Notes under the pieces: model-generated
Database searches by the model: none
What the model was told of the DNA's origin: nothing
What the model saw: the letters and a program-made list of their open reading frames with translations, nothing else
Position numbers and translations under genes: made by a program
Shown here: positions 1 to 64,000 of the stretch, in pieces
Numbering within the stretch: the first letter of the stretch is position 1
Layout of the letters: each line of letters starts with the position of its first letter
Source: Paramecium tetraurelia
Lineage: Eukaryota > Ciliophora > Oligohymenophorea > Peniculida > Parameciidae
NCBI RefSeq assembly: GCF_000165425.1
Contig: NW_001798995.1
Span: forward strand, 197,595-261,594
Direction: 5' to 3'
Length of the DNA: 64,000 bases

Positions 1-158
1 GAGCTCAAAATTTTAATATTAAACATCTAGAAGTATAATTTTACAAAAAATACAATAGCACAATATTAGTTTGGCAGATTTATATTTATTCTAAATTATT
101 GAATAATTTCATAATTTAGAATAGTTTATACAAATGCTTTTAAAATATAACTAAAATA

Positions 159-729
159 ATGCAAGGGACAATGAAGGAATAGCAATCACACTATGGAGCA
201 CCTACTCGTATTGAGATAGTTGTGTTCTGAAATTGAATTCCACCCAATTATTGATGCTAATTTAGGGTGTTACTTTGGATAACTAGATTAAAATAATAAT
301 GTAGAACTGATCTAGGAAATAGAGTAATAACTACTATTTTGTTATTCGAATTTTTGATTTGTTTTTTCGGATGTGACAATTTTGAGAAATTCTAGGGGTT
401 AACTCTTTTGATTGGAAAAATGAAATAATTAGAGTGAGAGTGATTAGCAGGGGCAGTTTCTTGAGGTAATGCTTAAAGCATGCTCAAATATTTGTAAACT
501 AATTATAGAACTATTAACCATTAAAATTATTTTATTTTATTATAAGTCATTTATATAAAAGTAGATGAAGTAATATTGAATATGTAGTCTGCAAGTAATT
601 GGGATTATATTTATTAATAATTTCAGAATGCTGGAGATTGACACGATATCTTGCACTGTATGTGTGAAAAAGGATAGGTAAAACGTGTATATTTAAAATA
701 GATCAGGTCAAAGGGAGAAATATGATTGA
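159..729 (+). CDS. possible small multi-exon gene, unresolved
   Basis: Several coding-looking stretches lie here but no single clean model emerges. An ATG at 159 opens a short frame, and a second frame from 193 runs about 55 codons. A third frame from 386 runs to about 560. It can be followed by two consensus-looking introns (561-587, 27 nt, and 595-626, 32 nt) separated by a 7-nt exon, then a last exon ending at TGA 727-729. Joining the first three frames would need introns of 42-46 nt, longer than the usual size here. It may be a real gene, a decaying one, or chance. No family is recognised. The next gene begins at 786 on the same strand. Confidence 0.25.
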
Positions 730-785
730 TTAAGTTTTATAAATTTTTAAGTAATTTAATTAAGTTATTATCTTAGTCTTCGAAT

Positions 786-1406
786 ATGGGAGGAGCATGC
801 TCTGGAAAAAAACCATAGCCAAAATAGAAATAGCAATAATAGGAATTGAATATAGTTGAATAACCATATTTGCAAGTGCAATCGATGAGTTAACCATAAT
901 CCAGGCCGCCAGAACAAAGGAGTGAAACTGGGTAATCTGTTAAGGAATTGCTTTATTAATATAAAAAATTTACAGATTTCTTAGGATTAGTGGGTAATTT
1001 GGATCATTTGCCAGCCCACACCAGGGAATAATTGAATAATTGTATTATTTAGAGATCCAATATAAATATACTTATATAGAATAGTATTAAAAGAATAATG
1101 AGGGAGTAGAAGATAATAAAGAGAGTGGAAGAAAGTGATTATTATTTAATTCATAATGACGAGAAATTTGCCATAACATTTGTGTAATTAATGTAAAGAA
1201 TATCAAATATAATATTGACTGAACTCCAATCGGATTCAAATTTTTAGGAAGCTTTTCCGATGTTGATTGTTTCATTTGTTGATTTGGCAACATAGATTAC
1301 TAAGGAGATAGAGAATTTTTTAAATTTCAAAACTCATCTGATCAAAAAATAGAATACCAAAAATCAAATTTCTTAAGATAATTATTAAGCATCAACTAAT
1401 AAATGA
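786..1406 (+). CDS. putative N-myristoylated hypothetical protein, 206 aa
   Basis: One uninterrupted frame from ATG 786 to TGA 1404-1406, with no intron needed. The protein begins MGGACSGKK: Gly2 fits an N-myristoylation signal and Cys5 could be palmitoylated, so attachment to the inner face of a membrane is a reasonable inference. Residues about 10-50 are Gln/Pro-rich and low in complexity. The rest, about 50-200, is a mixed, probably alpha-helical domain with several hydrophobic heptad-like stretches (around ITFVQLMQRISNIIL and FPMLIVSFVDLATQI). I do not recognise the family. Its start is the first ATG of the frame and lies in AT-rich leader sequence, as for its neighbours. Confidence 0.75.
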
Positions 1407-1689
1407 TTTCTTTGTAGTAGTGATTATATCTATAAATTTAATATTTAGAGATTAATGCAATTTATTGATCTCAACCTGGTGTATCTTCACATTTAAATTA
1501 TATATATAAAAATATGAAAATTAATAATTTATAATTAAACAATAAATAATATTATAGAAACTTATTGATATTTATCTTATTTGTATTTTCAATGAAGATA
1601 TCTTTTTGGGTGCCTTAATTAATTCAAGACAGAAAACTTCTTATTTGTATATACATTATAAGAAAATACAAATATAATTTATTAATAAA

Positions 1690-2908
1690 ATGGACGAAAC
1701 TCCGACAAGTGTAAATTCATTCACAACAACAGACAAAGAGTTAGAAAATAACTTGAAGGATTTGCTTGAGAGAATATTAATCTATGCCGAGAAACACATT
1801 GAAACCAAAGAGGAGCTCAATTAAATTGAAAGTGAATTGAAAGACTACGAAAGTTTGTCCTACTTGGTTGGTATAATAAAAGTAATATTTACTAAACTAA
1901 TGCTCAAAATAGAAAAGAAACTGTTGTAAGTAATAAATTATTATTCAAAATCCAAAGGAAATTGGATAAATGCAACGATTAGAATAAGTCTTAATTCTAT
2001 AAGGATGATGAAGAATATGACAAGTTAGAATAAAATCTCATTAAATATGAATAAGAAATTCGCAATCATATCAGTGTAACCATTCTATGATAAGTTTTAG
2101 GTTGAATAACAATTAAAATTATTTGCTGAATCAATCTAAAACAAATTGGATGAGAGCGAATCAATCAGATAAGAATTATTGGAAACAACTAAAAATAATA
2201 TAAGCGTAAATACATTTAATCTGATTATGATAGAAATTGAAAAGAGAAAATTACGAGTTGAATGAAAAAGAGAAATAGTTACAATAGGAAGTCAATAATT
2301 TAAAGTCAACTATTTAAAATTTGGAAAAAGAAAACAAAAGAAAATCAATTGACTCTAATTAAAGAGACTATTTATAGACTCTTATCAATAAATAAGCTAA
2401 TTAATAATAAAATCTAACAAAAAATGGACTTAGTCAGGAATCAAGGCATTTAAACTCTCATTCTGAACATTAATCAAATCCAAGGTAATTTCTAAAAGAA
2501 TAGTAAGATCTAATAATACCTACATAATCATCTCAAAAATTAAATTATTATAATTTTATCAATAATGCAAATACCAAATAAAAATCAGAAGTGATTAGAT
2601 CCATGCAACAAAAGGACTTTAACAATATCTATAACTAAATTATGAGAAGTAAACATAATTCACTATCATCTATAAATGAACTGATTAATAATGTGACACA
2701 ATAGGATAAAAAGCGCACCGATTAATTATAATCAATCTCGAAGAATAGTTCCTAGAATAATAGTATGATTCAGAAGAATAGAGGTATAAATAACTATTTA
2801 AAATATCGATAGATTATAAATAAATTGAACCACTAGAACTTTAATAAAGGAGTAAAAGTTCTAAACGAGCAGACGACATCATCAAATATTAAACCTTAGA
2901 ATCTTTGA
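1690..2908 (+). CDS. coiled-coil hypothetical protein
   Basis: Starts at ATG 1690 (MDETPTSVNSF) and ends at TGA 2906-2908. Two introns are clear: a 25-nt one inside 2076-2101 and a 28-nt one inside 2213-2241. An earlier frame change near 1860-1960 is needed, by an intron near there whose edges I could not fix; one option is about 32 nt ending AAG. The first half (about residues 20-230) is rich in Glu, Lys, Leu and Gln with heptad spacing and is very probably coiled coil. The second half is rich in Asn, Ser and Gln and looks disordered. No catalytic motif is visible. A cytoskeletal or centrosomal role would be a guess. Confidence 0.7.
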
Positions 2909-3122
2909 TAAAATTAAAGTGATTTATTTAATTTTTCATAATATAATTTAAATTAAATCATTCCTATTTATATTTAATAATATTTATAATTCGCCACAAT
3001 ATTTAAGAATGACAGGGAATAAGAAAATTTAATTAGATTTTCTAAAAGAAGATTAAGTTACTTAAAAGCGAGTTTATAAATTTTAATAAATAAAATTTAG
3101 TGTATTGTTACAAAAATACAAA

Positions 3123-6100
3123 TCAAGAATCTTATTAAATCTAAACTGCAATTTGATTTCCTTAAACGTTTCCATCGACTTGTTGTTGTTGAGAATCCTA
3201 AAGTGCAAATGTATTGAAAATCTATTCGATTGATGCTTATTTTATGGAGTACTAAGAAATTCTATATTGTTTTTTCTAAATTTATTAAATAAAATAATTA
3301 CATTTTGTTCGAATCCTTCAAAAAGTTTGCTAACAGTAATTTATCCAAGTAGTCTAAACCTATAGAAAGTTTGGAAATGCTCAATGATTTCAAATTATCC
3401 AAAGCTTTACTGAATAAATTTCTACAATAGATCACCCATTTTCTCCACTATAATATATTCTGCAAGTGTTTCAATTGCCAATAGATTAGGTTTTCTGAGA
3501 TCATTATAAATATGTGATCCTGATCCTTTCATTGTGATTTCTTATTCTAAATGATTTTAATTGATTTTTTTCAATATCTCAAAAGTCATGCTTTAGTCTA
3601 ATCTCGTACTGCCTTACAATTGCATCTATTGGATTAATTCTTGAATTTCATTTGTTTAAGGTTTTTCTAATTTGACTTCAATTTCGTATCCTTTTCCAAA
3701 TTTATTTTTGATATGTTGAACCGATCCAAGACATCTGAGATTACCACTAACCTGGATAGCAATTTTAGTTGATAATGCTTCAGCTTCTTCCATTGAATGA
3801 GTAGTTAAAATAATAGTACTTTGTTTTCTTTGGGTGGCGATTCTTGAGATAACATTCCACATGAATCTTCTTGCTTCTGGATCCATACCAGTAGAAGGTT
3901 CATCCAAAAAGACAATAGGAGGGTTCCCTATCATAGCTATGGCAACTGACAATTTTCGTTTATTGCCGCCTGAAAGTTAGCCTGATTGAATATTCTCGAA
4001 TCTCTTTAAATCCATTTCATTCAACTTCTTTTCAACTAATTCCTCTTTCTTATAGTACGGTATTCCTTTGATATCCGAGAATAGTTCTATGTGTTCTCTG
4101 ACAGTAAGGTTATCCAATAAGGCATCAAATTGAGGACAATATCCAATATTGACCCTCGCAGCTTCAAGATCAGTAATGACACTCTTGCCTGCAATAAATG
4201 CTTCTCCACTTGTAGGTTTTAACTCTCCTGACAATATCTTAAAAGTAGTAGTTTTCCCAGCTCCATTGACTCCCAATAAACCAAAGACCTCTCCTTAATC
4301 AATAGCAAAACTGACCTAATCAACAGCCACCTTATGCTTACCTTCGCCCAACATGAATACTTTTCTCAACTCTTTAACAAGAATGGCTTTCTCTTCAGGC
4401 TTAAATGTTTCACATAATTGTTTTTCTTTAGCAACATCATCGTCAATAGGTTTGGGAATGTAAGGGATACTGGCTTCGCTTGATCCCAATTTCTACAGCT
4501 ATCCATTATCCTCAAAATACTCAACAATGAATATGCTTATTGTATAAACTACTCCCATCACTACAAGCATTAGTATATCTGCACCACTTACTGCCATATC
4601 ATAAGTACTTTTCATTTCACTCCATCCTTCAATTATCATATAAGTATCTTTTGAACATGCATTTAATATTCCATATGCAAATGAGAAGGATGGAATCAAT
4701 CTGAATATCCATTATAAAACAGTGGCTACATCTCTTGTAGATTCTATCAATCTCAAAATGTAAATTATCAAACTGACAATTGATCCAACCAATAAATGAA
4801 TGAAAAAGTTCAATAACATTGCATTACCCTGTTATTTGAAGGCGAAACTAAAGAAATAACAAAAGGGGATGATTGCCCAACCATATAAAAAGAAGATCAA
4901 CCATGAGAATCCATAGTTTTCTCCTTGTCTCAAGGCAGCTATATCAAAGGCCAAAATTAGAAGACAACACACAACTGCTGGAATTACATGCTTTCCTAAG
5001 TCCATAAGCCAATTGCTAAACCAATATGCTTTTACTGAAACCCCAGATACCAACTGTTGATGTTTAATGTTAATTTCTCTTTCCTTAACAATGTATGATA
5101 TAATAGATGCTGGAATGAATGCCATACCCATGGAAAACACTAGAGCAGATAAGAAACCAGCTATTGCCTTTGACTCGTTCAATTCATCATAGGTTTTCCT
5201 CAAAGGAGAATTTGTAACTCTGATCTCGTAATTATTATTATTGGTTGCTTTTCTTAAAATTGCTTAATTCATTTAGTTTTGCAAAACAAGCGGGGCTTCC
5301 CTAAAGATAGTGTTCACAAACATATAATATTCATATTAATCATTTGAATTGCTGGTTAGATAATACCATCCAATATTGGATGTTAAATCAAAAGTATCAA
5401 AGTAACTTTAATCGATCTTTTAGAGATTACTCAAACTATCATCTCCAAAAACTTGAAGTGACGAGTTGTATATTTCTAAATCAATCTATGAAAATAGAGA
5501 TTAGTCATTCACTCCTCCCCATAAGTATTGAATTCCATTCCCGTAACATTCTGATGGAGGTGATAAAATAATAATATCAGGTTCAGTGATGAAATTTATA
5601 GTCATTAAGATCAGACCGACAAGTACAACCAAACATGGTAAAAGGATTTCACAACATAAACTCATCATATCTCTCTTAAAAAATCTAACCCTTTTCAAAA
5701 GTAAAGCAAGAGTGTGATTGAAAAACAATAAAGTCGGATTAGTCACTCTTATTTAATTAATATCGAAATCGTCGATTTTAATGGCTTATTTGTTTTTATC
5801 CTCCAACTCCATATAATCATTCACTTAATTATGTCCAGCTCCAATTTAGGCAACCTTTAAAAACACTTCTTCCAGGGTTGTGATGCTGATCCCATAACTT
5901 GTAAATATGTAAAGTCGTTTCACAATTATTATCTAAATCTATAAATAATTTTGGGAATTTATTCACAGCATTCAAAGGTAATTACATGAGAATTTCAGCG
6001 GAAACCTTAGAAATCAAAATAGCTTCAGGACAAGACTTCATTATTACATCGATTATTGGTTCTGAATCAGTAAGAGTACTTTCTTTTACAATAGTAAGGT

Positions 6101-8552
6101 TGTAACCATTGCCAAATTGATTCTTCAAAAACACACTACTTCCAGAACACTGTAATTTACCCTCTCCCATGATACCTATTCTATCACCTAGAAAGTCAGC
6201 CTCATCCATAAAATGAGTTGTCAATACAATGATTCTATCCTCTTTGTAATTCTTAAGCATTTCCCAAATGTATCTTCTAGCACTCGTATCCATTCCTGAA
6301 GTAGGTTCATCCAAATAGATAAGTTTAGAATTACCAATAAATGCAATTGCAACTGATAATCTTCTCTTCTGTCCTCCTGATAGATTCTTACTTAGATAGT
6401 CAGTCTTTTCTAGTAAATCCACATCTTCAATCATTCTTCTAACAGCTGCAGGAATATCGTTTTGGATTCATTCCTTTTAAAAGTAGCAAACATTTCCAAA
6501 TGTTCTTTGACTGTCAAATTATCAAATAAAATATCATGTTATGGACACACTCCCATGAATTATCTAATTTCTTCAATTTAAGTTTCAATATCATATCCAA
6601 ATGCTGTTGCTTCTCCTGAAGTCATATCTAAGAGACCGGTCAGCATAGAAATGGTTGTGGTCTTACCTGCACCATTGTGTCCCAATAAGGCATAAATTTA
6701 GCCGACATACATTGTCAGACTCACATTACTCACTGCTTGTTTTCCACTTGGATAAATTTTAGAAAGATTAGAGATTTTAAGTACTTCTGACCTACTTTCC
6801 TAGTCTTTCAAAGCCTACTCGACTTCCTCATATCTTTCTTGATGGACTTGGGATGACTTCTTCCTCAGTTGTTTAGACTATCCACTATTGTTTGATCTAT
6901 TAAAATAGGGAATGCAAAATAACGGATGTAATTTCTTACCCCATTCATTTGGAAATACAAGATCCAAATAAATTGACAATATCAAGTAGAAGAATATGTT
7001 CAAGAGATGCATTATCAAAGCAATATTAACTGCATAGTTGTCAACTTTGGTAGATATAGATGACATCGAAACACCTCTCCCTTGAGCTTCAAACAATACC
7101 ATAACATCAAAAGCAAAGGACATTCCTGCATGAGAAGATATTGAGGCTCCCCAATAGGTTGATTCAGGAACTATCTACTCTCCACTGCCAACTAAACTGA
7201 TCACCATGTACATCAACAAGTACCAAACGATTGCTACGATCAATCCGAACAATGCTCTTGTAAAAAACACACTAGGATTACATTAATTTTTACCTTATGA
7301 ACATAGATTAGAATATCAAGACTATGCAAAATAGCCAATAATTCAAGAACAACACAAACCCATCAGTATGAGTAAATACAATGCCCGATAACAGTATTGT
7401 AGCAAGAATTGATATGATTGTATAGATTATGAGATACTGGATAATCCATGATAAATAGAATGAAGTGTTGTTCAACCCCATCATCTTCATACCTTCCCTT
7501 AGCTTTTTCTCCTTTTCATAGATCATCGCATAGGTCATTCTCAAATATATGATTATCAGAGGCAATATCAAATATACACCGAATTACCCTCTTAAAAACT
7601 CTGCAAAATCATCCTTAACTCCATCCTATTGATGCACTAATTGAATTAAACTAATAAATACCATAGGAGAATTTTGGAGTTATTGAAACTTAACTGTTAG
7701 TTTCGATCCTCAAAATAACGTTATCCACAAAAGTCTACACTGTTAGCATACCAGATTTCCAATAAGCATTCGCTTTGTCATAATCTTGATATTTAACTGG
7801 ATCCACATCAATTTCATTTGTTGGAGGGATTTCATAATCAAATAATCCACTAGTATTGAATCTCAATTGATAGTCATAGATATTATTCCCGACTGTTTCA
7901 TTAAACATCACAGCAAAACATACACTAGGAACTCCCCCTTTTCCATAATCTGAATCTGAAGTGTAAGTATCAAGATCATCATTGTTCTTAAAGATTAAAG
8001 TTTTGTAATCATAATAGGCTAATTTCATTGTAACATATCTTTACTTTCAAAAATATACTTCAGTTCCTTTACAATCTTATGATCTTGGCTTGGCCCAAGC
8101 ACCACATGTCCGTTCAACCAATAGCTATCCTCGTCATAATTATAGTTGTCTATGCAATTTCTAAGTTCAACTTAATTAATACTTCATTTTAGGCAATACT
8201 GATAATCTCGTTTCAGTATCCAAACTCTTAAGATTTTCAACGAGATTCAACCTTGGATTCCACTTATCTATGGCCATAATATTATTTTCTATTTATCTTT
8301 CATCGATAAAAGGAGATAACATCACTGGTACATTAGGATCTGATGATAGCCAGTCTAATTTAGGCTGTAAAAACCCAGTTTCATCAATATTTGTCTTATG
8401 TATAATGCGTCTAGAACTCAAATAATTTTTTACCTTATTCCTCCCAATGCTACTATTAGCAGTAATGGTAAAATAATTTCACAAGTAGAACAGAAAAAGT
8501 TCCTCTTCCAGAGGATCCAGTTCTTTTTCAGTAATGAAGATAGATGGCCCAT
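3123..8552 (-). CDS. ABCA-subfamily full ABC transporter
   Basis: A full-size ABC transporter with two halves in one chain, begun at ATG 8550-8552 ([20 protein letters not shown]) and ended by TGA at 3123. Order: first membrane domain with a large luminal loop (about 8500-6900), first ATP-binding domain (6700-5990: Walker [10 protein letters not shown], signature [15 protein letters not shown], Walker [13 protein letters not shown]), second membrane domain (5750-4500) and second ATP-binding domain (4310-3660: [36 protein letters not shown]). The N-terminal KRNF motif, the [10 protein letters not shown] motif after the first nucleotide domain and this layout are typical of ABCA lipid exporters, so a membrane lipid substrate is inferred. 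Several 22-28-nt introns interrupt it. Frame changes without an obvious intron occur near 6456-6480 and 5900-5966. Confidence 0.93.
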
Positions 8553-9156
8553 CTAATATTATTTTATTTAATTTGATAACTAGGATTTTTCCCAAGTTCT
8601 TAAATTACAAATTCTATAAATAGATATAGAATATTTAATTCAATCAACACATCGTATTATTAAGATTTTTAGAAATTCTAAAATTCTAATTCTTTGTTCT
8701 TACATTCTCAAATTACTTACCAAATACACTCCTCTGTATTTGCTGCTGATAATTAGGCTAATCTCAAGTCATTATTCTCATATGTAAAAATAAATTGAAA
8801 ATCAATCAATAAGAAAGCAAAGAATTATAAAGAAACACAAGACAGGAATAAAATGAGATTCATAAATATTTACATCAACAATTATAGTAACTCTTACGAT
8901 TTGAAACAAAAAGAATAGCAATAATTTTTATTTACTTTTTTTTAATTTTGACAAGCATCACATGAAAATTTAATATATAAGCAATCGTGAATGAAATGAA
9001 ACTCATCTTTTTGCATTTCATGTAATATAAGATGAGTGTAATTAGAATTCTACTGAATTTGGTTTTATCAATATTTTTTGAAGAAAACTGAGGTGATTTA
9101 TATAACTGTCATACATAATAATTATATCTCAAAATATTATCAAGTTATAAAACAAT
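8553..9156. other. intergenic region with an interleaved inverted repeat
   Basis: About 600 nt between two minus-strand genes. It must hold the 3' end of the upstream gene transcript and the promoter of the ABC transporter. I see no credible coding frame. The only notable structure is the paired inverted repeat at 8991-9037, listed separately. Confidence 0.6.
8991..9037. repeat. two interleaved perfect inverted repeats (pseudoknot-like)
   Basis: ATGAAATG (8991-8998) is exactly complementary to CATTTCAT (9014-9021), and ACTCATCTT (9001-9009) is exactly complementary to AAGATGAGT (9029-9037). The arms alternate A1-B1-A2-B2, so both stems (8 and 9 bp) can form together only as an H-type pseudoknot with connecting loops of 2, 4 and 7 nt. 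It lies in the gap between two minus-strand genes. Function unknown; a transcript structure is an inference. Confidence 0.5.
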
Positions 9157-9817
9157 TCATTTATGAATTTTGTTGTCCTAAAGTTTTTTGGTTGATTAAT
9201 TTATAAAGCTTTTATGATTACTTAACATACTTTTTGGTATGTTAGAGAAAATTTAGTTGTTGCCAGGTGCTGTTGTTTATTATTAGGTTGTCTTTAGGTA
9301 GACTCTTTATTATTAAATTTCTTATAAAATTAATGTGTTTTCGGTGCTTATTGTTTCTTCTTTTGGTGATTTTGTTTCTGTATTTATATGGTATTTAGAG
9401 ACTTCTTTCACAAAATAAACATTGATTTTATCGTTGTTTATTACCACCTTGGGTGATATTGACTTGTAAGTATCCCCTTATTTGAGATTTTATTAACCAT
9501 CAATTTCTTTGACCGATTTTCTTTAAACTCCTGATTACTTTATTTTTAAATGTTCATCACCTATATAGAACAAGAGATATACTTTTTTAGTTGGTTAATG
9601 TCTTAGAACTTTGACAAGTTTACAAAATAGCCTTCGGTTTAGCCACTTATTTTTTTTATATTAAAATAGAGTCCTTTTTTCCACCACTTAGGTCTTTTAA
9701 CTGAATTGAGGTTTTTCTATTATTTGTTCCAATCCTGGCTGTGTTGTAACAGTTTTGTAGAGTATTCATTTGTTTTTTCTCGCAACAAAACAAGTTTAAT
9801 ACTTATTCGCTTTTCAT
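9157..9817 (-). CDS. hypothetical lysine/glutamine-rich protein, 212 aa
   Basis: ATG at 9815-9817 (MKSEQVLNLFCCEKK), one 22-nt intron (GTAAAC...TCTAAG, near 9605-9627), TGA at 9157-9159. The spliced length is a multiple of three, and splicing removes an otherwise early TGA. The product is basic, rich in Lys, Gln, Ser, Thr and Asn, with a short more ordered stretch in the middle (KKVYLLFYIGDEHLKIK) and another around INVYFVKEVSKYHI. No family recognised. The gene is invisible to the standard code because its Gln codons are TAA/TAG. Confidence 0.6.
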
Positions 9818-10006
9818 ATGATTTATAAACAATATTTAATATCAAAATAATACCTTATACTTATATTTATGAAATTTACAAATTTAAATTATTACTCTAT
9901 CACTAATAGAATAGATATAATTTTTATGAATTAAAATGATATTTTAATCAGAATCCGTAAGTGGTTAATATTACTTTAGAATCACAAATGATGACCACAA
10001 ATAATA
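9818..10006. other. short divergent intergenic region
   Basis: Very AT-rich; nothing recognisable beyond the presumed start regions of the divergent genes on either side. Confidence 0.4.
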
Positions 10007-10504
10007 ATGACTATTTTTATATTATTAAATGAACCAATTCCACAAGTAGCTAAATTAGAAGTCTCAATTAGGATGAATAGAATTTAATAGGAACCTATTA
10101 TCTAAATTTAGGCTACAAACAAGCATACAATTCAACATTTTAATCTTTTCTTGTTAATTTTTCTAGAGTTAATTAAATTATTTGACCAGATGTTTGAAAA
10201 TCTTCCTTTTGGACTTGTAGACAATCAATTTATATTAAAAGATAAAATATAATGGATAGGTTTTTATGAAATCTATTATATTTTAGGAAAATAAACTGTA
10301 TATTACTTTTCTAGTTTAAATTATGCAACATTGAGTCATTTAATTCTTAAGATAAATTTTATAAACTGCAATTTCATATACTTGGATACCATACACTATA
10401 AATATTTTTATAATAGATTTGAATTGACGCAACAGTCTATAATGAAACCTGATTTTTCGAGATTCAAAACATATTTATATTTAATTATCAAAACTATTTA
10501 TTGA
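10007..10504 (+). CDS. hypothetical protein, 165 aa
   Basis: An uninterrupted frame from ATG 10007 to TGA 10502-10504. The length is about three times what chance would give at this composition. The product is rich in Ile, Phe, Tyr and Leu, with hydrophobic stretches near residues 45-60 (FNLFLLIFLELIKLF) and 90-130, and may be membrane-associated. No motif or family is recognised. Two ATGs lie just upstream in another frame, so the true start could differ if a first intron exists. Confidence 0.45.
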
Positions 10505-10815
10505 TTTATTTCCAATTAGCGAAAATAAATAAATATTAATATTTATCATTCTAAAATCCAAATATTTATTAAGGGTTATGATCTAAAAATAAAATTTGAG
10601 ATTAAACTAGTAATAAAATTAAATGATTATTGATAAAAGAAAGCATAAGAAATGATGGATACTCTAAAGAGATTATAATACTATAGGAATGGTTAGTTAG
10701 GAATTATATAATTATTATTTACAATGATTAGAGATTGTATTATATTATTTTAAATAGAGTTCTAGAATTAATATAAATACAAATCAAATGTATTTAGATT
10801 TTTATTAATCAATAA
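10505..10815. other. intergenic, convergent
   Basis: About 310 nt between convergent genes. A plus-strand frame from about 10654 is open but continues as antisense into the next gene and is treated as chance. Nothing else seen. Confidence 0.4.
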
Positions 10816-11870
10816 TCATTATTCGCTTTCTTTTTTTATTTCATTTTTCCTCACATCATTTTAAGGTTATTATGCAGAACCATTTTAAAACATTTGCATA
10901 TTTCCCTATTATTGTTTTAATTATGAAAACATCTAGAAATTAAATGCATTCTTATTAGCACTCATATTCATCAAAAATTGAAGAGAATTTGCTGACAAAT
11001 TATTTTACTATTGAGAAAAGAATTATTATTATTATTGGCTAGGCTGCTCTTGTTTTATTTGTATGACACTAGCCTTTTTTTATTCTCCTGCTATTTATGG
11101 TTAATTATTATCCCTATTCCCTACAATAATTAATTTGAATTACTTAATTCTTCTTCTTATTCTTATTACAATCTTTGAACAATTTCAGTTAAAATATTCG
11201 AGTAATTAGCGAATCTCTATTAATTTTTAGATTGCATATTTGATAGTTCTTATGTTAATTGTTGACTTTCCTAGAATAGTGTTTCATTTTGTTGCATAAT
11301 TTATTAGAGTGCTATTTATAGTTATTTTTAACTGTCAGCTATAGCTTAAATTTCATTTTTTAGTTCCTTTTATGCTTTCTTAAATTGCTCAATTTCATCA
11401 ACAATTTATGGAATTTCCTAAGATTCTTAATAAATATTTAACATCTTTATCGTCATTTTCTTCCTAATTTCGTCTTTTGATATTATTCAATAAGGCTCTT
11501 CCATCTCTTCGAAACCATTTATGCTCAAATTTTTAATTAATCTCGTCTGCTTTACTTTTTTTAAAATTATACATGTTGAGTTATCTAAAATTTAGAATCA
11601 AAATTTACCTTAAAAAGCTTGGATAATTCTTATGTTTGAAATATTTTGGCAATATTTTATCAGCAAGCAATTGTTAATTTCTTACAATGAATGCGTTTCC
11701 CTCAGTATTCCATCCAATAATTTCTTTTAGATCTTCATTCTATTGTGTTTATTAGATAATACTTCCATAATGTCAAACAGTCTTACTAAAAATGAAGGCA
11801 CACTTCCTTTTTATCTTTATTCTGAGCTTTAACTTTAAGAATCTTAGAAATTATCACTACTATCTTGCAT
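10816..11870 (-). CDS. heat shock factor-type transcription factor, 319 aa
   Basis: ATG 11868-11870, four introns (23, 24, 25 and 23 nt), TGA 10816-10818; the spliced length is in frame. Residues about 25-119 form an HSF DNA-binding domain: PSFLVRLFDIM, then GWNTEGNAFIV, LLADKILPKYFKHKNYPSF, LRQLNMYNFKK and KFEHKWFRRDG, in the order and spacing of the family's winged helix-turn-helix. A leucine/glutamine-rich coiled coil (about 125-200) follows, probably for oligomerisation, then a Gln/Asn-rich tail. Such factors bind inverted nGAAn repeats and activate chaperone genes on heat or proteotoxic stress. The introns fall within the DNA-binding domain and the coil, each restoring the conserved reading, which supports the model strongly. 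Confidence 0.92.
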
Positions 11871-12376
11871 ATTATTTAAAAATATTATTGTTTTGATTTT
11901 TATTAAAAATTAATATATGTATTCATATCAAAAATCTTAACAATACTGATGAATATTACAGTATCTTTTGCCAAAAGCAGATGACATTAATTTCCTCCAT
12001 TTAGGATTTTACAGCATAAGCCTTAACTAAATTAATTAGGTTCTTTATTGAAACATAAATAAGTTCAAATATATATACAAAATCATGTTTAAATATGAAT
12101 TAAATACGTCAGGTGTTCAAAAATCTTCCAATAATAAAATAAATTAATTGGAATATCAATATATTTATTAATTTTATCTCATTTTCTTAAATAAAAAAGA
12201 AACATAATCTTGATCATAAATAATTTTAATGTGTATTAATATTATGGAATTAATAAAGTATTCTTTATTGATTACAAAATGTTGTTAATTTTTATATTGA
12301 CCTAATTAAATCTCTCATAAAAGACTTATTAAGGATTTGATAGTAACTGATAGAAATTGTATATAATAATTATTTA
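11871..12376. other. divergent intergenic region
   Basis: About 500 nt between divergent genes, very AT-rich. A minus-strand frame with two internal TGA codons is open in places, but the density of TGA is what chance predicts. No clear gene or RNA seen; it presumably holds both promoters. Confidence 0.4.
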
Positions 12377-13725
12377 ATGAATTTGAGAAAATTTTCCCAG
12401 TTGTCATATTTTTAAGCGAAAAGTTAAAAGCAATAGAATCAGCAAACCAAGGCTGTATAATAGAAAAACATGAAGCCTATCTATGAATTTGAGAAGAAAA
12501 ATTTGAAAGAGTAGTTTGAATAAAATCAAAGCAATCAATAAACGTTGATTAACCAAGAGACAAATGAGATTACAGTTTCTGATTTCGAAGCATCTACTCA
12601 TGTGGAAAAAAAATGTAAAATTTACATAATTAAAGTAATTAGCAATCCAAGGGCGAAAAGAAAACATTTTTCACCAATCTTCAGAACAAACAACATTACA
12701 GTTGATCAAAATTCAACTAGATTCTAATTATCTTTATCTAGAGAAAAATTGTTAAGCCATGATGCTATCAGTTTATGGGATTCAAATCAAAGAGGAAATA
12801 AATAATCATCTCATAGTGTTTAGATAGAAGATAAATAAACATTCATCAGCAAAGGTTCAAAGAAAAAGTTAGAGAAAGGTATCAAAATATAGTAAGAATT
12901 GGATGAATTCCTCAAGTTTAGGCATTAGAATATATAAACTTAATTTGATTGTACCAAACTAAAAAAATTTGAAAAAAGAAAACTGAAAACCAAAATTAGT
13001 ATTGAGTATCAAATTGATTCAAGAATTGATAAATAAAATAATGAAAAAGAATGCTAATTTAATGGTTTGAATAATCAAAACTAAGATTTATATACTAAAT
13101 TAAATAATTCATAAGAATAGAAAGAAAAATCAAAAAATAGTAGTTCTATCAAAAGTAACCCTTTGATTCCAATTCACATTCGATACTAATATGAAAAAGA
13201 ATATAAGGATGCTAAATAAAAATCAAACGAAAAGTTAAATGAATAATAATAATATCTTTAAAGTAATAATAGTTATTAAATTTAGGAAAAAAAGTAAGTA
13301 AGGATTAAATAGAGGAGTTCTTTAAAGAATAATAGAAATTTATGTAAAAGAGAGCTGACTTTTTTGAAAAAGAATTTGAGAAGAAACTTTGGGAAGCATC
13401 CTAACATGAAAGTGAGTTTCTTTATAAACCAGTGCTTAATGAATAATCAAGTCGAGTATATTTACTAACTATACATTTAGATTTTGGATAAGAAATTAAA
13501 AGGAAAAAAATTTGATTAGAGAATAGAACAATTCTAATAGAATAGATAAAATAAAATAGAGGAATAGATATAAAACATGAAACCATCTTTCACTCCAAAA
13601 ATAAGCAAAATGTCAAGAAAAGTAATCATTCAATAGTAATAAAGCTCATGGAAAACCCAAAATAAAAAAATGATAATGGAGTTTAGTCATATAATTATAA
13701 AGCTAAGACTCAAGAAGGATAGTGA
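12377..13725 (+). CDS. hypothetical Lys/Gln/Asn-rich protein, about 441 aa
   Basis: Long frame from ATG 12377; an in-frame second ATG is at 12470. Ended at TGA 13723-13725 if a 23-nt intron near 13622-13644 is removed; without it the frame runs on into the antisense of the next gene. The protein is strongly basic, dominated by Lys, Gln, Asn and Ser, with little hydrophobic character except near residues 300-370, where a denser helical part occurs (FINQCLMNNQVEYIYQLY). No catalytic or binding motif is recognised. It is a probable disordered or scaffold protein; function unknown. It is convergent with the kinase gene, 47 nt away. Confidence 0.65.
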
Positions 13726-13772
13726 CTTAATTTAAATGATATTAATTATATATATCTTTGTTAATCATTAAT

Positions 13773-15155
13773 TCAAAATACTTTTACTGATGGTATTAAG
13801 ATGTCTTTATGAAATACAGGATCATTGATTACTTGATCAATGCTCCATCTATTTTAAACATTCTTTTCTAAACATCCATTTATTACTCTCATTACGTTCT
13901 CGTTAATTTTTTTATCTTAATTAGTTTTTACTTTTTAACACTATATTTATCTATATAGATCTTTATCATTTTATCCTTTAAAAGGATACTCTCCTGTTAT
14001 CATTCTAGATAAAAGTATACCTAAAGACCAAATATCTGAACTAGCAGGGTGATGAGGAACCTTATTAAATAAATTGTAACATTACCTTTGCTATTATTTC
14101 GGGAGACATATAATGAGGCGTCCCACAAAATACGTTAGTTTTTTAATTTAGAGGCATGCAAATGGCAAAACCAAAATCTATCAGTTTTACAACATTAGTT
14201 TTCATCATTAAAACATTATCTAATTTGATATCTCTATGACATATGTTTAGATCATGCAAATATTTGATAGCCATGGCAATTTGATAGAACAAACTTAAAC
14301 ATTCTTTTTCTGGCAAGATTCTATTTGGCTTAGACTTTATGTACGAAGCCAAAGATTATGAGGAAATATATTCCATGACTAAATTGATCTTATATTATAA
14401 TAAAGTACTGATTTTTTATCTTCTATTGCCCAATACAATTTGATAATGTTTTGATGTTCAATCCTTTTCAAGATGGATATTTCTCTTTTTACATTGTTCA
14501 TTTTCTGAGAATCATTCAATTTTATTTTTTCATAAATTTTAATAGCATATTTCTCTTTCGAATTTTTATCAATACCTAATCTAACCATTGCAAATGATCC
14601 TGATCCCAGTATTGTTTCCAACTTGAAATTTCCCATAATCAATTCTTGATTGCATAATTAGTTCAATGCTAAAGCACTTTTTGGTGGTTTTTATGGTAAA
14701 GGACATTTATCAATTATTTATTGTTAAGATTCTATTTTCTATTTGTCTTTCGCATCTTCGAATCGCTTAATTCTTGTACCAACTCCCGATAATGCCGAGA
14801 AAGGTCTTGGCTATTGAATTTTTTTGTTTATTGAGGTACTCCACTGTCTATCTTACTATTAAATTCTAGTATTTTAAGTAGTATTTAAGGATAAAGGTTA
14901 CTCTTTCGATGATTTCCATTAAGAACATTCTATCTATTATATGAAGTATACTATTGATTTAGTTCTCAATATTTTTGAGAATTACATCAGCTTGCAATTT
15001 GATACTATTTAAATCATAAATATTAATCGCATCGGTTTTAAGTTCTAATGTTATATCAAATTAACGTTACATTTATTCTTTTCAATATTAGCTAAAAATG
15101 ATTGAGTAACAGAGTCATTAGATTCTGATTTGTTAAGTTTTATTTATTTTAACAT
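13773..15155 (-). CDS. Ser/Thr protein kinase, 429 aa
   Basis: ATG 15153-15155, four introns (26, 22, 20 and 25 nt), TGA 13773-13775. Residues 1-170 are a low-complexity, Gln/Ser-rich leader. The kinase domain fills the rest: glycine loop GSGSFAMV, catalytic lysine in YAIKIYEK, glutamate in VKREISIL, catalytic loop HRDIKLDN, DFGFAI, GTPHYMSPE and DIWSLGILL. All residues needed for activity are present, so it is predicted active. The subfamily is uncertain; the layout resembles CAMK/AMPK-like or NEK-like kinases but no regulatory domain follows. The 20-nt intron at 14389-14408 is at the very short end of the range and is required to reach LVMEYISS. Confidence 0.9.
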
Positions 15156-15272
15156 TCTTTGTTTTTTTGAAAAATTAATAATGATAACGATAATTAATTA
15201 ATAAAACAATAAAATTTTGTCTAATTAGTATAAATATATAAAATAAAAAAGCCATTTAATCCATTATTTAAT

Positions 15273-15926
15273 TCATTCCTACAAACTATCTGATCTGGAT
15301 GAAAATATTCTATCAACTAATTTGATTTAAGCTTTTTGATTAACAAAGGATTTTGATGAATACTTTCTAGGAACTGAAATTAATTATTTAGTAAATATGC
15401 CATAGGGATCTGTTACCTTAATGGTTCTCTTTTTCTCTTGACTTGACATTTTATAGTTTTTAGAATTGTTTTCTATTTGACTTGTATCTTAACTATTGTA
15501 TTAAAAAATATTGGATTTTTTGACAGGTTTGCAGGATTCATACTGTTATTGAATAAAAGAATTTGGAGATTGCTTGATATTCTAATCAAGATAATTGAAA
15601 ATATTATAACAAACATCCGAGACATCTTGAGCACTTTATTATGTACTTTGCTTTGTACTTTATTTGGTGCTTTGTTAATTACCTAAATTTTCTTTATTAG
15701 AATCCTTGATTGAATGCATCGTAGATTTTCTTGAAACAGGATTTTTTTGTAATAATTTAGTTTTCAACAACATATTTTTGATTGCTGCCAGATTTTATTA
15801 AGGTAAAGAATTCTCTCTTCTCCTTCTGAGCATTTATTACTTAGTTTTTGTGACTTCAGGATTAAAGAATTAGGCTGTCTTTTAAAAGGGATCCTCTTTT
15901 CCAAAACTCTATTCAAAAAAATTCAT
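15273..15926 (-). CDS. hypothetical basic protein, 217 aa
   Basis: Uninterrupted frame from ATG 15924-15926 to TGA 15273-15275. It is basic and Ser/Lys/Gln-rich, with a small repeat of the type STKQSTKQSTQQS near residues 85-97. An optional 33-nt in-frame intron near residue 105 cannot be excluded. No domain recognised; probably disordered. Confidence 0.6.
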
Positions 15927-16021
15927 TTTCAAATTTAATATTAGTTTATTATTAACAAATAAAAAATTATATTAAAAAGAATTTTTATAATTATAATATA
16001 AATCCCCTATTTTTGACATAA

Positions 16022-16728
16022 TCAAACAACGAAATATTTTGAAAATAATGATTTGCTTTTGAGTGTTCCCTCTTATTTACTCTTCTCTATTGAATAGTCA
16101 TTATATAGTAAAACTTTTTCAGTTATTGTTACCTAATCAATTAGATCCTAATCTTTAAATCTGCTCATTATCATCAATCTTAGTTGTTTCTTCAAATGCC
16201 AGTTGCCTTTTTCATAAAAAATCCACAAATTATGATTTAATCTTGGTTTTTGCATCAAATTTATAAGATATGGGTAAATCTCTTTGCATTTTATAACCTC
16301 ATCATTTTAATGTCAATCTTATTTGAGACTTTATCTCCATAATCTTTCTCTACCTCCTATTTTATTTTAGGAAATGCTTCTTTGTTTAATTCATCAATTA
16401 ACCTTCTATTGAATAGGCTAATAATTGCCTTCCAATTGCTTGCGATATTCCTTCAAATGCAAAACGGTCTCAACAAAATTGTCTTGTGAAGCAATCTCCG
16501 CATTTAACTAGAAATAAAGCTCATCAATCACTAAAATGAATTCTGTAGGCTGCACCTTGACATCGCCAATTTTTGAAATGGAAGTTAGACAAAAAAGAAT
16601 ACCAAAATTTCCTGGATTAAAGGGCCTTGTGGATTATGTTTTAAATGAAGGGCTTCTTCTTCCTATTTATAAGATACTATCCTTCATATTTCACAGAAAA
16701 GTAATGTTTTCTGATACCCACTCATCAT
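16022..16728 (-). CDS. hypothetical protein, multi-exon, about 194 aa
   Basis: Start ATG 16726-16728 (MMSGYQ), stop TGA 16022-16024. A consistent frame needs introns of about 18, 35, 37 and 32 nt; the two longest are uncertain. Exon pieces read as real protein, for example EEEALHLKHNPQGPLIQEI, TEFILVIDELYFQLNAEI, RRLIDELNKEAFPKIK and LWIFYEKGNWHLKKQLRL. No family recognised. It is divergent from the coiled-coil gene at 16824, with under 100 nt between the starts. Expression data would be needed to settle the exons. Confidence 0.5.
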
Positions 16729-16823
16729 GCTGACGCTTTGTTGTGTTGCATTCCTTTTTAATTATAATACTTTAACATAATTTATAATTCATTAATATTA
16801 TTATTATTATTTTTTATATATAC

Positions 16824-18086
16824 ATGGAAACAGTTTCTTAACAAATAAAACAATTGAATCAGAAAAATCAAGAACTCTCAGTGTTAGAAAACAGAATAGT
16901 CTAATTGAAATAATAATTGAATTTGCAATAAGCAAACAATAATATCTTGAAAACTAAAGTAGATAAGATAGTTCACTCCAAAAAACAAAAGTTTTATGAT
17001 CAAATGAAGGTAACTTCATTACTAACAGAATTTAGTTGAACCAAATACTCCAGGATAATGCTGTAAATAATGACTAAGCTTAATATATGATTCAAAGAAA
17101 TAAAGTGTTATTGAATGAAGAACTAAGACAAACTAAATAGGATATGTTGGAAGAAAAGTATCTTCAAACCTAATAGATGAAATAAAAATTGGATTTAGAC
17201 ATGCTTATTAACTAAAAAAAAAGAGATCAATAGCTATTAGAGAAGTAGTAATAATATGCAAAAGTACTCAAATCATTTTATTTGATTAGATTTCAGAGTG
17301 GGAATTTAATCTTAAACTTGATTTAAAATAAAGACAGATAGATAAAATTGACAGAATCAGATCAGAAGAAAAGGAGTTCAAAGAACAATTAGCAAAAAGA
17401 ATATTAGAATAACATCAGCTATGTGAATAATTGACCAATCAAGAATAACGATTGTTAAGGTATCTTTTATTTGCAACTTATGAAGCAAATTAAAACATTC
17501 GCAATAGTTCGGAACCTCACTTAAAAATGATCTAACAACTGCAATGCATTTAAGTATAAAGGAGTATAAAAATAATATGTCTGTGTCAATGCCCACTCAT
17601 GTTAAATCTTACAGTTCTTCCAAATTACCAAAGGAACAATAACGTAGTCCTTATGCCCAATTGCCTACTATGCTCATGATGAAAATAAATGGATAAATCA
17701 ATAAGAGCTAAAATGAAAACTCTTTTTTTCGTGAAAATATTATGAAAGGGTATCAATTTTCTTTGCCTTCTCTTTGTAAGCCTTCCTTTACAGAATAGTA
17801 ACAACAAGTCGAACGGCTTTATTAATCCAAAACAGTGAAGAATAGTAAGTCAGATTTGCAGTAGATACTGAATTATTGTGATTCTACAGGTAAAATAGAA
17901 CAGAAATAAAAACATCGTATGAATTAAAGCGAAATATTGAAAAACTAGGCGAGTACTTATTCGATAAAGGAAAATAAATAGAACTAACAAGAGTAAGAGT
18001 AAAGTAAATAGTAATAATCAGAAGAAATGAAAATTAATAAGGATGAAGAAATATCGAATCAGAATTAATAAGAAGAATAACAATGA
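16824..18086 (+). CDS. coiled-coil hypothetical protein, 394 aa
   Basis: ATG 16824-16826, three introns of 26 nt each, TGA 18084-18086; the spliced frame is exact. Residues 1-200 are a long heptad-rich Gln/Glu/Lys/Leu coiled coil. The C-terminal half is Ser/Tyr/Gln/Asn-rich and ends in a very acidic and Gln-rich tail. No motif is recognised. A structural or basal-body-type role would be a guess. Its 3' end converges with the selenoprotein gene, leaving only the SECIS-like element in between. Confidence 0.75.
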
Positions 18087-18147
18087 TGATATGTATTTAT
18101 TAAAATTTTAATAAAATTTTATAACAGATTTTAAATCATTAAAAGAT

Positions 18148-18203
18148 CCTATATTTAAATCAGAGTCCAACTATAATATTTAAGAAGGATTCTTCATTTT
18201 AGG
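18148..18203 (-). promoter_or_regulatory. SECIS-like element
   Basis: On the minus strand, starting 44 nt past the stop codon of the selenoprotein W gene, the core of a eukaryotic SECIS can be drawn: ATGA (complement of 18194-18197), 12 nt to an unpaired AA(A) in the apical loop (18179-18181), then TGAT (complement of 18159-18162). The arms AGAATCC and GGACTCT pair with one mismatch just above the ATGA/TGAT quartet, and a lower helix of CCTA with TAGG (plus TAA with TTA) can form. This is the known requirement for decoding UGA as selenocysteine. Position, spacing and sequence agree with the in-frame TGA upstream. Confidence 0.75.
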
Positions 18204-18241
18204 TCTTGAGATGATCTAAAACGACATGGTTATGTATTCTT

Positions 18242-18585
18242 TCAATTTTCAATAAAATTGACAAGCTTTTTCATAGCTTTCTCTGCTGAAAATGCTCCGA
18301 AAGGACCATCTCCACGTAATTTAGAGTGAATTAGTTCAGATTTAGAATCCTTTCTAGTCACGGTTATTTCCATTTCTCCAGTTATTTTATCTTAGGATTT
18401 GCTTGTCACTTCAGCCTGAGGATATAATGATTTAATGTATTGTTAGGCCAAGTTGTATTGAGACCAATATCCTCATCCACCACAATAGGTGATATGAACT
18501 GGATAATAAATGAATAGGAAATACCTTTGAATTATTTATCTTTGGAAGTTTTAAGTGTTGAGATGTTCTCTGGTAATTTGATCAT
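18242..18585 (-). CDS. SELENOW: selenoprotein W homologue (Rdx family), 105 aa with Sec29
   Basis: ATG 18583-18585, one 26-nt intron (18499-18524), final TGA 18242-18244. An in-frame TGA at 18473-18475 sits exactly at the selenocysteine position of the Rdx CxxU motif: ITYCGG-U-GYWSQY, residue 29. Downstream the frame keeps SelW features: TGEMEITV, then ELIHSKLRGDGPFGAF and a C-terminal helix. No GT...AG pair can remove this TGA, and TGA is the only stop in this genome. Family members are small thioredoxin-fold redox proteins of the cytosol. Ordinary annotation would truncate or miss the gene. If UGA were simply a stop, the conserved downstream half would be untranslated, which I consider unlikely. 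Confidence 0.88.
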
Positions 18586-18761
18586 GAAATAATAAATAAT
18601 ATCTTATTATAATATAAATTTCACTTAAAAGTGTTAAAAAATAATGGATCAATAATAATTAAAAATAGTCCAAGAAATTTGTTAATTGTTATAAAACATT
18701 TAAAATAGTATAGCTTTGCAAAAATGAAATATTTGTGATTTATATTGTAATGTGTAATGTA

Positions 18762-19234
18762 TCAAGCTACAAGTATGCATGCTCCTCCAACTGCTTTGAT
18801 TCTTCTCTCTGCAGTTTTGCTAAAGAACTTAGCTTTGACAACGACTGGTTAATTTGGAAGTCTGCCTTTTCCTAGGACTTTGAAATAACCAGCCTTGGTG
18901 ACATCGATAACAGCAGCTTTGTCCTTTGATTTAGCATATTTTTCTCTGGTTTCATCAGTGACAAGTGACCATAATTTGTCAATATTGACTACAGGTCTGT
19001 GGAGTGTGTTTTTTTTCAAATGGAAATGTCTCATACCGGTCTAGAGGAGGAATAGGAGGAGATGGGTACTTTTTGGAAATAACCTGGATGGTATTTATTG
19101 AAATTGATTCTATGATGTGTTAAACCTCCTGAAACACCTCTACCACTTGGATGTTTTCTGTGTTTGCCAACTCTACCGTAACCATGGCATACATGTCCTC
19201 TCATTTTTCTACACTTTCTCAATCTGCTGACCAT
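18762..19234 (-). CDS. RPL27A: 60S ribosomal protein uL15 (L27a/L28), 147 aa
   Basis: ATG 19232-19234, one 29-nt intron (19041-19069), TGA 18762-18764. N-terminus [20 protein letters not shown] and the block [15 protein letters not shown] are hallmark uL15 sequence, as are [13 protein letters not shown] across the intron and [18 protein letters not shown]-type sequence near the C-terminus. The product is a structural protein of the large cytosolic ribosomal subunit. Length is as expected (about 148). The codons are less AT-biased than in neighbours, as usual for highly expressed genes. Confidence 0.97.
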
Positions 19235-19507
19235 TGTATTAAATTTTAAAAAAAAGATTTTAATATGTGATTAATACCCTGATTGAATATATAAATCGTA
19301 ATAAATCGAGAGTAGTGATTACCTAGAAATGCGAATTACTGTTAATTAACTGTTGTGCCAATAAGATGAAGTTGAGAGTATAATTTAAAAGGATTAAATA
19401 AATAATTAAAAATGTAAAATGATGCAATCGATTATCTGAAAATCTTCACTTCACTAACTATATTCAAAGCTTTCTGTTCTGGTGTGCATCGCTATAAAGT
19501 TAACTAG

Positions 19508-20403
19508 ATGGCATCATCACATTACGAAACCGTAAATAAGTGATCATGATATTATGATAGGAATCAACTTTGGCTGTTCTGATGAAAATTCAGATGTAAT
19601 TCAATTTTCTACTACTTCATTCCACATTGTTTTTTAAACAGTGGGACAATGTGTCAGAAATGGGTTAATTCAACCTCTTCCTAATGATGTCAACAAGCCT
19701 ATTTGCTATGACCTTATTGCTGACAGATTATAGATGGCTTTTGAAAATATATAGATACGAAAATCATATCCTCAGAGAAGACTACCCAATATTTGAATTC
19801 TTGGGAATACAAATCTTTATGATGTTTGGATGCGCCTTGCTCATAACAATTTAGTGGTTCACAATTCCAATTCTTTCGGATCTAATGCATCAGCTTTTAT
19901 GCATTTACAAAATACCATAAATCATTAAATGTCACCAAAATAACTAAATGCCCAACATCACCTATTTCTGCTTTCTCGAAGACTACTGCATTTTAATTTT
20001 TTTCTCCTACTACAGAGGTTGCCCCAGCAATATCTTTAAACTCCAAGAAAACCTGGGAATTTGCATAAGCGTAACCGTTTTCATATGCATTCAGCAGTGC
20101 ATTCTACTCTATTAGTTTCACATCAAACCCTAACTCTACTACAATAAGTCTTAGGTCAAGGACTTTGCCAAATAAATAAGGGAGCAAAACATTTATTCAA
20201 CCTTTGATGATTTGGTTATGAACACCAATGTTGAATGCGCAATTTGTCTTCAGGGCATCGAAATAACTAATTCTTCACAAATTTAACTTGATTCTCAGGA
20301 TTCAATAGTTTTGACTCTTTGTTCCCACAAGTTTCACGAAAGTTGTCTGATAAGTTGGCTCTAAGTCAAAAAGCAATGTCCAGTGTGCAGACACTAATTC
20401 TGA
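19508..20403 (+). CDS. RING-H2 membrane protein, putative E3 ubiquitin ligase, 288 aa
   Basis: ATG 19508-19510 (MASSHYET), a 29-nt intron directly after codon 8, TGA 20401-20403. Several hydrophobic segments (about residues 40-60, 75-90, 105-125 and 165-190) suggest four or more membrane spans. A RING-H2 finger occupies the last 55 residues: CAIC, then CSHKFHESC, LISWL and CPVCR, giving the Cys/His zinc ligands in the canonical C3H2C3 order. Such proteins pass ubiquitin from an E2 to membrane or luminal-export substrates, commonly in the ER or endosomes. The exact substrate cannot be inferred. Confidence 0.9.
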
Positions 20404-20507
20404 TTGATTCAATGTTGTTTTTATGTTTTACGTATTATTTATCTCTCGATTATATATGAGAACATTGATATTTACTATAATTTTATATGTAAAACATTTC
20501 ATAATAT

Positions 20508-20878
20508 TCAAGCCACTGTATGAATTAGGGTCCATGTTAATAAAAATTCACCCACTGAAGCTCCCAATCCCTCTGTGTATATTTCTGTATTCTCTATTTT
20601 ATCTTCATCGACCTAATCAATCATTTTGCAGATCGTACTTATTTGTATTTGAAGACATAATAGTATGAAAATCCCATCGACAAAAACAAAAATCCCAAAA
20701 TTGTCAATATGCCTTGTAAATGTAAAAATCCTGCCGCTAATCCTAGAAGGACTGATACTATTTGTCTCACGAAGAAAAGTGCTGTTTTGATTTGATCAGA
20801 ACTTGCTTAATCGTCTGTGGATAAAGAGAAACTCAAAAACTCACCTACAGACTGGAAACCTTCCTTTTTTAAAGGCAT
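20508..20878 (-). CDS. RAB5IF/EMC6-like small membrane protein, 114 aa
   Basis: ATG 20876-20878, one 26-nt intron (20613-20638), TGA 20508-20510. Two hydrophobic helices (about residues 40-60 and 62-78) are followed by an acidic loop and a third hydrophobic stretch near the end (GEFLLTWTLIHT). The pattern VRQIVSVLLGLAAG, LGFLFLSMGFSYYY and TEGLGASVGEFLLTW matches the Rab5-interacting/EMC6 fold. Human RAB5IF has the same length and layout and acts with the multipass-translocon machinery at the ER. Assignment to the family is good; which member it is remains uncertain. Confidence 0.75.
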
Positions 20879-20912
20879 TCAATAATATAAATTTATTAAA
20901 AATAAATATAAC

Positions 20913-21324
20913 ATGGGAAAAATTATAATCGAATACCTTGAAGGCAAGAAAATTTATGCTTGCAAGAACTGCAATGTTCATCTTTCCAACCAAGACTACT
21001 TGACTTCTAAAGTAATTCCTTGAGTTAAGTTATAGCAATTCACAGGAAAGTCTGGAACCGCATTTCTCTTCGAAAAAGGGTAAGAGTTACAATAATAAAA
21101 GTGTGAACTATCTGACAGGCATACCAGAAGATAAAAGACTAAGAACTGGATTACATACCACTCAAGACATCATGTGCATCAAATGTCAAACATATCTCGG
21201 ATGGAAATATGTAATGCCATGAATTACAATATTAAAGCTTCATGCTTATGAGTAATCTGAGAAGTACAAGGAAGGCAAAATCATTTTAGAAAAACTGTTC
21301 TTGACCAAAATCAAGTGGAATTGA
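20913..21324 (+). CDS. Yippee-family zinc-binding protein, 112 aa
   Basis: ATG 20913-20915, three introns (24, 22 and 27 nt), TGA 21322-21324. The spliced protein matches the Yippee domain from end to end: EYLEGKKIYACKNCNVHL, GTAFLFEKGVNYLTG, RLRTGLHTTQDIMCIKC, LGWKYLHAYEQSEKYKEG and KIILEKL. The two CxxC pairs (CKNC and CIKC) form the zinc site. Yippee proteins are conserved small nuclear or spindle-associated proteins, some acting as substrate receptors in the CTLH/GID ubiquitin ligase family. Length is typical. Confidence 0.95.
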
Positions 21325-21358
21325 TCTACTATCTTTAAATTATAAAATCATAATAAAA

Positions 21359-21728
21359 TCATTCTATTAATGAGACTCTGTCACCTAAGTTATTAAATTT
21401 ATATTGGTGATAAAAGTTCAACCCTATATTCATCATATTCACACCCAAAATCTCCAAAAATGTTGTGTGTATCTACCGTAACTCCAACATGCTAGTAATT
21501 GCAATTGTTATTTATAAAATCGAATACAGCAGAGATTATCTAAGAGAATTAGCAATCTGTCTCAAAATCTCATTCTTATATTGCCATCTGCTATCCCACT
21601 TTGGATGTTTATTCAATTTAGATGTCTGGATAATGAAGAAGACATAATTGAATCCACATGATATCCAAAAAACCGTTTTTAATAGACCAATACTCCTTTT
21701 TAAATTGCTGATATTTCGTATCAATCAT
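21359..21728 (-). CDS. hypothetical protein, about 114 aa
   Basis: ATG 21726-21728 (MIDTKYQQFKKEYWSIK), one 25-nt intron (GTGGGA...ATAAG), TGA 21359-21361. The spliced frame is exact. The segment before the intron is Tyr/Trp/Leu-rich, and the part after it carries hydrophobic helices (LLYSILQITIAITSMLEL). No family recognised. The intron starts with GTG rather than GTA, so the model is moderate only. Confidence 0.45.
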
Positions 21729-21837
21729 AATGTAAGTCTTAAGCTATAGTAAACTATTCAATTACAGCATAATTTGAAATGCCAATAAAGAAAAAGATAG
21801 AAAGGCTAAGTCATACAGTCCTTATATTATAAATCTA

Positions 21838-24800
21838 TCAATATAATTGGAATAATTACTTTATGATAAGAAAAATACTGATTCCATTTTCTAGGAGGGA
21901 GAAATATGAAAAACAAATGGTTTTTGAAATGCTTGAGTAATTTAGAATCTTGATTATAATAGTGTAGAGGCAAATTAAAAATATTATTAACAAAAGACCA
22001 GGAAAATTGTATATTACTAAGAAACTCTATTCATCAATAATTTAGTTGTTATTTTAGTTTTGATTATTATTAGTTTAATTAGTGTTGTTATAATCTGTGT
22101 AATAATCTTGAGTAACGCATTAATTTAAATAAAGATCTAAATCTCCCTCGCATTCTAAACAAATTTCTTTCTCTAAAAATGCACAAGCTGTACATTTTCC
22201 AATTGAGCAAGGATAGCATTAGCCATTTAATGCATAATAATTGACTGGACATTCATCTACACAAGTAGAATTATACAGATATCCAACTAAACAGATTGAA
22301 CATTTATCATAACTTTCACATTCGGCACAATCATTTGAACAAGATAATGAGATAGATTACTTAAAATATCCTTATTATTGGATGTCTCCTTTATAATACG
22401 TAGTAAGTTTATATGTGAATAAATAGACATATTGATTTGGAATAGTAAAAAATCTGAATGGAATTTCTAACAAACCATTTCCTTCCATATTGATATAGAC
22501 AATTTAATTCTATTCTTGTTTACAGCCATCACAATATATTATAATATTTCCCTCATATTTTATTACATCCACCTAAAACTACAAGGCAATTCGTAATAAT
22601 GCTTCTTTCATTTATATAAATTTGTTATCCATAAGTTGTATATTGGATAACTAAATTTTTTCATATTCCCAATCTTGGAACTTAGAATTGAAAATGGCTA
22701 TTTAATCTCCATTCTTATCAACTAGAATAAATTACCATTCGAGTAATTAAGGTTTAGATGGATTTAATGGTTATGAAATAAGGAGACGTAAAACTTAATG
22801 TTTTTTCATTAGAGGCAAATCATTTATTTCAGTATTGCAATCAAAGTTATTCTGTTAAAAATTCAAGAATTTACATTAAAGCTTTTACTTTATGATCAAA
22901 TTAGTAGGATAATGAATTTTCAATTTATCTTATTCATTAATGTCGCAGGGTAATTCGATGCTAAATTACCATTGATTTAATGCATTTAATTCTCTTGTGG
23001 TGATTTATGGAACAATTTGAAATTGATTTGGCTTAAAAACTAATTAATATTCGATTTAACTTTGTTAACATTCCTTTGCATATGTTGAAATTAATAATTT
23101 TGACTCCTTTGCTAATCTAGGTGTTTCTATATTAAAAATAACATCCTTATTTTTTGATAATTCTATCACTGAAAAATTTATCCTTTTGCAATTTTGGCAT
23201 TTAATTTCATTTATGTTTATTGTATCATCAAAACGAAGTTAAACTATATATTAACTCTCTAAAGACACAGATAAGCTAGTCTTATCTACACTTAATAAAC
23301 TGCTTAAGGATATTTATAGATTCTTGATTAATTAATTAGGTTTCTGAATTAGAACAACATCTGATAATAGTTACTCTCTAAATTGATCATTTTAATAAGC
23401 CTGTGATTCAAATCTACTAGTTTAACATATTGTTGATGGATTTTTAATCCAATAGGTAAAACTAAATGATGATCCACTTACTATTTAACTTTCCCATTAA
23501 ACCAAATTCAATTCTTTGGGGAATTGGATATATATCACTCCATTTACGATAGGGTTTTACAATTCAATGTTTATATACAGATTTGTTTCTTCATCTACTA
23601 CTTCAGTATCTCTACTAACAATAAAACTCTTATATCTATTTGGCTCAATAGAATAAATAAGATCTCCAAATAAACTTGCACTTATTTTGTTAATTAAAAA
23701 TGAGAATTTTATGTCTTGCTTATACTCTAAATTCTAAAATTAGAATTCAACCTTTAATCTAAACTGTTCTAACAATTAATCATTAAATCCAATTATAGAA
23801 ATAACCTTGTCATTCTAAACAAATGATTTTTCAATATCATTTATGATTAATTTATCAATCACCAATAATATTGATAATGTAAATTACATATCTGAATTAG
23901 CAAGTATATATTTCTAAGAGTCCAGTAGTATTTATAAGGTTGTATATTATGTCGCATAACTATTAGAGCTCACTAAAATTAAAATGAAGGATACCTTTCA
24001 CTATTCTTTCTATTTCAGATGGAGCATATGCCCCAAAATTGAATTAACCTTCAGATAATTTATTGCCGCTGTTAAAAATCTTAATAGTTGCTGTGTATAC
24101 CTCTAAATTAGAAGGATATGTAAAGTTATTAATAATAAAGGAGTGCTGACTTTCATTATAAAGGAACTCCACATTTCGATTGAATACATAAATACTATTT
24201 TCTTTTGATTGGCAATCCTGTCCATTTGATAGGCCTGTGAAATTAGTGCAAGATATAAAATGACTAGTGAATACTGGGAATTCTAATTAAAATTATAAAT
24301 CCTGAAACATTATAGGCTTATGTTCAATTTAATAAAAGTCGTATTAAAATGAAAATTAAAGATTAGACCGTTCAAATGTAATCCCATTTCCGTCAGCCTA
24401 ACATTTCAATTGATCATCTTTAATTTCCAAGACCAAAAACATATTTATTGTTTTTGTTCCATTTATAATTGTAATCTTGATGATTTTTTCTCCAGGAGTT
24501 GGAGGATTTTTTATTTTATTAAAGAATGCCATGAAAAAGTAAATTTATCGATCTTCACTAGTATATATTACTTTAGGAGGTTAAATTTGGAGTGGATATT
24601 AACAGTCAACGCTGAAACCTGAATCGCTCATGTCAAATTCACTTAATGTTATTGCTATCAACTTTGTAATCTTCTTTAGGTATGCACCTTGAAAAGCAAT
24701 TTTCAAATCAATTTGATTGTAGGAATTAACATTTTCATAATTATAGGTGAGAGTAACATCAATATCTGTCTCACTTTTGACCACTTCAAATGAAGCTACT

Positions 24801-24841
24801 TATAGGATTAGAATTGGCAGTAGTGTTAGTTTTAATAGCAT
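21838..24841 (-). CDS. large secreted or membrane surface protein, 993 aa
   Basis: ATG 24839-24841 followed by a signal peptide (MLLKLTLLPILILQVAS), one 22-nt intron near 23986-24010, TGA 21838-21840. Most of the chain (residues 25-800) is Asn/Ile/Leu/Phe-rich beta-like sequence with few motifs. Near the C-terminus (about 850-920) comes a Cys-rich block with CxxC spacing (CSNDCAEC, CSICLVGY, CYPCSIGKCTACAF), then a Gln/Asn-rich stretch and a hydrophobic segment (FPGLLLIIFLICLYTIII) that should span the membrane. It is like the many large surface or vesicle proteins of ciliates. It is related in layout, not obviously in sequence, to the gene at 60062-63680. Function unknown. Confidence 0.8.
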
Positions 24842-25132
24842 TTTCAATATTAAGAATATGATTATAAATGAATTCAATCATTTATTTGAACTCTTTGTTT
24901 ATTGGAGATTTCCACTAAAAGTTTACTTTTTTCACTAAAATAATATTATATATTTTAATATATAATTCATATACAAGAAGGAGTTAGTTTGAAATTCTAT
25001 ATTGAATTATGTTTTTTATTGATCACTCCTTTACTTTTAGTATCAATCAATCCATGGCATTAATACTCTTTGCATAAAAAAGTTAATTATGAAAAATAAT
25101 ATTATTATTAAAATTATCATATAGATAGTAAT
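24842..25132. other. intergenic region
   Basis: About 290 nt between divergent genes. A standard-code frame at 24747-24938 is a shadow of the large gene. Nothing else seen. Confidence 0.4.
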
Positions 25133-25417
25133 ATGCAATCCAAATTTCAGAAAGAAATTTTGCAATTTTATCGATCAATGCTTAAGTGGGCCAATCTGAA
25201 ACCAGAGCCAGCAAGATCAACTATTAAACTTTATGTTTAGAATGAATATCGAAAGAATTAAAATATTCCAAAAAAGAAGTTAGATAGGGTATTTTGTGGA
25301 TTAATATATCTAGATTGAATTTCTCTTTAGATAAGGAAAGAATAAGTACGAAATATGGAAGGTATAGAATTTTCATATATTAAGGATGCAAAAATTGACT
25401 AAATATAAATTAAATGA
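25133..25417 (+). CDS. SDHAF1-like LYR-motif protein, 78 aa
   Basis: ATG 25133-25135, introns of 25 and 23 nt, TGA 25415-25417. It carries the LYR-family start FQKEILQFYRSMLKWA and, across the intron, the SDHAF1-type block RIEFLFRQGKNKYEIW (compare the family's RIEYLYRRG). SDHAF1 is a mitochondrial matrix assembly factor that helps insert Fe-S clusters into the succinate dehydrogenase iron-sulphur subunit. The length is close to that of fungal and animal members. It converges with the next gene, 25 nt away. Confidence 0.8.
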
Positions 25418-25442
25418 TTTATAGTAAAAATTTATTAAACTT

Positions 25443-25978
25443 TCAAGGTTTGCCTTTTTTTATTTTTTCTAAGAATTAACAAGGCTTTTCACATTCTGTA
25501 TGTGTACAATGATGGCGTTTTACAAGTTACTTACAACATTTGCATTCCTTTTCCTTAGACTCTCTCCTTTTCCTCAATTTTCCATTCTAAGAATCTGATT
25601 AACTATCCAAGACAAAGTCATCTTCCTTAGACATTAAGTCATCTAAGTTGACTTAAACAGGCAAATCAGCTATAAAATAGAATTATGTTAAAGTGATACG
25701 TGAATTCTTGACTTTGATAACATCCAAAAGTTTTGAAATTTAATCATTTGGTAATCTTTCAAAGATTTTGATCAAATCATCACTCATTTTTCTTGATATT
25801 TTAATTTATCCTCTTTCATCATTTAACTTAACCTTCTTTTCTATTGAGTCATTTTCACTTTAACTACTATTTTCTTGTATCTTATGATCCTGCTTCCTTA
25901 ATTTAAAACTACCCCTTACTTATTATCCAATCCAGAAGACTTAGAATGACACTCAGAGGATTCAGAATTCTAAAACAT
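25443..25978 (-). CDS. NET-like domain protein with Cys/His tail, 170 aa
   Basis: ATG 25976-25978, one 23-nt intron, TGA 25443-25445. After a Ser/Lys/Gln-rich leader comes a stretch (about residues 65-115) resembling the extra-terminal NET domain of BET proteins: LIKIFERLPNDQISKLLDVI, then PVQVNLDDL. A basic, Cys/His-rich tail follows (KECKCCKQLVKRHHCTHTEC, CEKPC) that could bind zinc. NET domains recruit chromatin regulators. The match is by pattern only and a short helical domain can mislead. A bromodomain gene without an obvious NET domain lies at 44608-48303. Confidence 0.6.
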
Positions 25979-26601
25979 ATATTTTCTAATATAATATAAT
26001 ATTAATAAATAATTCATTTTTCTTTGCTTTATTGCTTTTATATCGAATTTATATAAAACTAATTCTAATCTCATAATATTTATGAATCCCATTCTAGACT
26101 GAACTTCTAATAGTTTATTTGAGTATTGTTAATAACCCTTAGGGATTGATTTAGTAATGAAGATTTTAAATGAGTCAATATCTAGCATAAGACTGATCAG
26201 CAAGTAAAGAACAAAATAATATATTCAGTTCTGAAATTTCAGAATAAACTATTTGATTTGATTTAGATTTTTAAATTGTAAAGCGAATAGTAAATGAAGT
26301 CTTAAAATATAAAATTATCCTAATACTTAATCATATCAAATGAGAAAATAAGAATATTCCTTTTACTTTGACTGATTATAGAATTTGCTCAGTATATTCA
26401 ATATTAAAAATAACATTTGATTATATGAATCAGAGTGTTTCTTTGTTTCTACCTTTAATGGTTTCTCAATTTCAGATTAAAGAGCGGTAAAATTGAAATA
26501 ATAAATAAGATAATTAAAAATCCATTTTCACTTTATTTATCACTTTTATATATAAGTGTTTAGTTTTTAACGATAATAATAATTTATTTAATATTAACAG
26601 A
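25979..26601. other. divergent intergenic region
   Basis: About 620 nt between the divergent NET-like and cyclin genes. It contains a short perfect palindrome, CTGAAATTTCAG (about 26233-26244). No coding frame of note. It should contain both promoters; no motif could be assigned. Confidence 0.4.
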
Positions 26602-27623
26602 ATGATCATCGAAAATCAAAGATGTTTTGGGAAGGAAATAGCAAATTCAACTTTGCATCAATCCAAGGAGATAGGCATAATCGTGGAAAAACATAAAAAA
26701 CCTTTCTCCATAATACCAAAAGTTTTTGCAATGAGTTTGGATGATAAAGAAAATAAACTGTTTAGAAGAGAATCAGAAAAATTCTAAATTGAGATAGAAA
26801 CCGAAAAGAGCAAGGATGTTAAAAATCCTTAAAATGTTGAGTTATATTCCAATGAGATCTTACAACACCTACTGATTGAGGAGGTAATATTTTTAGACTA
26901 TTTAAGAATAAATATACAATTAACTAGTACATGACACCTGAGTAACAGCCTGATATCAACATAAAAATGAGAGCTATTCTTGTGGATTGGTTAATTGATG
27001 TTCATGCCAAATTCAAGTTGAAGGATGAAACACTCTACATTACAATCTCTTTGATTGATCGATACTTGGCTCTGGCTCAAGTCACAAGAATGAGATTACA
27101 GTTAGTAGGTGTGGCTGCCCTGTTTATAGCTTGTAAGTACGAAGAAATCTACCCTCCTGCTTTGAAGGATTTCGTTTACATAACAGATAATGCGTATGTG
27201 AAAAGTGACGTTTTGGAAATGGAAGGTTTAATGTTATAAGCCTTAAATTTCAATATATGCAATCCCACTGCTTATTAATTCTTACAAAAATACTCAACCA
27301 ATTTAGATCCGAAGGATAAGGCGTTAGCTTAATATATACTGGAATTGGCTTTAGTTGAATATAAATTTATTATATATAAGCCTTCTTAAATTGTCCAATC
27401 TGTTATATTTTTAGTTAATAAGATTAGGTAATACTTTTATATTAATCATAGAACACCCACTTATAAAACATCGAACGAGAATCAATTAAAGCCTTGTGCT
27501 AAAGAATTATGCACATTACTTTAAACAGCAGATCTAAGTTCCCTATAAGCAGTAAGGAAGAAATTCAATGCTTCTAAATTTTTTGAAGTTTCGAGAATTA
27601 AAGTAGAAAAAACAAACAAATGA
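26602..27623 (+). CDS. B-type mitotic cyclin, 324 aa
   Basis: ATG 26602-26604, introns of 23 and 24 nt, TGA 27621-27623. The cyclin box starts near residue 115 with the hallmark MRAILVDWLIDVHAKFKL, then LYITISLIDRYLA, LQLVGVAALFIACKYEE and PPALKDFVYITDNAY; the C-terminal cyclin fold follows (LEMEGLMLQALNFNI, YILELALVEYKF). Cyclins of this type bind and activate CDKs at mitosis. The N-terminal 90 residues hold no clear RxxL destruction box of the usual RxALGxIxN form. The gene is one of the expected cell-cycle set; ciliates have many such cyclins. Confidence 0.93.
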
Positions 27624-27867
27624 TTGTAGTTTTAAATGTCTTGTTTCTTTGACTTTCACTCAAATTTTCAATTTTAGTTTTACAATAATTATAAACAATT
27701 ATCATAACTTTCTAAAATCAAACAAATGAGAAGAAATCTAATGAAAGTAACAAGTATGTTGGAGTTAGGGATTTGTATTATCTTTATAAAATGAAATTAA
27801 GAAGAATAATCATTAAAGATATATTAAAATGTAATTTTTTAGATTAGTTTATTATATGTTTATTTTA
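27624..27867. other. intergenic region
   Basis: Very AT-rich 3' region of the cyclin gene. A 23-codon frame at about 27726 is too short to support. Confidence 0.4.
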
Positions 27868-28125
27868 TCAGAATTTCAATTGTAATTATAATTTATCATT
27901 TTTTATAAATCTATATTTAGAGTGATTCCGCAAATAATTAACAGATTCGTTTAAATTTAAGTATTCAAATAAATAATTAACTTCTAAACATTTCTCAAAA
28001 TTACACTCTCTTTTATATATATCTAATAAAGAATCTTCTATAGATTTTATTTGAAAATGCTTCAGTTATTAATTAAATTAATCAATTTTAAGGCATATTA
28101 TTGTTATTTATACAAAAAGCAACAT
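27868..28125 (-). CDS. possible small protein, 85 aa
   Basis: Open frame from ATG 28123-28125 to TGA 27868-27870. Composition looks protein-like (IEDSLLDIYKRECNFEKCLE, NYLFEYLNLNESVNYL), but 85 codons is only modestly longer than chance frames here. No family recognised. Confidence 0.35.
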
Positions 28126-28211
28126 TTATTTAGTTAATTAACAGTGGCAATCTAAATATGGTTATGTGATTAAACAAATAATATTGAATATATTTAATAA
28201 AAAGATGAATC

Positions 28212-29294
28212 TCATCTTCCTGACCATGATGCAACTTATTTCTTGAATATGATGATGACTTATTCAATGATAGCATTTTCTTCGTCTCTCTTGGCCTTGG
28301 CTTCAGCATAGTCTGCTCTCTTGTTTTCTAAATCGGATTAAGCTTAATCTAAAGCGTCTTATGACTCTTAGAGAATAATCTTTGATTTGGCTTATTAGGC
28401 TAAGGCAGCTTGAATTTACTAAGGAAATAGAGATGATAATAGTTACAGTTGCCAATCTGTCTGCATAAACTTATTTTCTTTCGTATTCAACTTTGAGGTT
28501 TGCAACTTCAGCTTCGCTCAATGATACCCATCCTGCTAATTCCCATGAGGCATTAATTTCATTGACTTCAAGAGCTTCAAGTGAGGCTTAAAGATTGGCT
28601 TCAAGTGATTCCAATACTGACAACACTTTCTCTGCTAATGTGGCTCCTCTGCTTACAGAACCGTCTTCTTATTTGTTGGCCAATTGGAGGAATGACTTTA
28701 ATTCTTATTCTTAGAATGTGCTACTGTATTGCTTCAACTTGTCAGCAACACTGTGAACTTAGACTAATTCAAAGGAGTCTCCATTGATAATATATCCTGC
28801 GACATCTTATTTGAGGACTCTGACTACTTCGAGTGCTTCTCTGTTTTATTTGATTGATCTAACAAACAATTGATTGCTGAGACACTATTCATCAAGAAGG
28901 ACTTAAATCTCTCTAGCGATTTCATCTTATCTTTGTTCATTCCAAGCGAGGTAATTTTTGGTGTCGTGGAGTTCTTATTCAAATTGTGCTCTGTTCTCAA
29001 TTGATTATTAAAACAATTTTTGGTTGAGATTCTTGATTTTTGTGAATTGTTCAATTGTTCTAAAATTAATCAATAAAATTACTATGCTCCAACCCATTCG
29101 TCTGTTTCATTCTTTTAATCAGCTGCGAATTAGGCATCCTTGTTTGATTAAATCAAATCATTGAGTAATCCAAACACTGTATCAATAGCATCACTTGCCT
29201 TTGTTCCAGTCTAAAGGAGGGCAAGGATTTGATCCTTAGTTGATGTTGCTGATGCGAATGTGACCAACAATACAAGGGCGATTGCCAATTTCAT
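28212..29294 (-). CDS. trichocyst matrix protein precursor, 343 aa
   Basis: ATG 29292-29294, signal peptide MKLAIALVLLVTFASA, introns of 23 and 28 nt, TGA 28212-28214. After the signal the chain is almost wholly alpha-helical coiled coil, acidic, with regular Ala/Leu/Gln spacing, in two similar halves separated by a less regular part with a central Asn-Ala-Ser-Trp stretch (NEINASWELAGW). These are the marks of the trichocyst matrix protein family, whose roughly 40-kDa precursors are cut to 15-20-kDa products that crystallise in the exocytotic trichocyst. Codon use is less AT-rich than in neighbours, as expected for an abundant product. The subfamily cannot be named from memory. Confidence 0.9.
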
Positions 29295-29436
29295 TATTTT
29301 ATTAATATACGCAGAAAAACGGGTAATTCAATTAAATATCAATCCAAAAATATAAATAATCAGTATAAAATGAATAAAACCTCATGATTACCTAATTTAC
29401 TAGACTATCCTCACATAGTAAGCATAAGTTACTTAA

Positions 29437-29690
29437 ATGAATTATGATACTACTATGTAATAGATGATTCTAAGTAGATAGCAGAATAAGTTGTATGAAT
29501 TCAATGGAATAAATTGAATATCCACTAGTAACCCCTCAGGAACCATCAAAAAGAAGTTGATTAATGAAGTTAAAGGGAAGAGTTTGGCAGACTTGGATGA
29601 GATGAAATGGCGTAGTTGCGAGGAACATAGAGAATCACAGGTTTTTTATGGTAGAAATTAGAATATAAATTAATTTATATATATTTATAT
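29437..29690 (+). CDS. possible short gene or exon, unresolved
   Basis: Reading ATG 29437-29439 with a 36-nt intron gives a basic protein segment (about 80 residues) with good composition: GTIKKKLINEVKGKSLADLD, then EMKWRSCEEHRESQ. No TGA follows until the frame enters the next gene, so the 3' exon structure is unknown. It may be a small gene ending through another intron. Low confidence. Confidence 0.3.
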
Positions 29691-29812
29691 TTATATTATA
29701 TTTAGTTTATGTTATGAAAAAGGTAATTGGGCATTCAATAAGTTATTTAATATTTTATTCTTTTGGATAATTATAATTATGAATATTATAATATTAATTA
29801 TAAAATATTAAA

Positions 29813-32516
29813 ATGAATTAAATTCAATAAGAGATCACTATGATTCCTACCAAAACATTTAAGAATGCACTATGGATTTCAAAATCTTTGAGTGTAAACA
29901 AACGAAAAAGTCCCAATTATCCATGTAAAAGATGGGGACATACGGCTGTGTTACACGACAAATATATGTATGTTTTCAGTGGTTGTGGGAAATCTGATAA
30001 TCCCAGATAGTGGGAACAAATATATAGAATGGATTGCGTTACATTTTAATGGGAAAGATTGAATTCGCCATCTTTGAAGCATCCTCCAGGGAGAGATTCT
30101 CATTGTTGTGTATGTTTGTAAAATAAGCTGTATTTTTTTGGGGGATCCAGCAATGAATTAATTCTTGGGGATTTTTGGAGCTTTGATATTGAAACTTCTG
30201 AATGGACAGAAATTCAGGTACCAAAAGATATGGAGGGTAGAGAGGGACATTCGATGGTGGCTTTATCATCTAGATTGATATACATCTATGGCGGATGGGA
30301 TCAAGTGTAAAATATAATGACAGAATCTCATTGGTTATATGATATAAAAACAAACAAGTTTCAATAAGTGACACATTTTACAGGGGACGAGATGATTAAA
30401 TTAGAGAGTCACACGGCTAATAAAATAGGGGATAGTGTTTATATCTTTGGAGGGTAAGGTCAGTAGTCGAATAAACAACTAGTATTTCATAAAGATTTGT
30501 ATAAATTAGATTTTGAGAATATGAATGATTTGCATTCAAAATTTGACTAATTGGAGTCTGGAGATGATAAGGGTTAGAATATAGATAATAATACTGTTAT
30601 CAAGATTGAGAAAATCAAGGCAAATGGATCTCAATAGCCAACTCCAAGAGCTTCTCATTCTGCAGTTGCTTATGGAGAGAGATTCTTATTCATCATCGGA
30701 GGAGAAGGGTATGAATGAATAACAGTCAATTTTAGATATTAATACGACTAATAGAAGGACAACGAAGAGGAGGCTATTGAACAGGATTAAGATGATGATT
30801 AAAATATTGATGAGGAGGAGAAGCCTATATTTCCGAAAAATGATATTTGGATATTTGAAACATTTATGAGAGTATGCAATTTAAGTAAATTTATAGACGT
30901 GGAGCAAATTATAGCCAAAATCTAAAACTCCAGTATTTCAACCGAGATTTTCACATAGTTGTATAGTGTATAAGGATTAGTTTATAATATTTGGAGGGTT
31001 GAGAAGTATGGGAGAAGTGTTGGAAGACATTATGGTATTGCATTTAAAGGATAGTGATAATAATGTACAGAAATACTCAAGGGATGAGATGAAAAACGTT
31101 TGTAAGTATTGCCAATTGATCTATGGTATTCAGTAGGAAGAGGAAATATCATATCATAAAGCAACAGAGAGTAGTGCAGTAAAACTACCTAAGTTATCTT
31201 TGACATTCGTAGATGAGTAATAATATATTTAATAGTTTACTAGAGTTTCTAAGTTGATTCAGTGTCCTATGTCTTGTTTTGGTCTCTTTTTGGACAACGT
31301 AAAATTATCAGAAGCTGCTGAAGTCAATTTTGAATATGTGTTCTTATAAAGAAGGAAGAAATATTCAAATACTATTGATGAAATAAGGGATAAGATACCA
31401 GTGTTGATAATATTTGAGAAAGACCCTAAAGAATTGGATGATTTAAACGATTTCCTATTTAATTTTGACATTTCCAAAAGGAAGAATAAAGTGATCAATT
31501 AGGACTTGGACTTGAAAAATGAAAGTGAACAAAACTAAGTTCTGGAAGAGTAATAACTACTCAATAAGAAGTAATACGCCTTAAATTTTAAAATTGCATC
31601 ATTGCGACTAGGAGATAGTGTGCTCATCTGTCATAAGTCTTAGAACAATTATTATGTTGGGTTGATATCGATGAATAATCAATTGAATCCTAATGATGAA
31701 ACCTTGACCTTCTATAATTACACGATGACTATTGCTAATGGTACTGAGAGGAAGATTGACTCAACTGAGAGCAAATATGTGTTATTAAATGCAATTACTC
31801 ATTTAATTAGTGAGGAGGACTTCATATTGAATTGCAATTTTAATTATACCAAAATCTTCATCTTCGATTTGACTAGGATACATGCTTTATAAAAGATATT
31901 TGAACTTAGTCTATTTAATGACGATATAATCTCGAATCAATCATTGGCATTTGAATTGAAGAAGGACGATGCAAGTAAATTTCCAGATTTCTCTTTGAAG
32001 GAGTATCTCAAATACTATTCATTGGAACACTTACCATTTAGAGTGACTGTGCAGAATCAATTGATCAATATGAATGTTAATGTGATAAGTCGAATAGAGA
32101 ATAAGCACAAGGTTACTGTGACCAACGAAAAAGTAGTAGCGAAATTAAATGAATGGGCGGAGTCTTATCAATTAGGTAGACTGACCTAAAATAACTTTGG
32201 AGTCCTTCTTTATTATTAAGGGAGACTGATCAATAGGCATAGAAAGTAATTGGGGATCTATCCAGGTGTTCTTGAGCAAAGTGGGTATGTGAACATTTCA
32301 AAGATTGTTAAACCCAATATGACATTTGAAGTAAGTAGTGCAATTTATGTTAGGGATTCAAGAATTCATACTTGGCGTCTATCTTACTATAAACTCTGGA
32401 AGCATTGGAGGAAGAATGCGAGCCAGAGAGAAGAAAGGAAATTAAAATTTGATGTTATTGTCTATATATCACAATATAATATTATTAATTATGCCATCAT
32501 GAACGAACGTTATTGA
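29813..32516 (+). CDS. kelch-repeat protein, 883 aa
   Basis: ATG 29813-29815, introns of 27 and 25 nt, TGA 32514-32516. Residues about 30-430 hold a kelch beta-propeller: repeats with RWGHTAVLHDKYMYVFSGCG, RDSHCCVCLQNKLYFFGG, REGHSMVALSSRLIYIYGG, SHTANKIGDSVYIFGGQG, RASHSAVAYGERFLFIIGG and HSCIVYKDQFIIFGG. A Gln/Asp/Glu-rich insert lies between the last repeats. The C-terminal 400 residues are alpha/beta with no recognised domain (LRLGDSVLICHKS, YSLEHLPFRVTVQ). Kelch propellers serve as protein-binding platforms. The partner and pathway are not visible. A second kelch gene is at 52018-53797. Confidence 0.88.
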
Positions 32517-32702
32517 GTAAGTAGGTATGCATTTTGATATAGCAAATCCATCGATTAATGAAATTAAAGTGTCAAGTAAAAGTATTAAAATTTGATATTA
32601 TATGGAAATTAGCAAATTTTCAATAGTTTTATCCAATTAAATTGCGCAATACTAAGATCTGATTATTTTAGAAATATCAAGGCAATTTAATTTTTGTTTG
32701 TT

Positions 32703-34492
<1,790 letters not shown>

Positions 34493-34628
34493 ATATTAAC
34501 ATAACTTTTAATGTTAATAGTGATTAATATTTATAATTATTAATTTTAGTGAGTTTGTTTCTAGAGAGAGGGTGTGTCTATGAGAATATCAAAAATAGTG
34601 AATTAATTTATAAATTGAAACATTAACA
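34493..34628. other. short convergent intergenic region
   Basis: AT-rich 3' flanks of two convergent genes; nothing seen. Confidence 0.4.
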
Positions 34629-36318
34629 TCATCCTTATGTTTTATCACTATTTTACAAGTGTTGATTAAATGATTATTAAGGATAGCAAGCAAGGTGATA
34701 ATTGTATCCTGGAAGATAATTAGGAACTTACTAATAATTATGAGTATTCAAATTTGGTGGAAAATTCAAGACTGACCTTGGATTGACACTTTAAGAGGCT
34801 CCTTAATACTATGATTAATAATTATTGAATGGGAAAAATGGGAAGTAAGAACCTATACTAGGTTGATTCTCTGGTAAGGATATTTAATTTTATTATTATA
34901 AGGGATCTTCAAGATTTTAATTTAACAGCATGTTGCTTAGTAGATTATTGTAACTAGGTAGACTAGTATTGCTTAATAGTCCATACAACCCTTAGTTCAC
35001 TGCAGCATCTTTATTCAAATTAGCTAATTGCATTTTTTTGAAGAATTAATTAACTTGTTCTGAGTTGACAAAATAGATTTTATTTTTCTCCTTATTAACC
35101 AAGCAAGTTTAAAGTTAGAGAGACTCTTCTGATGAGATTTAAGTGAAATCCATAATTTATAGTGGCAAGGTATTTTACTATTATTTATTATTTGCATTAT
35201 CTTATGGTTTGTTATTGTCGACATTCTCATCACTTTAGCTGTGATTGTCCTTATTTTGAATAAGGATTTCATCATTATTTTTTAATGGTTCTTCTAATTG
35301 TTGTGACTGCTTTATATGTTTCGGTTAACGAGTTGAAGTAATCTTCTTTGACTGTTAGTCGAAATCCTCTTATTTGACATCATAAGGATCGTCGCCGTCT
35401 TGTTTCATTCTCCATTCTATTTTTTTGATTATTGCATTAATGCATCTTTGTTCTTCTAAACTCAATTCTTCAACGGAAGGCTCAGATAAAAAAGAATCTT
35501 ATGCTTCATTATTGCTCTCTTAATTGGATTGCGTTTAAACTTTATTGTTTTTTTCTTTTCTCATGAGACAATTAAAGCGATTTTTTACATTATTTTCGCT
35601 TCTTTACAGTTTTAGCTATTTTGAAATTTATGCCCATTTTTTTCCATTTTAAATGGCCAATTTCATAAGCTCCAAATCTTCAGATAATTACCATGGTTTT
35701 CTTAATATTAATTATAGAATTACCTATTAATAGTTGGATTTAAATGATTGTTCCATCTTTCCCTGCACTGTTTCCCATTTCGATGGACACTTGAATCCGT
35801 TCGTTTGTTGAGAGCCATGGCTATCTGACTCCATTTGTTGCCTTTATTTAATTTCTAATATTCTTGAATAATTAATAGAAGTGCATCATCTTCTTGTCTG
35901 GTCCATGGAGCCTACTATAAAGGTAGTCTCAACATTTGCAGCCACTTCTATTTGCAGTGAAAGGGCTCTCTCCGCTGCATCATGGAAGATATGTTGATCC
36001 AATCAGATTCACTCTATTAATTTCATATGATCATTTCAATACAATCTGTTTAAAATCTCGTTTGTGAAGGGCCAAGTACTTTCCAACCAACCAAATTAAC
36101 ACTTTTTTGTCGTCGTCAGTCCAGTTCTTCTTGAATTTGCTAGCACCTTACTGGATACTTGCTTGGTTGTTCTTTTGGATGTTCAGAATTTCATAGTTAT
36201 TCGGAAATTATTCTAAGCCAAGATTATACAGCTCTTTCATATACGTGAATCTCACATTGGTAATGTCTTTAACTTTATCGAAAAAATCTTTAAATTTAGT
36301 GAAGAAATCATCCATCAT
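34629..36318 (-). CDS. R1R2R3-type MYB DNA-binding protein, 545 aa
   Basis: ATG 36316-36318 (a second ATG follows at once), introns of 29 and 23 nt, TGA 34629-34631. Three MYB repeats between about residues 65 and 270: the first has KKNWTDDDKKVLIWLVGKY and CKQKWLQML; the second APWTRQEDDALLLIIQEY, NKWSQIAMAL and GKQCRERWNNHLNP; the third KPWQLSEDLELMKLAIQ, KWAQISKQL and NNVKNRFNCLM. The tryptophan spacing is that of animal and plant c-MYB-like factors. The C-terminal half is Gln/Asn/Ser-rich and acidic in part, a likely activation or interaction region. It is a sequence-specific transcription regulator, perhaps of cell-cycle genes. Confidence 0.93.
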
Positions 36319-36410
36319 TCAATTCTCAGAAATTATAAAATAATCCAATTAAAAACTACCCCATTATATTATATTGTCTGAGTATATTATTAATAATTGT
36401 TTATTTTTGT

Positions 36411-38134
36411 ATGAAATAAGGTTATTGGATTTAAGGCTGGAGTGATTTGGTTGCAAATTTGAAAGTCACCTAAAATTGCATGGACTTGATTGACGTCCAG
36501 GGAAATGGCCAATATAATTTGGTGGTTGCAGATTAAAATTAAAGACTTGTGTCCTACAGGAATACCAACATCGCTTGGGAAACCAGACTGACAGACAAAC
36601 CAGTCTGCATGACGTATTTCTACGGCGATACATCGGGCCAACCTTGCATCAGCATATGCCACGGAAACACCATATACAACTATAAGATTTTCAAAGCCTT
36701 TTATAAATGTCAAATTCCAAATATTCAATTGAAACAAGAGGAAGCAGACATCTGGAAATAGTATTCGACCGATAAGAATCTCCAAAACCTCATAAGGGAT
36801 TTGAAGAATTTGCAATAATAACATTCCAATTTATCGTATAAGTCTTTGGAATTGTTGTGCTTTTAGGATTTGCAAAAACAATAGGAATTAGCAGAAAAAT
36901 ATTAGGATAGTCCTTACATCGAAGATTCAGTCACTTGTGTGAGTGTACTTAAAAAAAATGTAGATGAAGATAAATCCCAAGGGTAATTAATTGTAGGAAC
37001 AGAATTGAAATTCATATACATATATAATTAAGAAATCACTTAAATTTATAAAAAAGTAAATAAATACTGCAATTATTTAGTATGAAATACCTGGAGTTCC
37101 GATTTCAATTTGCATATTTTCAGAAGAACAAAAAGACGGCCGAATTGCAGTATTAGTCAGAGAGAATTGTGTGTATTTCATTGGCAATGACATTGAACCC
37201 TACACCATCGATTTGCAATCCAAACCAATAACCATGATAAGATAACAACGATGTCTGTACATAGCAACCATGGATAGGGTTGTCCAAAACTATTAACACA
37301 AATAAAAATAATATTAGTTATAGATGTAACATAATATCTTGGGCATTGAAACTGTGACCACAGGCAAAGGATAAGAAACCAAAGGGTTGCTTATTGCATT
37401 AGAAAATAAGACTATTCAATTCTATAAGGATACTCTATTGATGTCTATTATTAATCTGGAAGTATAAAATTGATGTAATAGTTTAGAGCAATGTTTCAGT
37501 CATGAGATTTGGATTCTTCGGAGTCAGCCAAGATGGTTTTCTAATTACCATTAATATCAAAGGAGCATTAGAAACTAGAACTCTATCCAGAGAATTCGAA
37601 AGGAAGAAACAAGCCATACTAGAAAAGGAAATTATTAAACCCATCGAATTTCCACCTATCACCAATTTATTCATTGAACAGTTTCAAAGAGAGAGAGAAT
37701 AGGGCTCAGAAATGTTAAGGACATATTAATATGATTTATTGAGAATGAGATTTAAGACTGCCTAAACATACTTGAACATATTGTCTAATAAGGAATAGGC
37801 TCCTCAATTAAATTAGAACAATCCTTTGAGACTTTCAGCTATTGCAGAAGGATTAGGACCTAAATTTAAATTATGTTGTGTTGTAGAAAATATAAGCAAT
37901 CAACCAATTAAGGATATCTATATTAATTATGTATACAATTCGGATATTTACTAACCATTTTAATTAATAAATCAATTGCCATTTTTAATACCAAAATATT
38001 AAAAAAACTTTGAGTGTTATTTTACTAACATTCATTAGAATGGTATCAGTGATACGATTAAAATCATCTTGTATAGAGAATCAAAATAACTAATCTAAAC
38101 TTCAATCTAGATGCCAATGAGTGAATTAGAATGA
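36411..38134 (+). CDS. BBS1: BBS1, BBSome subunit, 557 aa
   Basis: ATG 36411-36413, two 25-nt introns, TGA 38132-38134. It matches BBS1 along its length: an N-terminal beta-propeller (NCMDLIDVQGNGQYNLVVAD), the linker ADIWKQYSTDKNLQ with helices, VTCVSVLKKNVDEDKSQGQL, propeller strands GLLIALENKTIQFYKDTLL and VMRFGFFGVSQDGFLITI, and the C-terminal gamma-adaptin-ear-like part LRLSAIAEGLGPKFKL with ISDTIKIILYRE. BBS1 is a core of the BBSome coat, which binds ARL6 and moves membrane proteins in and out of cilia. Fully consistent with a ciliate. Length close to that of human BBS1 (593). Confidence 0.96.
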
Positions 38135-38423
38135 ATCAACCACAACTAGTATATGAATAATAACCAATTTTATATCTAAATATTTTAAATAAAATAATTA
38201 TTATTATTAAGTTTCAATTAATATTTATTAAATAATTATTATTTAAATGGTTTCTTATACGACTATATAAATAAAATATATAAACCAATAAAACCTGATT
38301 TTTGTATATTTAGATAATTTATATAGTTAAATATCTATGATATGATATTATATAACTTATGAAGTTTTTTTATAACATATCGAATTTAAATTATATTTAT
38401 GCATAATTAATTATAATTATTAT
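38135..38423. other. AT-rich convergent intergenic region
   Basis: About 290 nt, extremely AT-rich; 3' flanks of two convergent genes. Nothing seen. Confidence 0.4.
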
Positions 38424-41400
38424 TCATCTTCTCTTCTTATTTCCTCCCTTTCTGGTTGGAATTTCTGAGTCACTCGATTATTTTCTCTTTTTTTTGACTC
38501 CCTCATCTGAGTCTGATTCACCTATAATATAATAGATATAATATGTTACCTTGATAATTTTCTTCCGCTTGAACTTGTTCTTTTTATTTTTATCCCTAAA
38601 TAATAATTCCTTGTTTCTTTAGTTCTTTAACTAAATTATTGGCATCTTCTCTTTGTAATTCAAAGTCCTTCATGATGGCATCTCTAAGAACTTATCCTTC
38701 ATCTTAGGCTTGTAATCCTACCTCTTCTTGTAACACCTTCAAGAAGTTGTTCTCATTTTTAACATCGGCATTAGCCTTTTCTAATCTTTCTATGCATTAT
38801 TCTAAACTAATGATTAGACTTTGATAAAATGATAGTTTTGGTTTCAATTTATTATTGTCGTCATCCTTGATGTCATACATCTCCAAAAAGTCTGCTTGTT
38901 TTGTGACTTAAGTGATGACCTTTTACAGAATAATATTGTTGTGATCACTGACTAATTTACAAAGGTACATTATAAATCTTTCCTATGGTCCTATGAAATC
39001 AGATTCTAAGGATCTGGATTCTAAAATATCTTTGAATTCAGACAAAGATGGATTGGATTTCTACCCAGTTATTTTATAGCTCATCATTTTAATTCCCGCA
39101 CTTGCTGCTTATATTAATGAGTTTTCTTGCCATTGTTGTGTATCAAATAGATCAGGATTAAGAATTTAATCCTTTACATAATGCAAATAACAACAAATGC
39201 TAAAGTATAATTCCAATCCCTTTTCAAAAATCCTTAAGAATTGTAAGGATGATGTTATGTAAAGCTTAAGAAAACTGGTCACAATTTACAAAGGCAACTA
39301 TTGAGAACGCAATCTAACATCGAACCACAAAAACAAAAATTAAGCTATCCAAACTTAGGGCTTCAAAATTTTATCATGAATTAATAATTTGCATAGTCCT
39401 TCCAATGCAATAGCCTAGATCACTCCTTCAGATTTGAATGCAAATTTCATTATAATCTATAGAATCTTCTATTTTCCATATGTTTCTGAATCAATAACCC
39501 ATGCCTAATCGTCATCATACATCAATAATGCATCCAAAATGCTTCTTAGAGCTGTAATGGTCATAGGATTGTCATTATTTTTCTAGGTTGGGATGGATTA
39601 ATCCAAAATTCTGGCCAAAGTGGCAATGGTAGATCCTCCAACATCAATTCCAAATAATGGGATATATCCCAAACATCTGAAACTCAATTTCTTAGCCAAA
39701 CAATCATCTCCACTCTTATATTTCTCGCTAATTGTAGTGATGATTGTCTTTAATCTGATAAAAATCCTATCTTCTATTTTGGCTATATCAAATTAGTTAA
39801 ACAAGGCATCCAATAAATATAGACAATGAATATCAATATTTTTGTTGTGTTATTTCATCTTATCCAATTCATTGAGTGTTTGCTATATGGCCTTTTAATT
39901 TTATTCTAGCAATTGCTCATTTAATTATAATGATTGCACATTTTGTTTCTTCTTTTTAACTAAAGCTTCCTTTTCTTATTCTAAATTTTCTCTTTCTTCT
40001 TTTCTGACCTACAATGATTATTCTAATTATTAGATATTTTCAACTATAATCTATTTCTATAGATCTTGGATAACTTTAAATACCTACTCTGCCATTTAAT
40101 CTTACGATGATACTAGGAGTTTAATTACTTTGATTGATGGAATCATTAATTCGTAATAACTTTTTATAATAGGCATTTCAAAATGATGTTATGCAAACCA
40201 TCTACTCTCTAGTTCTTAATCACTTCTATCTTCATAGATCTCATTAAACTTTTGGTTATGCAATCTTTGACAGTCTAGTTTTTTGTATTTGCTGATGAAC
40301 TCAACCATTCGATCTAATAGTCTTGTTCTTCCTATCTCTTCTTAATTGATAAGCAATTATGCTAGTTACAATAATTCATAATATTGCAATAAATCCAAAT
40401 CTTAATTAAAAATTTCAGCAAATTATGTGCCTTCTGGGAAATTGTGATCGACTATCAAATTCATTTATTATTGTAATTAGGCTTTTTACTCTTAGTTTTG
40501 AGACATCTGACACAACACTTTAATAAATGACATTTCTGGTCCACTTGTTTAATTGCTTAAATTCCTTAATGCATCTCTGAAATAAGTTGATAATTCATCC
40601 TAATGAACAGATTTCAATATTGCTTTCAATCCATCCAATATTGTGGAATATAATTAAGGGAATATTAAAGTTTTATCAATTTAAAATAAATTTAAAAATC
40701 TCTTCACTGCTTCATGAATGTGATTCACTTACTCAACATTCATTGATTTTCTAGCTGATTTCTATCTTGAATCCTCCTACATTATTTAATCATCTTAGAT
40801 TATTTTACCAAAAGATTACTGTAAAAATAATTCGCATTACTCCACCACCTTCTAACTACTGTTTTTTAAACCATCATAGATCACTTAATATAAATCTAAT
40901 GTTGTTAATTGAGATATGGAGAAATGATTTTTCATAAGCTTTTTGAAAACCTAAAGTCTCACATCCACGTCAGTATCTCTGATTCTAATTATTATAAATG
41001 GAAGAGTTGAATCATTTAATTCTGTGTTGGTTAATGCATCCAGTCTCAACTCCTTTTTGTCGTCCTCGCAAATAGTTCGAACCATTTCATATTTCAATGC
41101 CACTATTGCTTATTTTAATTTATTTTATTTTCTCTCCTCAAATGCGATGTGTTATAAATAGGAACCCAATTTCACAGCCAAACCCTTCTAAGTTTTCCCT
41201 GTCTTTTATAATTTTGTATTTTTGAATAAACCTACTGTGTGATTGAGCATGTCATATGCAGTTTTCTCATCCACCAACTAATTCAATAACTAAGGGGGAA
41301 TACATCTTAAGATCATAAACAGATGTCTCCCACAACATATTCTTGTAGCAAAATTTTATGAGTCCAAACCCTCTGCGAACAATTGCATTAAATAGAGAAG

Positions 41401-41744
41401 GAAGCTATTATACATTTAATTGAATAAACCTTCTTGTGTTATCTGTGCTAATTTATTTTCGAGTCTTTTGGGCGGGAAGTGTGGATTCATTCCATTTTTT
41501 TATCATAAATGTTACAAATTTTTCAGTAACATTTTCAAATAACTTTCTATGCTGCTTCGATGTCCCATTAAAGTTCTTGATTATTTTTAAATAACTACAT
41601 TCTAGTTATTTTGTGAACTATCTAAAATTTTATTAATTCTAATTACTATGTGTCTCCCAAAAAACTCACATGCAAATTGTGGATGTGTTGCTACGTAACA
41701 TTGCCACAGTCAGCAACATCATTCAGAATTGAATATACATCCAT
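38424..41744 (-). CDS. condensin complex subunit 3 (CAP-G-like)
   Basis: TGA 38424-38426; the most likely ATG is 41742-41744, with an in-frame alternative near 41479. A 28-nt intron lies near 38516-38550. The body is a HEAT-repeat solenoid of about 1000 residues with the CAP-G signature FIIIRIRDTDVDVRLQVFKK and, further on, the Cnd3-like region LSFRCLGYIPLFGIDVGGST, then TALRSILDALLMYDDDQ. The tail is charged and basic (RKGGNKKRR). CAP-G, with CAP-D, CAP-H and SMC2/4, compacts chromosomes. The first 100 residues are uncertain: the frame appears to change near 41460-41580 without a clear intron. Confidence 0.75.
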
Positions 41745-42226
41745 TTATTTTAAATTTAATATATATTTTTTATTCATAAACCAAAATATCACTCATATAC
41801 TATCAATTAACTAATTATTATATAACATTTCTTAATTTTCATCTTTTCATTTTAAATAATTTTTAATTTATTTTGTATCTCCCCATCAACTCACTTCAAT
41901 TTTAATGAAACCACTTCCCATCCTCACAAATACCAAGCTTACTAGATAAGAAAAACATATTTTAGCAATCAGTTCTCTTTCAAATTATGTATAAATATCA
42001 GAATACTATTCTATCTATCTATTTATCTATTTCAATCAGAAACTACTATACGTCTACCCTCTAGCATCATAAATTACCTTCTCTATATATCGCACTCTTG
42101 AGTTAAATAGATTTAATTTAATACTTAAAAGAAAATTAAAAATCTGAATTCCATATTCAATAAAATATTTGAAATAACCTTAATTCTCACTTAAAAGTTA
42201 AGGAACTATATACATAGTAAGAATTG
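41745..42226. other. divergent intergenic region
   Basis: About 480 nt, AT-rich, with a short TATC/TATT run near 42010-42030 (ctatctatctatttatctat). No gene seen. Confidence 0.4.
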
Positions 42227-42623
42227 ATGGATAATTTTCATGATTTAAATATTTTTATTTTTAAAGATGGAACTAGTGGATTTTGTTGTTCAAGCTTTAA
42301 TTAAAAGAATTCTCATAATTCCCTTTTTGTTGTATGTTGAAACTGAAAAATCTAATGATTAATAATAGATAAATATAATTTCTATTGATATCCCCTTTGA
42401 AGAGTTGAAAATTCTATTCCTTAATGAGGATTCCAACTTGGAATCTACAAGTGAACAAATTGCTTTGAAATCAGTGCAATTTTAGGAAATTAGAATTCAG
42501 TTTATTAATATTAGGAATTAATGTAAATTTTCATTTCATAATGAATCCCTAAAATTAGTGAATGTTTTGGTATTTAATTTTATAAAGTTTGTTCATATTA
42601 TTTAATAATTTACTTTAAAAACA
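42227..42623 (+). CDS. possible small gene in frame with the next
   Basis: ATG 42227-42229 (MDNFHDLNIFIFKDG) can be joined through a 37-nt intron to a frame reading INIISIDIPFEELKILFLNE and LESTSEQIALKSVQFQEIRI. No TGA ends it before the ATG of the next gene at 42624, with which it is in frame. Either it is a separate gene ended through another intron, or it is a 5' extension of the next gene. Composition looks protein-like. Confidence 0.35.
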
Positions 42624-43713
42624 ATGAGATATATGATTTTATTTGCTCTAATAATGCTGGTTGTATCAGAAGATATTAAATGCCCAGCTGATATGGATAC
42701 GACTGTTTCATGCACAAAAGAATACTCACCAGTTTGTGGTTATTCTTCTGAAGATTATGTAAATATTTCTATAAACTTTAAGCAACAAGGAACCTTCGAG
42801 AATTCTTGTTTCGGCTGTAGGGCCAAGAATGTCGTCTACTACAAACCAGAACCTTGTTTAGTTTACAGTGCCCCTCCTCCTGGAACATCCACTTCCACAA
42901 ATACTAACAGTAATTCTTCAACTTCAAGTTCAACAAGTTCAATTCACAAATGTGATACACCCAAAATTGAGAATGCAATTTGTCCAGAACAGTATATCTT
43001 ATGAAATATAATTAGGTTCAAACAGACCTGTGGGTTGTTCAACAGCAAAATCTAATGTATCAAGGCTCCTTGTGGACAAGTATTTACTAACGAGTGTTTT
43101 GCTTGTGCCAATGAAAATGTTGATACATATTTTTTCGGAAATTGTGATGAATTACCAAAAGAGTATCTATAAATTATATCTAAATTTTAGAGACACCAAC
43201 CAAACTCCCGAAACTGATTACATCAAGTGTTCAGATCCTAGACCAGAAATGTGTGACATGCTCTATACAGACACTTGTGCATTCACTGAATTCCCATGTT
43301 ATTCCGACTCTTGCATGAAACTCACTGGAAGTGGTTGCTAGGCCTGCTCAGATAAGACTGTTGTTGGTTTTATGAAATAGGCATGTTCAAAATATTCGTA
43401 TTTATTATATTTAAGCTCTAGATAAATATTTGAATCCACCGCTGTGGATGGTCAAAAAGACGGAACTGATGATTTAGCCGATCAAGAAGTTTAATACTAA
43501 TGCAGTTTGAACAGACCTACCAGTTGTGATGACAATGTCAACGAAGTTTGTGCATCCTAGAAATGCAATGACACCATTTGCAAAAAGGAATATTCAAATG
43601 AATGCTAAGCTTGCTTAGATTCTGACACAACATCTTATAGTAAAGGAAAATGCGATGCAGCCTCATCAGGAGTCCTCCTAGGTGTTGCCTTCATCATCCA
43701 CCTTTTTATATGA
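42624..43713 (+). CDS. Kazal-like Cys-rich surface protein, 337 aa
   Basis: ATG 42624-42626, signal peptide MRYMILFALIMLVVSED, introns of 24, 28 and probably 24 nt, TGA 43711-43713. Repeated Cys-rich modules have Kazal-like spacing: CTKEYSPVCGY...CFGC, CIKAPCGQVFTNECFAC, MCDMLYTDTCAFTEF and CASQKCNDTICKKEYSNECQAC, parted by a Ser/Thr/Asn-rich linker (about residues 85-110). The protein ends in a small polar stretch and a hydrophobic tail (SSGVLLGVAFIIHLFI), which fits a GPI-anchor signal. It is predicted to be an extracellular, membrane-anchored protein, perhaps binding or inhibiting proteases. Confidence 0.8.
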
Positions 43714-43917
43714 TGTTTTGAATGTTCATTAACAATATAAATAAATTTAATTTTCTATTGTTGTTGTAGTCATCCGAAGTTGATAATTGTTCCATTTCAG
43801 AATTGTAGCGTTAATTCTGAGGTTTTAATAGAATTGGTTATAATTATTAAATAAATTTAACGAGCACATTTTATTATATTTATTTTAATGTAATAAACTG
43901 TCTCACTTATTGCTGGA

Positions 43918-44103
43918 ATGACTAAAGTCTTTAATTCTGCTAATATTACACAACAGTATTCAGATGTCTCTAAATCTGAGAAAGAGAACTCTAAAGGTGC
44001 TAAACAAAATAAGAATCACATCTAAGAATTAACAAACCAAAATAGTTTTAAAGAAAATGACAAGGAAAATGTTCTAATTCAGAACCAAATTTCAAGGAAA
44101 TGA
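43918..44103 (+). CDS. small hypothetical protein, 61 aa
   Basis: Intronless frame from ATG 43918-43920 to TGA 44101-44103. It is very hydrophilic (SDVSKSEKENSKGAKQNKN), probably disordered. The composition is coding-like but the length is near the chance level. Function unknown. Confidence 0.4.
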
Positions 44104-44607
44104 AATTGAGATTCCATTATATATACTATTATTATGTTATAAACAGTTAAAAATATTTTAACGGAATTACCCATTTTTATTTTTGCGGATTAACTTAATC
44201 CAATATATTTGTTTTTGTGACTCATAAAGCCTTAATATAGAGTGAAGTTTCTTAGTTGGAAGAGCTATATAAGCATGTATGAAATCATAGAATAATTTAA
44301 TAATCTATTAGATATTGTAATACAATAGATAATTTTTTATCTTAATGTAGAATTATATTTATAAATTTTAATTTAACTTAGTATTAATATATTGATAAAT
44401 AAGAATAACTTAATACTAATTGATTCATTCTTTTAACAATATGAATTACTTCAGTTAGATATCTTCTAAATTCTAATCATCTGAATTAATTATTTGAGCT
44501 GTTTGTTTTGCAAATTTGTTTAATAAAGCTAATTCCGAAAATTTGTTTAAATGATTACTTATGTAAAATTAATCAAATATATAAATTTTTTTTTACAAAA
44601 GAATTAT
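44104..44607. other. intergenic region
   Basis: About 500 nt upstream of the bromodomain gene, AT-rich. A standard-code start at 44551 is in frame with the gene, but the ATG at 44608 gives the better start. No RNA gene recognised. Confidence 0.4.
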
Positions 44608-47600
44608 ATGTCATCGAAAAAAGAATACGGAATAGAGGAGCACATATATGAAACTCTGCTTGATTTATATAAGTTAGAGTGCAGTGAAGCCTTCAGATTT
44701 CCAGTTGATATTCATCTATTTAAATGCCCTGATTATTATTAAATTATAACAGATCCAATGGATCTTAGTACATTGACTACTAAATATAAGGATGGTGCGT
44801 ATAGGACATTCAATGAAATCAAAGAATAGATTGATAAAATTATTAAAAACTGTAGGAAATTCAATACCGATCCTAATCACACAATATTAAAAACTTGCTC
44901 TAAATTTGAGCAATGCTTTAATACAAGGTGGAATAAATTGAATGAAATAAGGATTCAATTAGGAATACCAGATGATTATTAATTAAAAGTAGAAATGAAT
45001 AAATTAGATTCAATTGAATAAAGAAAAAATAAAAAAAAAGAACCTGCTTCATTAAAAGAAGATTAGGTTGGTAGAAAACCCCGTTTACCCAAAAATGAGA
45101 TTAAAACTTACAATAATAATAACCAATTTACATTCCTTAAACCATAGAATGATTTCGTAGTCAATAAATTTAAAATAAAATCTTCATCAATCCAAGATGA
45201 TGATCAACCCTACATTGATTCAAACACAAGTTTAAAAAATGAATCGTAAAACTTCCAAGAAAATCAGTTTGAAAGCAAAATTTAGAAAAAGGAACTCATT
45301 GAACCACCTCCACCTACATCATTTAAAGTTTCTATATCTAGAATGACATCAAATGATATAAGCTAAAGCCAAGAGAAAATAAAAGAGACACCTCCAGCCT
45401 AATTCAACACTTTTGATACTCTCTAAAGACAGGATTCGACTAAATCGACACTCTCATTCAAAATTCCAATCCCTAAATTGAACCCACCTCAATAAGATAC
45501 AATAAAAGAAACACCTGATTTCTAAACGCCAATTACTGCTAAACCTATTTCAACACAATAGCAATAAATTCCTAAATAAGTTCCAATGCCATAGATTAAT
45601 CAATCTATTATAACAGATACTTAGAATGAATAATAATAACCAAAACCGCAAATCTCTACTCAATAATTACCACCATAATTACCTTAATAATCTATAAATT
45701 AATAGTCTAATTCTTATTTGCAATCGTAGCCATAAGTTCAATAATAGCCATAATTAGGATCAATATAAAAATAATTAGAACAACCATAATTATAATAACA
45801 ATAATAAACATAACAATAATAATATACATAACAATAATCTTCATAATTATAATAGCCATAATAGTAATAATAATAAAATTAGGTTTAAATATAAAAATAA
45901 TAATAATCATCAATTTAACCATAAATCAATGATGATTACAAAACAATACCTAAAAAACCTGAAATAAAAAAAGAATAGAGTGAAATTGGATAGTAAAATT
46001 CTTATGCATAATTGGAGCCTCAGCAATAGGAAGTATTACCTAAGATCAGCATTAATTTTAACAATTCAAATAAAATTACATAACCAGAATCTAAACCTCA
46101 GCCATATGAAACAAAGATTACTATACCTAAATAACAACCTTAATAGTTAATTAATATTTCAAGTTCATAAGCTTCTTAATAAAAAATTGAAAAATCAATT
46201 CCTATTATAAAAGGAATGACACAAAAAATAGAGACTCCAAACACTCCTAAAGGAAAGAGAAAAATTATTGATTCTGATGATTCATAAGATTCAAGCAAAA
46301 TAGAATAAATCCCTATCATTAAAAAGCCTAGCGAGAAAAAAGTTGAGTTTAATGAAACCCCTCTTTAGCATAGCATATCAGGGCCTTCATCAGAAAAAAA
46401 AATGTAGAATTTAGGTTCCCATCCCTTTTCTTTAAATGATTAAGACAACAAAGTACAACCAAAGGAGAATTAACCTATTAAACTTGCTCCCACAACTCCA
46501 CCAGCTATAGCCATATAACCTCCTTAAAAAGTTGAGGCTCCTCCATCCAAATATGTATTTAAAATAGATGTCAATGCTATTCAAAAATCAGAAAGTGATC
46601 ATAATTAGAAAAAAATAGAAAAGTAATTACATTATATAATATCTGTTTAGAAACAAAAAATATGCTTAAAAAATAATGTCTGTTCTTAAAAAGCATATAA
46701 TGGCGAGACAACCAAACATTGAAATACTGAATAGATGTTTGGATGTCCCTTCAAAAACTACTCTAAATATGATTCTCATGTGGTTAAAACAAGAGTTTGA
46801 CAAGATTCCTTTTTAAGAATATATAACAATTGCAAAATTTGTTGAATTGGCTTATCAAAGCATTCAAAAATTCAAATGCGAAGAGGAACCACAAAATGAA
46901 TAGTTACTTTAGCAGTATTTTAATAGAGAAAAAGAATAAGAGCAAAATCGCCAAAAAAAAATAGAATAGGAAATTAAAGTATAGCAAGAACCAATAATCC
47001 TAGAAAAAATTGATATAGAATTGCTATCTAAATCATTAAGAATTAGATCAAAAAGTAAATTTGGTTTTTATAATTTAAAATAGAAAAAAAGGTCAACGAT
47101 AAGGAGAAGAAAGAAAAAGATAATGACAAATAAAAAGATGGCGACAAGTAACAGTAAAGGCCTGTCCTACATTAATAACAGGAGATTTCAAGTTTTGCTT
47201 TAGAAAATCCAAAGAAGATGAAATTAGATTAAAAATAACCATATATCGAAGATATTGATGATTATTTTGAAGAATAGACTCAAGGTTAGGATTGGTGGAA
47301 AATTTTAGAATAGAAATAGAATGAATGTAAAGCAATAGAAGAAGAAAAAAAAGAAAAGGAAGATTAAGAACAGGAAGAAGCATTCTTCATCAGAACATTA
47401 GATTAAGTCAGAGTAAATTATACTCTTAATTTGGGTGAAAAAAATGGAGTTGGTTTGTATCCTACAATTGTTGTAGAGAAGATGTTCTTCTTTCTATTAA
47501 ATCAATAATCAACCTATTTTAGATAAAATAAAAACTCACTTACAAATTTCTTTAAAAAATTAAAAGAAAATTAAATAGAAAAGAAAAATGATTTTTATCA

Positions 47601-48303
47601 ATAATTTAGTAAATACAATTATTATGTTGATGAGAATCACACTCAACTAATGGATTTATATTAGATTGATAATTATGCTGAAATCTAAGTCAAACTAACA
47701 TTGAAAGATGATGGAGATTTTGATCCTTTTTAATTAGAAAACAAGTTAATAATTAATTTGGGGATTAACAATCTTTTAAGCTGTACAACTAAACATAATT
47801 TTATAAATTACTCTTCTATTAACAAGCAATTTTAATTAAAATTAGCTTAATACCCACAATCAATAAGCGAAACTATTTTGCTCTCAAAACTATATGAGAT
47901 GAATGAAGTCTTTGTGGAAAGTCTGGAAACTACAACAATGAATGAGTAAATAGATTTATATTATTTAGCAATGGAGGATGCGGTGTGTTCCTATGGAATC
48001 AAAAGAAATAAGCATTAAATTAAGAATACTAATATTCATGTCATTTATAGATATAAGTGCCTTTTACTTGCATCTAAGACTTATGCTTAAGCTTAAATGA
48101 TACAGTTATCCTTAATGGACAATAATTATGATATATTAAGTTGTTATGTATTTGATAAATTGAGTTATTATTATTTAAGCAGTTCTTAAGCTAAGGACAA
48201 GAAGATTTTTTATCTGATTACAATAAGACGATTATAATTTAGACGATCAACTGGAACTATAAAGTAAGTGTTCATTTCATTAATTAAAACCAGAGTAGAA
48301 TGA
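44608..48303 (+). CDS. bromodomain protein with long Gln-rich region, 1212 aa
   Basis: Start taken at ATG 44608 (MSSKKEYGIEE); ATG 44551 is an in-frame alternative. Introns of 28 and 29 nt are needed (near 46624 and 47055); TGA 48301-48303. Residues about 10-115 form a bromodomain: ETLLDLYKLECSEAFRFPVD, PDYYQIITDPMDLSTL, YRTFNEIKEQIDKIIKNCRK and FNTDPNHTI, including the acetyl-lysine Asn. Residues 120-680 are low-complexity, Pro/Ser/Gln/Asn-rich, with a core of near-continuous Gln at 45600-45910. A charged helical region and a 400-residue unrecognised C-terminal domain follow. It is probably a chromatin reader of acetylated histones. Confidence 0.85.
45600..45910 (+). repeat. Gln-rich tract built mainly from TAA and TAG codons
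   Basis: Within the bromodomain gene about 100 codons are dominated by TAA, TAG and CAA, read as Gln, mixed with Pro, Ser, Tyr, Leu and Asn. In DNA this gives an AT-rich cryptic repeat (taataa/cataa). In the protein it is a prion-like low-complexity segment. It is entirely stop codons under the standard code. Confidence 0.85.
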
Positions 48304-48347
48304 TTAATAAAACGAATTAATTTGAATTAATATATTATTTTTAATTC

Positions 48348-48976
48348 ATGAAGTTTTCAAGATTGATTGGCAGAATCTTAGTAGCATTTATATTCGTGAA
48401 TGCTGGGTTGTCTCAATTAAATAATACCGATCCATTTGTTTAATTTGTAAACGTCAGATATCCACTCTTCTTTGATTATGTCCAAAAATTGACAGGTCAT
48501 TCATTGGATTGCGCAGAATTTTTAGTACTATATATTTGATTTTAGAAACCCACAAACTTTATTAAACATACTCCATGCTTAATTCAAACAATAGGAGTTG
48601 CTTAAATTCTGTTAGGAGTTGGAGTAGGAATAGGTATTCAAGGAGCAGGATGCTTATTGGCTTTGTTAAGTATCATCATAACAGCATTTGTACACAACCC
48701 CATAATTTATTCAAACTTTGTGTAAGTCTTAATATTAATTGTAGAAATGCTTAGGCTGAATATCTGAACATAATTTTTAATGTCGGAATAATTGGTGCAT
48801 TATTTTTGGTTGGAAAAAGTAGAAAGAATAAAGGAAGTTGTGGAGTTGGATCTTGTGTAGCTAAGCCAAAGGTTGCTTAGGCTGAGGTTAAAAAGGAAGA
48901 AGTTAAAAAGGAAGTAAAGAAGGAGGAGAACAAGTAGATAAATTCACAATAAAATAGTAAAAAAGGAAAAAAGTGA
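48348..48976 (+). CDS. DoxX-like four-helix membrane protein, 194 aa
   Basis: ATG 48348-48350, introns of 21 and 23 nt, TGA 48974-48976. The helix order and motifs RLIGRILVAFIFVNAGLSQL, IGVAQILLGVGVGIGIQGAG, LLALLSIIITAFVHN and IIFNVGIIGALFLVG match the DoxX-type fold (four transmembrane helices). A Cys-containing loop and a long Lys/Glu tail (VKKEEVKKEVKKEENK) follow. The function of eukaryotic members is poorly known; some animal relatives are chaperone-like ER proteins. Family assignment is by pattern. Confidence 0.7.
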
Positions 48977-49076
48977 GTATTTTAAATATATCAATTAATA
49001 TTATATATGGGTTAATGAAAAAGTATGTATTGAATTCATATACCATAAATTAAATAAAGATATAAAAATTTGAAAA

Positions 49077-49721
49077 ATGGTAACTAAACAAGTCTAAGTA
49101 TATAATAGGGAGTAGATGCTTACAAAAAGACTAGAGTTTAAAGGAATGTAGGAAGAAAAGTGACTTCTACTAACCTTTATTTGAAATTATTAATAAAGGT
49201 ACAGCATTTCGATTGATTGTCTAGTTATACAAATTCTTGGCAAGAAGAACAGACTCTCAATTCAATGCTACTGTTTTGAGAAGACTCTAATCAACAAGAA
49301 CTGCAAGGTACCCAATTAGTGTCAGCAGACTTGTAAAATAAATAAATACAGCCAAAGATAAAACCAGAACTTTAGTAGTTGTAGGCACAGTAACTGATGA
49401 GTAATAATTGAATTTATGCATTCTAGTGCTCGTCTTCTTACTGTCCCAAAATTAAATGTCTGTGCTCTCAGATTCACTGAAACAGCAAGAAAGAGAATTC
49501 TTGCAGCAGGAGGAAAGACTTTGACTTTCGATTAATTGGCATAACAAAACCCAACAGGTATGCAAGTGTCCCTAAAATTTATAGGAACTGGCACTATTCT
49601 ATTGAGAGGTCCAAAGGTGAGAGAAGCCTTAAAACATTTTGGCAGAGCCGCTGGTTTACCAGGATCTCATGCCAAGCCATATGTCAGCCACACTGCAAGA
49701 AGAGGCAAAGGTGCAAGATGA
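49077..49721 (+). CDS. RPL18: 60S ribosomal protein eL18, 178 aa
   Basis: ATG 49077-49079, four introns (29, 26, 26 and 27 nt), TGA 49719-49721. The first intron begins directly after the start codon; splicing it gives [18 protein letters not shown], the family's N-terminus, whereas reading through gives unrelated sequence and an early TGA. Further on come [82 protein letters not shown] and SHAKPYV, the standard eL18 blocks. It is a structural protein of the large ribosomal subunit. Confidence 0.97.
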
Positions 49722-49795
49722 TTTTTTTAGTACATTAGGACATTAAAAATACACATATTATTTTATTATATTAAATCAAAAATAAATTAATTTTG

Positions 49796-51458
49796 ATGAC
49801 AGATAAAAGAATTGACAAATATATTTTTAATGTAAAAGATAGAATTGGACAAGGATCTTATGCTGAAGTCTATAGAGGAACCAATGAAAAAACTGGGGAG
49901 AAGGTAGCTATCAAGATGTTGAGTAAATCAGTAATAAATTCGTAATAATTTCTTTCATCAAAATAGAGATGATTATTTAAGGGAAGGACTTATTCAAGAA
50001 ATTAAGATTATGCAAAAATTAAAGAGTCCAAATATTGTGACTTTGTTGGATGTCATGGAAACAAACAATAATTATTACATTGTATAAGAATACTGTGATG
50101 GAGGCGATTTCGATGAGTAAATATATTTAATACATTTCAGACTTCTGAAGAAACGAAAATTACTTTCTGAAAAAGATGCAATCAAATTCTTGGTTGATGT
50201 ACTTAATGGTTTCACACAACTTATAAAAAATGGTATTATTCATAGAGATCTTAAACCTGCAAACATTTTAATCGACAAACAAGTATTTGTATCAACATTA
50301 AAAAGTCCTATAAATTGGCTGACTTTGGTTTCGCTAAGTGTGTGGACAATTTCAAGAAAACTATGATGGCTTCCATGGTTGGAACTCCACTTTATATGAG
50401 TCCTCAAATTTTAGATCACAAAAGGTATAACTCTAAAACTGATGTCTGGAGTATAGGATTCATCTTTTATGAAGCCTTATTTGGAAAGAGTAAGAATCTT
50501 CTCAATATCTAAAAGCACCTTGGACAGCCAGATCGCCTGCTGAACTCTTAAAAAACATAAGAACTTAGCCTTTAAAATTCCCTACTGATAAAAATTAAGT
50601 TTCCCAAGAAACCCAAGATTTGATAATCGGGTGTTTATAAGCAGATGAGAACAAGAGATTGTCATGGGAAGAAATCTACAAGCACCCTGCTGTATCCCAA
50701 TACTTTACTGTATTAATATTTAAATGATATCTAAAGGATTTTATTAAAGGAAATAGTAAATTAGAGGACAGAGCTCAATATTTAATTAATGATATCAGAC
50801 AGATGATATGCAAAGAGAAAATAGATATCCACAAATTATTTGCAGATTTGGATATGTCAAAAGATAAAGCTCTAGATGTTAATGAGTTGGGAAAGTTCTT
50901 GATGAAAGTAGATAAAGATATCACCAGAGAGGAGATCGAATATATATTTAATAAATTTGATGACGATGGCAACAATCAAATCGAATTTGAAGAATTTAAA
51001 AAGTGGCTTGAAGATAACTAAGTATTCTAATCGATTTATCTTAGATTATTACTAATGGGAATGCTTAACAATAATAAAGAAATGGAGGATCTCATAAAAA
51101 ATTATCTATATTACCACATTAATTAAAATCCTAAGGTTCTATTGAAGAAAGAGCTAATTATGTTATTGAGAAATTAAAATTGTCAATCTAAAAATATAAA
51201 ATCAACTTGTTAGATCTCTTTAAAAAAGTATCAATTTCTAAGTTAATATAGTTTGATAAATCTGCTGATCAGAGATTGGATAAAAATGAAATGGGATAAT
51301 TGCTAAAAAGAATAGAGCCTAATATAACTCAAGAAGAAATAATTGCTTGTTTCGACTTTTTTGATGAAAATGGCGATGGAGAAATTACTTTCTAAGAATT
51401 TTAAACAAGTTTAAGCGAAGAAGTAGGAAAAAAAAGATAAAGCATAGATAATCACTGA
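49796..51458 (+). CDS. EF-hand protein kinase (CDPK-like architecture), 496 aa
   Basis: ATG 49796-49798, seven introns (25, 24, 23, 26, 27, 23 and 24 nt), TGA 51456-51458. Kinase domain residues about 10-270: GQGSYAEVYRG, VAIKMLSK, HRDLKPANILI, LADFGFAKC, GTPLYMSPQ and DVWSIGFIFYEALF; all catalytic residues are present. The domain resembles ULK/ATG1 as much as CDPKs. The C-terminal part carries four EF-hands: DLDMSKDKALDVNE, KFDDDGNNQIEFEE, KFDKSADQRLDKNE and FFDENGDGEITFQE. The second and fourth look fully calcium-binding; the others have Lys or Ala at some ligand positions. A calcium-regulated kinase is inferred, as is common in ciliates. Confidence 0.92.
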
Positions 51459-52017
51459 TGAAATATCATATTATCATATATTCAATAATTAAGTTCTTAT
51501 TTTCAAACTATTTAAATAAATGGTTAAATTTAAATTTTCTAAATAAATTTACTTCTTAAATTCACAATTAAGAGTAGAACTATATTTCTCAAATCAATCA
51601 ATCTTTATATAATCTCTATAAATTTAGGTAAAAGTGAATTCAAAACTTTCATTTAATATGGTACAAAATTGGCAGTCATAAATAAATATTGCATTAAAAT
51701 TAAGTCATTATTCGCAATGATTAGTATCACACCTATTTATTAAAGATTTATATAAGATATGCATGGTGAAAGAATAACCTATTCTGGCAATTAAATAGAA
51801 TCTAATTGGATAGAATATCATTAAATAGTTCCTTTTATTGGCAAGACTTATAACTAAATAAAGAGTATTATTTTTAATTAGATTATTAGTATTCGAATTG
51901 TTGTGATTAATCTCTTTAGTAAACTAAAGCCGTTATATAAATACTTAAATAATTTATAAGAAAAATGGTATCAATAAAGAATAAACGAATAAAATAAATT
52001 AATTTATTCTTATTTCG
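51459..52017. other. convergent intergenic region
   Basis: About 560 nt, AT-rich. A plus-strand frame at 51520-51718 (66 codons) and others are at chance level. No RNA or repeat recognised. Confidence 0.4.
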
Positions 52018-53797
52018 TCAAATGTAACCGATTTGCCTCAATATCGTCTTAACAAAATGAATCAAAATATCATATCTCATCTTAGGTGTTTTAAGTTATG
52101 GAAGAGGTAAATAAGTAACAATTGTTTCATACATTTTGCGTGCTTTTCTAAATTTTTCTAATTTGCACGGCTTTTTCATATCGAAATCGTGTTCTCTAGT
52201 AATTATCATATGATGATTATTGTTAGTGTGTTCTTCATTAATGACACTTAGAGGTTTAACTACAACTATCTTTCCTTTGATTTTTAAAGTATCAGTTTCA
52301 ATTTAGTAAATGTGAGGTGGCAAATAAGTGGTTTCTCCAATTCCACCAAAACATAAAATATTTGTTCCATTCACACAGCTTGCATGGCTCCATCTTTTTG
52401 TTTGTAAACCTTATCTCTACGCTATGCTCCAAACACTTGTTTGTAGATTTAAGATAAATATATCATTTTAATACTCTTTTTTTTCTTGCGATCTTCCTCC
52501 AAGTAAAATTAAGTACTCTCCAACACTTTCCATAGTATGATTATATCTACTATCTGGTGCCTATCCTACTGTTTATACTTTCTCCCATCCAATTGGATGA
52601 GGCCCAAAAAACAGCATTCTCATTAAAGGAAATGAACCAAGTTTAGCAGTTTATCCTCCGTAGATATATACTGTTTCAATATTTCTTTTATAATCATAAG
52701 CTGTGCATTAGGCATGCTATGCAATTCCCTCTTCAAATAATATCTTTTAACCTGTCCATCTCTTTGACTCCAAAGAATACACTAGTGTGTCATTTAATAG
52801 CTTCTCTGCTGAATCAATTCCCCCTGTTACAACCATCAATTTTCCAAATAGAACGGATGCTTTGTGTTCTCTCCTTGGTTCAACAGACTCTAATGAAATA
52901 GTCCATTGATTAGTCAAAGTATTAAAGGATGCTATTTTTGAGAAGACCTCTCTGATTTTCATTTTATGATCATAGTATCCTGATCCTCCAAACAAAACTA
53001 AAAAATTTTTCCAGACTACCATCGAATGATTAGTAATAAATAATTAGATATCGGAACAAAAATTAAACCACTCTTACCTTTCTAAAAATTAATATTAAAT
53101 TTATACTTAAATCAAACCACCAGATCTCATTAGTAATTCCTGCTCCACTCATTCCTCCATAGACATACATTCTATCTCTAACTATGCCTATCTAAGTTGA
53201 TTCTCTTCTACTGGGGATTGCATAAGAATATGAATTAAGAGTTTCCTCAAAAAAGGTTAAAATTGATTAATCTTGTTGTACTTCATCTTCTGTAATTTTC
53301 CTTTTTGATTGATGCTTATTTTAGATCTATGGCAATAGTTGTTTTTCTGGGGTGCTGCAAATCCCTAATTATTTCTCCAAATATTTCAAGGTCAATGGTT
53401 CTCTATGCGGAACCTTACGTTGATTGCATTAATATTTTTTCTCAGTTATTGTTATATCTCTGACTGTCTAAGACATTTTTGATTATTCAAGTTCCATAAA
53501 ACTCTACTGTATAAACTTTTGCTAGGATTTATTTGCCAGCAATTAATGTTATGCTCCTGCTTATATTCTCCTTATCGAATGAAAATGTTATGAAATGTCT
53601 TCCAAAGAACTGCTTTCGATGCTGGGGAGGACTAACTATACTTTATGATCAGATTCATTTTTTTCCTTTCTTCTCTTTTCGTACTTATATTGAGAGTTAC
53701 TTTAATATCTCAAAGCATTTTATTAAGATTCATCTTTGATACATTTTAGCAAATCCTTATACTAGTCTCTCTCTAAATTTAAATCGACAGCACTCAT
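52018..53797 (-). CDS. kelch-repeat protein, 584 aa
   Basis: First ATG of the frame at 53795-53797 (MSAVDLNLERDQY), one 25-nt intron near 53075-53100, TGA 52018-52020. The first 150 residues are Gln/Ser/Lys-rich. From about residue 185 come six kelch-type repeats: DRMYVYGGMSGAG, NFLVLFGGSG, GKLMVVTGGID, ETVYIYGGQTA, EYLILLGGRSQ and TNILCFGGIGE. The C-terminal part is alpha-helical. It is a beta-propeller protein-binding platform of unknown partner. A later in-frame ATG at 53476 is possible, but the longer frame has no TGA and good composition. Confidence 0.85.
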
Positions 53798-54029
53798 TTC
53801 TGAATTAGACAAATTAAATATTATTTACTATGCCAAACTTATATGATTTATTCATACATGTAAATGATTAATTAATAATTCATACTATTTTCTACATTTA
53901 AGAAATCATACTAAATGGTATCAAAAAATTTATAATTATCAATATTATTATCCTCAATTTCTTGATGATTAATGAGGTATAAAAACAGTATAATTTATAA
54001 TATTATTCTAAAAATACTATTGATAGAAA
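53798..54029. other. short intergenic region
   Basis: AT-rich 230 nt between two minus-strand genes; presumably 3' end of one and promoter of the other. Nothing specific seen. Confidence 0.4.
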
Positions 54030-56360
54030 TCAACTATTCCATTTTAATTCTAAATATTATTTTTGAACATTTTCATCTTTTATCTTCTCCGCTAACTATG
54101 GATACAAAATCTTATTGAGATTAATATTTATGATTGGATAATCTATAAAGATATTTGACATTTTCGTTAGATAGTATCTCAATTTCCAAGATGCTTCAGA
54201 ATATATTTGTATTTAAGGCTTATAAATACGATTGAAATACTCATGTATATCACAGCATGTCAATTTCTTGTTTTCAAGCTCGGACATCATTTCATCTTAC
54301 ACTTTCTTAAAATTCCAGTCTTAATCGATCGAAATTGCTTCAATACTTACTTAAAGAGTTTCTATGTATCCTTGTAATTTTTGTTCGTTAATTTTTTAAA
54401 AATCTGTTTCTTGCTTTAAGGTGTAGCCCCCTATGTAGATGTGCTATTTTTCAAATATTTATTGACAGTCCAGCAATGTTGCTTAACTAAAAAAGAGTAA
54501 AAAATAAAATAACTAGAAGGCTTTCTACTTTATCTTTTCAGGCTACTTCTAAATAAATTATATCAATTCGTATTCCAATTTAGATGAAAATATTTGAATG
54601 CAATCTAAATATCTCAGTATTGAAGCCGATATTGTATCATATAAAATAGATTCTCTTTCCATAAAGTTTTATTATGATTATAGTTTTTCAACCTCTGCGA
54701 GTAACTCTTCCCAAGTGATTCTTTACTCAGGTTCATATATTAACATTTTTTCTATTAGATTACTGAAAACTAAGATTAAAACAAATATTACTAGATTTTC
54801 CTGGGCATTGGAATGGTTTTATTTTTAATTTCTTTTGATAATCTTTTAATTCTTATAAAGTAAATGCATTATAGTATAGTGACCCAAAAACAAATTAATG
54901 AAGCATAGTCCCTAACTACATATTGCATTATTTTTTACAGAATAAATATCACATTTATTTGTATACCCCTTTCCAGTGGGTTCAAGAACTTCTGGGGCAG
55001 AATAAATTGGAGTTCCCGCAACAGTCTTAGCTAAACTTTAAGGATATTAAATCTTGCTTACTCCAAAATCAATAATCTAATTCAAAAATATAAGTGTACC
55101 TTAACAATCTTTCTTCCACCTTCATATTTTATTAATAAATTTTCTGGCTTTAAATCCCTATGGATTATGCTTAGGTCTTGCAAATATTTATAACCTATAA
55201 TAATTTATTTTAAGAAGTCCAGAATTTCTTCATTGCTTATGGTTTTCTATTTTTAAAAATATTATTGAATATTTTCATCGCATTTCTCCATAATCACATA
55301 AGTCTTGTATTGATCATCAATTAATTCGAATACTTTAATAATATTTTCTCTTCCTCTTGCATTTGATTTTAAAATCAATTTTTTATAAATTGAGAGTTCC
55401 AAACCTCCCTCGTAAGAATTGGTTTCAACAACTTTTGCACATAATTCTATAGATTGCATTAAATCATATATTAAAAATATAACTCCCTACATACCACTTC
55501 CCAATTATTGAGAAAAGTCAACTAGATATCTATTATTTAATAGTTGATAAGGTGACTAAAAAAAAGGAATTTTTGCAAGTTCATCCCAACTCACCCTTTT
55601 TCGAGGCTCATAAACTATCATTCTCTCTATCAAATCAACAATTTCTATATTTTATGTGACTCTTTAACATTTGAAATTCTGCCTCTGTAAATTTTGCATA
55701 AACTATTGAAGCTCAAATTAATCATTAAATTCTGAAGGCATTTAAGTTTAAAAACATAGTTGATGTAAAATAATTCCTAACTTACAATAGTTAAAATAAT
55801 TACAGAAAATATATCACATTTGTCGTCGTAACCATTTTAAGGTTAAAACATCATCTCAGGAGCCCAATACGCTGGCGTACCAGCTCTCGATGTTCCTAAT
55901 TAATTATTCTTTAATAAACTTGATACACTAAAGTCTGATATCTAAGGAATATTTTAGAAAATACTTTTATAATGATTCTACCTTTAATTTATTGAACTAG
56001 TATTGTTAGCGGAGTTAAATTTCTATGAATGATTCCTAGAGATCTTAAGTATTAATATCCATTGATAATTTAGGCCATTATTAATTTTATTTCTTGAAAT
56101 GAGAGCTCTAATGATAATTCTTGTCTTTTTTTCATAAATTATAATAATGTCATCGGTACATCTTCAATCTCAATTTAATTCTCGTAAATCCTTAGAATTT
56201 TAACAATGTTTAAGCATTTGTTTTATTACAATTTTAGATAAATATCCCTTTCAACATTCATTCTCTCTGGAGAAATAATTACGATTTAGGTTTTATTATC
56301 CTCTTGCTAATTAATATACCCTGACTGAAAGGCTGATGATTTGCTGATAATGTATGACAT
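54030..56360 (-). CDS. tandem pseudokinase-kinase protein, 738 aa
   Basis: ATG 56358-56360, five introns (23, 23, 23, 23 and 22 nt), TGA 54030-54032. Two kinase folds lie in one frame. The first (about residues 1-245) has no glycine loop, VIIS where the catalytic lysine should be, HRNLTP for HRDLKP and DFS for DFG, but keeps RAGTPAYWAPEM and the C-lobe (RKRVSWDELAKIPFF); it is predicted inactive. A 25-residue linker leads to the second (about 265-510): LGSGMQGVIFLI, CAKVVE, HRDLKPENLLI, IIDFGVSK and AGTPIYSAPEV, all intact. A 220-residue helical tail follows. The joining codons hold TAG and TAA (Gln) but no TGA. The layout recalls GCN2 or JAK, where the dead domain regulates the live one. Confidence 0.85.
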
Positions 56361-56689
56361 GAATCAAATTTAAAGAAAAATATTATATTAATAAATATAA
56401 AAAATTTAGAAGCTTATGATGTAATCTTCAAATCAAAGTCTATCAGATTAGCAAATAATTAGTAGAGACAAACAATTAATATGATTCTAAACTGGAAAAC
56501 GATATTCAAAACTAATTTTTTATATGACTATTTCTATTAAAATTAATAAATATATTTATTATTTTTTATTTTATTTAATTCCAAAAAAATTATCTTAATG
56601 TAAACTTTACAGACAACTATTTCTAAATATCAATACTTCTTTTGCCCTATCACTAAATAAAATTTATTTATAAAAATAATTCAATTAAT
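56361..56689. other. intergenic region
   Basis: Very AT-rich; nothing recognised. Confidence 0.4.
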
Positions 56690-57141
56690 GTTTGCATAAA
56701 ATGGAAACAATTGGGGAAATTTAGGATGTGAATGAAATATTTAACAAACTAATAGATAATTAAGATTGTTTTGCTTGATTAGTAATTTTATGAATTCTAT
56801 TTTGGCTTAAAATGATACTCCCATATTGTCGATCATATTCTGTTAATATAATTTTCTAAAGCTATTTTAGGTTGTCTTATAGAATTATAATAATTTATTA
56901 TTTTATTTCATTCTATATAATCTAGATCAATTTCAGGTGAGAGATTTTTCCTAATTTTGTTATATTCGTTATCAGGATGATTAGAGTCTTGGAAATCAAT
57001 ATTAAAATAATGAAGAGAAATTAAATTGTGCATGAATATTCATAATATAGATTAAATAAAATAATACTAAGCAAATTCTAAATCTTACTTCCAGTGTATC
57101 ATAAAAGGTTTATAATCAAATTTTTTTCCTTTTAAAGTCAT
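56690..57141 (-). pseudogene. probable pseudogene with three in-frame TGA codons
   Basis: From ATG 57139-57141 one frame reads protein-like sequence throughout (MTLKGKKFDYKPFMIHWKQD, DFQDSNHPDNEYNKIRKNLS, RQPKIALENYINRI), but it is broken by three TGA codons, each in a context where TGG (Trp) would fit. No GT...AG pair removes them and no frameshift is needed. A decayed gene is the simplest reading. Three TGA in about 150 codons is also what a random frame would show, so the case rests on composition alone. No homologue recognised. Confidence 0.35.
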
Positions 57142-57151
57142 TAATAAAATT

Positions 57152-57910
57152 ATGAAGGAGAAGATAGTAATCATAATATTCATCTTAATGTCTATAATTT
57201 TTGGATGGACTGTAGATACATATCAACAATGTCAATGTGAAGAGTTAAGTTTATAAAGTGAATGCAGTTTAGCAAATTGTAATTGGACTACTTTAAATAC
57301 TTGCTAAAGTAATAATTGCACATAATTTGATTAATTTTCATGTTAGAGTCATTCATAATAGTGCGCTTATAATTCAAAAACTAAGAGTTGCACTACATTT
57401 GAGAGCTGTAAGACGTTAAAAGGAACATCTCCTTAAAATTGTTCGAGTTAAAACCCTTCATGTTCATGGGTATCTGGGAATTCATGTACTTCGACATAAG
57501 ATTGTTATAAATTCAGCGTCAAAAATTGTCCAACGACATGTTATTCTAATGGAATGTAGTGTGAATCAGTCACATAATGCAGTTAATTGAATCAAACAAT
57601 TTGCAACACCTAAGATTTATGCACTTGGAATGTATATTGTGAGCCAGTTCAATGTTCGAGTTATTAATCCGCAGACAGCTGTTTGTTTAGTTAAGTTTCT
57701 GGTTCAAGTATACAACCATGTTTATGGAAATCAGGAGCATGTGTTAATGCTCTTAGCGAGGAAGTCTTTAATTCATCAACTTGTTTTACTCACACTGGAT
57801 AATCATATCATTGGACTCTAAAAGAACATTCAGACTCGGCTTATTTTTGTAAAAGTTGCCATCAATTTCTATTTACTATTTCAATAGTAATAATTGTTCT
57901 ATTTTTATGA
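57152..57910 (+). CDS. Cys-rich surface protein, 252 aa
   Basis: Intronless frame from ATG 57152-57154 to TGA 57908-57910. A signal peptide (IVIIIFILMSIIFGW) is followed by about 28 cysteines spaced in repeated C-x(4-8)-C-x-W modules (CSLANCNW, CSSQNPSCSW, CNTQDLCTW, CLFSQ...CLW), much like PSI-type or ciliate surface-antigen modules, and a C-terminal hydrophobic helix (LFTISIVIIVLFL). It is predicted to be an extracellular domain tethered by one membrane segment. It lies between two probable pseudogenes. Ligand unknown. Confidence 0.85.
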
Positions 57911-57982
57911 ACTTTATTGAAGTTTATTATAAAATTATTATAAACATTTTGCTATATAAAGAGTAAGGATATCAATATAAAA

Positions 57983-59302
57983 ATGTTGTAATTAAATATT
58001 TTCTCTCTTTTTATTTGCTAAGTCATCATTATAGCAATAATTTCAATTTATATTAATACTTTATTGTGGATTCTAACAAAATTCAAAAATTATGATTATT
58101 TTAAAATATAGACGCAGTTTTAATTGAAATACTGATTATTGGGTATGTATTGCAAAGATTTACAAAAATCTCTTACATCTTATTTGATATATTGCAACTT
58201 ATCCTTTTGGATATAATTGTCAATAATTAATATCAATAAATTGTTCATGACTTGTGGATTTCAAAAATATTCTATTAGCACCTAGAAGATGTATTAAATA
58301 ATTTATCTATGCAATATCTTTTGAAATAATAAAATAAGATTAATTGGAATTATTTTACTTTTGTATTTTTTGGTAGTAATGTGAATTTTAATTTAAAAGT
58401 TGAATTCCTAAATTTTAACTCAAAATAGTCTGATCAAGAGTTTAAATTGAAAGAGTGGTTTGCATAATTTAATTAAACAGGAGCTTCTGTTTATTTTTGA
58501 ATCTTAATTAAGGAAAATTTTGTTCAACTGAACTTTAAGGTAGAAAAAGATGAAAATAGCAAGGCAAATGTTTGTTATTAAGATTAACATTAAAAGGAAA
58601 TTATAATCTACAACGCTTACTTTTATGCAAGTAATCTTTTGAGGCTATGGGATTTAAGATCAATTTGATAGCTCTTGCTGAATTAAAAGCCTGAAGATAA
58701 AACAAATTAAAATAAATAAATACCAAGAGTTATGACAATAGATTTTAATGAAATGGCTTAATTGATTTTGTTTTTAATATGGGTCATAGCCTACAAATGA
58801 TGAGTTGGTAAGATATATCTTCTCTCTAGAAAAGATAATAAAGATATATATTAGTGGATATATTTTATAATCCAAATAAGGAGAAGATCCATTTCCAAAA
58901 TAGAGGAGGGCTTTCTTCCTATTTGACAATTATTTTGTATCTATTAAAGAGTATTGCAAATATTACTTAAGGAAACAAGTTTATTTGCTTGGACTTATGA
59001 TACCGCAATAAATACCTTAAATAAATTTCGTTATTGGGGTGACCTCAAATTACTTAGGATTCAGAGCTTAAAATTTTAAGTCTTAAAAAATTTATGGATA
59101 CAACTACTTTGAATTTGATATATGTCTCCTCAGGGTCTTATATACAGAAGAAAAAAAATTTACTAAACTAGTTAAACTTCTTCACTAGGTAGGTAAGAAT
59201 CTTAACAAATTAATTTCACTTAGAAATATAATTCATTATGGCTATGTATATGAAGCCACGTTTTAACATGTGTCAGCCATGATAGATTTCTCAATCAAAT
59301 GA
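57983..59302 (+). pseudogene. probable pseudogene of a hypothetical protein
   Basis: Long coding-like stretches follow one another: a frame from about 58096 to 58488 (IGYVLQRFTKISYILFDILQ, FYQHLEDVLNNLS), a 24-nt possible intron at 58489-58512, then the same frame to a TGA at 58666-58668. It resumes directly after (LLLNQKPEDKTNQNKQIPR) and, near 58785-58792, shifts by one base to a 170-codon frame that ends at TGA 59300-59302 (PTNDELVRYIFSLEKIIKIY, LHQVGKNLNKLISL). The start near 57983 is uncertain. One nonsense codon plus one frameshift suggests a recently dead gene or sequence errors. No family recognised. Confidence 0.5.
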
Positions 59303-59345
59303 AGTAAAACATCTCTATTTTTAGAATATAATTTAATATAGTGCA

Positions 59346-59827
59346 TCACAATAGAATATATATTTAAGTTTTCTCTAGCTTATTAATTACTTCATCAACA
59401 TTCCTATTTATAACCTAATTCATTTTATAATAATTCCTTTTGCCATTATTTTAAATCTTGAATTTATTTATATTTCCTAAGTTTTAGGTAATTCTTTGAT
59501 TATTCTAGATTTTTTTATCTAACTTTTCTCTGAGTTTCAAAGCCATTAGAAACTGGTTTTCAAATTAAGAAATTTTTGTTTCATTTTTACAATAACTCCT
59601 CTACCATCTTAAATTACCCCTTTGAAAATAAATCCAACATTTTCTTAATTATTCGACTCATCATTATAAATAGTCACAGTTATTGTTTGAATCTAAAGAA
59701 TAGTTCCTGATTCTAAGTTGTTAAAAGACAAATTAAAAATTAGGTAAACATTTCTAAGTAGGTTTTAACAAGAAACTATTTAAGAATTTTAGAATTTTTA
59801 TCTCTATTTTATTGATTTGGATGACAT
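59346..59827 (-). CDS. hypothetical protein, about 150 aa
   Basis: ATG 59825-59827 (MSSKSIKQRQKFQ), TGA 59346-59348. One intron is needed near 59580-59620; two candidate lengths (17 or 38 nt) both restore the frame and neither is typical. The first half reads NLLRNVYLIFNLSFNNLESG and TITVTIYNDESNNQ, beta-rich; the second half is a Lys/Asn/Gln-rich helix (FLMALKLREKLDKKI, VINRNVDEVINKLEKT), probably coiled coil. No family recognised. Confidence 0.45.
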
Positions 59828-60061
59828 GGTTTGCATATAGAATTTCTTTGATTTTATATTTAATATGATTCAATATAATCTGAGAAGTACATCTCAATAA
59901 ATCTTAAAGAAATGGAGGTAAAGAGCAAAATTATAAAACACTGTTGTTTTTAATTATTACTTCCTGAGTGCTTAACAAAAAGTTAATTCATAATTCTATT
60001 GAAAAAATTGTAATATAGAACAAAAATGAAAACTTGAATCAAGCAATTTGACAATAGACTC

Positions 60062-63000
60062 TCATATAAATAATTGAATTTTTGCGAATTCAGGTTTTTA
60101 ACTCTCATATATCTCTTTCCATTTCTCATATGCATCTTTGATGTTCACAATTAATTCTACAATAAGGCCTAAAGATAAAATGGTGATATGGAGCCATCCC
60201 AATATGAGTTTTTTTTCTTCATTGAAATATTCATCAAAATCTTACATGTATAAGTATGAACTAAATATAAAAGTCAATACTGATATCTCAATCACCATCT
60301 AAACAATATATTTATTTTTTAATTTAAACTTTTCGATAATTAAATAATAATCTAATCTAAAATATACTTGTCAAAAGGAGTAATCCTAATTAAAAAAATT
60401 GAGATCCTTAAATATTAATAAGGAATAATAAAAAGAAAAATTATCTTCCGAAGCTTTGCATTTCAAACCTTTCTTATTATTACATTTTTTATTATTAATC
60501 TTTGAATATACCTAGAAATAAGGTAAAATAAAGAAGAAGAATTATGCTTGCCATAATAAGTTGAACAATATCTAAGGAATTGTCAGTTTAAAAATTCCGT
60601 GTATACAATAGAGTTTTAAATATCATATCCCAACCATTTAGAAGTAATGCTTTTTACATACCTTTAAAAGATATAAATTTTTTAAAATTAATCAAATCTA
60701 GGCAAAAGTTATAAAAGAAGGCTTGAAACTTAGCAATTAACTTTGGGTTGATATATAAGGATAATTATGACGCATAGTAAAAGTTTTTAGAACAAAATAT
60801 GCGCTTGTATATAGTCTTTTTAATTAGTTGACACAAAATGATAAGGAATAAAAATATTAAGCTTTATAATATTTGGCTTGAAAGATTAATGATCAAACTT
60901 GGGTCATATTTGTAAATGTTAAATTTTCCTTCCTAATATGGTTAATCATTTTACTAAAGTTGGATGAATTAAAATATTTATGAAAAATCTATAAAGTCTA
61001 ATAGAGGTTCTATTGTTACTAAATCATAAATAGAAAAATATATCTCTAAATTTTCCGGAAATTGTAGATTAATGTATTTCAAATATTGCTGAAATTAAAG
61101 GATTGCCAAAATTTCAATAAATAAATCCCCACTTCCAAATAATAGATTTCCACAGGCAAACCCAGACAAACCATAGATTAAATAGGCATTTAAACTTTTC
61201 AACCCTTAAGAATAATCCTTCTAAGTTTCATCAAGATATTATGGATATTGTAAAGTTATTGATTTTGTAAGCTCATCCATTACAACATCGTCTATATTAG
61301 CAACTGTCTAATTTACCAAAATTGTTAAGATAGGTCTAAATTCAAGTAATTATAGCACATTTATTTCGATAACATATTCTCCAAAACTCACAAATGATCC
61401 TACATCTTAAATTATGTATAAGTTGCTATTCCAATTCTTCTTGTTTACATTTGATAATTTAAAATTTATTCCTTCTGATAAAGGTGAAGTTGTGTATATT
61501 TTTACTTATTAACTAAATTAGATTCTAATATATTATTTATTTGAAGTCATGTTGAGGTAAGTAACTACTAAATTCGGAGGTTTGGAAAATGAACATTAAC
61601 TAGGAGAGTCTTTTATAATTGTGACGCATATCCAATTTTATTCAATCAAACAATCCCTACATCCATCTAAAGCCTCATAATTTCCATCATCACATTCCTC
61701 ATATTTCTAAAGATATCCATCTCCACAATTTATTTATAGTTTGCATTAATTTGAAATTAGTAATTAGTATTGATCATTGCACTCTAAACAAGTACCTTGA
61801 TAGCAGTCATAGCAATTTTCTGGACAAGAATAAGAATACATGCAATTGAAGCAACCATCAAATTGGATTGTATTGCCATCATCACAATCCTCTTCTTTTG
61901 TGACTATTTGATCACCACAAACAGAAAGGCAATTATTATTAACAAACTTGTATCCATCTTCACATTTCAAAATGCATTGTCCTTTATCACATAAGTTACA
62001 ATCTTCTGGGCATTGAAACTTGCATTAGAAGCAACCATCATAAGGTTGCAAATTTCCATCATCACATTCCTCATATTATTAGAGAATGAATTTATCTCCA
62101 CATTGAGGAAAACATGCATTTTCTGAAAGCTAAAATCCCAATTCACACTACAAGCACATTGAAAGTAATTAATGTTTACAACCAACAATTAATTTATAAA
62201 GGCAATCTTAACAATTATTCCATTCCCCATCATCTGTCAGGTCGCATTATTCATTCGAATAGGGTATTACATTGCCATCTCCACACAAAGGAACACAATT
62301 AAAATCAGCATTAAGATCGTATCCAAAAACACATTCAAAACAAATTCCAAATTCACAAGTTTTGCAAAAGTTTATACATGAATATTCACATTAATAACAA
62401 GAATCATTAGATATCAGATTAGCATCATCGCATTTTTCTTATCCTTGAATAACTCCATCACCGCAAATTGGACGACAATTTTCAAGAAACTTATCTTAAA
62501 TCCAACCTTCTTTACAAATTAGGCATCTATTATCAATTTACTCTAGGCACCCTTCATTAAATTTATTTATTTCTATTTTTGTTTAAGTGGAAGAAACCTC
62601 AAAATTTCTTGTTTGACATAATAATCCTTTATCATCACAAATTGGATGACAATTTTCAAGAAATTGATCATAAATCCAACCATCTTAACAAATCAGGCAT
62701 CTAGTATCAATTTATTCTAAACAACCTTCATTTGGTTTATTTATTGTTATTTTTGGTTTAGTGTAATATAATTCAAAATCTCTTATTTAACCACGGTCAG
62801 TGCTTGGTTGAGATTTAATATTCAGTTATAGAATTGGATCAAGATGATTTTCTATTAATATTTCTACTAGTTAGACATCATAACTATAAGTTTTTTTACC
62901 TTTTACATAGTCTATTATTATCATTGTGTTTCCTTTATAAAGCCTAATTAATAAATCTTAATGAATAGGCAGTTGAGTAGAATAACTAGTTTCAAAAAAA

Positions 63001-63680
63001 TACACAAATTTACATCCACCGCAATTGAAACTAGATGAAAAAGTTGGTTCAAATATCCATCCATCAGAATCTGTAATCAATTTTTCACCAAATGAATATT
63101 AATGCAGTTTCCATGATAAGCAAAATATTTTGTAATTCTCTATGCACCCAGGACAGTCATAATAACAATTAATCATGCTTATTTTTAATGACAGTAAACC
63201 TCCAGCATTAAAGAAATGAGCTGTTATCCAAAGAGTTCTTCTATTGTGTTTAAAAAGGGCTGTAGTTATAGTAAATACTTATGAACCGGAGCAAACTGAA
63301 CTTGTAGATGAAGATGTAGTGAGTGACTATTGAGCTGTAATATAGTCTAATTCAATGACAAAAGGATCAGAGGTATACATTCTTTTGAAATAATTAAATT
63401 TCATTACCTCAAAACTTTAGCCTCTACTAAAATGTGAGAATGGTCTTGTAGATTTGAAAATAATCTGCTAATCCAAATTGGATTATCATCATTAAGAGGT
63501 TAGCCAAAATAAAAAATCCCTCCGCAATTATAAAAAAAACAGTCATTATCTCTAATAACCCATCCTATATAAAAATTCTAATAAATTACCATCATTTATT
63601 TAGGAATTTGCATTAAACTCATAAATCACAGATGATGGAGTTGAAAATACCAAAACAATAAGTATCATAAATAATTTCAT
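60062..63680 (-). CDS. DUF4215-type Cys-rich membrane protein, 1178 aa
   Basis: ATG 63678-63680, signal peptide MKLFMILIVLVFSTPSS, introns of 25, 26 and 31 nt, TGA 60062-60064. Residues about 25-300 are a beta-rich extracellular domain with paired CxxCGG/CxxC motifs (FNCGGCKFVYFF). From about 320 to 650 runs a Cys-rich series with at least four DUF4215 signatures: CGDGVIQGQEKCDDAN, CGDKFILQQYEECDDGN, CGDQIVTKEEDCDDGN and CGDGYLQKYEECDDGN, each followed by DGC-type cysteines. A further ectodomain and several C-terminal membrane segments (LIFLFLIILCQLI, IVQLIMASIILLLYFTLFLG, ILSLGLIVELIV) complete it. It belongs to the large surface-protein families of ciliates; a receptor or adhesion role is inferred. 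Confidence 0.9.
62471..62790 (-). repeat. internal tandem duplication, 174-bp period
   Basis: Two adjacent copies of a 58-codon unit in the DUF4215-type gene, each coding for a segment of the type NEGCLEQID.RCLIC, GWI..FLENC and PIC. Matching points are 62471 and 62645, giving a period of 174 nt, in frame. The copies differ at scattered positions. Confidence 0.75.
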
Positions 63681-64000
63681 ACAATAATTAAATATGTTGA
63701 TAGTAAATTAACTTTATTTTTTAGATTAGAAAAAGTATATGAAATAATTATTAGATTTAATAATTTTGAGAAAAAAATATCGACAACCTTTTTATGGTTT
63801 GGTTCGACTTATTTAGCTAAATATAAATCTTATATAATTCAGTAATTTATAGATGAATTTAACATTATCTATAAATTTAGACTAATTAATCTTTTTAAAG
63901 CTTGATAATATCATCATAGAATATGAGGATCCAATAAATATATCGATAACATATTTCATTTTCTTCCTAATTAAATATAGTTAATTTATAAGTCATACTA
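63681..64000. other. AT-rich region at window end
   Basis: About 320 nt upstream of the last gene; no coding frame or RNA recognised. It presumably contains the promoter of the minus-strand gene. Confidence 0.4.

Follow-up and report, generated by a model that had tools for sequence, protein, structure and literature searches.

One of the closest described systems is that of the ciliate Tetrahymena thermophila, where UGA is the only stop codon and also encodes selenocysteine (Sec). In the available part of the source, six selenoproteins with SECIS elements are predicted for this organism, two GPx, three TrxR and SPS2 (PMC2612030), and the accessible portion of a further paper calls Tetrahymena the first organism found to have all 64 codons in use (PMC7409322). 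A similar arrangement is described, again in the parts of the papers at hand, for the diplomonad Spironucleus: UAA and UAG encode Gln, UGA occupies the Sec site of selenoprotein W (SelW), and no canonical SECIS was detected (PMC2874811). Three SelW paralogues are the only putative selenoproteins of S. salmonicida (PMC3916229), and tRNA-Sec, EFSec and SPS are reported for S. salmonicida and S. barkhanus (PMC2874811, PMC3916229). According to the available excerpts, UGA signifies Trp, stop and Sec in Condylostoma magnum and Parduczia (PMC4967479), and tRNA-Sec is recorded for Ichthyophthirius and Oxytricha (PMC3341644, PMC3558436). Among the open-access titles listed, none was on Paramecium selenoproteins, which does not show them to be unreported; PMC2746813 contains no ciliate names, and the accessible portions of PMC2375036, PMC4342817, PMC3281104 and PMC4561486, apart from a SelO homologue, say nothing about Sec genes in Paramecium.

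Paramecium tetraurelia, the source of the SelW gene reported here, shares traits with these systems. With Tetrahymena it shares the ciliate background, UGA as sole stop and Sec codon, tRNA-Sec(UCA), a SECIS in the 3' UTR and Sec in TrxR (both predicted here); in contrast, neither SelW nor SelT is among the six Tetrahymena selenoproteins, and the resolved GPx and SPS of Paramecium have Cys. The assignment of UAA and UAG to Gln, which leaves UGA as sole stop, and the presence of UGA at the SelW Sec site are shared with Spironucleus, a diplomonad, whereas Paramecium is a ciliate and SECIS-like hairpins were found. Condylostoma and Parduczia are likewise ciliates in which UGA near a SECIS also means Sec, but Paramecium lacks the Trp use, UGA being only stop and Sec. 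The question which the original prediction saw in this gene, namely how a cell with a single stop codon separates Sec from termination, stands; it is not unique, having been published, as far as the available text goes, for Tetrahymena (PMC2612030, PMC7409322) and for Spironucleus SelW (PMC2874811, PMC3916229). The novelty of the dual use of UGA in SelW is modest.

The SelW gene and its product

The window, the whole stretch of 64,000 nucleotides that was analysed, holds on its minus strand a SelW gene with UGA in the Sec position, an observation that is confirmed (Table 1). The reading of exon 2 bears out that an in-frame TGA lies within the Rdx motif: this inner TGA, the U of YCGG-U-GYW, stands at the second redox position and is followed by 76 codons of conserved frame up to the terminal TGA. 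The 26-nt intron is required, because unspliced reading from the ATG runs in another frame. At the exon joint the intronless paralogue L005 is continuous, LTFKVHITYCGG, and an identical joint is implied by an annotated protein of P. octaurelia (P0007, QFKVHITYCGG). ARAGORN reported no tRNA in the window. An adjoining gene at 18780-19240, also on the minus strand, resembles ribosomal protein L27a (uL15) by eye and may encode it.

Table 1 Features of the SelW locus and its predicted SECIS, in positions of the window
Feature	Position	Strand	Description
SelW gene	18585-18242	minus	two exons, ATG 18585 to TGA 18242
SelW exon 1	18525..18585	minus	reads MIKLPENISTLKTSKDKQFK plus one base
SelW intron, 26-nt GT-AG	18499..18524	minus	exons 1 and 2 are joined over it
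SelW exon 2	18242..18498	minus	HITYCGG-TGA-GYWSQYNLAQQYIKSLYPQAEVTSKSQDKITGEMEITVTRKDSKSELIHSKLRGDGPFGAFSAEKAMKKLVNFIEN-TGA; YCGG-U-GYW redox motif and conserved C-terminal part
SelW in-frame TGA	18473..18475	minus	residue 29, read as selenocysteine; identical codon in paralogue L005
SelW terminal TGA	18242..18244	minus	
Predicted SECIS of window SelW	18143..18207	minus	ATGA 44 nt after stop
SECIS helix I	18207-18200 with 18151-18143	minus	
SECIS core	ATGA 18197-18194, apical AA 18181-18180, TGA 18162-18160	minus	

For scoring, Cys was written in place of Sec in the spliced product. The comparison with the SelT/SelW/SelH families that had been proposed for this gene placed the product above both family cut-offs, with 42.1 bits against Pfam Rdx PF10262 (cut-off 22.6) and 41.8 bits against NCBIfam TIGR02174 (cut-off 34.2), and the CxxU/CxxC motif is present near the start of the domain as YCGG-U-GYW. 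The best solved relative was selenoprotein W (PDB: 2npb, E 5.2e-6), followed by C17orf37 (0.059); the product of paralogue L005 matched 2npb at 1.4e-7. Compared with solved structures only, the product appears to belong to the SelW subfamily, a placement which these matches support, with SelW as its closest characterised relative. Like 2npb it falls in the Rdx fold family, and the TG-x-x-E-x-TV and HSK-x-x-GDG blocks align; unlike 2npb, the Paramecium SelW proteins extend about 16 residues further at the N-terminus. In a set of 5.8 billion proteins the nearest annotated ones were P. primaurelia P0006, 96% identical to the SelW product over the shared residues, and P. octaurelia P0007 (two matches among four candidates). 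Protein searches with the products of L005 (SelW) and L001 (SelT) gave no match at E 0.001, and the comparison with other Paramecium species therefore rests on two proteins.

Alternative readings of the in-frame TGA

L005 carries TGA at the identical codon and is 62% identical to the window SelW. Over the 76 codons after the TGA, the two genes share 23 identical codons and differ by 21 synonymous and 32 non-synonymous ones (pN 0.27, pS 0.80); over the 28 codons before it the counts are 12, 8 and 8. Since pN lies so far below pS, the downstream part behaves as translated and constrained, and the expectation of a conserved SelW frame from the first to the second TGA is borne out. Seventy-six open codons alone are weak evidence, whereas constraint of this kind at the protein level goes beyond chance. 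A decaying SelW gene with a premature stop might be suspected from the interruption of the frame by TGA and from the imperfect SECIS stem of the window gene; set against the constrained frame past the TGA, the presence of that TGA in two paralogues and the close identity of the P. primaurelia protein, decay seems hardly credible. Homologues with neither Cys nor Sec at this site, named in the original prediction as grounds for abandoning it, were not what was found: the site is TGA in L005 and, in the structure as solved, Cys in 2npb.

Strictly speaking, the claim that the first TGA lies beyond the reach of any intron does not hold, as a 53-nt GT-AG interval could formally remove it. This interval extends the 26-nt intron by 27 nt, the last of which read GATGAG, and P. 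primaurelia P0006, which was viewed at the protein level, lacks exactly the nine residues VHITYCGGU (...QFK|GYWSQ...), as if the TGA had been spliced out. The introns placed in the window SelW and in the TrxR genes L065, L067 and L068, however, measure 23-26 nt, and the skipped form is without the redox motif and drops to 19.8 bits against the Pfam model, compared with 42.1 for the full product and a cut-off of 22.6. In the intronless L005, the TGA cannot be taken out in frame by any GT-AG interval of 18-35 nt; two such intervals exist at other lengths between 15 and 80 nt. The P. octaurelia protein P0007, moreover, has VHITYCGG as its last residues, as if the TGA had been taken for its stop. 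None of the eight selenoprotein genes predicted below has its Sec codon inside a GTA...TAG interval of 18-35 nt; L001 and L065 each contain a 33-nt GT-AG interval around it that would preserve the frame. We judge the skip in P0006 to be an annotation error, because the redox motif is lost with it and TGA is retained in the paralogue that has no intron, and we regard removal of the codon by splicing as very unlikely. Two public Paramecium proteins thus look wrong at the Sec codon, P0006 by skipping the redox motif and P0007 by ending there.

Euplotes reads UGA as Cys, and UGA might likewise have a plain sense meaning, Cys or Trp, in Paramecium, with no selenium involved. A Trp meaning is possible in Condylostoma and Parduczia, as stated in the available part of the source (PMC4967479). 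Against this, 15 in-frame TAA or TAG codons and no TGA occur in the SepSecS frame, and 11 and none in TrxR L066; four GPx genes, at their active site, and SPS have Cys from codons other than TGA, and genes for tRNA-Sec, EFSec and SepSecS are present. Among eight other family matches that hold a TGA, five (L065, L018, L024, L026 and L052) have it in a short intron-like GTA..AG interval of 18-35 nt. In the remaining three, L034 and L041 (eS12) and L025 (GPx), the TGA lies outside any such interval; by eye it seems to belong to a GT..AG intron in L034 and L041 and to a wrong-frame stretch in L025. No GTA..AG interval of 18-35 nt contains the Sec TGA of L001 or that of L005. TGA is not a general sense codon in this genome, and we hold a sense reading to be even less probable than splicing, the loss of function discussed above being the least probable of all. 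That UGA would be both terminator and Sec codon in a genome with UAA and UAG assigned to Gln is supported.

Predicted selenoprotein genes, Sec machinery and SECIS-like hairpins in the genome

The genome (69 Mb, 231 contigs) was searched with code 6. The Rdx search gave eight places: the second SelW gene L005, the SelT-like genes L001 (C224) and L003 (C6), in which TGA stands in YCTS-U-SY and which were named SelT by eye, and five places (L002, L004, L006, L007 and L008) that belong to a different Rdx type and have no TGA at their motif, reading NCxQHAGSTRHDE in two and a C-rich ...HDE stretch in three. The window SelW is absent from these eight places, and genome-wide counts are lower bounds because this search missed it. 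Four TrxR genes have TGA as penultimate codon: L065 (C24), L067 (C200) and L068 (C14), which, with an intron positioned by eye, end in GC-U-G and pass the cut-off of the TGR model, and L074 (C56:229500-232200), which ends in GC-U-A and matches in two pieces, each below that cut-off. Nine GPx matches were obtained; those in C3, C156, C157 and C177 have an active-site Cys from an ordinary codon, and the diverged ones in C45 and C212 have neither Cys nor TGA at the active site. SelK gave no match at E 0.1, in a search whose positive controls were also silent. Altogether, at least eight selenoprotein genes are predicted from sequence: two SelW, two SelT-like and four TrxR. As further genes were sought only in families known for Sec, the restriction of TGA to Sec sites partly reflects that choice.

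Absence of a tRNA-Sec or EFSec gene, another outcome that would have spoken against Sec, is not the case. A tRNA-Sec with anticodon TCA (L009, C88) scored 64.3 bits (cut-off 47), the other 15 of 16 matches lying below the cut-off, and EFSec domain III was found at two loci, L018 (C55) and L019/L020 (C34), which are probably a duplicate pair. SepSecS is encoded on C200 (E 4.7e-107). SPS (L021, C162) was recovered in two exon pieces of 104.9 and 89.1 bits, each under the NCBIfam cut-off of 125. It reads KGCGCK and so has Cys at what we take to be the Sec site, and the adjoining stretch reads N; in Tetrahymena, by contrast, the accessible text reports Sec in SPS2. For PSTK, three matches to the KTI12 family were obtained in two loci, and these may be PSTK or KTI12. 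Of 30 L7Ae-family places, 24 were read by eye, and in none of these was SBP2, the third component listed for checking beside tRNA-Sec and EFSec, recognised; the 24 resemble eL30, eS12, eL8, NHP2 or SNU13. L058-L061 look by eye like broken copies of eL8 and eS12 genes and of one resembling SNU13 or NHP2. The release factor eRF1 is encoded in two loci and carries YFCDPQF; changes like this one restrict ciliate eRF1.

SECIS-like hairpins lie 3' of all eight predicted selenoprotein genes, seven of them found by a purpose-written finder and that of L067 by folding only. Their core consists of ATGA, an apical AA about 12 nt further on and TGA, with a second helix outside the core. The finder scored the Rdx genes at -10.3 (window SelW), -16.6 (L005), -11.2 (L001) and -13.0 (L003), and the TrxR genes at -9.4 (C56), -9.4 (L065) and -13.3 (L068). 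All four TGA-bearing Rdx genes thus reach -10 or better, by criteria that were fixed after their elements had been viewed, and TrxR C56 misses this mark. Any candidate at all appeared in 25 of the 2374 control tiles, each 200 nt long; two tiles, overlapping on one site, reached -10, two were at -9 or better and six at -8. Fourteen regions had been entered as presumed negatives, of which two scored, L065 and L068. Both turned out on inspection to be Sec-type TrxR genes; the finder overlooked L067, which is also of the Sec type, and gave nothing for the 11 others, in which no Sec site is known. This accidental recovery of TrxR genes is a less biased check of the finder. When the apical spacing was relaxed to 10-14 nt, four of five published Tetrahymena elements from the available part of the source gave a candidate, one at only -8.9; the SPS2 element was missed, and a sixth, incompletely shown there, was left out.

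The stem of the window element is the weakest among the four Rdx elements, with 7 pairs, one A-C and two U-U mismatches. When the two SelW elements were compared by eye, three stem pairs were changed on both sides and yet still paired; in a MAFFT alignment the SelW and SelT elements fell out of register. A search of the whole genome with Rfam SECIS_1, in which 132 of 1685 first-look candidates were scored, gave no match at E up to 10 and hence none at the seven other genes, and all Rfam families run on 17800-18800 gave no SECIS but five weak matches, all below their gathering scores. As regards a discriminator between the two UGAs, a candidate SECIS-like element is present in the SelW 3' region, but Rfam SECIS_1 does not match it; the element is the likely discriminator.

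Two proposed meanings of UGA in one message

We consider it highly probable that this is a working Paramecium SelW gene. Its mRNA would lose one 26-nt intron, and UGA at codon 29 would then be translated as Sec by tRNA-Sec(UCA) brought by EFSec, directed by the SECIS hairpin in the 3' UTR, which is itself predicted. The second UGA, 77 codons on, would terminate translation through eRF1, and the product would be a small redox protein of the thioredoxin fold, with CxxU as its centre. We infer the action of the hairpin, the insertion of Sec, a function in redox chemistry and the existence of a protein that binds the SECIS; Sec-tRNA brought by EFSec under SECIS control is an established pathway.

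A single codon lies between Sec-UGA and stop-UGA in each of the four TrxR genes, for glycine in three (TGA GGT TGA) and for alanine in one (TGA GCT TGA). A switch acting on the whole mRNA is therefore insufficient, and position or local context must matter. It seems somewhat more plausible than its contrary that, where UGA means Sec and stop in one SECIS-bearing mRNA, the choice is set by position, order or local context and not by the codon or the mRNA as a whole. The base after the Sec codon is G in SelW and TrxR and T in SelT; that after the terminal TGA is A in five of the eight genes and G in three, too few for a rule.

These results would add Paramecium, for which eight or more selenoprotein genes are predicted, to the organisms with a dual use of UGA. 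Animals possess two other stop codons besides UGA. If the reading proposed for SelW is true, Paramecium has no alternative stop codon and would therefore be a natural system for measuring the rule that separates Sec from stop. The four TrxR genes with Sec-UGA and stop-UGA one codon apart are the most useful by-product, as their UGA pairs would offer a compact handle on one triplet read in two ways within one message.
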